A stretch of 42,972 nucleotides of DNA from a virus: IMG/VR virus record IMGVR_UViG_3300047496_000100, positions 1 to 42,972 of that record; one strand, 5' to 3'. Within the stretch, counting starts at the first letter, position 1, and the number at the start of each line of letters is the position of its first letter. Positions 1-42,972 of this stretch are shown in pieces. Position numbers and translations under genes: made by a program. Below the pieces are notes generated by a model that saw only the letters and a program-made list of their open reading frames with translations, was not told the origin of the DNA and ran no database searches.

Positions 1-127
1 GCCACCGCACTCTATTCGCATACCGCCGCCGCCGCGGCCGCCGAACGCTCCGCACCCGTTACTTGCCGAGCCGGCTGATCCACCTGCTGCACAGAATACT
101 GCCCCGCTTTGCGCGAGTCCTGATGAA
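1..127. repeat. Terminal direct repeat, copy 1 (circle overlap)
   Basis: These 127 bases are identical to 42846-42972. The reading frame of the glycine-rich tail gene continues exactly across the joint when one copy is removed. 127 is also the usual largest k-mer of short-read assemblers, so the simplest reading is a circular contig (circularly permuted or circular DNA) with an uncut overlap, not a biological terminal repeat. Confidence 0.95.
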
Positions 128-681
128 AGTCTAGCGCCTCTGCCTCCTGAAATGGCACCTGCGACTGCTCCCGGGAGATCTCCCGGTGCAACGGTTGAGG
201 CAACGGCGAGCGCTCCTCGCGAGCCTGCGGTTGGGTACGGGCAGCCGAGTCCAAGCCCGTCGCTTGCGGCTCCGCCGTCGACGCCACCGTTACCCGCTGA
301 GCCTGCGCTGCCGGCACCTCCCATGAGGCGTAGGTCGATTGCCGGAACGGTTGAGGACGTGACCGTTACGTTGCCCTGCGATTTCATTAAGAATATCGCT
401 CCGTTTGTTGTCGGGTTAGAGAAGGCGAGCTGCGCGGTGCCGGTGATGCTGACGCTCGTGTAGTTTTTTATGAGGAGCGTCGCGCTGCCGAATGAGAGCG
501 TGGTTGTCCCTGATGATATTGAAAGTGCCCCGTCGGCCCCTGTGCCACCGAACTTGAGGAAGGCGAGAGGGATTTTCCCGTTCGCGTCTAGCTTTGCTAC
601 TTTGCCGCTATCTCCCGCGCCCGGTGCTGCGGTTGAGATGAAGTCGCTGGCGAGTATGTCTGTCCCTGCGGTTATAGCCAT
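1..681 (-). CDS. Glycine-rich tail protein, N-terminal part (gene crosses circle joint)
   Basis: Codons 1-227 of a 339-residue protein that continues at 42845 and stops at 42507. It begins MAITAGTDILASDFIS, continues with a short domain containing KVAKLDANGKIPLAFLKFGG (a linker common at the start of phage tail fibres), then becomes very rich in Gly, Ser and Ala from about residue 115. The Gly-rich part recalls the polyglycine-helix tips of tail adhesins, so host-surface binding is likely. The start at 681 is preceded by AACCACC and has no Shine-Dalgarno site. It follows the 194-residue tail gene by 6 bp, at the downstream end of the tail block. Family assignment is by composition and context. 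Confidence 0.75.
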   Translation of the reverse strand, partial: MAITAGTDILASDFISTAAPGAGDSGKVAKLDANGKIPLAFLKFGGTGADGALSISSGTTTLSFGSATLLIKNYTSVSITGTAQLAFSNPTTNGAIFLMKSQGNVTVTSSTVPAIDLRLMGGAGSAGSAGNGGVDGGAASDGLGLGCPYPTAGSRGALAVASTVAPGDLPGAVAGAISGGRGARLSSGLAQSGAVFCAAGGSAGSASNGCGAFGGRGGGGMRIECGG

Positions 682-687
682 GGTGGT

Positions 688-1272
688 TTAAGAAAATGTG
701 TAAGTCGACAAAACGGTCATCGTCTCGCTCGAGCTTTTAACCCAGCCTCCGGTGAGGAGATGCGAGAAAATCTGCCCGGTGTTCGCGCTCGCCGTTCCGT
801 CTATGAAGGCGCCCCACTCTTGGTAGGTGCCATTCGTATCCCCCTTGGTGAAGAAAAACTGGATCGTTGCGACATTGGTGCTCGCGCTCTGTACGGCCGG
901 TATCTTTCTGAATACTTCCGTACCGAGCTGCGTGTCGCTGTTCGCTACTGCTGTGCTCGCCGATCCTAGTGCGCCGTAGTTTATCGTGCCGGTGTAGGTC
1001 GTGATGCCGGCGATGCGCTGCGCGAGGACGCTGCGGCCCACGGTTGGGACTATATTCTCGACGACCATCTCGCGCGTCTTGAATTTGCGGAGCTTAGCCA
1101 TTAGCTCCGCGTATAGTTCCGCGTATAGTGCCGGATGATAGACGTTTCGCATCTGTGTCAGTAGATCGAGTTGGTGCTCGATGTCGCTCGCCTCTGGGCT
1201 GGTGGTATCGTAAATCTCGAAGAGATGGCGGCCAGTGACTTTTGAGATTTCCTGTGCGGTGGTGGTGCTCAT
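688..1272 (-). CDS. Putative tail appendage or baseplate-associated protein
   Basis: 194 residues, lying between the hub-like protein and the Gly-rich tail protein. The N-terminal third is helical (HLFEIYDTTSPEASDIEHQL, then YAELYAELMAKLRKFKTRE). The remainder looks beta-rich, with TTYTGTINYGALGS and FFTKGDTNGTYQEWGAFIDG. That second half resembles a domain often seen in small siphovirus tail proteins next to fibres. It may join the fibre to the tail tip. No enzymatic motif is seen. Start context is AGCAACC ATG without a Shine-Dalgarno site. Role inferred from position. Confidence 0.55.
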   Translation of the reverse strand: MSTTTAQEISKVTGRHLFEIYDTTSPEASDIEHQLDLLTQMRNVYHPALYAELYAELMAKLRKFKTREMVVENIVPTVGRSVLAQRIAGITTYTGTINYGALGSASTAVANSDTQLGTEVFRKIPAVQSASTNVATIQFFFTKGDTNGTYQEWGAFIDGTASANTGQIFSHLLTGGWVKSSSETMTVLSTYTFS

Positions 1273-1297
1273 GGTTGCTATTATCGTAACACGCTTT

Positions 1298-2779
1298 CTA
1301 ATTCCACTGGCTCAGATTCCACACCCCACCTTGGCCGCCGGTCGGCTTCCATTGGCTATTCGCGCTGTACTTGGTGATGCTGGCGGTATCTGCGGCGGTG
1401 ATGACCTCGTTGTTGGCGTGTATCTTGCGTACCTGCCCGTCTGAGGGTAGTGCGGGATTCGGAGTACCGAGGGCGAGGAGGAAGTCGACGACTCCGAATA
1501 GACGGCCGCCGAATACTACGTCGTAGTGGTACTCGATCGTGCCGCCGGCGCTGCTGCCGTCCTCTATCGTCGTCGTTACTTGCTGGATTATATAGGTTGT
1601 GTTGCTATTTATCCCGTAGGTTGGGCTATTCACGGTTAGTAGTTGTCCTGCTTTGAAGAATGAGCCGCCACTCAGGAGGCCGGTGCGGGTGAAGAATTCC
1701 CCGCTTAGGATAGGGTTCGCGTACGCGGCGAGTTGTTGGAGCGCCTGCTGAATCGCTTGAGTGGTCGATAGTATGCTGCTGTCGTCTATCGTGTAGCTGT
1801 GGATGCCGTCGCCGCCCTCGAGGGCGATCATAGCGGCGATGCTCGGGGCGCTCTGTTGTTCGGTGATCACGTCTATAGGGTAGGTGAATTTGAACTGGAG
1901 CACGTCGCCGCCGACGGGCGTGGTGCTCGCGGCTGCGAGGCGTACGGAGCCGCGGTCGCTGTTATACATCGCGTAGTTGGTGCCCTCTGGGTCTGGGTCG
2001 GTGCCGAAGGTCTGCGCTCCGCCGTTTAGCTTTATGCTCGTCATGGTCCATACGGGATAGACGAGCACCCATTCGCGATCGGTTGCGCCGGCGACGATTG
2101 TGATTGTCTGCGTGTACACGCTGCTTTCCTGCGTGCCGCCGAGGACGATGATGTCGTTGCGTATCTGGCTTAGGTCGGCTGAGATGGTGAGGCTCTCGTG
2201 GTTGTTCGGGCTTAGGGCGTCGGTGATTGTCTCCGGGGCCGCGGCGGCGGTCGCGGGATCGACGAAGTAGACGGTCTTGTCGTAGCCGATGTACCAGATG
2301 TAGCCGGTGAGCTTTGCGAGCTGCTCGAAGCATTGGCGCAGCGGGATGTGATTGAAGGCGACGGTCGTGACCGTTGGCCCGGGGTTGGTTACTCCGCTGC
2401 TCGAAAGGCCGTAGCCGCTCGCGACGTTCGTCAGTAGGTCGATGACGATGCTGTAGAGCGAGACGTTGCTATAGCTTGCCTGCGCTGATTTATTGGTCAG
2501 GAGATAGGTGTAGTCGCTCGCTTGAATGACGTGCTCGATGAGTTGCCCTGTGCCGTACTCGGTCGGTGTTATCTGCGAGATGAAGCCGCCGAATAGAAAG
2601 CGGCTACCGTCTTTAAATATAATTTCCTTGCCGACGGCCGGGGCGGTCTGTCCCGTCTTTTGGATAATCGTCATCGTGAGCGTGTTGCCCTTGTTCTGAA
2701 TTTGCTCGACGATTTGAGCACTATCTTTTAGGTATTGCGGGAGGAAGTTGGTGCCCCCGATCGTGAGGGTGAGGGCCAT
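1298..2779 (-). CDS. Tail tip or baseplate hub protein (gp27/gpD-like)
   Basis: 493 residues, directly downstream of the tape measure gene; only one base separates the TMP stop from this ATG. The N-terminus (MALTLTIGGTNFLPQYL, then QIQNKGNTLTMTIIQKTGQ and VGKEIIFKDGSRFLFGGFI) has the pattern of the first barrel domain of phage hub proteins. It is followed by the central HIPLRQCFEQLAKLTGYIWYIGYDKTVYF region typical of the late-control gpD/gp27 fold. The C-terminal part is beta-rich and ends with a Gly/Trp/Asn-rich tail (GGQGGVWNLSQWN). The likely role is the hub closing the tail tube and holding the fibres. The fold is inferred, not tested. Confidence 0.7.
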   Translation of the reverse strand: MALTLTIGGTNFLPQYLKDSAQIVEQIQNKGNTLTMTIIQKTGQTAPAVGKEIIFKDGSRFLFGGFISQITPTEYGTGQLIEHVIQASDYTYLLTNKSAQASYSNVSLYSIVIDLLTNVASGYGLSSSGVTNPGPTVTTVAFNHIPLRQCFEQLAKLTGYIWYIGYDKTVYFVDPATAAAAPETITDALSPNNHESLTISADLSQIRNDIIVLGGTQESSVYTQTITIVAGATDREWVLVYPVWTMTSIKLNGGAQTFGTDPDPEGTNYAMYNSDRGSVRLAAASTTPVGGDVLQFKFTYPIDVITEQQSAPSIAAMIALEGGDGIHSYTIDDSSILSTTQAIQQALQQLAAYANPILSGEFFTRTGLLSGGSFFKAGQLLTVNSPTYGINSNTTYIIQQVTTTIEDGSSAGGTIEYHYDVVFGGRLFGVVDFLLALGTPNPALPSDGQVRKIHANNEVITAADTASITKYSANSQWKPTGGQGGVWNLSQWN

Positions 2780-2780
2780 A

Positions 2781-4907
2781 TTAAACGTGGACTAGCTTCG
2801 CGTTGTTAAAGAGTGGGCGGAAGTATGTATCGAGGTCTTTCTTTAGTTGGCGTAGATCGTCCGCCGTGCGGATGCTCGGGTTGTTGATAGTGAGGTAGAC
2901 GTTATTGCCGCCGCGTCTGCTGCCGTTTGCGCTGTTCTCGGCTGATACTATTTCCTCGCCGCCGTGCAGGATTGCTGGTACCGCGGTGCCTCTTGGTGCG
3001 TTTACGAAACCGCCCGTCTCGAAGTGGGTGATGGCCGCGCCCGTCGATACGACGCTGCTTGCGGCTTTCGATATGACGCCTCCGACCGCTCCGAGGGCGC
3101 TCCCGACTGCTCCGAATCCGGTCTGTATCGGCTTACCGATTATCGCGAGCATACTGTTCCACGCGTCGATGACGCTCTGTATTTTGCTCGTTATCCAATC
3201 AAAAACGGCTCCGATTGAGTCCTCGATTGTTTTGCCGATGCTATCGAAGAATTCTTTTATACTGTTCCACGCGTCGGTCCATATCTGCACGATTTTTGCG
3301 AGGGCATCTTGCCAGCCGGGCACCATGTAGTTGAGGAATATCACGACGAGGCCAACGATGAAGTCTATCGCTACCTTTGTCGCGTTTTTAAGGTCTACCC
3401 ACATCGCTTTGAAGAATGCACTGACGGTGCTCCAGTTTTTCCACATCTCGTATGCGGCGAGACCGAGTAGAACGACTGCTGCTACGACTAGTAGTACTGG
3501 CGCGGCGGCTAGATCGAGGCCTGCGAATGCTGTGGCGAGGAATCCTATCACTGAGGTGATGCCTCCGACGACCTCGATGAGGAAGCCTATAGCCGTGGTG
3601 ATGGTGCCGATTATATAAATTACTGGTCCTAGGGCGGCGACGATCGCTAGCGCTATCGCTATGAAGTTGCGCATGCTCGGGCTGAGGCGGTCCCACCATG
3701 CGGCCATGGCTGAGACTGCCTGCGATACTTTTTGTAGGGCAGTTGCGAATAGCGGTAGCAGAGTACCGCCGATGTCGATGAGAGTCGCTTGCATTGAGCT
3801 TAGAGCTGCGTTGAGTTTGAATAGATTAGTCTCGTGTGTCGCTTCTACTTCTGCGGCAAAGTTGCCTGCGCTGGAGCCTATTTCGTCGTACTTATTTTTT
3901 AGACGGTCGATCTGTTGTGTGAGCGTCAGTATCGCCGCGCTCGTACGTCCGCCGCCGAATGCTGCAGATAGGGTAGCTGCCTGTTCGGTCGCGGTCTCGC
4001 CCGATGCCTGCAAGTGTGTATTTAAATCCTCTATCGCGGTGACGAGGCCGTTCGGTTGACGCATATCGTTCGCCAGCTGATACGCGCCGAGGCCGATGTC
4101 TGCGAGAGCTCCTTTCGCTTTCGCGGTCGGTGCGGCCATAAGCGAGAACGTCATGCGCAGGCGCGTGGCGCTTTCGTCGGCTCTCATGCCGTTGTCGGTG
4201 AGCGTTGCGAGCGCTGCGCCTACATCTTGGAGGGTTAGGCCGAAGTTTTTAGCCGCCGGTAGGATGCCGGTGCCGAGGGCGGCCGTCAGGTCGTCCATTT
4301 TCATATTGCCTGCCCCGATGGTCGCGTTCAGGATACCCATCGCCTGCTCGGCGCTCTGTGTGCCGCTTATTCCGGTAACCATAGCGGCCCCTAGGGCGTT
4401 CGTGACGCCCTCCATGTCGGCTAGGCCAACGTCTGCGCCCTCTGCGGATACTTTTAGGGCGTCCATGGCTGCTGATCCGCGTAGGCCTAGGGATTCGAGG
4501 TGAAAGAGGCCGTCTGCGAGGGCCTGCGGGCCTTGTCCGGTATCGCCGCTGCGGGCTAGGGCGAGGACGGCGGTGGTCATCTTTTGCACCTCTTGCGCGG
4601 ATGCGCCGGCTTGCGTTTGAATGAGTTGCATGCTCGCCTCGAACCTCATCGAGGTGTCGATGATTGTTTTCCCAAGAGCGACTATCGGTAGGGTAAGGCC
4701 TACAGTCATTCCTTGCCCCACTGATTGCATTTTCTGGCCTGCCGACATCACACTCTCGCCGAATGAGCTAATGCTCGAGCCGGCGCTTGATAGCGATGAG
4801 CCGACGCCTGAGGCGACTGCTTGTACTTTATCCTGCATGGCTTGGAGCGCGGCGCTCGCTTCGTCCTGCAGTTTTATTACGATGCTCAGTGTTTGGTCGG
4901 TGGGCAT
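2781..4907 (-). CDS. Tail tape measure protein
   Basis: 708 residues. It starts MPTDQTLSIVIKLQDEASAAL with a heptad-like helix, then has the alternating Ala/Gly/Leu-rich helical body of TP901-type tape measures, including a region resembling SVSAEGADVGLADMEGVTNALG. A strongly hydrophobic segment lies around residues 415-490 (FIAIALAIVAALGPVIYIIG and following), as expected of a protein that may line a channel during DNA entry. It is short for a tape measure; at about 0.15 nm per residue the tail would be roughly 100 nm (rule of thumb). It follows the frameshifted chaperone pair, the usual order in siphoviruses. Confidence 0.9.
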   Translation of the reverse strand: MPTDQTLSIVIKLQDEASAALQAMQDKVQAVASGVGSSLSSAGSSISSFGESVMSAGQKMQSVGQGMTVGLTLPIVALGKTIIDTSMRFEASMQLIQTQAGASAQEVQKMTTAVLALARSGDTGQGPQALADGLFHLESLGLRGSAAMDALKVSAEGADVGLADMEGVTNALGAAMVTGISGTQSAEQAMGILNATIGAGNMKMDDLTAALGTGILPAAKNFGLTLQDVGAALATLTDNGMRADESATRLRMTFSLMAAPTAKAKGALADIGLGAYQLANDMRQPNGLVTAIEDLNTHLQASGETATEQAATLSAAFGGGRTSAAILTLTQQIDRLKNKYDEIGSSAGNFAAEVEATHETNLFKLNAALSSMQATLIDIGGTLLPLFATALQKVSQAVSAMAAWWDRLSPSMRNFIAIALAIVAALGPVIYIIGTITTAIGFLIEVVGGITSVIGFLATAFAGLDLAAAPVLLVVAAVVLLGLAAYEMWKNWSTVSAFFKAMWVDLKNATKVAIDFIVGLVVIFLNYMVPGWQDALAKIVQIWTDAWNSIKEFFDSIGKTIEDSIGAVFDWITSKIQSVIDAWNSMLAIIGKPIQTGFGAVGSALGAVGGVISKAASSVVSTGAAITHFETGGFVNAPRGTAVPAILHGGEEIVSAENSANGSRRGGNNVYLTINNPSIRTADDLRQLKKDLDTYFRPLFNNAKLVHV

Positions 4908-4913
4908 TGTTGG

Positions 4914-5455
4914 TTAGTGCGTTTCCGCTGCTTTGTTTGCGAGCTGGGCTTCGATGCCAAGCTTTTTAACCGCTAGGGCGAGAACCCACGACGGCTGGCT
5001 CATATAGGTGTGATAGTCCCAGCCGTATTCTCTCATCACTTCGAGCATCAGGACGTCTCCGGTGAGGCGTCCGTTGAAAAGGTTGATTATATCTTCTCGG
5101 TAGTGCTCTCGGTTTTTTTTTCGCCTGTCACCTCGTTGATCTTGGCGATTACTTCGTCGCTGTCGTTAGCCGGTAGGTCGAGGACTTGGTCGCCGATTTT
5201 CTTGGTCTTATCGACGCCGGGGCCATCGACTGAGACGACCACGCTCTCTATAGCGCGATCCGTCGCTACGTTGGCTTTCGTTCCGGCCATGCTGAATTTT
5301 GGCGCGGTCGCTCCGTCGCCGGTGCTCCCCTCTAGGGTGATGTCCTCGAGGAATGAGTCGTTGATATAACGCTTCTGGCGCCCCGTGATGAACGAGTTTA
5401 GAACGATCTTGTAGCCTCCCTTGGTTTCGAACGTGATGGTGTTGCTGTTTTCCAT
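4914..5455 (-). CDS. Tail assembly chaperone, -1 frameshift fusion product (G-T type)
   Basis: The upstream chaperone frame (start 5455) meets nine consecutive A residues at 5113-5121. A -1 slip at A AAA AAA there leaves the zero frame before its stop at 5087 and reads through to a stop at 4914, giving about 180 residues. The extension reads NREHYREDIINLF, then NGRLTGDVLMLEVMREYGWD and ends LANKAAETH. This second frame has no start of its own, is open for its whole length and ends 6 bp before the tape measure start. This matches the lambda G/GT arrangement, in which the long form recruits the tape measure. Confidence 0.85.
5087..5455 (-). CDS. Tail assembly chaperone, short form (G type)
   Basis: 122 residues (MENSNTITFETKGGYKIVLN ... 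STTEKI), the zero-frame product. It lies between the tail tube gene and the tape measure, where siphoviruses carry the chaperone that coats the tape measure before tube polymerisation. The start context is ATCAAAAACCAAA ATG, with no Shine-Dalgarno site. The C-terminal residues GEKKTESTTEKI are specific to this form because the frameshift occurs in the lysine run just before them. Confidence 0.85.
   Translation of the reverse strand: MENSNTITFETKGGYKIVLNSFITGRQKRYINDSFLEDITLEGSTGDGATAPKFSMAGTKANVATDRAIESVVVSVDGPGVDKTKKIGDQVLDLPANDSDEVIAKINEVTGEKKTESTTEKI
5111..5125 (-). promoter_or_regulatory. Programmed -1 frameshift slippery site
   Basis: On the minus strand the message reads GGC GAA AAA AAA ACC. 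The heptamer A AAA AAA (5120-5114) allows both tRNAs to slip back one base so that the next codon is AAC instead of ACC. The run of nine A residues is the longest homopolymer noticed in the structural genes. No downstream pseudoknot was worked out. Confidence 0.8.
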
Positions 5456-5484
5456 TTTGGTTTTTGATTAAATAACTTCCGGCT

Positions 5485-6858
5485 CTACTGGTAATTAGTG
5501 CCGGCGTAGGTGTTAGTGACGACCGACGTCAATTCTTTATCGGTGCCGTCGTACTGCACCTCGAATTCCTGCTTGATGAGCGTGATGCCGTCGATAGCGT
5601 ACTCGAGCGGCGCCTTGGTGAGAACCATACGGCCGATTTTGAATTGCATCTTTTCCTGCGAGACGAGGCCGATGGCTGCGCCTTTCATCGTGAAGATTCC
5701 CGCGTGGAGCGTATTGCTCTTGTACTTGGCGAGCTCGACGGTATCGCTGAATTGCACGACGTAGCTGCCCTTGATTGAGAGCGGTCCGGCTATATAGCCA
5801 CCTGTTACTGGCTGCGCTGAGCCGGAGAGGAAGGCGTCATCGAATAGCACGTTGTTGTTTCCTGAAAGGGTGAAGGATACGAGCGGGGTCGGTGCAGGTG
5901 CCGCGCCGGAGGCCATGGTCGCGCCCGTGAAGGTCAGGTGGGTCGCGGTGTTCGTGGTGGCGATGCTGTTGCCCGCGGTGCCAGTCTGGTTCGCGTTGAT
6001 GACGAGTGTCGTTGCGCCGACAGTGGTCGCTACTACACTTGGATGTTTGTTGGTGCCGACACCGTAGTTCGTACCCTCAGTGCCCGTATCGTTGATGGCC
6101 GCCTTGAGGTTGGTGAGGTTCGCCGCTGCGTTCGCGCCGATGAGCACTTCGTATGCCGCGCCTGTGAGCGCGGTCTTGAAGGTGTAGACGATTGACGGGC
6201 CGTTGAAGGTGCCGATGGTTACGGTGCCACCGTCTGCAGTGGAGGTCGCGTCGCTCGTGAGCGTGGTGGTCGCTACCGTGCCGGCTGCTGCTGAAAGGGA
6301 TGCGCCGAATGTGGCGAAGAGTTCGTTACGGCTGAATAGCGTGTCCTGCGTGTATGAGGAGCTGATGCTGCCCGTATCAGGGAATGCACCGAGCACTCCG
6401 ATCTTTACTTTCGCGAGGTCTTTGTCCACAGTGAGGTCGAACGAGTCGACGACGCAGTTGACGTAGCGCTCGGTCTGAACGCCGCCTTGTGCGACGAGGA
6501 GTGTTGCGGTCTTCATCGACGCGTTCGCGTTCTGTACGGTGAAGGTGTGGTCATAGGCGCCGGTGCTTTCGCCGGCGGCTGCGGCGCTGTTGCGAGTTCC
6601 CATGAATAGGCCCAGAACGTACGGGAGGATATCGACGGTCGGTGAGAATTCGAGCGATCCCTTGCCGTACTGCTTGATGATGAGGCTGTTGCTGATTTTA
6701 TTGCGAATGCCTCGAGCTGAGTTGAGGAGCGTCTTGTCGCTCATCGCTTGCATTGAAAATGAATCCCACTTGAAATAGTCCGCGGCAGCGACGGCCGTGC
6801 CCGGGGTGGTCTCTATACCGATGCCGATTTCTACTTGTCTGCCTGCAGTTTTAGCCAT
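5485..6858 (-). CDS. Major tail (tube) protein with an inserted beta domain
   Basis: 457 residues, upstream of the chaperone pair as expected for the tail tube protein. The N-terminus (MAKTAGRQVEIGIGIETTPG) and GSLEFSPTVDILPYVLGLFMG are typical of large tail tube proteins. The C-terminus closes the fold with KAPLEYAIDGITLIKQEFEVQYDG. Residues about 192-320 look like an inserted, surface-exposed beta domain (GGTVTIGTFNG, YTFKTALTGAAYEVLIGANA, AGNSIATTNTATHLTFTGAT), a module I associate with phage and bacterial surface proteins. The insertion makes the protein longer than most tube proteins of this type. Start context is ACGCACC ATGG. Confidence 0.8.
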   Translation of the reverse strand: MAKTAGRQVEIGIGIETTPGTAVAAADYFKWDSFSMQAMSDKTLLNSARGIRNKISNSLIIKQYGKGSLEFSPTVDILPYVLGLFMGTRNSAAAAGESTGAYDHTFTVQNANASMKTATLLVAQGGVQTERYVNCVVDSFDLTVDKDLAKVKIGVLGAFPDTGSISSSYTQDTLFSRNELFATFGASLSAAAGTVATTTLTSDATSTADGGTVTIGTFNGPSIVYTFKTALTGAAYEVLIGANAAANLTNLKAAINDTGTEGTNYGVGTNKHPSVVATTVGATTLVINANQTGTAGNSIATTNTATHLTFTGATMASGAAPAPTPLVSFTLSGNNNVLFDDAFLSGSAQPVTGGYIAGPLSIKGSYVVQFSDTVELAKYKSNTLHAGIFTMKGAAIGLVSQEKMQFKIGRMVLTKAPLEYAIDGITLIKQEFEVQYDGTDKELTSVVTNTYAGTNYQ

Positions 6859-6869
6859 GGTGCGTTAGG

Positions 6870-7067
6870 TTATTTTTTAAGAGCTATGTAAGGATTTGAC
6901 AAGATGACGGCCTGCGCGTCAGCGTCGCTTGGCAGGGCTTTCTCCTCGCCGGCGGCGATTGCCCAGTTTAATGCCGGGAAGTCTACCGCGACTTTTGAGG
7001 TCACGATCTTCTCGCCTTTCGGCGCTGCCGGTGTCTCTACTGGTGGTGTGGTGGTTTTATCGGTCAT
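6870..7067 (-). CDS. Small structural-region protein, unknown
   Basis: 65 residues, MTDKTTTPPVETPAAPKGEK then VDFPALNWAIAAGEEKALPS, ending NPYIALKK. The start is taken at 7067 because ATG there overlaps the TGA of the upstream gene by four bases (ATGA). An earlier in-frame start would lie deep in that gene. The Pro/Thr-rich N-terminus followed by a short folded part is seen in small proteins placed before tail tube genes. Function unknown; possibly a tail-completion or decoration factor. Confidence 0.65.
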   Translation of the reverse strand: MTDKTTTPPVETPAAPKGEKIVTSKVAVDFPALNWAIAAGEEKALPSDADAQAVILSNPYIALKK

Positions 7068-7564
7068 CGTACTTGGGTGAAGTGGCTGGTAAATGTGAGC
7101 GTGCCCTCTATCGACCATGACGCCTCTTTTCTTTTTCCCATGGTCATGCCGTAGTCGACGGTACTCATCGTGCTGAGGTCGGTGCGGAGGTTTTTACCCA
7201 CATCGAGCTCGACGTTGTGCCGCAATATGTAAAGCAGGGAGTCCGGCTTTAGCGTATAGTCCGCTGCTCTCCCCTCCATCAAATTGTACAGCGCATTGAC
7301 CCCTCTGACCATAGTCTTGTCGTCGGATAACGTATCGCGGACGTCGGTCACTATCGTCATACTGACCCGTACTAGATGGAGATCTTCGGTGTTGGTCATG
7401 TTGGAGATTCGGCTATCCACCTTGGCGAGGATAAGCACGGGCAGCTCGCTCGCTCCTATGCGTATCGGATCGCCAAAGTAGATGCGCTTAAATACTGGCG
7501 TGTTCGCTTCTATCAGGTCTGCGTACTTTTTGAGTATTGGGTCTTGGTACTCTTGGTTAGGCAT
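7064..7564 (-). CDS. Putative tail terminator-type protein
   Basis: 166 residues. It lies between the Mu gpG-like completion protein and the tail tube, the usual place of the tail terminator. The sequence PILKKYADLIEANTPVFKRIYFGDPIRIGASELPVLIL and the later DLHLVRVSMTIVTD resemble the alpha/beta terminator fold, in which such a protein forms a ring on the finished tube. This rests on gene order and general pattern, with no catalytic motif expected. Its stop overlaps the next start by four bases. Confidence 0.55.
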   Translation of the reverse strand: MPNQEYQDPILKKYADLIEANTPVFKRIYFGDPIRIGASELPVLILAKVDSRISNMTNTEDLHLVRVSMTIVTDVRDTLSDDKTMVRGVNALYNLMEGRAADYTLKPDSLLYILRHNVELDVGKNLRTDLSTMSTVDYGMTMGKRKEASWSIEGTLTFTSHFTQVR

Positions 7565-7567
7565 ATT

Positions 7568-8032
7568 TTATCCGTTTACCACGCTCGAGAAGTAGGTGTG
7601 GAATATCTTGACAACCATCTCGCGTTGCGCTCCGGCTAGCTTCATCATAACACGCCGCGGGAGGTTGCTCGTGCGCGGCTGGTTGCTCTGGTGATACTTG
7701 AAATACTCGACCTCGTTCCAGACCGCGGCCATGTCCGGGCGCCAGAGCGTCATGAAGCCGTTGCGCATCTTGCCGGTCGCTTCGAGGATTCCCTTGCCCG
7801 GGTACTTCTGCGCTTTACGGTATGCGTATGCCTTTGAGAGCGGCGCCCAGCTTTCCTCGATGACGCTACCCTCAGTGTCGAATACCTCGCCGCTGAATAG
7901 GTTTTTTAGCTCGTATGCCGTCGCTTCGAATGCTGGTGTCCAGTCTTTTACCCGGCTCGCGAGGATGAGTAGGTTACGCGAGAGCTGCGTGACGCCCTCG
8001 ATGGTCCAGCTTAGGTGCAGTGCCTCGGCCAT
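7568..8032 (-). CDS. Tail completion / virion morphogenesis protein (Mu gpG-like)
   Basis: 154 residues. SWAPLSKAYAYRKAQKYPGK and GILEATGKMRNGFMTLWRPD carry the pattern of the phage virion morphogenesis family (Mu gpG), in which a mature protein joins head and tail. The C-terminus RRVMMKLAGAQREMVVKIFH fits the same family. It sits directly after the head-tail connector and before the tail terminator candidate, as in Mu-like and HK97-like modules. Confidence 0.7.
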   Translation of the reverse strand: MAEALHLSWTIEGVTQLSRNLLILASRVKDWTPAFEATAYELKNLFSGEVFDTEGSVIEESWAPLSKAYAYRKAQKYPGKGILEATGKMRNGFMTLWRPDMAAVWNEVEYFKYHQSNQPRTSNLPRRVMMKLAGAQREMVVKIFHTYFSSVVNG

Positions 8033-8034
8033 TT

Positions 8035-8964
8035 TTAGAAGCGCTGACGCATCGTGAATTTGCGATCGGGTCCGTTATCATTGTCGACGGTATCGGGGTA
8101 GGAAACGACGCCGCTCGAGAGCGTCTTGCTTTGCATCTCCTGCTTATCCGCGCCTAGGAGCTGCTGGCCGCCGGGGGTTTGGAGCTGTTTTAGGATGCTG
8201 CGAGCTTCGCCGAGCCACTTTACACCCTCGCCCTCGCCTCCGAATTCTTGATAGTCTTGGTAGCCCGCGGCTAGGAGGATCGTAATACGCTGGACGAGTG
8301 CCGGTATTTCTAGATTGCCGCTCGAGTTGGTGAGAGGAAGAACGTAGCGTGCTGTGAGGTATGAGTCGACTTCGTTCTCTGCCTGCTTGCGGTAGTTTTC
8401 GGTGATGCCGTCGGTGATGTACGGGTTGTTAGTGAGGCCAGCTTGCTTTTTGATGGCGTATAGCGAGCAGTAGCGCAGGCTCTCGTCTGCGTTTACTTCG
8501 TTCGCATCGGCTATATTGCTCTCCTCGCTAGTCGTCGTGTTCCAGTAGGTGCTCTTGAAAAAGAGATAGCCCTCGCTTCCGGTGTACTCGAGGATCGTGC
8601 CTTGTGGGTCGTCGACTTGGATTTGCACGGGGGAGCCGTAGCCCGTTAGCTCGATGTAGCTTCCGCCGGCGGTTGTGCTGCCGTAGAATTTGCGCTTGTT
8701 GTATCGGTACTTGACGATTGGCTCGTCCTGCTTGTGGGAAAGGAGGAGCATGTCGACGGTGAGGTTATTGCCGCCGACGTTCGTGATCTTGCACATTTCT
8801 GCCTGCTCGCTGCCCTCCCAGCCTACGACGATATAGTCGTTTATGGCGTAGCCGTTTGCGTTCGGCGTCTGAATTACCGCCCCGGCACCTGAGGCGACGT
8901 CTGCTGATACGAATGTTTTTTCACGCTTGATGAAGTCCTCTGTGGTGGCGAGTAGTACTTTCAT
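8035..8964 (-). CDS. Head-tail connector with DUF1320-like C-terminal domain
   Basis: 309 residues. The C-terminal half (YAIKKQAGLTNNPYITDGIT, ENEVDSYLTARYVLPL, ALVQRITILLAAGYQDY) matches the DUF1320/Mu gp36 family, helical adaptor proteins under the portal. The N-terminal half (residues 1-150) is a beta-rich addition (VASGAGAVIQTPNANGYAIN, YIVVGWEGSEQAEMCKITNV) that the usual 130-150 residue family members lack. The fusion may let the connector contact capsid or decoration proteins. It is followed by the Mu gpG-like gene. Confidence 0.7.
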   Translation of the reverse strand: MKVLLATTEDFIKREKTFVSADVASGAGAVIQTPNANGYAINDYIVVGWEGSEQAEMCKITNVGGNNLTVDMLLLSHKQDEPIVKYRYNKRKFYGSTTAGGSYIELTGYGSPVQIQVDDPQGTILEYTGSEGYLFFKSTYWNTTTSEESNIADANEVNADESLRYCSLYAIKKQAGLTNNPYITDGITENYRKQAENEVDSYLTARYVLPLTNSSGNLEIPALVQRITILLAAGYQDYQEFGGEGEGVKWLGEARSILKQLQTPGGQQLLGADKQEMQSKTLSSGVVSYPDTVDNDNGPDRKFTMRQRF

Positions 8965-8974
8965 ATTTTGTTTA

Positions 8975-8983
8975 ATTATAACA
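8975..8983 (-). promoter_or_regulatory. Candidate extended -10 promoter before the connector gene
   Basis: The minus strand reads TGTTATAAT, an extended -10 (TGn plus perfect TATAAT). No -35 hexamer is visible. A start about 7 bases downstream would leave only about 4 bases before the ATG at 8964. It overlaps the stop codon of the repeat-protein gene, so a chance match in A/T-rich stop-codon sequence is possible. Confidence 0.35.
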
Positions 8984-10604
8984 CCACGCGCGTCGGCGCT
9001 GCGGTCGTTAGGGTGGATAGTGGCTTGGTGCTGGTCTCGGCTATGCTCGGGCCTCGGGTCCCGACGTCGAGCGTATCTTTCGAGAAGGTCTGCGTTTGCA
9101 GGATTTGCAGGCGCGAGATGGTATCGAGGATGTATGGATACTTGCCCTGCGCTACTGGCGGGATGATGTGCGCCACGCCGGTGATCGTTTTTCTCGTCAA
9201 TACCAGAAGCGATGCCTTACCCGTTATCGTCTGGGTGCGGGTGTTTATAAGGCTCGCTTTGCCGGTGATGGTGCGTAGAACGGCCCCGGTCACGCGGGAA
9301 ACGCCGGTTATAGCCTGCTGGGTGGATCGCTGGATGCGTCCAATGCCTGTCAGCGTGGCGTTAGACGTTCGCTGGATGCGTCCAATGCCCGTAATGGTCT
9401 TGGTGGTCGTTGCGGTGATTCTCGCCACGCCTGTGGCCGTTTTAGCCGTTTTAGCCGTGATCCGCGCGATACCTGTCTGCGTTTTTGCCGTTGTTACCTG
9501 AATTCGGGCTAGTCCGGTGATGGTCTTGGCCGTCGTGGCTGTTACACGGGAAACGCCGGTCTCTGTGCGGATCGTCGTGGCCGTTATACGCGCCACGCCG
9601 GTCTCGGTCTTTGTCGTTTTCGCGGTTATCCGTGAAATACCCGTTATCGTTTTGGTGGTGGTGACTTGGATTCTCGCCACGCCAGTGATAGTTCGGAGTG
9701 TGGTGGCGGTGATGCGGGAGATGCCCGTTATCGTACGCAAGGTGATCGCCGTAATGCGGGCCACGCCGGTGATGGTCTTGGTGGCTAGGGTAGCTATAGA
9801 TGCCTTGCCAGTGATCGTCTGGCTCGCGCTTTTCTGTATGCGTGCAACGCCGGTTATCGTGCGAAGCGTGTTGTTTTTTATATTCGCTACTCCGGTAATG
9901 GTCTTGAGGGTGGTAGCCGTGATTCTGGCCACGCCAGTCTCGGTGCGTGTGGTGGTGATCTGAATGCGGGCCACACCAGTAATCGTTTTGAGAGTCGTTG
10001 CGGTGATCCGCGCGATGCCTGTGATCGTCTTTAGGGTGGTCGCTGTTATACGCGCGATGCCTGTGATGGTTCGAGCGGTTACTGCGGTAATGCGTGCTAT
10101 GCCGGTCTCCGTTTTCGCGGTAGAGACTTGGATGCGGGCCACACCTGTTTCTGTTTTTGATGTGGTTGCCGTCACTCGTGCGATACCTGTCTCGGTCTTA
10201 GTGGTGGTAGCGGTTATTCGGGAAACGCCGGTGGTGGTCTGTAGTGTCTTTGCGGTAATGCGGGAGATGCCGGTGATCGTCTTTGCGGTGCTTACTTGAA
10301 TTCTGGCCACGCCGGTTATAGTCCTCGTTGTCGTCACTTGGATACGAGCGACGCCGGTGGTGGTCTTGAGGGTAGTGGCAGTTATGCGCGATACGCCCGT
10401 GATGGTGCGCGGGGTAAGTGCAGTAACGCGGCTCACGCCCGTGATGGTCTTTCCTGTGACGAGACCTATGCGAGCGACGCCCGTTATCGTGCGTGTGGTA
10501 AGGAGGCCTATTCGGGCAACACCGGTTATCGTCTGTGTAGTGACGACGTTGCTGACGAGGCTCTTATTCTTGAAGTATGGCGCCCGGAGTTGGAAGAAGG
10601 ACAT
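8976..10604 (-). CDS. Structural protein with 33 tandem 14-residue repeats
   Basis: 542 residues: a 21-residue head (MSFFQLRAPYFKNKSLVSNVV, split here as MSFFQLRAPYF and KNKSLVSNVV), then 33 exact-length 14-residue repeats (residues 22-483), then a 59-residue tail containing YPYILDTISRLQILQ. The repeat consensus is T-x-[KR]-T-I-T-G-V-A-R-I-x-x-T; the Thr-Gly at repeat positions 6-7 is present in all 33 copies, and position 11 is always Ile, Val or Leu. No indels are seen. Alternating Thr and aliphatic residues with a fixed Gly suggest a beta-solenoid or beta-spiral shaft. It lies in the late block between the beta-rich proteins and the connector, so a virion fibre or head decoration is likely. 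Confidence 0.85.
   Translation of the reverse strand: MSFFQLRAPYFKNKSLVSNVVTTQTITGVARIGLLTTRTITGVARIGLVTGKTITGVSRVTALTPRTITGVSRITATTLKTTTGVARIQVTTTRTITGVARIQVSTAKTITGISRITAKTLQTTTGVSRITATTTKTETGIARVTATTSKTETGVARIQVSTAKTETGIARITAVTARTITGIARITATTLKTITGIARITATTLKTITGVARIQITTTRTETGVARITATTLKTITGVANIKNNTLRTITGVARIQKSASQTITGKASIATLATKTITGVARITAITLRTITGISRITATTLRTITGVARIQVTTTKTITGISRITAKTTKTETGVARITATTIRTETGVSRVTATTAKTITGLARIQVTTAKTQTGIARITAKTAKTATGVARITATTTKTITGIGRIQRTSNATLTGIGRIQRSTQQAITGVSRVTGAVLRTITGKASLINTRTQTITGKASLLVLTRKTITGVAHIIPPVAQGKYPYILDTISRLQILQTQTFSKDTLDVGTRGPSIAETSTKPLSTLTTAAPTRVVL
9156..10541 (-). repeat. Tandem 42-bp repeat, 33 copies
   Basis: DNA encoding the 33 repeats of 14 codons, 1386 bp with no frame-breaking change. 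The DNA copies have drifted at third positions while the protein pattern (fixed Thr-Gly, position 10 mostly Arg) is kept, so the array is under protein-level selection and is not a fresh assembly or slippage product. The antisense frames also look repetitive but are only mirror images of it. Confidence 0.95.
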
Positions 10605-10651
10605 GGGATTGTGTCGGGTCGTCGCATTGGATTGCGTCGGCTGTTTTTATT

Positions 10652-11230
10652 CTACCGCGCGTTGCCCGGCGCGAATAGGCGCGGACGCATCTTGTTTGGA
10701 TGGAAGTCGGCACGTTCACCGTAGGTCTCGAAAAGAATATCGTCGTTGCCTGCGTCTGGTGTGGTTGGGTTTAGGAAGCTGCCGTCGTAGTGGACGCGTA
10801 TGCCTTTGCTGTATGGAAGCGCGGTAGAGCTCACCCAGTCGTTATAGCTCGCGACGTGGGCGTGGGCGCTGGTGTCCCATGGGGAGAATACGATGCAGTA
10901 ACGCTGGCCCGGAATGAGGCGCACCGAGCTGGCGAGTTGGTACTTGGTGAGCGCTCCGACGACGAGCGCCGCGTTCGGTATCTCGGTGAAGCCACCGATG
11001 CCGACGGCGACGGTACCAGTGGCGAATGAGCTGGAGTTGGCGTTATCTATCCAGACCGCGTAGCCGTTGTTGGTGTTGCCGTCCTTGCCGTTGATGTAGA
11101 AGGATACGGCCGCAATATTGTCGAATGCCGCGATGAAGGCTTGGCTCATATAGTCGCGGCCGTTTAGGGTATCGCCGAAGCCGATCCCTGTTGAACCGAC
11201 GTAGTTTGATTGGTCTATTGCTTGTGCCAT
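10652..11230 (-). CDS. Beta-rich structural protein, unknown
   Basis: 192 residues, starting MAQAIDQSNYVGSTGIGFGD. The start at 11230 is chosen because it follows the previous stop by one base; a longer frame would intrude into that gene. FIAAFDNIAAVSFYINGKDG, KYQLASSVRLIPGQRYCIVF and GIRVHYDGSFLNPTTPDAGN look like a beta-sandwich of the kind found in carbohydrate-binding or decoration modules. One of ten consecutive genes between capsid and connector. Function unknown; virion surface or glycan binding is possible. Confidence 0.6.
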   Translation of the reverse strand: MAQAIDQSNYVGSTGIGFGDTLNGRDYMSQAFIAAFDNIAAVSFYINGKDGNTNNGYAVWIDNANSSSFATGTVAVGIGGFTEIPNAALVVGALTKYQLASSVRLIPGQRYCIVFSPWDTSAHAHVASYNDWVSSTALPYSKGIRVHYDGSFLNPTTPDAGNDDILFETYGERADFHPNKMRPRLFAPGNAR

Positions 11231-11231
11231 A

Positions 11232-11930
11232 TTATCGGGTGCGCTCGCCTGTCGACATGCCATCGGCGACTCCGATGGCTTGGTAGTTGTTCGGTATAGG
11301 CGGGAATATGCCCGCTGAAAGCTCGCACCACGGATTGAGGTCGGTCGTTAGGGCGCTAGTGAGCGCGAAGTCGCTCGCCGCGCTTGTTCCTTGGCGCATG
11401 GTGTATGAGGTCGCGGCTGTTGGTGCTGCTGCGTGACCGCCGACCTCGATAACGAGGCGGTCGCCCGCTTGTGCCGTTACGGCGGTGACGGCTGTCTGCG
11501 CTACGATGCGAGTCGCGGCGCTGCCTGATAGCGCCCATTCGGTGTCGGTGTTGAAGGTAGAGAAAAGAGTCCCGCGGCTCGTCGCTCCGTCGTTCGAGAC
11601 TATCTTCGCGACCACTGCGAGAAATACGTTAGCGGTGGTCGCGCTTTCAAAGCATCGCATCACAAAGGAAAATGTGACGCTCGCGTCTATCAGCTTCGCA
11701 GCTCCGAACAGTGGGTCGCTCACAAACTGATTGCAGAGAATGTCTTGGGTCGTTGTTATAGGGACGGTGCGCGTGCCGTTATTCGCTATGGTTGAAAGGG
11801 TGGAGAGGTTATTTTTATAGAGCAGTTTTAGCCGTGTCGCTTGGCCAGTTTGCTCCCAGCCTGCATCGAATGAGGGCGACACCGCTGGTGCGCCTGAGCC
11901 TTCTGCTGGGAAATAGAATCGTGAAGCCAT
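11232..11930 (-). CDS. Beta-rich structural protein, unknown
   Basis: 232 residues (MASRFYFPAEGSGAPAVSPS, then FDAGWEQTGQATRLKLL and RTVPITTTQDILCNQFVSDP). The pattern of short strands, with CFESATTANVFLAVVAKIVS and AGDRLVIEVGGHAAAP, suggests a jelly-roll-like fold. I recognise this general sequence style from phages and metagenomic contigs but know no assigned function. It ends one base before the next gene. Probably a virion protein. Confidence 0.6.
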   Translation of the reverse strand: MASRFYFPAEGSGAPAVSPSFDAGWEQTGQATRLKLLYKNNLSTLSTIANNGTRTVPITTTQDILCNQFVSDPLFGAAKLIDASVTFSFVMRCFESATTANVFLAVVAKIVSNDGATSRGTLFSTFNTDTEWALSGSAATRIVAQTAVTAVTAQAGDRLVIEVGGHAAAPTAATSYTMRQGTSAASDFALTSALTTDLNPWCELSAGIFPPIPNNYQAIGVADGMSTGERTR

Positions 11931-11931
11931 G

Positions 11932-13077
11932 TTAGGTTGCGCTCTCGTTTCTGCTCATGCCGTTGCCGACCTCGACGTAGCGGCCGTAGTTGCCCGGGCG
12001 GTTACTGCCCGGCGGGGTGTAGGCGATGATGACCCCGCATTCATAGAGGCTTACTGTCGTGACCGTTGTTGAGGTGATGATACCGATGTCTGTGCCGCCT
12101 TGCGGGTAAGTTGTCACACCTGCGACCTTGGTGAAGATGGTCGGCGTGCTAGTGAGTGCGATGTTCGATGCGACCCCTGCGACGATTATCTGCGCAGTCT
12201 CGCTCAAAAGCGCCGATGCGCTCACCCAGCCCATCATGTCGACGATATTCCCTGCCTCAAGATTGAAGTCGCCAGCGGATGCGCCCTCGATGCTATATTC
12301 CTCGGTTACGGCCGCACCTGCTCCTATCATTGACCAGCCGTTCGTTTGGCTTAGTGCTCGCTCATTCACTTGCGGGGCATGGCCCGAACCGTACCCAGAG
12401 CCTCCTGAACCTATCTGTGTGCTGAATCCGTTGGTCGTGCCGTTTGCAAATGGACGCTTTGCTGTCACCCAGATGTCGCCCGGGTCGGTGAGTGCGGCAG
12501 AGTTGTCGATGTAGTGGTCTGATGAGCGCATGTCGAGCGTTAGGTTGCCCGAGATGTTTCCGAGGATCATGTCCGAGCATCCTGTGCGGGTGAGTGTCGA
12601 GCCGTTGTGCACGGAGATGACCTGCACGCCGTTGACGTACACCTGTATGTCATAAACGGTGGTGGAAGTGATTGCCCACGTCATGCTCACGCGATACCAG
12701 ACTCCTGTCGCGAGCGTTGGCCCGTTGCTGCCGAGTTGAGTCGAGCCACCGCCATCGAGGAGTTGCAGGATGCCTGCCGAAGTCATCTTTAAAATAAATA
12801 CACCTGCGCCGTACCCTGATTGTAAAATATCCCAGATGGATGAGGTCGCATTTGGGAGCGCGTTGAAGTATAGATAGGCACTCACGCGGCCGCCCGCGTC
12901 CGCTGCGATGTTCTGCTTGCCTGAGGAGTTGCCAGAGTTGACCGCGTAGCCGATGGATTTCAGATGCGACTTGCGTACAAAATCAGAGACGACCGATGGT
13001 GTCGCTTGTGGTGGCGCATCCCAGAGTCCTACCCCGAAGTCTGCGTCCCCGCCCGGCTCTAAGAATTTAGTAGCCAT
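11932..13077 (-). CDS. LamG-like (concanavalin A-type) structural protein
   Basis: 381 residues. Residues about 60-200 have the laminin-G/concanavalin-like pattern: VSAYLYFNALPNATSSIWDI, KMTSAGILQLLDGGGSTQLG, GVWYRVSMTW, YDIQVYVNGVQVISVHNGST, MILGNISGNLTLDMRSSDHY. The second half is another beta-rich domain after a Gly-rich linker (TQIGSGGSGYGSGHAPQVNE). It shares its ending style (VEVGNGMSRNES) with the following protein (GVADGMSTGERTR). Such domains bind sugars or cap virion surfaces. Start context is CCTCC ATGG. Confidence 0.65.
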   Translation of the reverse strand: MATKFLEPGGDADFGVGLWDAPPQATPSVVSDFVRKSHLKSIGYAVNSGNSSGKQNIAADAGGRVSAYLYFNALPNATSSIWDILQSGYGAGVFILKMTSAGILQLLDGGGSTQLGSNGPTLATGVWYRVSMTWAITSTTVYDIQVYVNGVQVISVHNGSTLTRTGCSDMILGNISGNLTLDMRSSDHYIDNSAALTDPGDIWVTAKRPFANGTTNGFSTQIGSGGSGYGSGHAPQVNERALSQTNGWSMIGAGAAVTEEYSIEGASAGDFNLEAGNIVDMMGWVSASALLSETAQIIVAGVASNIALTSTPTIFTKVAGVTTYPQGGTDIGIITSTTVTTVSLYECGVIIAYTPPGSNRPGNYGRYVEVGNGMSRNESAT

Positions 13078-13083
13078 GGAGGG

Positions 13084-13662
13084 TTAGTTCATCGCCTCGA
13101 TTGTGTATTGAAGGCCTTGGATGCTGTTCGCGGAGTTGTTGGTGCCCCAGAGCGCCGTTAGCGAGAGCGCGGTGTCTGCGGTGAGGTCGACGGTGACTGC
13201 GACTGGCGTGGTGCCGCCGGTTGAGCCGGACGCGATCGGCTGCGGCATGCCGTAGTTCGTCACGGTGCCCGCGGTGCCGACGGTTGAGGTATAGAGGATG
13301 ACGTCGCCGTTGGTCATAAGCGATCCGCTCGAACCGTTTGAGCGTACTTGGATTATCAGCTCGAGAGACCATGGCGCGGTCATTGACGCGCCTCCGCCGA
13401 CTGCTGAGGTGGTGACGATGGCTCCCGACTTTGCCAGCACGGTACCAGCTACGCCGCCCCAGCGAAGTGCAAAGATGAGCGTCGGGGTTGCGGTGGTGCC
13501 GTATGCGCCGAACGCTCTCAGGCGTAATACGCGACCGTCCTGCAGGAAGTTTGCCGGTATGGTGACGTTGGGGAACAGAATCGTCTCGGTCGTGCTCGAT
13601 GCTATCGCCGTGCCGGATGCTGTGGCCCACGCAAGTGTTTCCTCCCAGAATTGTCGTGACAT
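13084..13662 (-). CDS. Beta-rich structural protein, unknown
   Basis: 192 residues (MSRQFWEETLAWATASGTAI, TETILFPNVTIPANFLQDGR, VLRLRAFGAYGTTATPTLIF). The alternating short hydrophobic strands and small loops, with LELIIQVRSNGSSGSLMTNG, suggest a single jelly-roll domain. Its stop is followed 6 bp later by the LamG-like gene. Likely a virion surface protein; no specific function can be assigned. Confidence 0.6.
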   Translation of the reverse strand: MSRQFWEETLAWATASGTAIASSTTETILFPNVTIPANFLQDGRVLRLRAFGAYGTTATPTLIFALRWGGVAGTVLAKSGAIVTTSAVGGGASMTAPWSLELIIQVRSNGSSGSLMTNGDVILYTSTVGTAGTVTNYGMPQPIASGSTGGTTPVAVTVDLTADTALSLTALWGTNNSANSIQGLQYTIEAMN

Positions 13663-13663
13663 A

Positions 13664-14083
13664 TTAGTCTATTTGCATTACTCGCTGATAAGTTTGGTTG
13701 CCTTTGAGCTTCCAGCCCATTCTGTACACAATATCATGACTCACCTCGACATCTTTCTCGCGTGTCTGATTGAAGGAGTGGGTGTGTTGTCTGAAAAATA
13801 TGAGCTCGAACCCGTACTCCTCCGTCTCGTGCATGCGGAACGGCACGCCATCTATCTCGAAGTGCCCGTCGCGCAGATCGACTCCGTACTCGTGACCCTC
13901 GCCGGCTAGGGTGAAAGCGATGAGCGTCTTTTTCTCCGCGAGCTGCAGGACGTCGAAGAATTGGCTGCGCTTCTCCGGGTCGATGAGGCTCTTGTCGTCG
14001 GCGGTCTGCTTATATGTTGAGCCGTCGTTATAGATGGCTGTGAATAGATACTTGAGGGGCTTCTGGCTTGCTACTGGTGTCAT
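13664..14083 (-). CDS. Unknown protein of the late block
   Basis: 139 residues, MTPVASQKPLKYLFTAIYND, then YKQTADDKSLIDPEKRSQFF and GHFEIDGVPFRMHETEEYGF. More charged and less repetitive than its beta-rich neighbours. It ends one base before the next start. A compact alpha/beta fold is likely. No family recognised; its place among virion genes suggests a structural or assembly role. Confidence 0.6.
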   Translation of the reverse strand: MTPVASQKPLKYLFTAIYNDGSTYKQTADDKSLIDPEKRSQFFDVLQLAEKKTLIAFTLAGEGHEYGVDLRDGHFEIDGVPFRMHETEEYGFELIFFRQHTHSFNQTREKDVEVSHDIVYRMGWKLKGNQTYQRVMQID

Positions 14084-14113
14084 GGGATTGACGTTAGGTG
14101 ATAAAAAGCGTCT

Positions 14114-14416
14114 CTATATTCCTGCGTCTGGTGCTGGTGGCGTGTCTGGTGTTACGTCTGCCGGTGCGTCTTGCTGTAGCCCGGCGATGAGGTCGGCTTT
14201 CTTAGCGTCGAGGCTTGCGACGGAGATCTGTCCGTCGTTTTCCTCCTTATGCGCGGCGATGTATGCGGCTAGACCTGCTGCGTCTGTCCCGGCCGGTAGC
14301 TTCGTGAAGCGACCGCAAGGACAGGTGAGCACGATCTCTCCGTTGCCGTCGATGGTGAGGGCTTGCGTGGTCTCTACCTGATCGTTTGCACAGAACATTA
14401 CGATTGAGTTGTCCAT
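14114..14416 (-). CDS. Small zinc-ribbon-like late protein
   Basis: 100 residues. MFCANDQVETTQALTIDGNG then IVLTCPCGRFTKLPAG contains Cys9 and a CPC pair that could form part of a metal site. A helical middle (AAGLAAYIAAHKEENDGQIS) and a Pro/Asp-rich tail (DVTPDTPPAPDAGI) follow. Unknown function. A 30-bp gap separates its stop from the next gene. Confidence 0.55.
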   Translation of the reverse strand: MDNSIVMFCANDQVETTQALTIDGNGEIVLTCPCGRFTKLPAGTDAAGLAAYIAAHKEENDGQISVASLDAKKADLIAGLQQDAPADVTPDTPPAPDAGI

Positions 14417-14417
14417 A

Positions 14418-14969
14418 CTAGTTCTCGTTATATTGAAGGGTAAGCGTCACCGTCGCGGTGTCGCCGGCTGCTGCCGAGCCGCTGGTCTGTAGCTGGGTCG
14501 TCAGGTAGACCGTGTAGCACGGGTTGGTCGCCATCGACGTTGCCTTGCCCGTTGCCTCTGGTCCCGTTGCGCCGAAGCAGACGGTGGTGCCAGAGCCGAT
14601 GCTGATGGCAGTCGTCATGTCGACGGTCAGGTTCGAGTTAGCGGTTGCGCTCGGCGTGGTGTAGAGGATGCGGTCGCCGTCACCCGTGTTGTTCGCTATA
14701 CCTTTGAGCGTGAGACCCGTGCCGAACGCCGTCGAGGTGTGAGCGAAAAGTCCCGTGCTGATCTGGTTGAAGCTACCCGAGAAGTGACCGAAGTTCCATA
14801 TCTCGAAGCTGTTGTTGCCTGCGGTGATAGGTGCCGCAGAGTATGCGGTTCCGTAGGTGTCGGTGTTCTTCCAGTTGGTGTCGGTCACGGCCGCCGTGCG
14901 CGTCGTGCCCTTTGCGGGGCTGCCGGTGCTGGCGCCTGTGTCTCTCTCGAATTCGAAGGTTGCGGCCAT
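14418..14969 (-). CDS. Beta-rich structural protein, unknown
   Basis: 183 residues, opening MAATFEFERDTGASTGSPAK and GTTRTAAVTDTNWKNTDTYG, then NNSFEIWNFGHFSGSFNQIS. Rich in Thr, Ser, Gly and Ala with short strands throughout, like the neighbouring proteins. The opening looks like a recurrent family of phage surface proteins of unknown function that I have seen without annotation. Start context is GAAACCACC ATGG. Probably a virion component. Confidence 0.6.
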   Translation of the reverse strand: MAATFEFERDTGASTGSPAKGTTRTAAVTDTNWKNTDTYGTAYSAAPITAGNNSFEIWNFGHFSGSFNQISTGLFAHTSTAFGTGLTLKGIANNTGDGDRILYTTPSATANSNLTVDMTTAISIGSGTTVCFGATGPEATGKATSMATNPCYTVYLTTQLQTSGSAAAGDTATVTLTLQYNEN

Positions 14970-14983
14970 GGTGGTTTCGCTAG

Positions 14984-15550
14984 CTAGTAAAGCTCTTTGG
15001 TAGGGACGAGCTGGTCCCAGATTGAACCGTTGCCACCCGTCACCGATTGCACGACGCGGACGTAGCGGAAGCTCGTCGGGATAATGAGCGCGTTGTTGCG
15101 GCAGTTGTTGTTGGCTGCTACGGGTGCGCCGTTTAGCGAGCTGGAAGCGAACTTCTGCGTCGCTGAGAACGGTGTCACGAGAACGTATGGCGTGGTCGTG
15201 GTGCCTGCTTGTATTGAATCGACGATGAAGTTTTGATACCAGTCGATGCCGTCCTGCGAATACTCGACGGATGTGTTGAGTACGGTCGCGGTGCTCGAGG
15301 CGCAGAACTGTTGGAGGAGACCGAGGCGGTCTGCTTTGAAGGTCTGGCTCTTGGTCGTCGGCACGTAGCTGTCGTAGGTCGGTGTGGTGCTCGTCGCGGC
15401 TCCCGGCGTCATGTACGCGGGGCTGCTGGTGGCGACGGATGTCGCCACGCCGTTTGCGAAGTAGCTCGGGTTGGCCTCTGCTATGGTCGCACCTGCGAGT
15501 AGCGCGGCGATCCCGACGAGTGCTGCGATAATTTTATAGGTGCGTTTCAT
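14984..15550 (-). CDS. Putative secreted or exported beta-rich protein with signal peptide
   Basis: 188 residues with a classical signal peptide: basic MKRTYK, hydrophobic IIAALVGIAALLAGATI and an A-x-A-type cleavage site (AEA before N) near residue 26. The mature part has ATSSPAYMTPGAATSTTPTY, VEYSQDGIDWYQNFIVDS and NALIIPTSFRYVRVVQSVTG, a beta-rich domain. A Sec signal is unusual inside a virion structural block and suggests export to the host envelope or surface. The SPAYMTPGAATST style recalls Patescibacteria proteins (my recollection, not searched). Function unknown. Confidence 0.65.
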   Translation of the reverse strand: MKRTYKIIAALVGIAALLAGATIAEANPSYFANGVATSVATSSPAYMTPGAATSTTPTYDSYVPTTKSQTFKADRLGLLQQFCASSTATVLNTSVEYSQDGIDWYQNFIVDSIQAGTTTTPYVLVTPFSATQKFASSSLNGAPVAANNNCRNNALIIPTSFRYVRVVQSVTGGNGSIWDQLVPTKELY

Positions 15551-15554
15551 AGTC

Positions 15555-16034
15555 TTAGAGGTTATCGCCTGTCGGTGTGCCTACTGGCGCGAGCGTACCG
15601 CTGTCGACGAGCGACTGTGCGGCGCTCGGGTCTGCCTCGATGACATCCCCGACTGCGTGTTTGCCGAAGTTCTTACTATCGGCGTTGGTAATTTCGAAGT
15701 CTTTGAGCACCGTGAATTTCGCGAGGACTGGCGCTACGGTCGTCTGTGCAGCCGGGGCATCAGGGGCCGCGGGAGCTTCGGGAGCGACTACAGGTTCCTT
15801 GGTAGGTCCCCATGTGTCTTGCGAAGGAGCTGGCGCGGGGGCTGCCTGTTCCTGTGCCGCCTGTGCCTCAGCAAGCATCGCTGCGGCCTCTTCTGCGCTA
15901 TTTGCGCCCGGAACTGGTGTCATGACTCCGAGGGCCACGAGGTCAGAGAAGGCTCCGTCTTCCGCTTGGACGATCGTGCCAGCCGTTACGCTGTCTCCGT
16001 TGTGCTTGAGGTTGCCGTTTGCTTTGTAGTACAT
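15555..16034 (-). CDS. Late protein with Ala/Pro-rich linker
   Basis: 159 residues in three parts: a small N-terminal fold (MYYKANGNLKHNGDSVTAGT), a helix plus Ala/Pro/Gln-rich linker (about residues 50-105, AMLAEAQAAQEQAAPAPAPS), and a C-terminal module KFTVLKDFEITNADSKNFGK HAVGDVIEADPSAAQSLVDS that looks like a small barrel. The two end modules resemble each other in outline (a short beta repeat with a VG-I-A loop), as in head fibres joined by linkers. It ends 4 bp before the signal-peptide gene. Function unknown. Confidence 0.55.
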   Translation of the reverse strand: MYYKANGNLKHNGDSVTAGTIVQAEDGAFSDLVALGVMTPVPGANSAEEAAAMLAEAQAAQEQAAPAPAPSQDTWGPTKEPVVAPEAPAAPDAPAAQTTVAPVLAKFTVLKDFEITNADSKNFGKHAVGDVIEADPSAAQSLVDSGTLAPVGTPTGDNL

Positions 16035-16054
16035 TTTGTTTTTCGATTAAAGTG

Positions 16055-16531
16055 TTAAGCGCCTATCATGTACTCGACGTAGAGTACGAGCTTGCCCGCA
16101 GTGAGCGCCGCGGTTGCGACGGTCGCAGTGAGCTCGCGTTCTGCCGTGAGAGCGATTGACGTAGCTGCCGAGTGCGCAGGTGCGCAGTCCGTAAGAGTTG
16201 CGGCCGTGAAGGAGCCGTCGGTGTATGCCGTGGCTGTCTTGAGGTCATTTGCGCTCTGCACTTTGAGCGCGATGGTTGCGCTACCGCCTGAGGTGAAGGT
16301 CGTGACGGTCTGATAGAGAGCGCGGACGACGATTGCCTTGTTCGGCAAGAAAACCCCGAGGCCGTGAGCCGCGACGGTTTTATTGCTTACGCCTGCGCTG
16401 TCGTTCAGGGCAGTGTCGTAAATCGCTATGGCGATGTACTGAGTGCCGAGGACGCTCTCCTGCTTGATGGCTCCGCGGCGAACCTGATACCCTGCGCGAA
16501 CGTCTATTACTTGCGCTACGTTTTTAGCCAT
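16055..16531 (-). CDS. Capsid-associated or head-fibre-like protein
   Basis: 158 residues (MAKNVAQVIDVRAGYQVRRG, GVFLPNKAIVVRALYQTVTT, SATIALKVQSANDLKTATAY, GKLVLYVEYMIGA). The ending LVLYVEYM and the strand-rich middle are typical of small phage capsid-decorating proteins found right after the major capsid gene. It is the first gene after the major capsid protein. Start context is ACTCACC ATGG. Confidence 0.6.
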   Translation of the reverse strand: MAKNVAQVIDVRAGYQVRRGAIKQESVLGTQYIAIAIYDTALNDSAGVSNKTVAAHGLGVFLPNKAIVVRALYQTVTTFTSGGSATIALKVQSANDLKTATAYTDGSFTAATLTDCAPAHSAATSIALTAERELTATVATAALTAGKLVLYVEYMIGA

Positions 16532-16534
16532 GGT

Positions 16535-16606
16535 GAGTGATGTTATTTTGCGTCATGGTCTGAGCTGTGAACCGCAGACTGCCACCTAGTCGGCGACGCT
16601 TTTAAT
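16535..16606 (-). other. Intergenic gap after the capsid gene with possible hairpins
   Basis: About 70 bp without a gene, the widest gap in the structural block apart from its 5' end. On the minus strand GCGTC near 16590 can pair with GACGC near 16550, enclosing GTCTG/CAGAC; no U-tract follows, so this is not a standard terminator. It might stabilise or separate capsid mRNA. Confidence 0.3.
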
Positions 16607-17533
16607 CTAGGCTACCGCGTTCTGAATGAAGTAACCCGCTGCTGCTGCGATTATCTTCTGCACATAGTTGTCGTTGCCGATGCGGACGTAAGTACCCTCG
16701 CGGTCTTCATCGCGCCAGCGCTTCACGATGCGAGTCGAGTAGGTGAAGGTGACGCCCAGCGTGAGCATCTTAATCTTTACCTGCGGAGCGATGTAGGCGA
16801 CGATGCAGTGCTTGCCCCAGACGTACGCGAGGACGTCGGTCTGACCCTCGTGTGCGGTATTGCTGCCGGCTTCGCCGACGACAATCTTCTCGACTTGGAA
16901 GACGCGGGCCATGAGCTCAGCAGTGACGACACCGAGCTGGCTGTATTTGATGCGCTCGATAATTTGAGGGTGGTCCATCAAGATGTCGAAGACGACCTTG
17001 CTCATGATGATGGTGTTTGGGCGCTTGAAGGTGTTGGTGTGGATGGTGGTTCGTGCGAGGCGGATGTCACCTATCGGGTCGGAGTTGTTGTAATCAGACC
17101 ACTGGCTCGTACCCGAGAGCGTGGTGTTCTGTGTGAGGTTCGAGGTGCTCTGCAGGAGGTTAGCTGCATTCTGTTCGCGGTCGAGCATGAGCTTCTCCGT
17201 GACGGTCTCAGTCTCATCGACGAGCGGGTTGAGCGCTGCGTCTGCCTGATCCTGAATTTCGTCGGCGACGAATCCCTTGAGGGCGTGGTCGTCGCAGGCG
17301 AAGGTACCGCTCGGCGCTACGCCGAAGTCGATTTCATTCGCGGCCGAACCGGCTGCGCGGTTGGTCTTGTCGATGCGAAGGTTCGCTTTGTCGTAGATGT
17401 AGTACTTGCCGGTCTGCTTTGAAACTTTGACCATCGGGAGGACGAGGTCGGCGATAAAGGTGTCATTCGTGTACTTGATTGAGACGTTGCTCAACGCTGG
17501 GTCGACGACTACATCCTGTTGTACGAGTGCCAT
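16607..17533 (-). CDS. Major capsid protein (HK97 fold)
   Basis: 308 residues, preceded by a DUF2190 decoration gene and a Mu I-like protease/scaffold, the standard head order. It starts MALVQQDVVVDPALSNVSIK. FIADLVLPMVKVSKQTGKYY resembles the N-arm strand of HK97-type capsid proteins of the Mu and encapsulin-like branch. PNTIIMSKVVFDILMDHPQI and VVTAELMARVFQVEKIVVGE fit the A-domain, and RIVKRWRDEDREGTYVRIGN the final strand. The start at 17533 has AAACCACC ATGG. Confidence 0.85.
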   Translation of the reverse strand: MALVQQDVVVDPALSNVSIKYTNDTFIADLVLPMVKVSKQTGKYYIYDKANLRIDKTNRAAGSAANEIDFGVAPSGTFACDDHALKGFVADEIQDQADAALNPLVDETETVTEKLMLDREQNAANLLQSTSNLTQNTTLSGTSQWSDYNNSDPIGDIRLARTTIHTNTFKRPNTIIMSKVVFDILMDHPQIIERIKYSQLGVVTAELMARVFQVEKIVVGEAGSNTAHEGQTDVLAYVWGKHCIVAYIAPQVKIKMLTLGVTFTYSTRIVKRWRDEDREGTYVRIGNDNYVQKIIAAAAGYFIQNAVA

Positions 17534-17560
17534 GGTGGTTTATGGTTTAGGGGTTAATGA

Positions 17561-17944
17561 TTACTTGCTCTGAGCGATAAAGCTGCCGAGCATGACTTCG
17601 ATAATGTCCCCTGACGCTGCTGCGGCTGAGAGGATCGCGGTGCCGAGGATGACGTCCTTGTTAGTGGTCGTCGCTACTGCCTTGCCGTTGCCGTCGGTCG
17701 TCACGTTGTCGCCCGGGTTGATAGTTCCGCCGGCGATGACCTTGGTCGTGCCGAGGAAGCGGACGAGCGCTGCTGCGCCTACGGCCGGCTTGTTCTGGAG
17801 AACACCGACGAGGTGGTCGGTCGACGCTGCGCCGAGGATGACCGTGCCGTCCGTGTCCTGCTTGACGATGTAAAACTGCTTGGCGATGAGAGTGGATGAG
17901 CCGCAAACAAAGCTTCGTTCAAAATCGCGTACTGCTGTTGCCAT
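17561..17944 (-). CDS. Capsid decoration protein (DUF2190-like)
   Basis: 127 residues (MATAVRDFERSFVCGSSTLI, TDGTVILGAASTDHLVGVLQ, GGTINPGDNVTTDGNGKAVA, ASGDIIEVMLGSFIAQSK). The pattern DHLVGVLQNKP, GTINPGDNVTTD and GDIIEVML matches the DUF2190 family, trimeric beta-barrel proteins on capsid surfaces and close to the major capsid gene. It follows the protease/scaffold gene. Confidence 0.8.
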   Translation of the reverse strand: MATAVRDFERSFVCGSSTLIAKQFYIVKQDTDGTVILGAASTDHLVGVLQNKPAVGAAALVRFLGTTKVIAGGTINPGDNVTTDGNGKAVATTTNKDVILGTAILSAAAASGDIIEVMLGSFIAQSK

Positions 17945-17971
17945 GGTGTTATTGGTTAGGGGTTATTATTT

Positions 17972-18694
17972 TTACACTTTCTGCGCCTTGCGAGCTGACG
18001 GGAGTTCTGAGTCGTAGCGCTCTTCGAGGCCCTTGGTCTCCGACATTACCTGCTTGAGAGCGTCGGCGTAGCTCAGCTTGTCGTCGGCCTTCATCTTGGT
18101 GCTGATGAGAGCTTCGACTTCTGCGACGGCTGTGCCGTCTACCGTACCGTTGCCGCCGAGTTCTTTAAACGCTGCGGGGGCTGCGAGATCGGTGTTGATA
18201 AGGGCCGCGAACGCGAGGCGCTGCTCTGCGTCCAGCTTCTGCATGAAAGTGCGGAGTTTGTCCGTACTCTTTGGCAGGAACTTGCCGGCTGTATTGGTCT
18301 TTTCATTGAAAACGAGCGCGGTGACGGCGCCGTCGAGCTTCTTGGCCTCGAGCTCCTTGAAGGCTGCCGCGCCCTCGTTCGCTGCCTTTGTGAGAGCGGC
18401 GAATTCGAGCTTGCTGACCGTGACCTTGTTATCCGATGCCTCCACCTTGGCGGAGCCGTCGGCGTTGAGGCCCTTAGCTACGTTCTCTGCCTCGGTTGCA
18501 GCCTTTGCGTCTGCCGCCTCCTTAGCCTCGCGCGTTGCCTTCTCCTCGTCGGTCTCTGCCGGCTTGTCTGCGAGAACGGTCTCGTAGGCAGCGACCTTGT
18601 CCGCGGGGATTTCGGCCTTGTGCTCCTTAAGGAACGCTACCTCTTCTGCTGAGAGGCTGGAGACGTCCTTTGCGAGTAGTGTGTTGATGTCCAT
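17972..18694 (-). CDS. Nested scaffold protein (Mu Z-like internal start)
   Basis: An in-frame ATG at 18694 (MDINTLLAKDVSSLS) opens exactly where the protease domain ends, giving a 240-residue scaffold alone. Its upstream context, ATAACCAAAAAACC ATG, matches the Shine-Dalgarno-free ACC-ATG pattern used by many other starts here. Mu and related phages make the scaffold this way. Inference from position and analogy. Confidence 0.55.
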   Translation of the reverse strand: MDINTLLAKDVSSLSAEEVAFLKEHKAEIPADKVAAYETVLADKPAETDEEKATREAKEAADAKAATEAENVAKGLNADGSAKVEASDNKVTVSKLEFAALTKAANEGAAAFKELEAKKLDGAVTALVFNEKTNTAGKFLPKSTDKLRTFMQKLDAEQRLAFAALINTDLAAPAAFKELGGNGTVDGTAVAEVEALISTKMKADDKLSYADALKQVMSETKGLEERYDSELPSARKAQKV

Positions 18695-19252
18695 GGTTTT
18701 TTGGTTATCGGTGAATTTTTTAATTAGGCCCTTGTCTGAAAATACGACTGCTTCGAGCTCTTTGAAGTATGGGGACTTCGTTAGAGCGCCCCCGGTGAGG
18801 ACGTTGCGATAAATCTGATGGGTCTGCGGGTCCTCGTAGTCTCGATAGAATTCCGGCGAGAAGAATTTAAATTGCTTGTCGCTGAGCGTCTCACGCCCTA
18901 GCTCGTTCCATTCTACCACCGCCCAGAGACCTGTGTCACGGGTTTCCACAGCCGTTATCCACCCCTGTGCTGGAAGCTCCTCGAAGCCCTCGTGGCCTGC
19001 GGTGATGAAGACTCCCTTGCGGATTCCGGCGTTGAAGTTTTGCGCGAACTCTCTGATGTCTCCGGCGGTGATGAGGATTGGCCCGTAGAGATCGTGATCC
19101 CATTGACCGATCGGGATGACGTGAATGGTGTCAGGTATGCTGACGCTTCCGTCCTCTCCCGCGTCACCGTCCTCGTCGAACTCGAATTTAAATACCCCGA
19201 CGTGCTTGCCGTGGAGCTGTCGCTCTTGTGCTGCGGTGAGGGTTTTCTTCAT
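17972..19252 (-). CDS. Head maturation protease with scaffold (Mu I-like)
   Basis: 426 residues. Residues 40-170 match the Mu-like prophage I protein: HVIPIGQWDHDLYGPILITA, NAGIRKGVFITAGHEGFEEL PAQGW, KQFKFFSPEFYRDYEDPQ, VLTGGALTKSPYFKELEAVV. The protease cleaves scaffold and capsid N-arms during head maturation. The C-terminal 240 residues are the Glu/Ala/Lys-rich helical scaffold (SSLSAEEVAFLKEHKAEIPA, EEKATREAKEAADAKAATEA). This is the first gene of the late block, 45 bp after the TTGACA of a promoter at 19302. Confidence 0.8.
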   Translation of the reverse strand: MKKTLTAAQERQLHGKHVGVFKFEFDEDGDAGEDGSVSIPDTIHVIPIGQWDHDLYGPILITAGDIREFAQNFNAGIRKGVFITAGHEGFEELPAQGWITAVETRDTGLWAVVEWNELGRETLSDKQFKFFSPEFYRDYEDPQTHQIYRNVLTGGALTKSPYFKELEAVVFSDKGLIKKFTDNQKTMDINTLLAKDVSSLSAEEVAFLKEHKAEIPADKVAAYETVLADKPAETDEEKATREAKEAADAKAATEAENVAKGLNADGSAKVEASDNKVTVSKLEFAALTKAANEGAAAFKELEAKKLDGAVTALVFNEKTNTAGKFLPKSTDKLRTFMQKLDAEQRLAFAALINTDLAAPAAFKELGGNGTVDGTAVAEVEALISTKMKADDKLSYADALKQVMSETKGLEERYDSELPSARKAQKV

Positions 19253-19270
19253 CGTGGTGGCGTTGGCTAG

Positions 19271-19302
19271 ATTGTAACACCCCTTGAGGGTTTATCTGTC
19301 AA
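19271..19302 (-). promoter_or_regulatory. Candidate late promoter before the structural operon
   Basis: Minus strand has TTGACA at 19302-19297 and, downstream, TGTTACAAT (19279-19271), an extended -10 (TG, T, TACAAT). The TTGACA to TACAAT spacing is 20, long for sigma70. A similar GTGTTA[TC]-type element stands before other genes. The perfect 10-bp palindrome CTGTGCACAG (19308-19317) just upstream of the -35 could be an operator. Confidence 0.5.
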
Positions 19303-19332
19303 CCGCGCTGTGCACAGTTGAGTTGCTCTTGA

Positions 19333-19395
19333 TGAAAGTGGAGGGATTCGAACCCTCGCGCTGATCGAGCGCCACCTGCCTCGCGGCTCACTTTC
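19333..19395 (-). ncRNA. Compact tRNA-like element (63 nt)
   Basis: The acceptor stem GAAAGTG/CACTTTC pairs perfectly (7 bp). The T arm GAGGG-TTCGAAT-CCCTC is canonical and the discriminator is A. Between them are a small D-like arm (CCGC/GTGG) and a 4-bp hairpin GCGC-TCGATCA-GCGC, with no variable loop, so the whole is 63 nt instead of about 73. The 7-base loop would place GAT (Ile) as anticodon but has C, not U, at position 33. No CCA is encoded. It starts one base after the tmRNA 3' end. It may be a processing or mimic element, a non-canonical tRNA or a decayed one. Confidence 0.6.
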
Positions 19396-19396
19396 G

Positions 19397-19773
19397 TGGA
19401 TCAGGCGGGAATCGAACCCGCGTCCTCGTCGCTATCGACATCGCTTTCTACATGCTTAGTGACCAGAGTGAGCTGGCCGCACCTCGAGTGTTTGGGTTCG
19501 TGTTACCTCCACCACGTCGCGTGTGTGCCTTGGCGCTGCGACGATCTGCGCGTGACCTGTTTATTACGCAGTCGAGTACCCGGTGGCCCGGCGCTCGAGC
19601 ACGGCTAGGCGAGAACGAGGTCGCGCCCGGCAAGTACGTCCTTCACCGAGGCGAAGTACGGACTCTGTACTGCTTTTGTGGCATGTACGGTTTGCCGGCT
19701 AGGTTAAAGCGTAGCCGACGATGCTTGCATGCTTGCGGTGTCAAAGAGCGGGAGTCAAGACCATGTCTGACCC
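19397..19773 (-). ncRNA. ssrA: tmRNA (transfer-messenger RNA)
   Basis: 377 nt. The 5' GGGTCAG pairs with the 3' CTGATCC (7 bp, one G-U), followed by A73. The T arm GCGGG-TTCGATT-CCCGC is preceded by GAGGAC as in bacterial tmRNA, and the hallmark CTAAGCATGTAG lies upstream of it (19455-19444). A tag frame can be read from GCA at 19673 to TAG at 19605: 22 residues starting AVQSPYFASV and ending GRDLVLA. The resume codon is about nt 101, near the usual place, and the tag ends in small hydrophobic residues as degradation tags do. tmRNA rescues stalled ribosomes by adding this tag. The exact resume codon is inferred. No CCA is encoded. It follows the tRNA-Met with one base between. Confidence 0.9.
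19605..19673 (-). other. Proposed tmRNA tag reading frame
   Basis: Starting at GCA after ACAAAA and ending at TAG, this frame encodes 22 residues: AVQSPYFASV, KDVLA, then GRDLVLA. The other two frames end RTSPR or run much longer, so this one fits a tag best. It is longer than the usual 8-15 residue tags. Confidence 0.55.
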
Positions 19774-19774
19774 G

Positions 19775-19847
19775 TTGCGGAGAGCGGAATCGAACCGCTT
19801 GGCTACTGCTTATGAGGCAGCCGAGGTCACCATGCCTCTCCTCCACT
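19775..19847 (-). tRNA. tRNA-Met (CAT), initiator-like
   Basis: 73 nt: acceptor AGTGGAG/CTCCGCA, D arm GAGG-CATGGTGA-CCTC, anticodon arm GCTGC-CTCATAA-GCAGT, T arm AGCGG-TTCGATT-CCGCT, discriminator A. The anticodon is CAT. Position 1 (A) and 72 (A) cannot pair, and the D stem has A11:U24. Both are hallmarks of bacterial initiator tRNA; the 3' CTCCGCA-A also resembles E. coli tRNA-fMet. The three G:C pairs usual in the initiator anticodon stem are absent. No CCA is encoded. It sits one base before the tmRNA, after a terminator. Confidence 0.85.
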
Positions 19848-19861
19848 CCTGCTAGTGTATC

Positions 19862-19892
19862 AAAAAATCCACCCGCGGCGAAGCGCGAGTGG
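19862..19892 (-). terminator. Rho-independent terminator
   Basis: On the minus strand CCACTCGCG pairs with CGCGGGTGG (9 bp, one G-T) around a CTTCGC loop, followed by ATTTTTT. It lies after the two Shine-Dalgarno-led small genes and before the tRNA-Met/tmRNA cassette, so the cassette would need read-through or its own promoter. Confidence 0.85.
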
Positions 19893-19950
19893 GGACACAC
19901 TAAAGGGAGTCAGTGGTGGCGGGGGTAGCAGCCCTGCCGTTAGAATGAGA

Positions 19951-20037
19951 TCACCTCCCGAGAACGGCCGGTATGGCCGCGATGAAAGTTACGCAGAGCC
20001 AGTACTGGTGTAGCCGGTGCGAGAGCCATCGTTTCAT
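19951..20037 (-). CDS. Very small membrane peptide
   Basis: 28 residues, MKRWLSHRLHQYW then LCVTFIAAIPAVLGR: a basic amphipathic start and one hydrophobic segment. It has one of the few real Shine-Dalgarno sites in the window (AGGAGGTGATTTTT ATG) and begins 13 bp after the preceding stop. Too short for family assignment; a membrane-active or regulatory peptide is possible. Confidence 0.6.
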   Translation of the reverse strand: MKRWLSHRLHQYWLCVTFIAAIPAVLGR

Positions 20038-20049
20038 AAAAATCACCTC

Positions 20050-20223
20050 CTAATTTATCGTGCGGGCGATGGTGGCCGTCCGCTCCATGGTGTCGTCCTC
20101 TAGGTAGAGGGCGTAGCAGTCGGCGTGAAAGTGTTTTGCTGTTCCGTTCACGCCCTCTTGTCGTGCCTCCTGTTCGGGCAGGATTGGATCGCCGCATTCG
20201 GCGCAGTCTCTGTGAGCGTGCAT
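20050..20223 (-). CDS. Small zinc-binding protein
   Basis: 57 residues, MHAHRDCAECGDPILPEQEA, then HFHADCYALYLEDDTMERTA. The CxxC pair and the later HADC form a likely four-ligand zinc knuckle (Cys7, Cys10, a His of the HFH group, Cys36). The start has a clear Shine-Dalgarno site (GGAGGAATC ATG), unlike nearly all other genes here. A TATAAT box lies about 35 bp upstream. Function unknown; an early regulatory protein is plausible. Confidence 0.7.
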   Translation of the reverse strand: MHAHRDCAECGDPILPEQEARQEGVNGTAKHFHADCYALYLEDDTMERTATIARTIN

Positions 20224-20257
20224 GATTCCTCCGGTGTCAAAGGGCTAGTCCTCTGAA

Positions 20258-20263
20258 ATTATA
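20258..20263 (-). promoter_or_regulatory. Candidate -10 box before the small zinc protein
   Basis: Perfect TATAAT on the minus strand, 35 bp upstream of the ATG at 20223. No TTGACA-like hexamer is seen at the right distance; the upstream sequence is G/C-rich. A weak or activator-dependent promoter is possible. Confidence 0.35.
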
Positions 20264-20474
20264 CACCCGGCCCGGGTCCGCCCGCTGCGTTGTGCACCCC
20301 GCTGTAATGATTCGGGGGTTGGTACGGCATGGTGGTATCTAGGTCAGAACGAGCAACTAGAGCGTTTTTAGGTATCGTACATAAACCTGAACCTGTGCGG
20401 TGCCCGTCACGTCTGGCTGGTGTGGTTGCTGGCTGGTGCGATTGCTGGCTGCCGTGTGGACGATAAAAGAGCAC
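20264..20474. other. Intergenic stretch without a convincing gene
   Basis: About 210 bp between the terminator at 20475-20498 and the TATAAT at 20258. An open frame on the minus strand ends at 20259 but its start lies in the terminator stem and it has no Shine-Dalgarno site or family resemblance, so it is not called. The G/C-rich part near 20270 (ACCCG/CGGGT) could form a small hairpin. Confidence 0.5.
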
Positions 20475-20498
20475 AGAGGCCCGGTGGTTTGGGCCTCT
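20475..20498 (-). terminator. Terminator after the portal operon
   Basis: AGAGGCCC pairs with GGGCCTCT (8 bp) around an 8-base loop. On the minus strand GTGCTCTTTTA follows. It lies just after the small membrane protein at 20503, which ends the early/packaging block. The stem is nearly symmetric and may work in both directions. Confidence 0.75.
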
Positions 20499-20502
20499 TT
20501 GC

Positions 20503-20652
20503 TTATTCCTCGCCCGGGTTTCCCTCCCACATTTTTATGATGACGTGCCCCCCGATGATTAAGAAGTTGGCAGTGAACGCGCCGAAGATAAAACCTCCGA
20601 GGATGGAGAAGCCAGCAAGTAGGTCGTGGGGCGTAAAGTAGATTGGGTTCAC
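20503..20652 (-). CDS. Small membrane protein coupled to the portal gene
   Basis: 49 residues, start GTG at 20652, overlapping the portal gene TGA (GTGA, four bases), which suggests coupled translation. NPIYFTPHDLLAGFSILGG then FIFGAFTANFLIIGGHVIIK contains one long hydrophobic segment, followed by WEGNPGEE. Stop TAA at 20503, directly before the terminator. Function unknown; it may be a small inner-membrane protein. Confidence 0.7.
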   Translation of the reverse strand: MNPIYFTPHDLLAGFSILGGFIFGAFTANFLIIGGHVIIKMWEGNPGEE

Positions 20653-23102
20653 TTTTTCTTCGTTGCCTTGTCTGCCTCGCGCTGTTTGACGTACTCTGCT
20701 GCGGGTGTGCCCGGACGGGTGATTGCTTTTGGCGGCTGGATGAGGTCGTTCGGTGTGCCGCCGTAGTAGTCGCCGATTTGGTCGGGCACTCCGGTTATTT
20801 CTATATCCTCGACGTCCTGCTCGTCGGTCAGAATCTCCACCCAGATGCCGCGGCAGTTTTCGTGAAAGACATCCGTTGCTGCCCAGTCATCGGTCGGTAG
20901 CACTGTCAGGCCATCCATCGAAAGGCAGAATTCGCAGGTGCGCTCGTCGAGTACTTCGCTGCGCTGGAGGGCGTAGATCATGCTGCGGTTGCGCTGGAAG
21001 ACGTCATTGCGTCCGCCGTTTAGATTCTGGCTGATGATGATGCCTGCGGTATGCTGCACGGCTTTGTCGATTGCGTCGTCTAGGGTCGCGTCTACTGCGC
21101 CTACGGCTTGCAAGATGCTCGTGTCTTGCTTTAGGTGGTTGGTCGTTTCTATCTTTGCTTTGCTCTCGAGGTCGCTGGCGGTCTTGTTAGCGATGGTGTC
21201 GGCCATCAAATCTATCTCCGCCAAGGAGTCGGCGCTGTTCGGCGGGACGCTCACGCCCATCTCGGTGCTGACGTTATTCTTGCCGTACTCGTATGCCTTT
21301 TTCATAGCCTCTTTCAGGAGATCCTTGTAGTCGCTCACGAATTTAATCTCGAGGTCGGCGATGGCTTTGGTGTCGCCGGCGTCGGCTGCGGCATGGAGCT
21401 TTGCCATGAATGCGTCCTTGGCGCTTTGTAGCAGGGCGGTTGCGTCTGCAGTAAATCCGGCCTCCATCTCGTCGATGGTCTGCTGTATCTTGGCCCAGTT
21501 CACTTTACCCTCGGCGAATGTGAGCGGGCGCCAGCTCATAAATCCTTTGCCGTCGGTGAATGTGCGCTTGAGCGCGACGCCGGTGTGGTCGTGTGCTTTA
21601 GCTGGCTTCTTTTTTTTTGCTGTGGCTTTGTCGGTTTTCTTCTTCTGCGCGGCGGTCGGGGCTGGCTTTGCGGCTTTGCCGGCTGCGTCCTCTACTGGTC
21701 CCTCCGGTGCGGCCTCGCCGTCTTCCTCTATGTTCGCATGGTCTAGCTGCTCCTCGCTGCTCGGGTCCTGCTCTGCTGCGGCGTCTATATCGTCTTGTGA
21801 GCGCGGTGGGAGGCCCATAGAGGCTCTGAGGTACTGCTGGTCGTCGTCGGTCGGTGTGATGGCTCCTGCGGTCACTAGCTGGCTGTACGCCGTGCCGAGG
21901 GCGGTGACGTCTGCTTTGATGATGCCGCCGAAGTCGAGTACCGGGTAGACCGTTACGTTGTCGAAGTTCATATCGACGAGCTCGGGTATCAGGTTTTTAT
22001 TTATTTCCGCGATGAGGTTGTTAGCGATCGCCTCTAGGGCCTTGAGGAAGAGGTCGCTATGGTCCTGCGATAGTGCGCGGCTGCCGCTGTTGCTCTTGGT
22101 CTGGCCTAGCTCGAGGAATTGCGCGAGGACGCTCTGTAGGATTTCTTTGTTGTGATGGTTGATGCTGTTGTTCGGATCGCGTGTTGTGTGTGCGCCCATG
22201 TTGGCGAATTCGAAGGTATAGCCCGGCGGCTTTACTAGATAGCCTGCTTCGTTCGCGCGGAGGTTTTCCATCGCGGTCGCGGCTTTCTTCTCGTCGCTCT
22301 CGGTGTACCCTTGCGGCATTGAAATTACTGGTATGCCCAGACCTTGGCGCTCGAAGGCTACCGCGTCTATCTTGTAGAAATTGTTTTTATAGTACCAGTG
22401 CTTATAGGCTGCGCGGAGCATCGAGGTGCCCCACCAGTTGTCGCCCTCGCGCTCGTTTACGAAAATGAGGAGCTTACTGCCCGGTATCTGGGCTAGTATG
22501 CCGTCCTGTCTGATCTGCTGGATGCCGAAGGTGCCGTCGGTGAGTTCCCACATTAAAATCGACTTTGGCAGGCGTGGCGCTAGTTTCTTTAGTGTCACGT
22601 ACGTCTTGCCCTCGTGGTCTTTGGTGCCGTACACCTTTTCGAATAGCATCACGCCGAAGCTCACCGAGAGGAGTGCTTGTCTGATGACGTCATCCCAGCT
22701 CATATCCTCGAGCCAGTCGAAGAGTGCGTGCTCGACGAAGTTGGCGATGTCCTTACTCTCTTGATCGTCTGTTGCGGGGTTCACGAACCATTCCGCGCGG
22801 CGTATCGGTAGCGTGCAGGCGAGGATGGCTGCGCGGACGGTGCCGTCGCTCTTGCGCATCTCGTCGAATATCTTGATGCCCTCTATGCCTTGGAGCTGGC
22901 TGTTGTATTCCTCGGTGATGATGCCGTGGAGGAGGCGGGTACCGCTATCTCCTAGCTCTGCGCGTGGCGTGCTCGATCTTAGTGGTCGGCTCGGCAGGGT
23001 TGGCTGCAGGTTCTTCTGTACGCCGCTCGCGCCGGGTAGCAATGGGTTTGCCGCTGCTATCGGTGTGCGCTTGACGTTGATGTCGAATCCGAGGATTTTC
23101 AT
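20649..23102 (-). CDS. Portal protein fused to Mu F-like minor head domain
   Basis: 817 residues. Residues about 50-450 match Mu gp29-type (DUF935) portals: HGIITEEYNSQLQGIEGIKI, CTLPIRRAEWFVNPATDD, SFGVMLFEKVYGT, NWWGTSMLRAAYKHWYYKNN. A Lys/Ala/Pro-rich linker follows (AQKKKTDKATAKKKKPAKAH). The last 300 residues are a Mu F/SPP1 gp7-like head morphogenesis domain, with RSEVLDERTCEFCLSMDG and VFHENCRGIWVEIL near residues 715-755, whose Cys residues probably bind zinc. In Mu these are separate genes. The portal is the DNA entry ring, and the F-like domain is an internal head protein. It follows the terminase gene by 13 bp. Confidence 0.85.
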   Translation of the reverse strand: MKILGFDINVKRTPIAAANPLLPGASGVQKNLQPTLPSRPLRSSTPRAELGDSGTRLLHGIITEEYNSQLQGIEGIKIFDEMRKSDGTVRAAILACTLPIRRAEWFVNPATDDQESKDIANFVEHALFDWLEDMSWDDVIRQALLSVSFGVMLFEKVYGTKDHEGKTYVTLKKLAPRLPKSILMWELTDGTFGIQQIRQDGILAQIPGSKLLIFVNEREGDNWWGTSMLRAAYKHWYYKNNFYKIDAVAFERQGLGIPVISMPQGYTESDEKKAATAMENLRANEAGYLVKPPGYTFEFANMGAHTTRDPNNSINHHNKEILQSVLAQFLELGQTKSNSGSRALSQDHSDLFLKALEAIANNLIAEINKNLIPELVDMNFDNVTVYPVLDFGGIIKADVTALGTAYSQLVTAGAITPTDDDQQYLRASMGLPPRSQDDIDAAAEQDPSSEEQLDHANIEEDGEAAPEGPVEDAAGKAAKPAPTAAQKKKTDKATAKKKKPAKAHDHTGVALKRTFTDGKGFMSWRPLTFAEGKVNWAKIQQTIDEMEAGFTADATALLQSAKDAFMAKLHAAADAGDTKAIADLEIKFVSDYKDLLKEAMKKAYEYGKNNVSTEMGVSVPPNSADSLAEIDLMADTIANKTASDLESKAKIETTNHLKQDTSILQAVGAVDATLDDAIDKAVQHTAGIIISQNLNGGRNDVFQRNRSMIYALQRSEVLDERTCEFCLSMDGLTVLPTDDWAATDVFHENCRGIWVEILTDEQDVEDIEITGVPDQIGDYYGGTPNDLIQPPKAITRPGTPAAEYVKQREADKATKKK

Positions 23103-23115
23103 AGAGAGGTTGTCT

Positions 23116-24777
23116 TTAGAAATTCTTTTTTAATAGCCCTTTCGTTATCGGCTTGTTGCCGGTCGACGAGGTTTGCTGGTCGGTCGGTGGTCGCTGCTTT
23201 TTAACTTCTTCTTTGGGTTCGGCCGCGGGGATCGCGCGGACGAATTTGCCGAGGATAAAATGTTGGAGTGCACACATAAGTGCATCTGGGACGTGATCGT
23301 CTTTCTTGATTGGCTTATCGGTCCCCTCTTGGTAACGGTAACGCTTAAGCTGCCAATACGCTTCGCGCAGTTTGCGGGGCAGTTTGATTTTACTCTGCTC
23401 GAAGTGAGCGCGTAGATTACCAAGCATGCCCGGGCTGCCGGGTTTGTCTTTGCTGTCTGGCGTGCCGAATTTCTCCTTGGAGAATACGACTTCGATGACG
23501 GCGCAGGCGAGGTTTTCTTTGTTGAGGGCATTTTGTAGGGCTACGTTTTCGAATTTACCGGCGGAGTCGGCGTAAATAAATCTGATGCCGTGTGCTCGAA
23601 CTTTCTCTATGGTCTCCTTGATGATGTCCTCGCTACTGGTCTGGTGGTAGTTGGTGTTGCCTAATACCACGACGACTGAGTCGAGGTGCGCCATCAGTTC
23701 GATGACACTCGTCATGCTCGAGAAGCCCCAGTCGATGCCGAGCACGCAGGTGGCTCCCTGCACGTAATAGTAACGCGCGTCGCTATCGCTGTCGAATAGC
23801 GACCTGTCAACATCTTCGGGTTTGAGAACGAGTCCCGCGGCGCTCGGGCGGCTGCCGAGGTATTCCACTTCGAACCAGTCCTCGGTCGGCTTCTCGCGCC
23901 ATGCTTGGATGACGTTCTCTATCGGCACCCAGCCGTCGGGGTCGCCGGTGCGGCCTCGCGCGTGCTTCTTTAGCTTCTCTATGCCAGCGAGCTTTGCTAT
24001 ATCGGATCGCTCCCAGAAGTCTGCGGCAAATGGTTTGCACACATCGAAAATGTCCCAGCTAATGCGGAGGTAGCCGCGCTCCTCGGCGTTGTCCCACGTC
24101 TCTTGGAATATCCCGAATATCTTATGGAAAGTGCTCGCCATTATGACCTGCGGGCGCTGGGAGGAGTCGACCATCGGGAGCGCGGAGTGCACGAGCTCGT
24201 CGCTCGTTTCGCAGGTTTCGTCGGAGAGGAGAATGTCTGGGTGCTTGCCGCGGGTCTGCTTGGTGGATGCGGTTACGGATGAAAAGTATGCGCCGGTGGT
24301 GGCCCGGGTCTCTATGGCTTTTGCGACGCCCTCTATGTGCGTGCTGATGCTCGCGTCGATGTCGCAGTACGCTTTGAAATAGTTATAGACGATGGTGGCT
24401 TGCACTGCTGAGCCGCCCATGTTGACGACCTTGCTGTTGCGCAGGTACCACTCGTCGAATCCGATTGTGCCGAGGAGCTTACTCTTGCCCCCACCGCGCG
24501 GCGCTTTCATTATGACGCGCGGATGGACGTGCTGCCCGGTCGGGGTCTGCTCCCATATCTGCGCGTATGCTTGCTTGATGACTCGCGGCCACGCCATCGG
24601 TTCGGCGGACGGATATGTGCGGTGCATTCGGATTGGCATCTCCGCGTACTGCTTCCGCAGGTCGTTCTGACCCACCGCCGCCATCACCTTCTGTTTCGTC
24701 GTCGATAGCCGCGGGGTCAATGTTTCGAGCGTCGGCAAAGTCTGCGGCGTCGTCGAGGAGTTGTCTGAGGTTTGCAT
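23116..24777 (-). CDS. Terminase large subunit
   Basis: 553 residues. Walker A is APRGGGKSK (92-100) and Walker B is PDILLSDE (180-187). The RNase H-like nuclease has CVLGIDWG (D349), IYADSAG (D404) and DDHVPDAL (D498). It cuts and pumps DNA into the head through the portal encoded next. The first 299 bases overlap the small terminase frame out of frame; a start at 24777 has no ribosome site, and in-frame Met codons at residues 32, 47 and 51 are alternatives, but Walker A lies inside the overlap, so translation of that frame there is needed. Confidence 0.9.
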   Translation of the reverse strand: MQTSDNSSTTPQTLPTLETLTPRLSTTKQKVMAAVGQNDLRKQYAEMPIRMHRTYPSAEPMAWPRVIKQAYAQIWEQTPTGQHVHPRVIMKAPRGGGKSKLLGTIGFDEWYLRNSKVVNMGGSAVQATIVYNYFKAYCDIDASISTHIEGVAKAIETRATTGAYFSSVTASTKQTRGKHPDILLSDETCETSDELVHSALPMVDSSQRPQVIMASTFHKIFGIFQETWDNAEERGYLRISWDIFDVCKPFAADFWERSDIAKLAGIEKLKKHARGRTGDPDGWVPIENVIQAWREKPTEDWFEVEYLGSRPSAAGLVLKPEDVDRSLFDSDSDARYYYVQGATCVLGIDWGFSSMTSVIELMAHLDSVVVVLGNTNYHQTSSEDIIKETIEKVRAHGIRFIYADSAGKFENVALQNALNKENLACAVIEVVFSKEKFGTPDSKDKPGSPGMLGNLRAHFEQSKIKLPRKLREAYWQLKRYRYQEGTDKPIKKDDHVPDALMCALQHFILGKFVRAIPAAEPKEEVKKQRPPTDQQTSSTGNKPITKGLLKKNF

Positions 24778-25234
24778 AGTGTTTGCTCTTTAGGGGTTCT
24801 GGTAATGCTTCGATGAGGAAGCGTATGTCGTTCACACCGATCTCGACCTTGTCGGTGACCGCCACTTCGCTCTGCTCTTTGAAGCCGAGGAAGTATTGGA
24901 GCCAGAGTTTCTGGCTGAACGGGTTGCCTTTGAGGGCGCTGAGGTAGATGCCTTTGATGACGTTGCCGGTTCGGTCAAAGGCCCACTGTCTGCGGAGCTC
25001 GGTTACTTGTGAGATGAAGTCGGCGCGTGCTTTCCAGCGCGTCGGAGTGTTTTTGTCTATGTGGTACTTCTCGCAGAATTCTCCCTGCGTTTCGATGCCG
25101 AGCTTGTCGCGCTCCTCGTCGGGCATCGCGGTCCACAAAATAAACTCTTCGTACGCGCCGAATCTCTTTACGGGGTATTCCGTTTTTGTCCGTGCGAGGG
25201 CCGTTTGCGGTTGTTGTTGCGGGTTAGATTTCAT
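24479..25234 (-). CDS. Small terminase-like HTH protein
   Basis: 251 residues. The N-terminus has the helix-turn-helix of small terminase-type phage proteins (TQGEFCEKYHIDKNTPTRWK). It is followed by FISQVTELRRQWAFDRTGNV and KGNPFSQKLWLQYFLGFKEQ, typical of phBC6A51-like proteins. The last about 75 residues (GDGGGGSERPAEAVRGD onward) are low-complexity, Ala/Arg-rich and overlap the terminase gene; they may be a disordered tail. It should recognise viral DNA and recruit the large subunit. Confidence 0.75.
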   Translation of the reverse strand: MKSNPQQQPQTALARTKTEYPVKRFGAYEEFILWTAMPDEERDKLGIETQGEFCEKYHIDKNTPTRWKARADFISQVTELRRQWAFDRTGNVIKGIYLSALKGNPFSQKLWLQYFLGFKEQSEVAVTDKVEIGVNDIRFLIEALPEPLKSKHYANLRQLLDDAADFADARNIDPAAIDDETEGDGGGGSERPAEAVRGDANPNAPHISVRRTDGVAASHQASIRADMGADPDRAARPSARHNESAARWGQE

Positions 25235-25266
25235 ATTGCTCTTTTGACAATGGTATCACCTTTTGT

Positions 25267-25713
25267 CTATGCGGATTCCTCTATCCGCATCCGCATTGGT
25301 TCCGCGGCGGCGAAGTACTGGTCGATTCCCCAGCATATCTCGTGCGTGAGGCCCTTGGTCCAGTCGGTGCGGAAGTGCGGCTGATGTGGGAGGAAGGTGT
25401 GGTCGTCGTCGATGATGACGTACTGCGTGACCTTGGGGTGGAGGCGTAGCCACGCGTCTATCTCCTCTGGGCGCTCGGCGTACTTGAAGCGCGGGGTTTC
25501 TCCTATGAATGTGAGGCCTACGGCTTTTAGCTGGGCCTTGGCGTCCTCGTGGTGCCTCCATGAGCTCGAGAGGACTAGCTGTGCGTCTGTTCGGTGCGCT
25601 AGGGCCTTTAGTCGCTCCACGCAGGCAATATCGAGGCCGTGGGTGCCTGCGCGGTGGCCTCTCTCTCCGTTACTGTTTAGAACGCCGTCGACGTCGACGA
25701 AGATGACTCTCAT
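25267..25713 (-). CDS. HAD-family phosphatase (RNA/DNA repair-type)
   Basis: 148 residues. Motif I is DVDGVLN (residues 7-13, Asp nucleophile and acid), motif II SSSWR (49-53), motif IV IDDD (101-104). This order and SSSWR are typical of the HAD domains linked to 'swiss army knife' RNA repair proteins, which act as phosphatases. It follows the methyltransferase by an ATGA overlap. A role in end processing or nucleotide metabolism is plausible; substrate unknown. Confidence 0.75.
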   Translation of the reverse strand: MRVIFVDVDGVLNSNGERGHRAGTHGLDIACVERLKALAHRTDAQLVLSSSWRHHEDAKAQLKAVGLTFIGETPRFKYAERPEEIDAWLRLHPKVTQYVIIDDDHTFLPHQPHFRTDWTKGLTHEICWGIDQYFAAAEPMRMRIEESA

Positions 25714-27065
25714 GGCTTTTTAAACATCAGCACGTTCTCGTGCGCCTTGGCTGTGGTGCCGGTCTCTAGCAGGTGGCGTATGGTGTCGCTGACTTTTATT
25801 TCCTTATCCTCTTTCCAGAAAGTGAGCACGTTCTGGTGTACCTTGACGACTTTCTTGCCTGCGTCGAAGATGCGGCGTGCTCGCATGGCTGCGGCGGCTA
25901 GGGCTGTCGCGAGGATTATCTCGTTATAGAAGCGGTAGCCAGCGGATTCCATAGCTCTTACGGTGTCACCGACGAGGTCGTGGTAGTAGCCCTCCTCTCC
26001 GCGTACGTTGCCGACGACGATGGTGGCGAACGCTCCCGGCTTTAGGAGCGGGAAGGTGCGCTTTAGGATTTCGGCATAGACATCGCGGAATTCTGCGTAT
26101 GTCCCTTTGTTGCTTAGGTCGTCGGGGTTCTTAGTGTATTGCTCGAGGTCGAAGTATGGCGGGCACGTGATGAGGAAGTCGGCGCTGCCGGGCTTCACGT
26201 TCTGGTTGAGGTCGAGGCCGTCGGCGTGCACCCAGTTGGCGCCGCTCTTTACTATCTCGTCCGCCTTTTGATTTGCGGCTACCTGCTCCGCGCTTAGGTC
26301 GGTGCCGATGTATTTGTACCCCATTATTCCCGCTATCGCGCCGCGGACGTTTCCGCCGGCGAACGGGTCGATGATGAGTCCGCCTTTATCGACGTACCAC
26401 GTATAGAGCACCTCGCAGAGCACGGGATCGAATTCGCTCGTGCCGGTCTTGTTTATGCCGGTGGCACTTCCTTCGCTGATGCCGCCTAGGATACCTGCGT
26501 TCTTTAGGCCACCGATCAGATCGTCGGGACGCCCGGCGGTGCTGTCGCCGATCTGCCTTATCCAATCGCGCTTACGGTCTTGCCAGTATTTTTGCTTTGC
26601 GTCAAATATGCTGAACGGTGGAATGATGTAATCCTCGGTTAGCTTGCGGGAGATCTCGTTGCTGGATTGAAAAAGGCCGCGCTTTATTTCCGCCTCCGCG
26701 AAGCCGATGCTCTTGAGGAGGTCGCGCTCGAAGTCCTTTAGTTTCTCCCAGTCCCATTCTCCCGTGTTTTTGTTGCTGCGGAGGTTGTACTCGCGGAATT
26801 CGTCGGTGCTTAGCTCTCTGCTCGGGACGCGGACGTCGATCGTCTCCTCTCCTCGGTTGCGCAGCATCAGGCGCATCACGCGCTGGTGGCCCGCGACGAG
26901 CTTGTTGTCGGTGTTGATTGCTGGTATCTCTACGAGGTCGAATTTATCGAGGCTCGCATCCAGCTGCTTCGCCTGCTCCTCGGTTAGCTTGCGCGGGTTG
27001 TGCTCCCAAGGCACGAGGTCTTTTACTTTGCGCTGCTCGGTATGCCATGTCAGTTTGTTTTCCAT
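25710..27065 (-). CDS. ParB-like domain fused to DNA methyltransferase
   Basis: 451 residues. Residues 1-110 have a ParB/Srx-type fold (VKDLVPWEHNPRKLTEEQAK, NKLVAGHQRVMRL with the conserved G-x-x-R at 59-62). The second half is an N6-adenine or N4-cytosine methyltransferase: motif I DPFAGG (233-238), motif IV CPPY (301-304), and KVVKVHQNVLTFWK near the end. No restriction nuclease is adjacent, so it is an orphan methylase, probably protecting viral DNA or marking it. Confidence 0.85.
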   Translation of the reverse strand: MENKLTWHTEQRKVKDLVPWEHNPRKLTEEQAKQLDASLDKFDLVEIPAINTDNKLVAGHQRVMRLMLRNRGEETIDVRVPSRELSTDEFREYNLRSNKNTGEWDWEKLKDFERDLLKSIGFAEAEIKRGLFQSSNEISRKLTEDYIIPPFSIFDAKQKYWQDRKRDWIRQIGDSTAGRPDDLIGGLKNAGILGGISEGSATGINKTGTSEFDPVLCEVLYTWYVDKGGLIIDPFAGGNVRGAIAGIMGYKYIGTDLSAEQVAANQKADEIVKSGANWVHADGLDLNQNVKPGSADFLITCPPYFDLEQYTKNPDDLSNKGTYAEFRDVYAEILKRTFPLLKPGAFATIVVGNVRGEEGYYHDLVGDTVRAMESAGYRFYNEIILATALAAAAMRARRIFDAGKKVVKVHQNVLTFWKEDKEIKVSDTIRHLLETGTTAKAHENVLMFKKP

Positions 27066-27072
27066 ATTTTTT

Positions 27073-27507
27073 CTATTTTTGAATAAGCTCTGGCATCTTT
27101 CTCTCTGCTCGGGTTCGTATCGCTGCCATCGCGTCCGGCATAGTCATACTCACGCGATAGAGGCCGCTCGCGAGGTCGGTCGCTATATGTCTTAGGAACG
27201 CGGCACGTTGCTCTCGGTCGGCTACGTTCTGGCAGAAGTGTTTGTACTGCTGCCCGTATGCTTGCGCCTCCTGCTCGGCGCGGAAGGTGGGGCTGTCGAT
27301 GAAGCGCTCCCACCACTTATCCGGTCCGCCCTCGTTCGCCTGCTGGATGCTGTGCGTGTATTCGTGCGTGTGGAGGTACTCGTCGATATGCTGGTTGCCG
27401 GGATTGTAGATGGTGTCGCCGTAGGTGAAGACGGTGTGCTCATCATCCATCTCGAAGTATTCTTTTAGCTTGGCCCAGTTTGGCGGGCGTTCGGTGACAA
27501 TTTTCAT
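27073..27507 (-). CDS. Putative zinc metallopeptidase-like protein (HExxH)
   Basis: 144 residues. LHTHEYTHSIQQ contains HExxH (His48-Glu49 to His52), the zinc-binding and catalytic motif of gluzincin and related peptidases, preceded by TIYNPGNQHIDEYLH and followed by a helical C-terminus (EQEAQAYGQQYKHFC). A third ligand, possibly the Glu of the EQEAQAYG helix (about residue 78), is plausible. It overlaps the upstream zinc-ribbon gene by four bases. Small and early; no family name assigned. The motif could also be inactive. Confidence 0.6.
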   Translation of the reverse strand: MKIVTERPPNWAKLKEYFEMDDEHTVFTYGDTIYNPGNQHIDEYLHTHEYTHSIQQANEGGPDKWWERFIDSPTFRAEQEAQAYGQQYKHFCQNVADREQRAAFLRHIATDLASGLYRVSMTMPDAMAAIRTRAERKMPELIQK

Positions 27508-27992
27508 AATTTTCTGCGTTTATAGAATGGTGAGGGAATAAATCCGGTGTGGTCTGGCTTGAGGCTCGTGTCTGGGTTGCGCACGATTTGCAGCTTGACT
27601 GGCTCTCCGTCTTGTGGCTCCGGCCCGGGGATGCTTATACCGCCCTCCGCGTTTCGCTCGATTACTACCGCGTCGAAAGGGGGCACGAGCGGCTGCCCTC
27701 CGATCGGTTCGTATTTGCGGAGGCCGGCGAGGATGTTTTGCAGCGCCTTGAGCGAGTCGCGGTTGCCGCCGTTCTTTAGGTCGAAGGTGATGCTCCAGCG
27801 TTGCGCGTAGATGGCTAGGGTGCGTAGTTCCTGCCAGTTTATTTTAATGTAGCCGTCCTCGCTCACTTTCATCGGTTGGAGGGCTGTCGTGCAGCCGGGG
27901 CATCCTTTAACGCCGGCAGCCATCATCGCTGCCTGATTGAATTCAAGAAGGCAAACGGGGCAGCGCAGATCGTTTTTTCCGCGGAATAGCAT
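27504..27992 (-). CDS. Zinc-ribbon protein, unknown
   Basis: 162 residues. MLFRGKNDLRCPVCLLEFNQ then GCPGCTTALQPM gives CxxC...CxxC at the N-terminus, a zinc ribbon. The rest (KINWQELRTLAIYAQRWSIT, VPPFDAVVIERNAEGG) appears to be a separate alpha/beta domain. It overlaps the next start by four bases (ATGA). No specific function known; nucleic-acid binding is likely. Confidence 0.6.
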   Translation of the reverse strand: MLFRGKNDLRCPVCLLEFNQAAMMAAGVKGCPGCTTALQPMKVSEDGYIKINWQELRTLAIYAQRWSITFDLKNGGNRDSLKALQNILAGLRKYEPIGGQPLVPPFDAVVIERNAEGGISIPGPEPQDGEPVKLQIVRNPDTSLKPDHTGFIPSPFYKRRKL

Positions 27993-27995
27993 ACG

Positions 27996-28367
27996 TTAGG
28001 TTTTACCCGCGAAGCGGTTGGCTGGGTGCTCCGGGTCCGTCATGATTTCCTTTAGGAGCGAGTCTTTAATCTTGAACGGGCAGTCGGCATTCGAGCACAT
28101 TTGCGCTCCGTTGTGGATATGCTTGCCCGGAATTGGGCGGAGCATCTGTTGGTCTATAGGGCAGCGGCCTTGGAGGAGGTATTGCCATTTCATCCGCACG
28201 GCCGCGTCGTACCCTTTGCGTCGATGCTCTACGATCGCGTCGAAGCGGCGACGGGCGATGTGAAAGGTGCAGCTGGTACAAATGACGTCGTCGCCTATTG
28301 CCTCTCCGAAGTCGAGAACGGATTCGCAGTGGGGGCATAGCTTGCTCTGCAGGTTTTCCCAATTCAT
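27996..28367 (-). CDS. Zinc-binding protein with two ribbons
   Basis: 123 residues from MNWENLQSKLCPHCESVLDF. The start at 28367 is taken because it lies 5 bp after the RusA stop; an upstream start would intrude into RusA. CPHC (11-14) with CTSC later forms one zinc ribbon, and CPIDQQ with CSNADC a second possible one. The helical middle HIARRRFDAIVEHRRKGYDA is basic. Unknown; nucleic-acid binding is likely. Confidence 0.6.
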   Translation of the reverse strand: MNWENLQSKLCPHCESVLDFGEAIGDDVICTSCTFHIARRRFDAIVEHRRKGYDAAVRMKWQYLLQGRCPIDQQMLRPIPGKHIHNGAQMCSNADCPFKIKDSLLKEIMTDPEHPANRFAGKT

Positions 28368-28371
28368 AAAG

Positions 28372-28746
28372 TTACTCGAATAGTAACACCACCCGCGGGT
28401 TCGCTTTGTCAATATCCACAAGCTTTAGCAAGAGAACTTTTATCACGAACCAGTTATCGTCCTCGATTATTCCGGCGTCGACAAGGAAGTCCATCACGCT
28501 CTCGGTCTTGTTTGAGAGATCGGCTTTGCGGCGATCCGGTGCGTAGAATTCTAGGGTGATTTTATTCGGGTGAATGAGGCCGTGCTTCCAGCCGGTCTTG
28601 TAGTCGCGGATCGCTAGCATCTGGTCTCTATGCCAGTCCTCATGCTGCTGTGAGGGGATCATAAACACGCTCGCGCCGCGTTGTACGCGGCGCTTGCTGT
28701 TTTTCTTGCTCGGCACCCGGCCGAGAAGAGTGAGCGTGTGGGTCAT
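28372..28746 (-). CDS. RusA-like Holliday junction resolvase
   Basis: 124 residues, about the RusA length. MTHTLTLLGRVPSKKNSKRR matches the opening strand, and RRKADLSNKTESVMDFLVDA GIIEDDNW carries the catalytic Asp motif (D-L-S/D-N-x-x-K/D region) of RusA. RusA cuts branched recombination intermediates so DNA can be packaged, consistent with the nearby RecT and nuclease system. The ATG overlaps the upstream stop by four bases. Confidence 0.85.
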   Translation of the reverse strand: MTHTLTLLGRVPSKKNSKRRVQRGASVFMIPSQQHEDWHRDQMLAIRDYKTGWKHGLIHPNKITLEFYAPDRRKADLSNKTESVMDFLVDAGIIEDDNWFVIKVLLLKLVDIDKANPRVVLLFE

Positions 28747-28922
28747 TTATTCCTTGGTGGTTGTACGACGATTATTCTCTCCTTACTCCATGGCCCGACG
28801 GCGGCCCATTGTTCTACCCCGCAGAATCTGCAGCGGCGGTAGAGCACCCCGTTGGTGCCATTCTTGCTGCGTTCGTGGCGCGATCGCCACGTATGCTTAT
28901 GCACCGATAGAGTGGTTGCCAT
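28743..28922 (-). CDS. Small zinc-knuckle protein
   Basis: 59 residues: MATTLSVHKHTWRSRHERSK, then GVLYRRCRFCGVEQWAAVGP. CxxC (31 and 34) with His8 and His10 upstream could make a zinc site. The start at 28922 lies in the end of the upstream gene, and the stop overlaps the RusA start (ATGA). Confidence 0.65.
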   Translation of the reverse strand: MATTLSVHKHTWRSRHERSKNGTNGVLYRRCRFCGVEQWAAVGPWSKERIIVVQPPRNK

Positions 28923-29076
28923 GGCGGTTGCGGCGCTGGCGGCGTTTCAGTTCCTTTTGCACTTCACGAGCGACCGCTTTGTCGGCGCTCATCACCTCGA
29001 GCTGATTGTTGCTGAGGCTTCTGGTCCAGCGAGCCGGGCTTTCTGGTATTGGTGGTGTGTAGTCGATAACGAGCAT
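28897..29076 (-). CDS. Small basic protein
   Basis: 59 residues, MLVIDYTPPIPESPARWTRS, then NNQLEVMSADKAVAREVQKE, ending RRQRRNRHGNHSIGA. The C-terminal half is a basic helix, suggesting nucleic-acid binding. It starts 6 bp after the previous stop and overlaps the next gene by 26 bp in another frame. Family unknown. Confidence 0.6.
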   Translation of the reverse strand: MLVIDYTPPIPESPARWTRSLSNNQLEVMSADKAVAREVQKELKRRQRRNRHGNHSIGA

Positions 29077-29081
29077 GGTCG

Positions 29082-29555
29082 TTATATCGCTGCCTCTTGG
29101 CTCGGTGTCTCACCTGCTGCTGCCGGTGGCGTCGCTACGCACGTCAGTCCGCCCTTTCCGTCGTCCTGTAGGGTGCCCGGTTTGCCGTCGGTCGTCTGGC
29201 AGGTATCTCCGGCTTTCTGCTTAGGCGGGAGCATATCCTCTGCGACGGCTAGAGCCTCCTTGCTGAGTGCCTGCTTCTGATAGTCCTCTGGGGTGAGGGC
29301 CGCTAGTACGTCGATTGCGGCGATGAGGTCGATCGCGTCCTGTACGAGTATCTTGCGAAGCTCGAGGCGCTCTTTGACCGGCATGATTGTCTGATCGTGC
29401 TGGACGGCCTGCTCGGGGTCCGCTGCCTTTAGTCCAATGTCGGTCTGCACGTCGATGGTGCGGGCGGCGAGGTTGCGATTCCAGATATTTTTATAGTATC
29501 TGAGAAAGTCTTGGTAGGTGTATTCGTTCTTGATGAGGGCTTCTGCTGATTCCAT
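29082..29555 (-). CDS. Unknown early protein
   Basis: 157 residues. A helical N-terminus (MESAEALIKNEYTYQDFLRY, NIWNRNLAARTIDVQTDIGL, EQAVQHDQTIMPVKERLELR) is followed by an Ala-rich helical stretch and a Gly/Pro/Thr-rich tail holding two Cys (DTCQTTDGKPGTLQDD, LTCVATPPAAAG). No family recognised. Start context is CATCACC ATG without a Shine-Dalgarno site. Confidence 0.6.
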   Translation of the reverse strand: MESAEALIKNEYTYQDFLRYYKNIWNRNLAARTIDVQTDIGLKAADPEQAVQHDQTIMPVKERLELRKILVQDAIDLIAAIDVLAALTPEDYQKQALSKEALAVAEDMLPPKQKAGDTCQTTDGKPGTLQDDGKGGLTCVATPPAAAGETPSQEAAI

Positions 29556-29578
29556 GGTGATGAAGTTATTTTTTAATT

Positions 29579-29695
29579 TTAAACGTCGTCCTGAACTATA
29601 TCGGTGTCGGTATCGTCGTCTCCGATTTCCTTGTGATCGTCGTCGTCCTCTGTTGCGAGGCCCGGCTCTCCGTAGATTTCTTTATCATCGTTCAT
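29579..29695 (-). CDS. Very small acidic protein
   Basis: 38 residues, MNDDKEIYGEPGLATEDDDD then HKEIGDDDTDTDIVQDDV: almost entirely acidic, likely disordered. Its ATG overlaps the previous TGA (ATGA) and it ends before a 24-bp gap. Acidic DNA-mimic proteins exist in phages as inhibitors, but nothing specific supports that here beyond charge. Confidence 0.55.
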   Translation of the reverse strand: MNDDKEIYGEPGLATEDDDDHKEIGDDDTDTDIVQDDV

Positions 29696-29934
29696 TTTGA
29701 TTGCTCGTTTATTTTCTTTTGAAGGCGACCGTGCTCGAGTTGTCGCGTTTGGTGCGCGGCTGCGCAGATCTTCCCGCGTGCGCTTCCCGGCTGTCTCGGT
29801 TCGTTTTTACAAACGCGGCAGGGCTTTGGTGCTCTGGGGTCTATGCCGTAGATCGGCACGTTGGCCCCGTCCTTGGTTTTGTCGACGCGCTTGAGGACGA
29901 ATTTGCGCTTATCTGGCGGCGGTTTTTTCTTCAT
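29692..29934 (-). CDS. Small basic zinc-finger protein
   Basis: 80 residues, MKKKPPPDKRKFVLKRVDKT, then APKPCRVCKNEPRQPGSARG and KICAAAHQTRQLEHGRLQKK. CRVC together with a later Cys and His could bind zinc; the protein is very basic. It overlaps the preceding and following genes by four bases. Probably nucleic-acid binding; otherwise unknown. Confidence 0.6.
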   Translation of the reverse strand: MKKKPPPDKRKFVLKRVDKTKDGANVPIYGIDPRAPKPCRVCKNEPRQPGSARGKICAAAHQTRQLEHGRLQKKINEQSK

Positions 29935-30281
29935 AGATTTTTTGTTTCTGCGGTTGGTAATGCTCGACCTTGTTCCTCTCCGGGCGGTCCGGCTGCGAGG
30001 CGCGGGACGTGCTTGGAGAAAATGTCGGCGAGGGACTTCATGCCACCCTCGCGTTTGTGGGGTTCGTATTTGGTGTCCTCTAGGAATTCGATGCGGCGGT
30101 GCTTGTCCTCGACGATGCTGACTAGGTAGCTCGGATTTATTATACCCTGCCGCACGCGGATAAATTGCCCGGTAGCGACTGCTCTCTGCGCCACCTCGAT
30201 CTCGTCGGCGTCGATTTTAATTTCTTCGCCGGTGCTCATGATGGCTTTGAAGCCGCGGGTGAGGATTTCTCGTACGCTCAT
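29931..30281 (-). CDS. Unknown early protein
   Basis: 116 residues from MSVREILTRGFKAIMSTGEE. The start at 30281 is chosen because it overlaps the upstream stop (ATGA); a longer frame would run inside that gene. GQFIRVRQGIINPSYLVSIV EDKHRR looks like a small beta domain, followed by an ordered helix and a Pro/Gly-rich tail. No family recognised. Confidence 0.55.
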   Translation of the reverse strand: MSVREILTRGFKAIMSTGEEIKIDADEIEVAQRAVATGQFIRVRQGIINPSYLVSIVEDKHRRIEFLEDTKYEPHKREGGMKSLADIFSKHVPRLAAGPPGEEQGRALPTAETKNL

Positions 30282-31003
30282 ACGGGTGTGGTGCTCATCA
30301 TTCCCTTGCCGGTCTTTGTGCCGGCGCGTTGCTTTTCGCCCCACGCTTTGAGCTCGCCGAGCTTCTGCTCGAATTGGCAGGGGGTCGTTATCGTTGGCGC
30401 AAAACGCATACCGTTACTTTTCTTGAGGTATCCTATCATCGGCGCGAGCTTCTCCATCCCGAACGTCTCTAGGAGGCGGCGAGCGGATTCGCGCTGCGGC
30501 TTGCGGTTGTAGAGATTCTTGTAGGTGGGGTTGACGTCTTTGAATAAAAAGATGATCTCTCCAATGGCCTTTTCCCCCTCTGCGCCGAGTCCGGCGCGGT
30601 GTTTAATTAACTCTTTTGTATTACTAATTTCATTCTGTTCATCCAAGCTGCTATCGTTCGTTGGCAGCTTGGATGTATCGCGTGTCATCCAACCTGCTAA
30701 CGATTTACTGGCTTGTTTGAAGGATATTTTAGTCACAATCTCCGCGCGGTTGCGCTTCGCGTCGTCTTTGAAGAGACGCTGTATGTAGCCTGCCTCCTCG
30801 AGGCGCTGTAGTGAATTGCTGATGCTGCGTACGTTTGTCGCGGCTATCGTCGCTATGGTGGCATTTGAGGCGATACAGCGCCCATCTTTCATGTGCTCGA
30901 ACCAGTAAACGATGCCGTAGACGATGCGGTCGAGGCCCTCGAGATGCGGATCACAGTAGATCGGGAAGGGGACCATAATGTAATCGGGTTTCAAAAGCTG
31001 CAT
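30278..31003 (-). CDS. Winged-helix protein, probable replication initiator-type
   Basis: 241 residues. The N-terminus YIMVPFPIYCDPHLEGLDRI VYGIVYWFEHMKDGRCIASN, then ATIATIAATNVRSISNSLQR LEEAGYIQRL is a winged helix-turn-helix as in phage replication and DnaD-like proteins. The C-terminal half (EGEKAIGEIIFLFKDVNPTY to LETFGMEKLAPMIGYLKKS) resembles the region that follows it in such proteins. No polymerase or helicase gene was recognised, so this may be the replication starter that recruits host enzymes. Confidence 0.6.
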   Translation of the reverse strand: MQLLKPDYIMVPFPIYCDPHLEGLDRIVYGIVYWFEHMKDGRCIASNATIATIAATNVRSISNSLQRLEEAGYIQRLFKDDAKRNRAEIVTKISFKQASKSLAGWMTRDTSKLPTNDSSLDEQNEISNTKELIKHRAGLGAEGEKAIGEIIFLFKDVNPTYKNLYNRKPQRESARRLLETFGMEKLAPMIGYLKKSNGMRFAPTITTPCQFEQKLGELKAWGEKQRAGTKTGKGMMSTTPV

Positions 31004-31044
31004 AAAAAGGTACTCATACTTTACCGTATCGTGTGCAGATTCTG

Positions 31045-31314
31045 CTAGCCTTTGACTGTGGATAAAGTCGCATTACAGTTTCTGCACTTCGATCCGCGTG
31101 CTAGAGGCGCCAGTAGGATAAGGATAGCGGCTATTCCATAGGCGAATGGTGCGATCATCAGTACTACCGGAATTAGGAGGATTCCGATTATCGAGATCGC
31201 GAGCACCACGCACGTCAGTGGTACGCCGAAGATGATCCCGGCTGCTAGTACGAGCATCGTCACCCAGTTCGGTATCATCGTGTAGTGGCCGCAGTTTTTA
31301 CATTTTTTATTCAT
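31045..31314 (-). CDS. Membrane protein with flanking CxxC motifs
   Basis: 89 residues starting MNKKCKNCGHYTMIPNW; the start at 31314 is preferred because a longer frame would overlap the upstream gene. Two strongly hydrophobic segments (VTMLVLAAGIIFGVPLTCVV and LLIPVVLMIAPFAYGIAAIL) lie between CKNC and CRNC. The pattern CxxC, membrane segment, CxxC recalls LITAF-type zinc membrane proteins, but I do not claim homology. It may sit in the host inner membrane. Confidence 0.65.
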   Translation of the reverse strand: MNKKCKNCGHYTMIPNWVTMLVLAAGIIFGVPLTCVVLAISIIGILLIPVVLMIAPFAYGIAAILILLAPLARGSKCRNCNATLSTVKG

Positions 31315-31325
31315 AGATTTGTTGA

Positions 31326-31994
31326 TTAAATAACTTTGCCGGAAGCGTAGCCGTTGATTTCGTACCATTCGCTTGGGTCGTATAGGGCGGTCTCCGTTCG
31401 GTAATCATAGCGAGAGGTCTTGCCACGCTTCGCGTACGCCTCTATCTTTGCGCGGTGCTCTGCGAATACTTCTCTGAACGTCGTGAGCTCCTCTTGGCGC
31501 TCAACGATTTTGCCGCGGAATGTCACGCGCGTTTTCGGTACCGGCTTACCGGCTAGGGCTTCGAAGCCGCGCGTGGTTATTGCCCATTGGGATCCGCCGG
31601 CCTTTGCTATGAGGCCCAGCTTCGAGCACTTCGTTGTGCGGCATTTCTGCGTGTGGCTGATGCCGTCTGCTGAGCTGATGCGTACCTTGTTAGCCTCGGT
31701 GAAGTTTTGCCCGGCGCCTAGTGCTGCCCGGACGTGCTTCGCGGTGTTGATGAGGAGGAGAGCGTCGTTCACGTCGAGCGTCTCGGTGTACTGCGCCATG
31801 CTCGCGCCGCAGTTGAGACAGGTTTTCTCGTCGTTGAAGCCGGGTATCAGCTCGCGGAGCTGCGCGTGTAGGTAGGCTAGTGGCTTGTCGGGGTCGTCTA
31901 TATCTCTGAGGAGCGCCGGGTTCTTCTCTATTGCCCGCGCGATGATTCGCACGAGTGGCTTGAGCTTCTGCGGGTGGTAGCGTTCGTCGGTCAT
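31326..31994 (-). CDS. Zinc-containing protein, unknown
   Basis: 222 residues. KTCLNCGASMAQYTETLDVN and SHTQKCRTTKCSKLGLIAKA supply a CxxC and a later C-x4-C, likely one zinc site; QWAITTRGFEALAGKPVPKT looks like a winged-helix recognition part. Overall a zinc-plus-winged-helix DNA-binding protein is plausible. The stop of the next gene upstream overlaps its start by four bases. Confidence 0.55.
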   Translation of the reverse strand: MTDERYHPQKLKPLVRIIARAIEKNPALLRDIDDPDKPLAYLHAQLRELIPGFNDEKTCLNCGASMAQYTETLDVNDALLLINTAKHVRAALGAGQNFTEANKVRISSADGISHTQKCRTTKCSKLGLIAKAGGSQWAITTRGFEALAGKPVPKTRVTFRGKIVERQEELTTFREVFAEHRAKIEAYAKRGKTSRYDYRTETALYDPSEWYEINGYASGKVI

Positions 31995-32257
31995 GATTTT
32001 TTAAAGTTAATGTAAGGCCTATATCCTTTTCTGAATCCTATCCTCGCGCGTTTCTTGCGTTTGAGGGCCTCCTGTTCTTGTTTGGCTTCCTCTAGTGCTT
32101 TGAAGTTTTCCTGCCTCTCTCTGTGCGCTAGGTGCGCCATCTTTAGTCCGCCGAGATTGCTGCCGCTCTTTATTTTTTGTTGCAGAGCTACCTGTGATGG
32201 GAGCGCGAGGCGCTTCCTGTCGATGTTGTATTGTCGGTACGGTTTGTTTGGACTCAT
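31991..32257 (-). CDS. Small basic protein
   Basis: 88 residues, MSPNKPYRQYNIDRKRLALP, then LAHRERQENFKALEEAKQEQ EALKRKKRARIGFRKGYRPY. A charged helix with Arg/Lys runs; no Cys. Overlaps both neighbours by four bases. It may bind nucleic acid. Family unknown. Confidence 0.6.
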   Translation of the reverse strand: MSPNKPYRQYNIDRKRLALPSQVALQQKIKSGSNLGGLKMAHLAHRERQENFKALEEAKQEQEALKRKKRARIGFRKGYRPYINFKKS

Positions 32258-32580
32258 ATCATCGGCTCCGCTGGCACATTGGTCTCGTTCTCGGTGAAGA
32301 GGTCGAACCCCGCTTGGGTTGCGCGATAACCTGCGCCAGCGAATTCATCAGTCTGCATACTCACCAGCCCGCGCTCGTATTGCGCGAGACCTTTCCGCGC
32401 GAGCGAGCGGCAGGCGAGTCGTACGTCGTTGCGGCGCATGTGCGCGTCTTTGGCAATGGTGCGGAATGGGAAGCAGTACCACTCGTCCGAGTATTCGTCG
32501 TTCGCGAGGTTGCGGAGCGCTCTGAGTACGCGCCACTCGTGCTTGCTGAGCTTCACCTGTTTTGTTTTTGGTTCGGTCAT
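32254..32580 (-). CDS. MarR-like winged-helix protein
   Basis: 108 residues from MTEPKTKQVKLSKHEWRVLR. The start at 32580 overlaps the upstream stop (ATGA); the longer frame would overlap the whole previous gene. AIAKDAHMRR-type helix-turn-helix (TIAKDAHMRRNDVRLACRSL) followed by ARKGLAQYERGLVSMQ is a winged helix. Probable transcription regulator of the early block. Confidence 0.65.
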   Translation of the reverse strand: MTEPKTKQVKLSKHEWRVLRALRNLANDEYSDEWYCFPFRTIAKDAHMRRNDVRLACRSLARKGLAQYERGLVSMQTDEFAGAGYRATQAGFDLFTENETNVPAEPMI

Positions 32581-32843
32581 ATCAGTTTCACGATGAGCCA
32601 CGCCGCCCCTCCTAGGCACAGAAGGATCGCGAGCGAGGATGCTGTTAACGCGACGACCTCGACCGGCGTGAGCGTCGTCTTGATTGTGAATGCCCCGATG
32701 CGCTTTAGGAACCACACGGGGAGCATGATGACGAACAGAATGGTGAGCGCGAGCAGGAGTGGAGGGAGGAAGAGCCAGTCTTTCCACCCACTCCATCGTG
32801 CGTTGCTGCGCTCCTCGGCTTCGGTGTAGATTGGCTTACTCAT
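32577..32843 (-). CDS. Two-span membrane protein
   Basis: 88 residues. MSKPIYTEAEERSNARWSGW is charged; LFLPPLLLALTILFVIMLPV and VVALTASSLAILLCLGGAAW are membrane segments. Possibly an anti-host or superinfection-exclusion protein, but no family is recognised. Overlaps both neighbours by four bases. Confidence 0.6.
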   Translation of the reverse strand: MSKPIYTEAEERSNARWSGWKDWLFLPPLLLALTILFVIMLPVWFLKRIGAFTIKTTLTPVEVVALTASSLAILLCLGGAAWLIVKLI

Positions 32844-33175
32844 GGCTGTAGCTTGATGCGGCGGCTGTCGATTTTGTCCCAGTGCGCTCTATACCAGTGC
32901 TTATTCGCCTGCTCTCCTATTTGCAGGAGGAGTACGACCGTCGGTATCGCGGCTATGTACGCGGGCCAGCCGGCCATCGTCGGGTCGTTTGCGACGCTGA
33001 TGCCGGTGATGATGACCGCATAGAAAGTAATCGGGTGCACGAGGAAGCGGCGGAAGGGGTGCGTCGTTGCGACCTTGAGCCACTTTGGCGCTTCGTCGGT
33101 TGGCCCGTCGTAGGTGCAGTTGGCTCTGAGCGTTGCGGGGCGATATGGTTCTGGCTGTGGTGTTGGTTTTGGCAT
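32840..33175 (-). CDS. Membrane protein, unknown
   Basis: 111 residues from MPKPTPQPEPYRPATLRANC. The start at 33175 lies 4 bp after the previous stop; the longer frame overlaps that gene. FLVHPITFYAVIITGISVAN and YIAAIPTVVLLLQIGEQANK are hydrophobic, and a basic C-terminus (RAHWDKIDSRRIKLQP) follows. Unknown function; may work with the neighbouring two-span protein. Confidence 0.6.
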   Translation of the reverse strand: MPKPTPQPEPYRPATLRANCTYDGPTDEAPKWLKVATTHPFRRFLVHPITFYAVIITGISVANDPTMAGWPAYIAAIPTVVLLLQIGEQANKHWYRAHWDKIDSRRIKLQP

Positions 33176-33179
33176 GGGA

Positions 33180-33308
33180 TTAGTGTTCGAATTTCTCGGC
33201 TTTGAGTTCCCAGCTGATGCGCGTTCCCTCGCCGTCGAGGATGCCGCTGGTGTACCCGTTTTTAATTTGCTCGGCGATTTCTGCGCGGTCGGTGTCATCT
33301 ATTTCCAT
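33180..33308 (-). CDS. Very small early protein
   Basis: 42 residues, MEIDDTDRAEIAEQIKNGYT then SGILDGEGTRISWELKAEKF. Short, charged and without Cys; resembles small phage accessory proteins of one alpha/beta unit. It lies 3 bp after the upstream stop and ends 4 bp before the next start. Confidence 0.6.
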   Translation of the reverse strand: MEIDDTDRAEIAEQIKNGYTSGILDGEGTRISWELKAEKFEH

Positions 33309-33310
33309 AG

Positions 33311-33517
33311 TTATACTCTTATAAAGTCGGCTCCTCTTATAAAGGCGATGTACTTATCGCCTGTTGAGGCGGCGTGCATAGCGAACGCTCTTTCGATTGT
33401 ATCGAATTCGTTGTTAGCGCGGTCGCTCATGAGCACCACTTCCACATCTCCGCACTCTTTCTCGAGAGCTTGGAGTTCTTTGATTACTTCTGATACGGTG
33501 CGTCCTTTTATTGCCAT
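33311..33517 (-). CDS. Small unknown protein
   Basis: 68 residues, MAIKGRTVSEVIKELQALEK, CGDVEVVLMSDRANNEFDTI. The opening suggests a helix then a beta strand, like a fragment of small modulatory proteins. It sits between the nuclease-FtsK fusion and the next small gene. Unknown. Confidence 0.6.
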   Translation of the reverse strand: MAIKGRTVSEVIKELQALEKECGDVEVVLMSDRANNEFDTIERAFAMHAASTGDKYIAFIRGADFIRV

Positions 33518-33520
33518 AAA

Positions 33521-35596
33521 TTATTCTGTTAGGAAACCTTGTAAGCGCACCTGTCCGCCCCCGGGGTGGCTGAATATCATGTCGCCCTTGCCGGAGAGCT
33601 TCTCGGCGCCCTCGGTGCCGAGGATCACCTTGCTGTCGGTCGCGCTGGCGGTCGTGAGGGCGATGCGGGTAGGGAAGTTCGCCTTGATGAGGCCGGTGAT
33701 GACGTCCACGCTCGGGCGCTGCGTCGCGATGATGAGGTGGATGCCGACGGCTCGGGCCATCTGTGCGAGGCGTGTGAGCATCTCCTCTGCGGTCGCCGTC
33801 TCCTCGTCCGGCTCCGGCGGTACGAATGTCAGGCCCTGCTTCGCTGCCTGTCGGGCCATCGCTTCTACCTTGGCTCGCGTCACGATGTTCTCGAGCGACT
33901 GCTTGCTCTTTTTCTTGCGCTCCGCGGCCTTGCCTTGGAGTATCAGGTCGGCGAATTCGTCGACGACGGCGACGATGTAGGGGAGGCTGGTCGAGCCTTT
34001 TTTGTTGTATGCCGTGATGTCGCGCACACGCTTGCCCTCGAGGAGCTTGTAGCGCACTTCCATCTCGTCTATGAGGCCTTTGAGCGTGAGGACGCTGTCG
34101 GCGTAGTCGTAGGCGATCTTGCGCCCGTGGAGGTGCTTCGCTTTTGCGAATGCTACCAGCTCGACGCGCTTCGGGTCGATAAGGATTAGGTGCATCTGCT
34201 CCGGCGTCATCTGCTTGGTGAGCGCGTGGAGGAGCGTATGTATCAGCTCGCTCTTGCCGCTGCCGGTGGCGCCGGCTATGAGGAGGTGCGGCATGTCGGG
34301 TAGTGCGACGCGCACGGTGTCGCCGTTTACGTCCTTGCCTATTGGGAGGCCCAGCGTCCCGGGGCGCAGTTCCTCCTTGGTGAATTTCACCACGCCGCGC
34401 TCGTCGTTCGCTACCTCTATGCCGACGAGCGACGTTCCGGGTATCGGGGCCAGTATTCGCACCTCGCCCTTGGCTTCGAGCGCAAGGGCTATATCTGCCT
34501 TGTGCTTATCGAAGACGCTCATGCGTACCCCGCGGCTCACCTTGAAGCGGTACTGCGTCACGCTGGTGCCTTTCACGCTCTCCTGCGGCTCTACGGGGAT
34601 GCCGAACTCGGCGAGGCGGAGCTTTATCTTCTCCTCGGGGTTGAGGTGTCGGTTCTCGATGTTGTCGAGGCGCGAGCTGACGAAGCGCTTGTTGACGAAG
34701 GCGATGTCTTTTACTTTGTGCATCACCTCGACGTCGCTCATGTCCGCGGAGAGAAGGCCTTGCGCGTAGAGCTCGCCGGCGATCTCGCCATCGAATGGGT
34801 CGCTGAGGTTTGGGAGGTACACGGCGTCGGGGTTGCTGAGGAACTTCACTACGTCGCGGTAGAGGTTGTAGAAAATGATGCGGTACTGCTCGTGACTGAA
34901 AGGTATCGCGTAGTCGCGAATTTGGGGCTGCCCTGCGTTTGGCCCGGTGTTCTCGGAGGTCTTTATCTCTCTGAATAGCATGCGGTCTGCCGTGATGCCT
35001 TTTGCGGCTCTGAGGAGGTGCCAGAGGAATTGGCTCTGAATTATTTTGATGTAGTCCTCGCTCTCCCAGTCGGTGAAGCTGGTCACGAACTTGGTGTCGA
35101 TTATTTCAACGGCGCCGTCGGTGCGCTTGTGGACGAGGTCGGGGACGGCGACTGCTGGAAGCGGAAGTTGCTGGCCGTCGACGGTCTTTAGCTCGGCCTG
35201 CATCTTTTCTTCCACCATCAGTATCTCGTTATATTCCGGCTCCTCGGCGAAGTAGAAGCGCATGGTCTGCGCGTACTTCTTGAGCATGGCCTCGCGGTTG
35301 CCGGTCTTGCCGTAGTTAATGTAGCTGTCGTCGTAATTGTCGAGGTACTCTTGGCCGACGCGGATCGCGTTCGCGATATTCTCTGCGCGGTCGGTGCCCA
35401 TTGGTACGCTATCGTTGCCGCCGTAGTACGCTTTGAGCGCTTCGTGGCCCGCGCGTCCGACCATTCCGCTCACGCCCATCTTGCCGTCGTAGACGCCGAG
35501 GATGTATTTGAGCTTGAAGATGAGCGGGTTGCGGAGCAGCTGCGTGAGCATGCTGTAGTGCAGCCGGTCGATTGGAATGAATGCTTGTTTTTCCAT
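33521..35596 (-). CDS. RecB-family nuclease fused to FtsK-type DNA translocase
   Basis: 691 residues. N-terminus: RecB/Cas4-like PD-(D/E)XK nuclease with GRAGHEALKAYY (H51), VAVPDLVHK (D153), EIIDTKF (D167, K169) and Q187/Q189 in IIQSQFLWHLL. C-terminus (about 335-691): FtsK cytoplasmic motor, with alpha-domain YRFKVSRGVRMSVFDKHKAD and VRILAPIPGTSLVGIEVAND, Walker A GATGSGKS (442-449), Walker B VVDEFADL (544-551), ATQRPSVDVITGLIKANFPT. A charged insertion of about 50 residues follows Walker B (about 552-605). The FtsK gamma domain is missing. It probably tracks along and trims double-stranded DNA, feeding RecT. A promoter with perfect TTGACA lies 30-58 bp upstream. Confidence 0.9.
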   Translation of the reverse strand: MEKQAFIPIDRLHYSMLTQLLRNPLIFKLKYILGVYDGKMGVSGMVGRAGHEALKAYYGGNDSVPMGTDRAENIANAIRVGQEYLDNYDDSYINYGKTGNREAMLKKYAQTMRFYFAEEPEYNEILMVEEKMQAELKTVDGQQLPLPAVAVPDLVHKRTDGAVEIIDTKFVTSFTDWESEDYIKIIQSQFLWHLLRAAKGITADRMLFREIKTSENTGPNAGQPQIRDYAIPFSHEQYRIIFYNLYRDVVKFLSNPDAVYLPNLSDPFDGEIAGELYAQGLLSADMSDVEVMHKVKDIAFVNKRFVSSRLDNIENRHLNPEEKIKLRLAEFGIPVEPQESVKGTSVTQYRFKVSRGVRMSVFDKHKADIALALEAKGEVRILAPIPGTSLVGIEVANDERGVVKFTKEELRPGTLGLPIGKDVNGDTVRVALPDMPHLLIAGATGSGKSELIHTLLHALTKQMTPEQMHLILIDPKRVELVAFAKAKHLHGRKIAYDYADSVLTLKGLIDEMEVRYKLLEGKRVRDITAYNKKGSTSLPYIVAVVDEFADLILQGKAAERKKKSKQSLENIVTRAKVEAMARQAAKQGLTFVPPEPDEETATAEEMLTRLAQMARAVGIHLIIATQRPSVDVITGLIKANFPTRIALTTASATDSKVILGTEGAEKLSGKGDMIFSHPGGGQVRLQGFLTE

Positions 35597-35625
35597 GCGT
35601 GTTTCGATAAATTGGTAATGCCCTA

Positions 35626-35654
35626 AGGATAAGCCCCTTGTCGTTTCTTGTCAA
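35626..35654 (-). promoter_or_regulatory. Early promoter for the nuclease-FtsK gene
   Basis: TTGACA (35654-35649), 17-bp spacer, TATCCT (35631-35626). The -35 and spacer region shares an identical 27-base block with the main early promoter at 40168-40196, extending from GCG just upstream of TTGACA into the spacer. The ATG lies 30 bp downstream of the -10, in the context TTATCGAAACACGC ATG. Confidence 0.85.
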
Positions 35655-35676
35655 CGCTTGCTGTGGACAACGAGGT

Positions 35677-36282
35677 CTACTTGTTCGCCTTGAAAAAGGC
35701 CTCCGCAAATCCGGGGTGCGTGATGCTTCTGGCTATTGCACGCAGTGACATATTTGGGTCGCGCAGATAGTCCTCTGGTATCGGTTGTAGTGATTGCACG
35801 TTGAGCTGAGACTGTTTTTTCTGCTTCGGGTCGAGTGTAACGGCAGTCTTCTTTAGTTCGGTGTTGAAGTTGCCCCATATGTCGGTCGGCTTACGATACG
35901 CATCCCCGAAGTCGTAGGGATTGAATGTGAGAGCGGGCTTGCCGAGAAACCAGCGCAGACGTGCTTTAGGATTTTCTAGTGCCCAGAACGCGAGACGCTT
36001 TCCGTCATACTGACACTCCGCAATGATGCGCAGACAGGCATTTACCACCTCCATTGCTCCGCGCAAATCTCTGGGGGTTTTCGCGACAGTCCTAGCCATA
36101 GAAAACATCGTGCAAGGGGGCGCGGCCAATATCCCATAGACGTTGCTGGGGGGGGTATAGGTTTTTATGTCGTAGAGCGGCAGTGTTATCACGCGAACGT
36201 CGTAGCCGGCGTCTTTGTAGGGCTGGCTCCACGCTCCAGTGCCTCCGCAAAGGTCGAGGATGATTTTATTTCTTTGGGACAT
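35677..36282 (-). CDS. C5 cytosine methyltransferase-like protein
   Basis: 201 residues. Motif I IILDLCGGTGAWSQ (7-20), motif IV APPCTMFS with the catalytic Cys57, motif VI-like ENP (103-105). It is shorter than usual C5 methyltransferases (about 300 residues or more) and no clear target-recognition domain is visible. No restriction enzyme nearby. It may modify viral DNA or be a minimal or divergent enzyme. The start lies inside the previous small gene (17-bp overlap). Confidence 0.8.
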   Translation of the reverse strand: MSQRNKIILDLCGGTGAWSQPYKDAGYDVRVITLPLYDIKTYTPPSNVYGILAAPPCTMFSMARTVAKTPRDLRGAMEVVNACLRIIAECQYDGKRLAFWALENPKARLRWFLGKPALTFNPYDFGDAYRKPTDIWGNFNTELKKTAVTLDPKQKKQSQLNVQSLQPIPEDYLRDPNMSLRAIARSITHPGFAEAFFKANK

Positions 36283-36421
36283 ACACGTCGATGTCGTCTA
36301 CTACCACCTTGCGCTCTGGGTCTTTGAGTATTTTTTCGACGAGGCGCTCTGGGAGTAAAAACCTGCACGAAAGCAGCATCTCTCCCATCGCATACAATTT
36401 AACCGTAACGTGCTTGTCCAT
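36266..36421 (-). CDS. Small unknown protein
   Basis: 51 residues, MDKHVTVKLYAMGEMLLSCR, LPERLVEKILKDPERKVVVD, ending DIDVYVPKK. Its ATG (36421) directly follows the RecT stop (36423). The alternating charged and hydrophobic pattern suggests a small alpha/beta fold. Overlaps the methyltransferase start by 17 bp. Unknown. Confidence 0.65.
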   Translation of the reverse strand: MDKHVTVKLYAMGEMLLSCRFLLPERLVEKILKDPERKVVVDDIDVYVPKK

Positions 36422-36422
36422 G

Positions 36423-37340
36423 CTATTTCCCGCCGCCTGCTTCGGCTAGCTCCTGCTCCTTCACGCACTCCGGGCAGATGCCGTCGGCCATCACCTGCTT
36501 GGCGTCGTGCTTCCCGGCCGGGCAGCGGTCGGTCTCTACTTCCTCGGGCTTGTGGCTGCTCGCGCCTACGGCTGGTCCGCCGGCGTCGAGCTGGCTCTGG
36601 CGTGCCGCGATGGTGCTCTCCTCGTTGTCGATCGCGATGGCCTTGGTGATTTCTTCGGTCTTTGGTATCAGCTTGGCGAGCTGCTTGATGACGGTCTTTT
36701 TCCACATCCACAGTTCCGGGTCGTTCTTGCCGTTCCACGGGCTGTATTCGCTCTCCTTGGCCTGCGAGAATTCCTTGATGCCGAGTATCTCCGCGGCGCT
36801 CATCACCTTGTGGTAGATGGCGATGCCGTTGGTGCTCGCGGTCGCGTATGCGCCTACTGGTTCGCCGCGCTCCTCTGCCGTCTGAAACGGTTTATAGGAG
36901 TGGTGGAGCTTCGGTACGAGTCCGCCCTCGTATTCGAATTTGTCGTTTTTGCGGACGATCTCGCTATGAATGGCGAAGCCGGCGCGGGCGAGGAGTGTGA
37001 TCAGTCCTTGATACCCGAGCTGGAATTGCGCCTTTCCTTTGTACGGAATGATGAATGCTTCCCCGGCGACGTTGCTCGGGTAGAGCTTGAATTCGGCGCA
37101 GGCCATGCCGGCGTTGAAGAGCGAGGCGCGGTCTGCGTCGAGGAGCTTTGGGTTCTTCTGTACGCTGTACGTGAGTGCGCTCGCAAACTTGCGGGCCTTC
37201 TCCTCGTCGCCTCCGAAGTAGTTGACGATTTTGTTCCAGAAGTCTCCCTTTGGGGAGATGAGTTGAGTGCGGAAGACATCTATCGCGAGCGGCGGTGGCT
37301 TGTTCGGTGTCGTTGCGACGTGGTTGTGTTGCTCGGTCAT
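36423..37340 (-). CDS. recT: RecT single-strand annealing protein
   Basis: 305 residues, RecT length. KIVNYFGGDEEKARKFASAL, SLFNAGMACAEFKLYPSNVA, GEAFIIPYKGKAQFQLGYQG and WKKTVIKQLAKLIPKTEEIT are the RecT signature. The C-terminus adds a metal-site-like CPAGKHDAKQVMADGICPEC. It anneals single strands produced by a nuclease; the nuclease-FtsK protein, encoded downstream, is the obvious partner in place of RecE. Start context TTATCGAAAT ATG. Confidence 0.9.
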   Translation of the reverse strand: MTEQHNHVATTPNKPPPLAIDVFRTQLISPKGDFWNKIVNYFGGDEEKARKFASALTYSVQKNPKLLDADRASLFNAGMACAEFKLYPSNVAGEAFIIPYKGKAQFQLGYQGLITLLARAGFAIHSEIVRKNDKFEYEGGLVPKLHHSYKPFQTAEERGEPVGAYATASTNGIAIYHKVMSAAEILGIKEFSQAKESEYSPWNGKNDPELWMWKKTVIKQLAKLIPKTEEITKAIAIDNEESTIAARQSQLDAGGPAVGASSHKPEEVETDRCPAGKHDAKQVMADGICPECVKEQELAEAGGGK

Positions 37341-37359
37341 ATTTCGATAAGGTTAGTAA

Positions 37360-37731
37360 TTAAAGGCCGGGCGTCGGGCGCGGCGGTCGGGCGATGGTGA
37401 TGCGCGGCGGGCGCGAGATGGTCTTGACGAGCGCCTCGCGGAATTTCTTGTCGATGTTGCCATCGGCGATCAAGCGGTCGAGTGCTTCGATGTCGCCGTA
37501 CGTCTGGGTCTGCGGCGTGAAGGTGACGTTGAATGAGCCGTTGCTGAATGAGAGCTTTTCTTCGGCGACGACGTCGCGTAGCTCGTTCTCTGCGTCGATT
37601 ATTCTCATCACGATTTGCTCGTGCTTATCGAATACGGCTTTGTTCTGTGCGATGTCTAGATCGCGGTCCTCGCACGCTTTCGTGTATCTGTCTAGTGCTC
37701 CTTGTGCTCGGTTGCTCGGTTGTGATGGCAT
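37360..37731 (-). CDS. Unknown protein upstream of RecT
   Basis: 123 residues. A helical N-terminus (ALDRYTKACEDRDLDIAQNK, VFDKHEQIVMRIIDAENELR, coiled-coil-like) then FSNGSFNVTFTPQTQTYGDI, ending with a Pro/Arg-rich tail (ISRPPRITIARPPRPTPGL). Context suggests a recombination or single-strand-DNA-linked protein (a small partner of RecT), but no family is recognised. Start context AAACACC ATG. Confidence 0.55.
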   Translation of the reverse strand: MPSQPSNRAQGALDRYTKACEDRDLDIAQNKAVFDKHEQIVMRIIDAENELRDVVAEEKLSFSNGSFNVTFTPQTQTYGDIEALDRLIADGNIDKKFREALVKTISRPPRITIARPPRPTPGL

Positions 37732-37742
37732 GGTGTTTGTGG

Positions 37743-37988
37743 TTAGAGTCGAACCTTTCCGGCTTCGACTGCGCTGACGAATTTGATAATGTGCACGCCC
37801 TTGAAGAGGTACTTCTTCCCGCGGCCCTCGCCTTTGATGGTTGCCTTGAGCAGATTTCTGCTCGCTATGTCTTTAGCAACGATGTCGCGTACGGAGCCGA
37901 AGGAGCTTACCCACGGGAATAGTCCGTCGCGGACTATATCCTGTAGGCTGTACCAGTTTCGGGGGATGACTTTTACTGCTTTTGTCAT
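37743..37988 (-). CDS. Helix-turn-helix DNA-binding protein
   Basis: 81 residues. WYSLQDIVRDGLFPWVSSFG, SVRDIVAKDIASRNLLKATI and GRGKKYLFKGVHIIKFVSAV form a MerR/excisionase-like winged helix: the Y-S-x-x-D-I-V opening and the KKYLFKG-x-H wing. The A of the ATG lies about 7 bases after the -10 box, so the message is probably leaderless. Probable early regulator. Confidence 0.7.
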   Translation of the reverse strand: MTKAVKVIPRNWYSLQDIVRDGLFPWVSSFGSVRDIVAKDIASRNLLKATIKGEGRGKKYLFKGVHIIKFVSAVEAGKVRL

Positions 37989-37994
37989 AAGTAG

Positions 37995-38023
37995 ATAATA
38001 TAGGTCTTGCTATTGCTTGTCAA
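37995..38023 (-). promoter_or_regulatory. Early promoter, apparently leaderless
   Basis: TTGACA (38023-38018), 17-bp spacer, TATTAT (38000-37995). It shares GCGTTGACAAG with the other two strong promoters. Transcription would begin within a base or so of the ATG at 37988. The -35 overlaps the end of the preceding lysozyme-like gene. Confidence 0.85.
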
Positions 38024-38462
38024 CGCTTGTTGTTGATAAAGCTACGGGTGGCAGGCCAAGGTGTGCGACCGATGCGGGGAATTGACTATGCCAGTCGATC
38101 TCGTTGCGGTGCTGGATCATAGCCGTAACGATCGCGGTCTGCTCCGCGCAGCTCATGATGCTCGTGGTGGCTATGCCATATTTCTGGCTGTAGTAGTTGA
38201 AGGTGCCCGGCTTGAATTGGAAGCAGCCGTAGCTCGGGGTGCCGTCGCTGTCTTTGGGGTTTATCGCCCCGGCTTTCCCTTGGCTCTCTTGCCATTCGAG
38301 GGCGTCGAGCCAGACTTGCTGCTCGTGGGTTAGGGCAATGGCAGCGTGGGCTACTGGCGTCTCTGCGGTGTAGATGGTGGTCGATAGGCGGCTGGCTATT
38401 AGATTTGCGATGAAGATAACCAGAATGCCGCTTATAATAAGGACTTTTGGTGTTGGTTTCAT
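38010..38462 (-). CDS. Membrane-anchored lysozyme-like protein
   Basis: 150 residues. An N-terminal signal-anchor (VLIISGILVIFIANLI) is followed by a lysozyme-like domain: ALEWQESQGKAGAINPKDSD GTPSYGCFQFKPGTF has the catalytic-Glu and G-x-FQF patterns of lytic transglycosylase-type enzymes, with Glu59 the best candidate. It would cleave peptidoglycan, anchored outside the host membrane. It lies in the early block, far from the late lysis cassette. Start context ACACCA ATG. Confidence 0.75.
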   Translation of the reverse strand: MKPTPKVLIISGILVIFIANLIASRLSTTIYTAETPVAHAAIALTHEQQVWLDALEWQESQGKAGAINPKDSDGTPSYGCFQFKPGTFNYYSQKYGIATTSIMSCAEQTAIVTAMIQHRNEIDWHSQFPASVAHLGLPPVALSTTSVDKQ

Positions 38463-38471
38463 TGGTGTTGG

Positions 38472-38801
38472 TTAGGTGTCCGGGGTGCTAGTCGCTACTG
38501 CCTCGTCGTCGATGGACACTATAATTTTACCACCTCGCTTGCCTGTGTTTTCCCTCGGGTCTGATACCGCTGGGCCGCTCCGGTCGACGCGCTCCCAGTT
38601 GGCTACTTCCGCGATGTTGATGTATTTCCAGCAGTCTTTGTTGGTGCAGGCGCCGAAGAAGGTCTTGCTTCTTAAACCCTCGCTGATTATTCGCACGAGC
38701 TTGGTTAGTTTGCGTCCGCATACTCTGCACTTGCGGATCGCGTCGCCCTCCTCTACGTCGCTCAGGTCGATATTTGCTGCTTCTCCGAGTCGTCGTGGCA
38801 T
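38472..38801 (-). CDS. Zinc-ribbon protein
   Basis: 109 residues, MPRRLGEAANIDLSDVEEGD, then RKCRVCGRKLTKLVRIISEG and FGACTNKDCWKYINIAEVAN. CxxC plus C-x4-C give a four-Cys zinc ribbon over about 30 residues. The C-terminus is low-complexity. No family assigned; small DNA- or RNA-binding protein likely. Confidence 0.65.
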   Translation of the reverse strand: MPRRLGEAANIDLSDVEEGDAIRKCRVCGRKLTKLVRIISEGLRSKTFFGACTNKDCWKYINIAEVANWERVDRSGPAVSDPRENTGKRGGKIIVSIDDEAVATSTPDT

Positions 38802-38803
38802 AG

Positions 38804-39016
38804 TTAGGCGGTTACGATTTTAACGGCGATGCCAACCCAGTTGCCGCCGCTTCTCCATTCGCCGTCCTGCTTCTCTGCTTTTGTGCTGGTGTGGAAGGCT
38901 AGGCGTGCCCGTAGGGCTGCGGTAGGGCCTTGGATGGCTCGATGGTAGTCGCTGGGGTGTTCGTAGCTCCTGAGGGCGTTTACGAGCTCCCAGCGGGTGA
39001 GTGGTTTGGTGGTCAT
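38804..39016 (-). CDS. Small unknown protein
   Basis: 70 residues, MTTKPLTRWELVNALRSYEH, IQGPTAALRARLAFHTSTKA. The start context TAAACC ATG follows the common pattern here, and it overlaps the upstream stop by four bases. The basic helix-rich sequence suggests a small nucleic-acid-binding or modulatory protein. Unknown. Confidence 0.6.
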   Translation of the reverse strand: MTTKPLTRWELVNALRSYEHPSDYHRAIQGPTAALRARLAFHTSTKAEKQDGEWRSGGNWVGIAVKIVTA

Positions 39017-39195
39017 GGTTTAGTTGATTCTACCTTGTTGCGGTGCTCGAGGGCTTCCGCGATTCTAATAATCCCGCCAGCTATCTCGAGGACTGCCTCG
39101 AGTTGCAGGGACTCTCTCTTGTTGGCCCCGCGCTCGTGGTTCATATCCACTTGCGCGGCCGTCAGCTCACGCTGGAATTCTATTTTATTTCTCAT
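39013..39195 (-). CDS. Small charged protein
   Basis: 60 residues from MRNKIEFQRELTAAQVDMNH. The start at 39195 is chosen because it overlaps the upstream stop (ATGA); the longer frame would lie inside that gene. NKRESLQLEAVLEIAGGIIR then IAEALEHRNKVESTKP continues a helical bundle. Unknown. Confidence 0.6.
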   Translation of the reverse strand: MRNKIEFQRELTAAQVDMNHERGANKRESLQLEAVLEIAGGIIRIAEALEHRNKVESTKP

Positions 39196-39407
39196 TTTAT
39201 TTGCGCGTTTACCTCGATATGCCAGTGATCGCACTGGGCCTTTTCGTTCGGTGTTATGTAGAAGTCGCTCAGGGTCTTTGCCTCGCTGGCCCATTGGTAG
39301 CAGTCGATCTTGTCCTGCTGATCCATTGACTTTGCGATGAGCAGTCCGACGACTACTCCTATGATGGCGATAATGATTAGGTGCAGCACTTTTTCTGGGA
39401 ATGTCAT
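39192..39407 (-). CDS. Small membrane-anchored protein
   Basis: 71 residues. MTFPEKVLHLIIIAIIGVVV then GLLIAKSMDQQDKIDCYQWA: one membrane span near the N-terminus, then a soluble part with two Cys (CYQWASEAKTLSDFY ... CDHWHIEVN), perhaps disulfide- or metal-linked. The start has the upstream context TTATCAAAA, similar to the TTATCGAAA motif. Unknown function. Confidence 0.65.
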   Translation of the reverse strand: MTFPEKVLHLIIIAIIGVVVGLLIAKSMDQQDKIDCYQWASEAKTLSDFYITPNEKAQCDHWHIEVNAQIK

Positions 39408-39431
39408 TGTGTATTTGTTGTTTTGATAAGG

Positions 39432-39647
39432 TTACTTTAGATCGTCCGCCCGTGCCCCGGCTTTGCAGAGGTCTCGCTTAGCCTGTGCCTGCCCGTAGCG
39501 ATCGCTCGGGGTCACGCTGATGGTGAATACTCCTTTACTTTTATCTGCGGGATATGCGATGACGTGCTTGCCGCGGTAGCTGAATTCCCAGCCTTGCCGT
39601 TTGAGGCGGTTGATTATTTTTCCTAGCCAGCGGGTTTGGTCGGCCAT
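39432..39647 (-). CDS. HicA-like protein
   Basis: 71 residues. KIINRLKRQGWEFSYRGKHV and GVFTISVTPSDRYGQAQAKR DLCKAG follow the HicA/dsRBD-like pattern: helix, GW-strand, a G-x-H turn, a strand, then helix with the final KAG. HicA toxins cleave mRNA, but small HicA-like proteins in phages are often annotated only by fold. No HicB antitoxin is adjacent, so its activity is uncertain. Confidence 0.65.
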   Translation of the reverse strand: MADQTRWLGKIINRLKRQGWEFSYRGKHVIAYPADKSKGVFTISVTPSDRYGQAQAKRDLCKAGARADDLK

Positions 39648-39648
39648 G

Positions 39649-39927
39649 TTAGGCGTAATGGCTTACGCGAACGGTGTTCTCGAAGTCGGCGATATGCTTA
39701 TAGATGCCGTGGTTGTCTCCTCCGCAAGCGCACGCGCAGCTTCCGTCCTCGTTGCCAGCCTTGCATCGCTTCTCGGCCGCTGGTGAGCATTTCTTGAGCG
39801 GCACGATCTGCGGCCGATTCGAGAGGAGGCCGTGATACTTTCCGCCGCAGGGGCAGGTGCAGAGTCCTGTGTCGCTTAGTGCGTATGCGCAGGGGAGAGT
39901 GCAGCCGGTGAGTTTGAGTTTTGTCAT
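39649..39927 (-). CDS. Cys-rich protein with a duplicated zinc motif
   Basis: 92 residues, two similar halves. CTCPCGGKYHGLLS and CACACGGDNHGIYK share C-x-C-x-C-G-G-x-x-H-G; upstream Cys (GCTLPC and KRCKAG) complete two likely zinc sites. Start context is ATAACC ATG. The duplication within a 92-residue protein suggests tandem metal knuckles. Unknown function. Confidence 0.7.
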   Translation of the reverse strand: MTKLKLTGCTLPCAYALSDTGLCTCPCGGKYHGLLSNRPQIVPLKKCSPAAEKRCKAGNEDGSCACACGGDNHGIYKHIADFENTVRVSHYA

Positions 39928-39929
39928 GG

Positions 39930-40133
39930 TTATCTCATGAAGCTGGTAAACCCGACTCGCTTCGCTGGTACGCCGTGCTCTTTTGCGAGGCGGGCCATTT
40001 CTCCGTTGAGTATCTTGAGCGGTTCTTCTGCAAATAGCTTTGCTTGCTCGTAGGTCATCTCGCCTCGCTTGAGGAGGTACTTGATTTCCTCGAGCCTATT
40101 GCGAGCCTGCTTGCCGGTGATTTGGTAGATCAT
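39930..40133 (-). CDS. First early gene, small unknown protein
   Basis: 67 residues, MIYQITGKQARNRLEEIKYL, LKRGEMTYEQAKLFAEEPLK, ending RVGFTSFMR. It is charged and helical, perhaps DNA-binding. It is the first gene after the strong early promoter, with start context TTATCGAAACC ATG. Unknown. Confidence 0.65.
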   Translation of the reverse strand: MIYQITGKQARNRLEEIKYLLKRGEMTYEQAKLFAEEPLKILNGEMARLAKEHGVPAKRVGFTSFMR

Positions 40134-40167
40134 GATGGTTTCGATAAGCGGTTAATCGCACAAGGTC

Positions 40168-40196
40168 AGTATAATCCCCTTGTCGTTTCTTGTCAA
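40168..40196 (-). promoter_or_regulatory. Main early promoter
   Basis: TTGACA (40196-40191), 17-bp spacer, TATACT (40173-40168), close to the sigma70 consensus. The whole early block lies downstream. The 5' leader is about 28 nt and ends TTATCGAAACC ATG. A 27-base block including the -35 is identical in the 35626-35654 promoter. Confidence 0.9.
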
Positions 40197-40234
40197 CGCT
40201 TGAGGGTGCGCTTTTAGCCCTATAAGGGGATAAC

Positions 40235-40264
40235 GAAACGACCCCGTAATTACGGGGTCGTTTC
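40235..40264 (-). terminator. Perfect 30-bp palindrome / bidirectional terminator
   Basis: A perfect inverted repeat (13-bp arms starting GAAACGACCCCGT, AATT loop) between the lysis cassette and the early promoter. It can form a strong hairpin with short T-runs at both arms (GTTTC), so it probably terminates late transcripts. Being a perfect palindrome it could alternatively bind a protein. Confidence 0.65.
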
Positions 40265-40270
40265 TCTTCC

Positions 40271-40354
40271 GGGGTACGAAGCCGCCCGGGAGTCTAGTAC
40301 AAAGGGCCGAGCAACCGAGCCAAAAAACTCGGCTCCTGAGCGGCTTCGTACCCC
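40271..40354 (-). ncRNA. Long-stem structured RNA candidate (84 nt)
   Basis: GGGGTACGAAGCCGC (40354-40340) pairs perfectly with its complement (40285-40271), a 15-bp closing stem. Inside lie GGAG/CTCC and a CCGAG-TTTTTTGG-CTCGG hairpin, with a second CTCGG that could compete, giving a branched fold. It has no coding frame worth calling, sits 8 bp downstream of the holin gene end (40362) and is followed by a terminator-like hairpin. It may be a small RNA, an RNA control element, or a packaging or replication site. Confidence 0.6.
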
Positions 40355-40361
40355 TGAGATA

Positions 40362-40706
40362 TTAGATGCTCGAACCGCCTGCTGGTGCGAACGTCTGCTT
40401 TGTAGGAGGCGCCTGTACGTCGAGGCTGAGCGTCTTGGTGACGAACATAAAGTACACCTGCGCGACGGTCCACACTTCTGCGAACGCCGGGAAGAGCGCC
40501 TTTAGCGATGCGTAGTCGTAGGTCGTCGGTAGCGGCGTGCCGTCGATGAAGAAAACCTTGACGGCTCCGCCGATGAGCGCGAGGACGAGCGCGATTAAGA
40601 ATGCCGCCTGCCCTTGGAGGACGGTGCCGGTGAGGCGCTTGTTGAGTGCAGTCACGACTTCCGCGATGGTCGAGGTGATGATGCCGATGAGAATAGCTAC
40701 AATCAT
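40362..40706 (-). CDS. Holin-like membrane protein
   Basis: 114 residues from MIVAILIGIITSTIAEVVTA. The start at 40706 is taken because longer frames overlap the endolysin. Hydrophobic segments lie at 1-20, 34-53 and 72-90 (AAFLIALVLALIGGAVKVFF, AFAEVWTVAQVYFMFVTKTL), consistent with a class I holin that opens the inner membrane. The C-terminus is Pro/Gly-rich. It follows the endolysin by 17 bp at the end of the late block. Confidence 0.7.
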   Translation of the reverse strand: MIVAILIGIITSTIAEVVTALNKRLTGTVLQGQAAFLIALVLALIGGAVKVFFIDGTPLPTTYDYASLKALFPAFAEVWTVAQVYFMFVTKTLSLDVQAPPTKQTFAPAGGSSI

Positions 40707-40723
40707 AATGATGGTGTGGTTAT

Positions 40724-41869
40724 TTAATTTCCGTAATTGGTAACGAGCCAGCTTAGCGTGCGCGGGCCGACTGCTCCGGTTCCGTGCGTCAGGCCTGCTG
40801 GCGCAAGGATCGCGGAGGCGTATTTCTGTTGGAGCTGCACTACTCCTGCGAAGGTGACGTCGCCGTAGTAGCCGGTGAAGGTCTGCCCGGCCGTGAAGCA
40901 CCCCTCGAGCATAAGAACGTGCTGCAATGCCACAACGTCGGCGCCTTGGTCGCCGCGTTGGAGGGTCTTGCTGAATGCGTACTTGAAGCCCGGGGTTGCC
41001 GGTGCGCTCTGAACGACGACAAGAAGCTCGACGGTATGCGTCTGCCAGATGTCGAAGTACTCCCACGCGCGGCCGCCGTCTTGCGACGTGCCGCCGGTTG
41101 AGCACCACTGGGGCGACCAGTGGTTGAGCCAGTACACGCGCATGCGCCCTGTGCCTTGCTCGTAGTCGTAGCCGGTCAGAAACTCCTCGTGCCCGGATTG
41201 TACGACCGACGGGACGAGCATGCCGTGCGTGCCGAGCAGCTTCGCTTTATCCCATGTGTTCGCGCCGTCTGGCCCCTGCCAGTACGTCGCGCCTACTTGG
41301 CGCAGAATCATCACGCCGCCCTTGTTAGCTTGCGCGTACGCGAGGGCTTTCTTCACGCCTGCCTCGGTGACGGGTTCGCTGAGGTACGGCCCCGCCTTGC
41401 GCTTCGCTGCGTCTGCAAACGCCGCCGCGGGTATGTTCGCCATGACGCGGTTGTAAACGAAGGTCTCGTGGTCGAGGGTGACGTTGTTCGGGCAGATCGT
41501 CGCGAGCGGCACGCCATAGTTTTTGATGATGCCCGCCACGAGCGATGGGTTGGTGCCCTCTCCGGGCTGGCCGTCGAGGCACTTGGCGAGCGCGTACACG
41601 AAGCGCCACGAGAGCTCGTTCGGTGTTCCCGGGTTGCATTTTACGCCCGTCATCAAGTAGACAATCTGGCGCACGACTTCTTCGCCGGTGCAGCCGACGC
41701 AGCACCCTATCTGCCCTTGCATTGAGGCGACCATCCAGTCGGTATCGAGGTGAAGGGAGTCTGCGGTTGCTGCGGGTGCTCCTACTGCGGCTAGCGTCCA
41801 TTTCCTCGGGTCCGCTGGCGATTGGTAGGCACCGAACGCTAGAGCTCCTGCGGTAATTGGCTGTTGCAT
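40724..41869 (-). CDS. Endolysin: papain-like cysteine peptidase with peptidoglycan-binding domain
   Basis: 381 residues. Residues about 40-275 have a papain (C1) fold: QGQIGCCVG aligns with the papain Q-G-x-C-G-x-C site, making Cys57 the nucleophile; the LSWRFVYALAKCLDGQPG EGT segment, SGHEEFLTGYD (H227) and WLNHWSPQW (N249) complete the Cys-His-Asn triad. Residues 303-378 (LQRGDQGADVVALQHVLMLE, VTFAGVVQLQQKYA, GAVGPRTLSWL) form a PG_binding_1-type domain. Papain-like lysins are uncommon; it would cleave the peptide part of peptidoglycan. Confidence 0.85.
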   Translation of the reverse strand: MQQPITAGALAFGAYQSPADPRKWTLAAVGAPAATADSLHLDTDWMVASMQGQIGCCVGCTGEEVVRQIVYLMTGVKCNPGTPNELSWRFVYALAKCLDGQPGEGTNPSLVAGIIKNYGVPLATICPNNVTLDHETFVYNRVMANIPAAAFADAAKRKAGPYLSEPVTEAGVKKALAYAQANKGGVMILRQVGATYWQGPDGANTWDKAKLLGTHGMLVPSVVQSGHEEFLTGYDYEQGTGRMRVYWLNHWSPQWCSTGGTSQDGGRAWEYFDIWQTHTVELLVVVQSAPATPGFKYAFSKTLQRGDQGADVVALQHVLMLEGCFTAGQTFTGYYGDVTFAGVVQLQQKYASAILAPAGLTHGTGAVGPRTLSWLVTNYGN

Positions 41870-41879
41870 AGAATTAAAA

Positions 41880-42296
41880 TTATTTTGTAACGGTTACGGT
41901 CACTCCTTTGCTCCCCACTAGCTCCTTGATGCTCTCCGCTAGTGATGCCACCGCCTCATTCGTCGATTTTGTGAGGGCGACGAGGTCGGGCACCATCCTG
42001 AGGAAGGAGATAATGCTGCTCTCGTTGCCGTTGAAGAGTTGCTCGAGCACCTCCTTACGTCCTTGCATGATGTGGAGCTCTTTCGTCGTTTGGTCGAGCC
42101 TAGCGTTTGTGGTCTCGAGTGCCTCTTTTTGCACCTGCACAGTCGTTTGCAGATTTTTTATAAGGTTCTGCGCGACGATGTCGTCCTCGGCGCGGCGGCC
42201 CCTCAGGGTCGTGTTGAGCACTCCGAATACTGCGATGCCTCCGACGACGAAGGCTCCCGCTAGCTCTATGTATGCGCCTGCTGTAGCCGGGATCAT
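41880..42296 (-). CDS. Membrane-anchored coiled-coil protein of the lysis cassette
   Basis: 138 residues. GAYIELAGAFVVGGIAVFGV is a membrane span at the N-terminus; the rest is a long coiled-coil (LIKNLQTTVQVQKEALETTN, ARLDQTTKELHIMQGRKEVL EQLF). The arrangement resembles hemolysin XhlA-type or spanin-like lysis helpers. It lies before the endolysin and overlaps the upstream gene by four bases. Confidence 0.6.
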   Translation of the reverse strand: MIPATAGAYIELAGAFVVGGIAVFGVLNTTLRGRRAEDDIVAQNLIKNLQTTVQVQKEALETTNARLDQTTKELHIMQGRKEVLEQLFNGNESSIISFLRMVPDLVALTKSTNEAVASLAESIKELVGSKGVTVTVTK

Positions 42297-42496
42297 ATTC
42301 TATGCTCGTCGCAGCGGACGTCGTCGATACCGAGATCAGCGTGGGTAGCTTTCTCCACGTCGATTGGATGCTTGGCGTGGAATGCAACCTCGCCGCACTT
42401 CATCGTGCAGCCGGGGTAGGTACAGATGAGCTCGACTATCTTGTCGGGTAGTGGCTTTTGCGTAGGCGCGTGTGGTTCTTGTGCGGTGTCGTTCAT
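42293..42496 (-). CDS. Small zinc-binding protein
   Basis: 67 residues. IVELICTYPGCTMKCGEVAF, HAKHPIDVEKATHADLG, VRCDEHRI: CTYPGC, then a Cys, and CDEH provide several potential ligands of a zinc knuckle (C-x4-C-x3-C). It follows the Gly-rich tail gene by 10 bp. Unknown. Confidence 0.6.
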   Translation of the reverse strand: MNDTAQEPHAPTQKPLPDKIVELICTYPGCTMKCGEVAFHAKHPIDVEKATHADLGIDDVRCDEHRI

Positions 42497-42506
42497 GGTG
42501 ATTTTG

Positions 42507-42972
42507 TTAGGTTAGCTGCGTATTGAGGCCCACGAACGAGTACCCGACTGCACCACTGGTTGCAGCTATTCCGCTTCCCGTTGTGCCCGGCGATCCGCCG
42601 GTAACGGTATAGGTGCCGGTGTTCGCGGTTAGAGTTCCGTTGTAGAGGATGATGATGCAGCCGCCGCCGCCACCACCACCCGACGGAATGACGTTAGCTG
42701 GTAAGCCAGCGTAGCTATTTGAAGCAGAATCTACATTGCCGCCGCCGCCGCGGCCGCCGGATGCAGTGACGCCAGAGCCTGTCGACCCCGTTGAGTTGTC
42801 TCCGTTTGACCCCGAGGCATCTATGGTCGATGTGATGTTGAGGTTGCCACCGCACTCTATTCGCATACCGCCGCCGCCGCGGCCGCCGAACGCTCCGCAC
42901 CCGTTACTTGCCGAGCCGGCTGATCCACCTGCTGCACAGAATACTGCCCCGCTTTGCGCGAGTCCTGATGAA
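42507..42972 (-). CDS. Glycine-rich tail protein, C-terminal part (gene crosses circle joint)
   Basis: The continuation of the gene that starts at 681; bases 42846-42972 repeat 1-127. From the joint to the stop at 42507 it encodes residues 228-339: MRIECGGNLNITSTIDASGS, then GSGVTASGGRGGGGNVDSAS, SGGGGGGGCIIILYNGTLTA and TYTVTGGSPGTTGSG. The Gly runs alternate with short beta stretches, typical of tail-tip adhesins or their polyglycine II bundles. The full protein is 339 residues. Confidence 0.8.
   Translation of the reverse strand, partial: SSGLAQSGAVFCAAGGSAGSASNGCGAFGGRGGGGMRIECGGNLNITSTIDASGSNGDNSTGSTGSGVTASGGRGGGGNVDSASNSYAGLPANVIPSGGGGGGGCIIILYNGTLTANTGTYTVTGGSPGTTGSGIAATSGAVGYSFVGLNTQLT
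42846..42972. repeat. Terminal direct repeat, copy 2 (circle overlap)
   Basis: Exact second copy of bases 1-127. After trimming it the genome is 42,845 bp. The unbroken 340-codon frame (stop included) through the joint supports circularity of the sequence. Confidence 0.95.

Follow-up and report, generated by a model that had tools for sequence, protein, structure and literature searches.

A tmRNA is carried by 402 of 18,146 phage genomes (PMC9004378), in line with an earlier note on the DNA studied here, made from its letters, which called phages with tRNAs or a tmRNA known. Those of mycobacteriophages Bxz1 and Wildcat, Bacillus phage G and others are one-piece molecules with a tag frame that often lie inside tRNA clusters; the tmRNA of the OM43 phage Melnitz is two-piece, unlike the one-piece tmRNA described here. 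The phage tmRNAs that we inspected belong to tRNA-rich genomes of 78–164 kb, in which the next tRNA lies tens of bases off, whereas the present phage has a genome of 43 kb, a single tRNA and 1-nt spacing. For bacterial initiator tRNA, the major features are a 1x72 mismatch and the 3GC pairs of the anticodon stem, while G2:C71, C3:G70 and A11:U24 aid formylation (PMC7949028). The best phage match to the tRNA of our locus is the tRNA-Met of Sinorhizobium phage phiM12 (KF381361; 78% over 59 nt), which has an identical UGC/GCA anticodon stem and a weak 1:72 pair but, unlike the tRNA of our locus, has an encoded CCA and comes from a 195-kb phage in which no tmRNA adjoins it. Finally, mycobacteriophage DS6A has a TLD-only tmRNA of about 65 nt, which the third RNA of our locus resembles in size, in having an acceptor and a T arm, and in having no coding part (PMC4131195, PMC11915505).

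An RNA cassette between the portal and protease genes

Because a 127-bp direct terminal repeat is shared by both ends, the window (the whole stretch of 42,972 bases analysed here, GC 0.57) is a complete phage genome. The phage is tailed and encodes a Mu-type portal protein (20649–23102, minus strand; Pfam Portal_Mu, 2e-53), a Mu-like protease/scaffold protein (17972–19252, minus strand; Pfam Mu-like_Pro, 1e-15), a capsid protein (16607–17533) and a tape measure (2781–4907). None of 50,697 named phage records has a match to its terminase, and viral contigs hold relatives with proteins 60–70% identical. Elsewhere in the genome, a 691-aa protein (33521–35596, minus strand) has an N-terminal phage exonuclease-like domain fused to FtsK alpha/motor domains, and a 542-aa protein (8976–10604, minus strand) is built of many short TxTITGVARIxxTT-like repeats.

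With the portal gene as upstream neighbour and the protease gene as downstream neighbour, three RNAs follow each other on the minus strand: a tRNA-Met (19775–19847), a tmRNA (19397–19773) and a 63-nt tRNA-like element (19333–19395). The earlier note had placed a phage cassette of three tandem RNAs with 1-base gaps here, and ARAGORN, Rfam and reading of the sequence agree with it to the base, as well as with the phage origin. The gaps are a single C at 19774, which would serve as C74, and a single C at 19396 (both minus strand); both junctions read A73-C-G1, and tRNA-Met and tmRNA are without encoded CCA.

A putative intrinsic terminator (9 bp, loop of 6, T-rich tail; 19869–19892, minus strand) would end the upstream transcript, and directly after its T run stands a candidate extended -10-like box, TGATACACT (19854–19862, minus strand). 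One relative, contig 3300025679_000012 (hereafter L022; the same sequence, L036, comes from another sample), has a portal protein about 60% identical to that of the window, an equivalent hairpin and T run at the same locus, and the box TGAGATAAT in the same place behind the terminator. The T run runs into TGA and the -10-like hexamer in both phages (TTTTTTGATACACT in the window, TTTTTTGAGATAAT in L022). A sigma-70 scan that required a -35 box gave no standard promoter before the cassette; transcription is predicted to start near 19847, at A1 of the tRNA or next to it. Because a terminator and then an extended -10-like box precede the RNAs in both phages, the cassette looks like a transcription unit of its own. 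A further extended -10-like box, TGTTACAAT (19271–19279, minus strand; TGYTATAAT in relatives), probably belongs to the capsid operon.

Conservation of the cassette is limited. Between portal and protease, the relatives L018–L021, L005, L006 and L024 have only a short spacer that contains a TGYTATAAT-type box and, in some, a small gene; the cassette is absent. L022 keeps the tmRNA, preceded by a 40-nt leader, without the tRNA-Met or the tRNA-like stub. We therefore rejected conservation of the trio as a unit: the tmRNA alone is shared, and by one lineage (L022/L036) of 18 related records. Right after the L022 tmRNA, where the window has its stub, lies a very stable hairpin (L022:13322–13409; z -3.6).

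The same 1-nt triple was searched for in other phages and viral contigs and was not found elsewhere, although a tmRNA and an initiator-type tRNA do share a viral contig in at least L246 (275 nt apart), L361 and L380 (1.1–1.6 kb). The pairing had been called unusual, a description that is right for the 1-nt triple and wrong for its parts: initiator tRNAs, tmRNAs and tmRNAs in tRNA clusters are ordinary in phages. Since phage start-type tRNAs and tmRNAs are fairly common, what is unusual is that the RNAs are packed one base apart, that a stub is present and that the tRNA has an altered anticodon stem.

The tmRNA, its tag and the host

ARAGORN reports the tmRNA at 19396–19773, and Rfam RF00023 matches 19394–19773 with 70.1 bits (gathering threshold 47; E 2e-25) over model positions 1–374 of 374, which upholds the identity that had been read from the letters. 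The canonical motif CTAAGCATGTAG (19459–19448) and the 7-bp acceptor (GGGTCAG/CTGATCC) pointed out earlier are in place. The molecule has a T arm and ends in ACG; its alanine identity (G3.U70 and A73) is the same in L022, where a positional homologue (L022:12959–13319, 52.8 bits) occurs in the order portal, tmRNA, protease. Read in this way, the window tmRNA looks real.

The tag is most likely AVQSPYFASVKDVLAGRDLVLA followed by a stop (19605–19673, minus strand); it begins at gene position 101 with the resume codon GCA. Its counterpart in L022 is AKSIASPYFSNAGSLRTPAFA at gene position 87, and CAAAA-GCA precedes and opens the frame in both phages; in a sample of 30 Patescibacteria genomes, tmRNA tags mostly start at 85–100. 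The frame common to window and L022 is A...SPYF.S..AG.....A, and the Ser codon of its SPYF block is AGT in one phage and TCT in the other, a difference that suggests selection on the tag peptide. This selection, the position of the frame after the first pseudoknot and its small hydrophobic end are modest evidence, taken from two sequences only. The tag proposed by ARAGORN, AGRDLVLA, was rejected; it starts late (143) and is the C-terminal part of the longer frame common to L022. A gene for SmpB is absent from both the window phage and L022.

Another part of the tmRNA, TGGTGGAGGTAACACGAACCCA (19487–19508, minus strand), has a near letter-for-letter match in the L022 tmRNA, and TGGTGGAGGTAACAYGAACCCA is common to these two otherwise diverged molecules (window 19487–19508 and L036:1786–1807). 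The shared block reads in L022/L036 as a Shine-Dalgarno sequence with ATG, opening a 26-codon frame. We considered it as a second reading frame and dropped it: L022 has GGAGGTAACATG but the start in the window is ACG, so the frame is unconserved. Used as a host marker, the block gave no matches in 84,980 genomes, and a pattern scan for further homologous tmRNAs gave chance matches only.

As for the host, the T loop of the L022 tmRNA, UGCAAAU, is a form seen in a Patescibacteria tmRNA (L151), and UGCGA or UGCAA T loops occur in seven Patescibacteria tmRNAs of the 30-genome sample, which comprised Patescibacteria only. UGC replaces UUC in the T loops of tmRNAs L135, L137, L139, L142, L145, L151 and L157 (Patescibacteria), in that of phage L022 and also in some Patescibacteria tRNAs; it is a possible host marker. 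Homologues of the window capsid occur in MAGs of many phyla, including Patescibacteria (L039, 46%), and host assignment via capsid homology was abandoned for this scatter. An 8.5-kb contig binned as Chthoniobacter (L037, JANXSB010000305.1) has a capsid gene 86% identical to that of the window and may be a mis-binned phage. Because of the T-loop form of L022 and the distant capsid homologues in Patescibacteria bins, a Patescibacteria host for the window phage is plausible.

The homologous tmRNA also bears on whether the cassette is no more than a set of passively captured host RNA genes that are decaying and functionless. Such decay would fit the relatives, most of which are without the cassette while L022 keeps the tmRNA only, and it would fit the G8/C14 of the tRNA and the third element without a normal anticodon arm. 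It sits poorly with a tmRNA and tag frame kept at one locus by two phages whose portal proteins are about 60% identical, with acceptor and T stems that are intact in all three RNAs, and with the cassette's own promoter-like box and terminator; we judge decay improbable.

A tRNA-Met with an initiator body and an altered anticodon stem

The first RNA of the cassette is called tRNA-Met(CAU) by ARAGORN (19774–19847) and matches Rfam RF00005 at 19775–19847 (minus strand) with 40.6 bits (gathering threshold 29). The A1xA72 mismatch and A11:U24, on which it had been named initiator-like, are both present, and the name holds for the body (1x72 mismatch, G2:C71, A11:U24) but fails at the anticodon stem, where 3GC is absent. 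With bacterial tRNA-fMet it shares these three body features, the CUCAUAA loop and A73; it differs in the anticodon stem (U29:A41, G30:C40 and C31:G39, that is UGC/GCA, versus GGG/CCC), in U3:G70 instead of C3:G70, and at positions 8/14, which are G/C instead of the usual U/A. The formylation-side determinants (PMC7949028) are thus retained except for C3:G70. The window tRNA is a hybrid, an initiator body with a non-initiator anticodon stem, and because the 3GC pairs and U8/A14 are missing, it could be a poor initiator.

A comparison set of 56 tRNA-CAU places these features. Purine 11:pyrimidine 24 is found in nearly all initiators and in none of the elongators, which have Y11:R24; the R11:Y24 tRNAs have a weak or mismatched 1:72 pair, and the AxA of the window recurs in the Patescibacteria initiator L169. 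Their stems are of the NGG type (at least NGG/CCN) in all but one, a minimum from which UGC/GCA of the window tRNA departs. The other exception is L126, a phage-like contig of a Peribacteraceae bin, where the tRNA lies beside a recombinase-like gene. There (L126:1470–2250), a row of degenerate tRNA-like elements, whose T loops are odd, comes after an initiator-body tRNA-Met with an AGC/GCU stem.

We then scanned genomes with a pattern that fixed the initiator D arm and anticodon loop and left the stem free. At least 120 viral-contig stretches with an initiator-type tRNA match it, which rules out the idea that an initiator tRNA is a rarity in phages. Among the matches listed, G31:C39 is kept in 63 of 80 cases in viral contigs and replaced in 17 (9 C:G, 3 U:G, 5 other) versus 2 of 211 in bacterial genomes (Fisher p 8e-9), in counts that include several copies per genome and, for viral contigs, prophages. 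One of the two bacterial exceptions itself sits in a prophage (CI-like repressor, DUF2303). By phylum, again among the matches listed, G31 is present in 148 of 150 tRNAs from the phylum of genome G022 (2 depart) and in all 61 from Patescibacteria, the phylum of G019 (0 depart). Initiator-body tRNA-CAU with an altered 31:39 pair, mostly C31:G39, are found in L189, L201, L211, L223, L233, L332 and others, and at L120:1985–2061. Phage initiator-type tRNAs are therefore common and mostly canonical, with a substantial minority in which the 31:39 pair is altered as in the window; the altered stem recurs in many phages and hardly in bacteria. A search of open-licence texts for altered 3GC stems in phage initiator tRNAs gave no paper on them.

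Such a stem may mean that the tRNA-Met has turned into an elongator or a dual-use tRNA: loss of 3GC would remove the P-site preference, and the molecule would mainly decode internal AUG and supplement the host pool. C31:G39 is unlike any of the 61 Patescibacteria initiators among the matches listed, in the 3GC mutant of E. coli tRNA-fMet these positions have the elongator sequence, and it is the formylation rate that decides between initiation and elongation for such tRNAs (PMC7949028). The window tRNA nevertheless retains A1xA72 and A11:U24, and the 39 viral R11:Y24 tRNAs among the matches listed have a 1:72 mismatch in 21 cases, A:U in 11 and G:C in 3, which disfavours use by EF-Tu. We regard an elongator role as rather unlikely.

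A different possible consequence of the stem concerns nucleases. In enteric bacteria, VapC cleaves tRNA-fMet at the bond joining A38 to C39 (PMC4105405), and phage tRNAs are known to carry changes at anticodon-nuclease sites (PMC10264068). In the window tRNA, G39 replaces C39 at exactly this bond, which suggests by analogy that it may survive host nucleases of the VapC type. Extended to the viral tRNAs at large, the tentative and still doubtful proposal is that the window tRNA belongs to a widespread class of phage initiator tRNAs, with the third 3GC pair flipped or lost (mostly to C31:G39) but the initiator features of acceptor and D arm retained, which evades VapC-type nucleases while a co-transcribed tmRNA clears the ribosomes that this defence stalls.

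The 63-nt element and the proposed function of the cassette

The third RNA (19333–19395, minus strand) has a 7-bp acceptor (GAAAGUG/CACUUUC), A73 and a canonical T arm, together with a 3-bp GCC(GCGA)GGC hairpin, a 5-bp GCGCU/AGCGC hairpin and no variable loop. It folds to -28.1 kcal/mol (z -2.5) and is the sole exact combination of 7-bp acceptor, 5-bp T stem and TTCRA loop in the 42,972 bases (mean of 40 shuffles, 0.025). The element departs from a canonical four-arm cloverleaf, with a 5-nt loop, or C33 if the anticodon is GAU, and ARAGORN called no tRNA at 19333–19395. Its GCC...GGC arm looks Ser/Leu-like, and a class-II tRNA is a possible origin of the element. All Rfam matches stay below threshold: the tmRNA model gives 13.7 bits, through the acceptor and T arm, and mascRNA 19.2 versus 42.5. 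mascRNA, from the 3' end of MALAT1, is tRNA-like as is the 63-nt element, but it is eukaryotic, and at this score we claim no homology. RNase P, by cutting 5' of mascRNA, generates the 3' end of the RNA that precedes it. A stub beside a tmRNA is seen again in mycobacteriophage Phabba, where a 66-nt 'tRNA-undetermined' (L117:2050–2115) lies 52 nt upstream of the phage tmRNA.

That the element fits the tmRNA model solely through its acceptor and T arm, and has no variable loop, raises the possibility of a TLD-only tmRNA decoy that titrates host SmpB, the cassette then blocking host trans-translation. DS6A encodes little beyond the tRNA-like domain of a tmRNA, and such molecules inhibit tmRNA (PMC4131195, PMC11915505). 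By description, the 63-nt element differs from the DS6A RNA in A3:U70, in place of G3.U70, and in its extra hairpins, the 3-bp one replacing the unpaired D-loop analogue; moreover, 13.7 bits is far under the threshold of 47, and the 63-mer would be a competitor of the phage's own tmRNA as well. A3:U70 in particular makes the decoy the weaker reading, and we think it quite unlikely.

Instead, we find it somewhat probable that the cassette maintains translation for the phage, with rescue by the tmRNA, a supplement of tRNA-Met, maturation by RNase P and CCA addition, and the stub as a cut signal. According to this translation-maintenance model, the three RNAs would be an insertion, with the portal gene on one side and the promoter of the capsid operon on the other, and would be transcribed independently. 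The phage tmRNA, with host SmpB and host alanyl-tRNA synthetase, would rescue ribosomes that stall on cleaved or broken mRNA in the course of infection, adding its own tag. The tRNA-Met, which keeps formylation determinants in its acceptor and D arm, would supplement the host initiator tRNA; that S. flexneri phages generally avoid encoding tRNA-fMet (PMC10264068) counts against this supplement.

Maturation would fall mainly to the host. Because the RNAs abut, each RNase P cut that makes the 5' end of one RNA would also give the 3' end of the RNA before it, to which a host enzyme would then add CCA. RNase P and the CCA enzyme recognise the acceptor/T-arm half, and the third element retains exactly this half; poor in anticodon features, it may serve mainly to signal the cut that frees the tmRNA at its 3' end.

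Taken together, as a model of punctuation by RNase P only, the cassette is very compact, and with it the range of phage tmRNA reaches down to a small phage of 43 kb, possibly one that infects Patescibacteria. If the nuclease-escape proposal is true, an altered 31:39 pair could let phage mRNAs start while host initiator tRNA is being cut. Altered-stem phage initiator tRNAs would then allow one to test directly what the 3GC pairs are there for, and whether these pairs turn into a liability when a defence cuts tRNAs.
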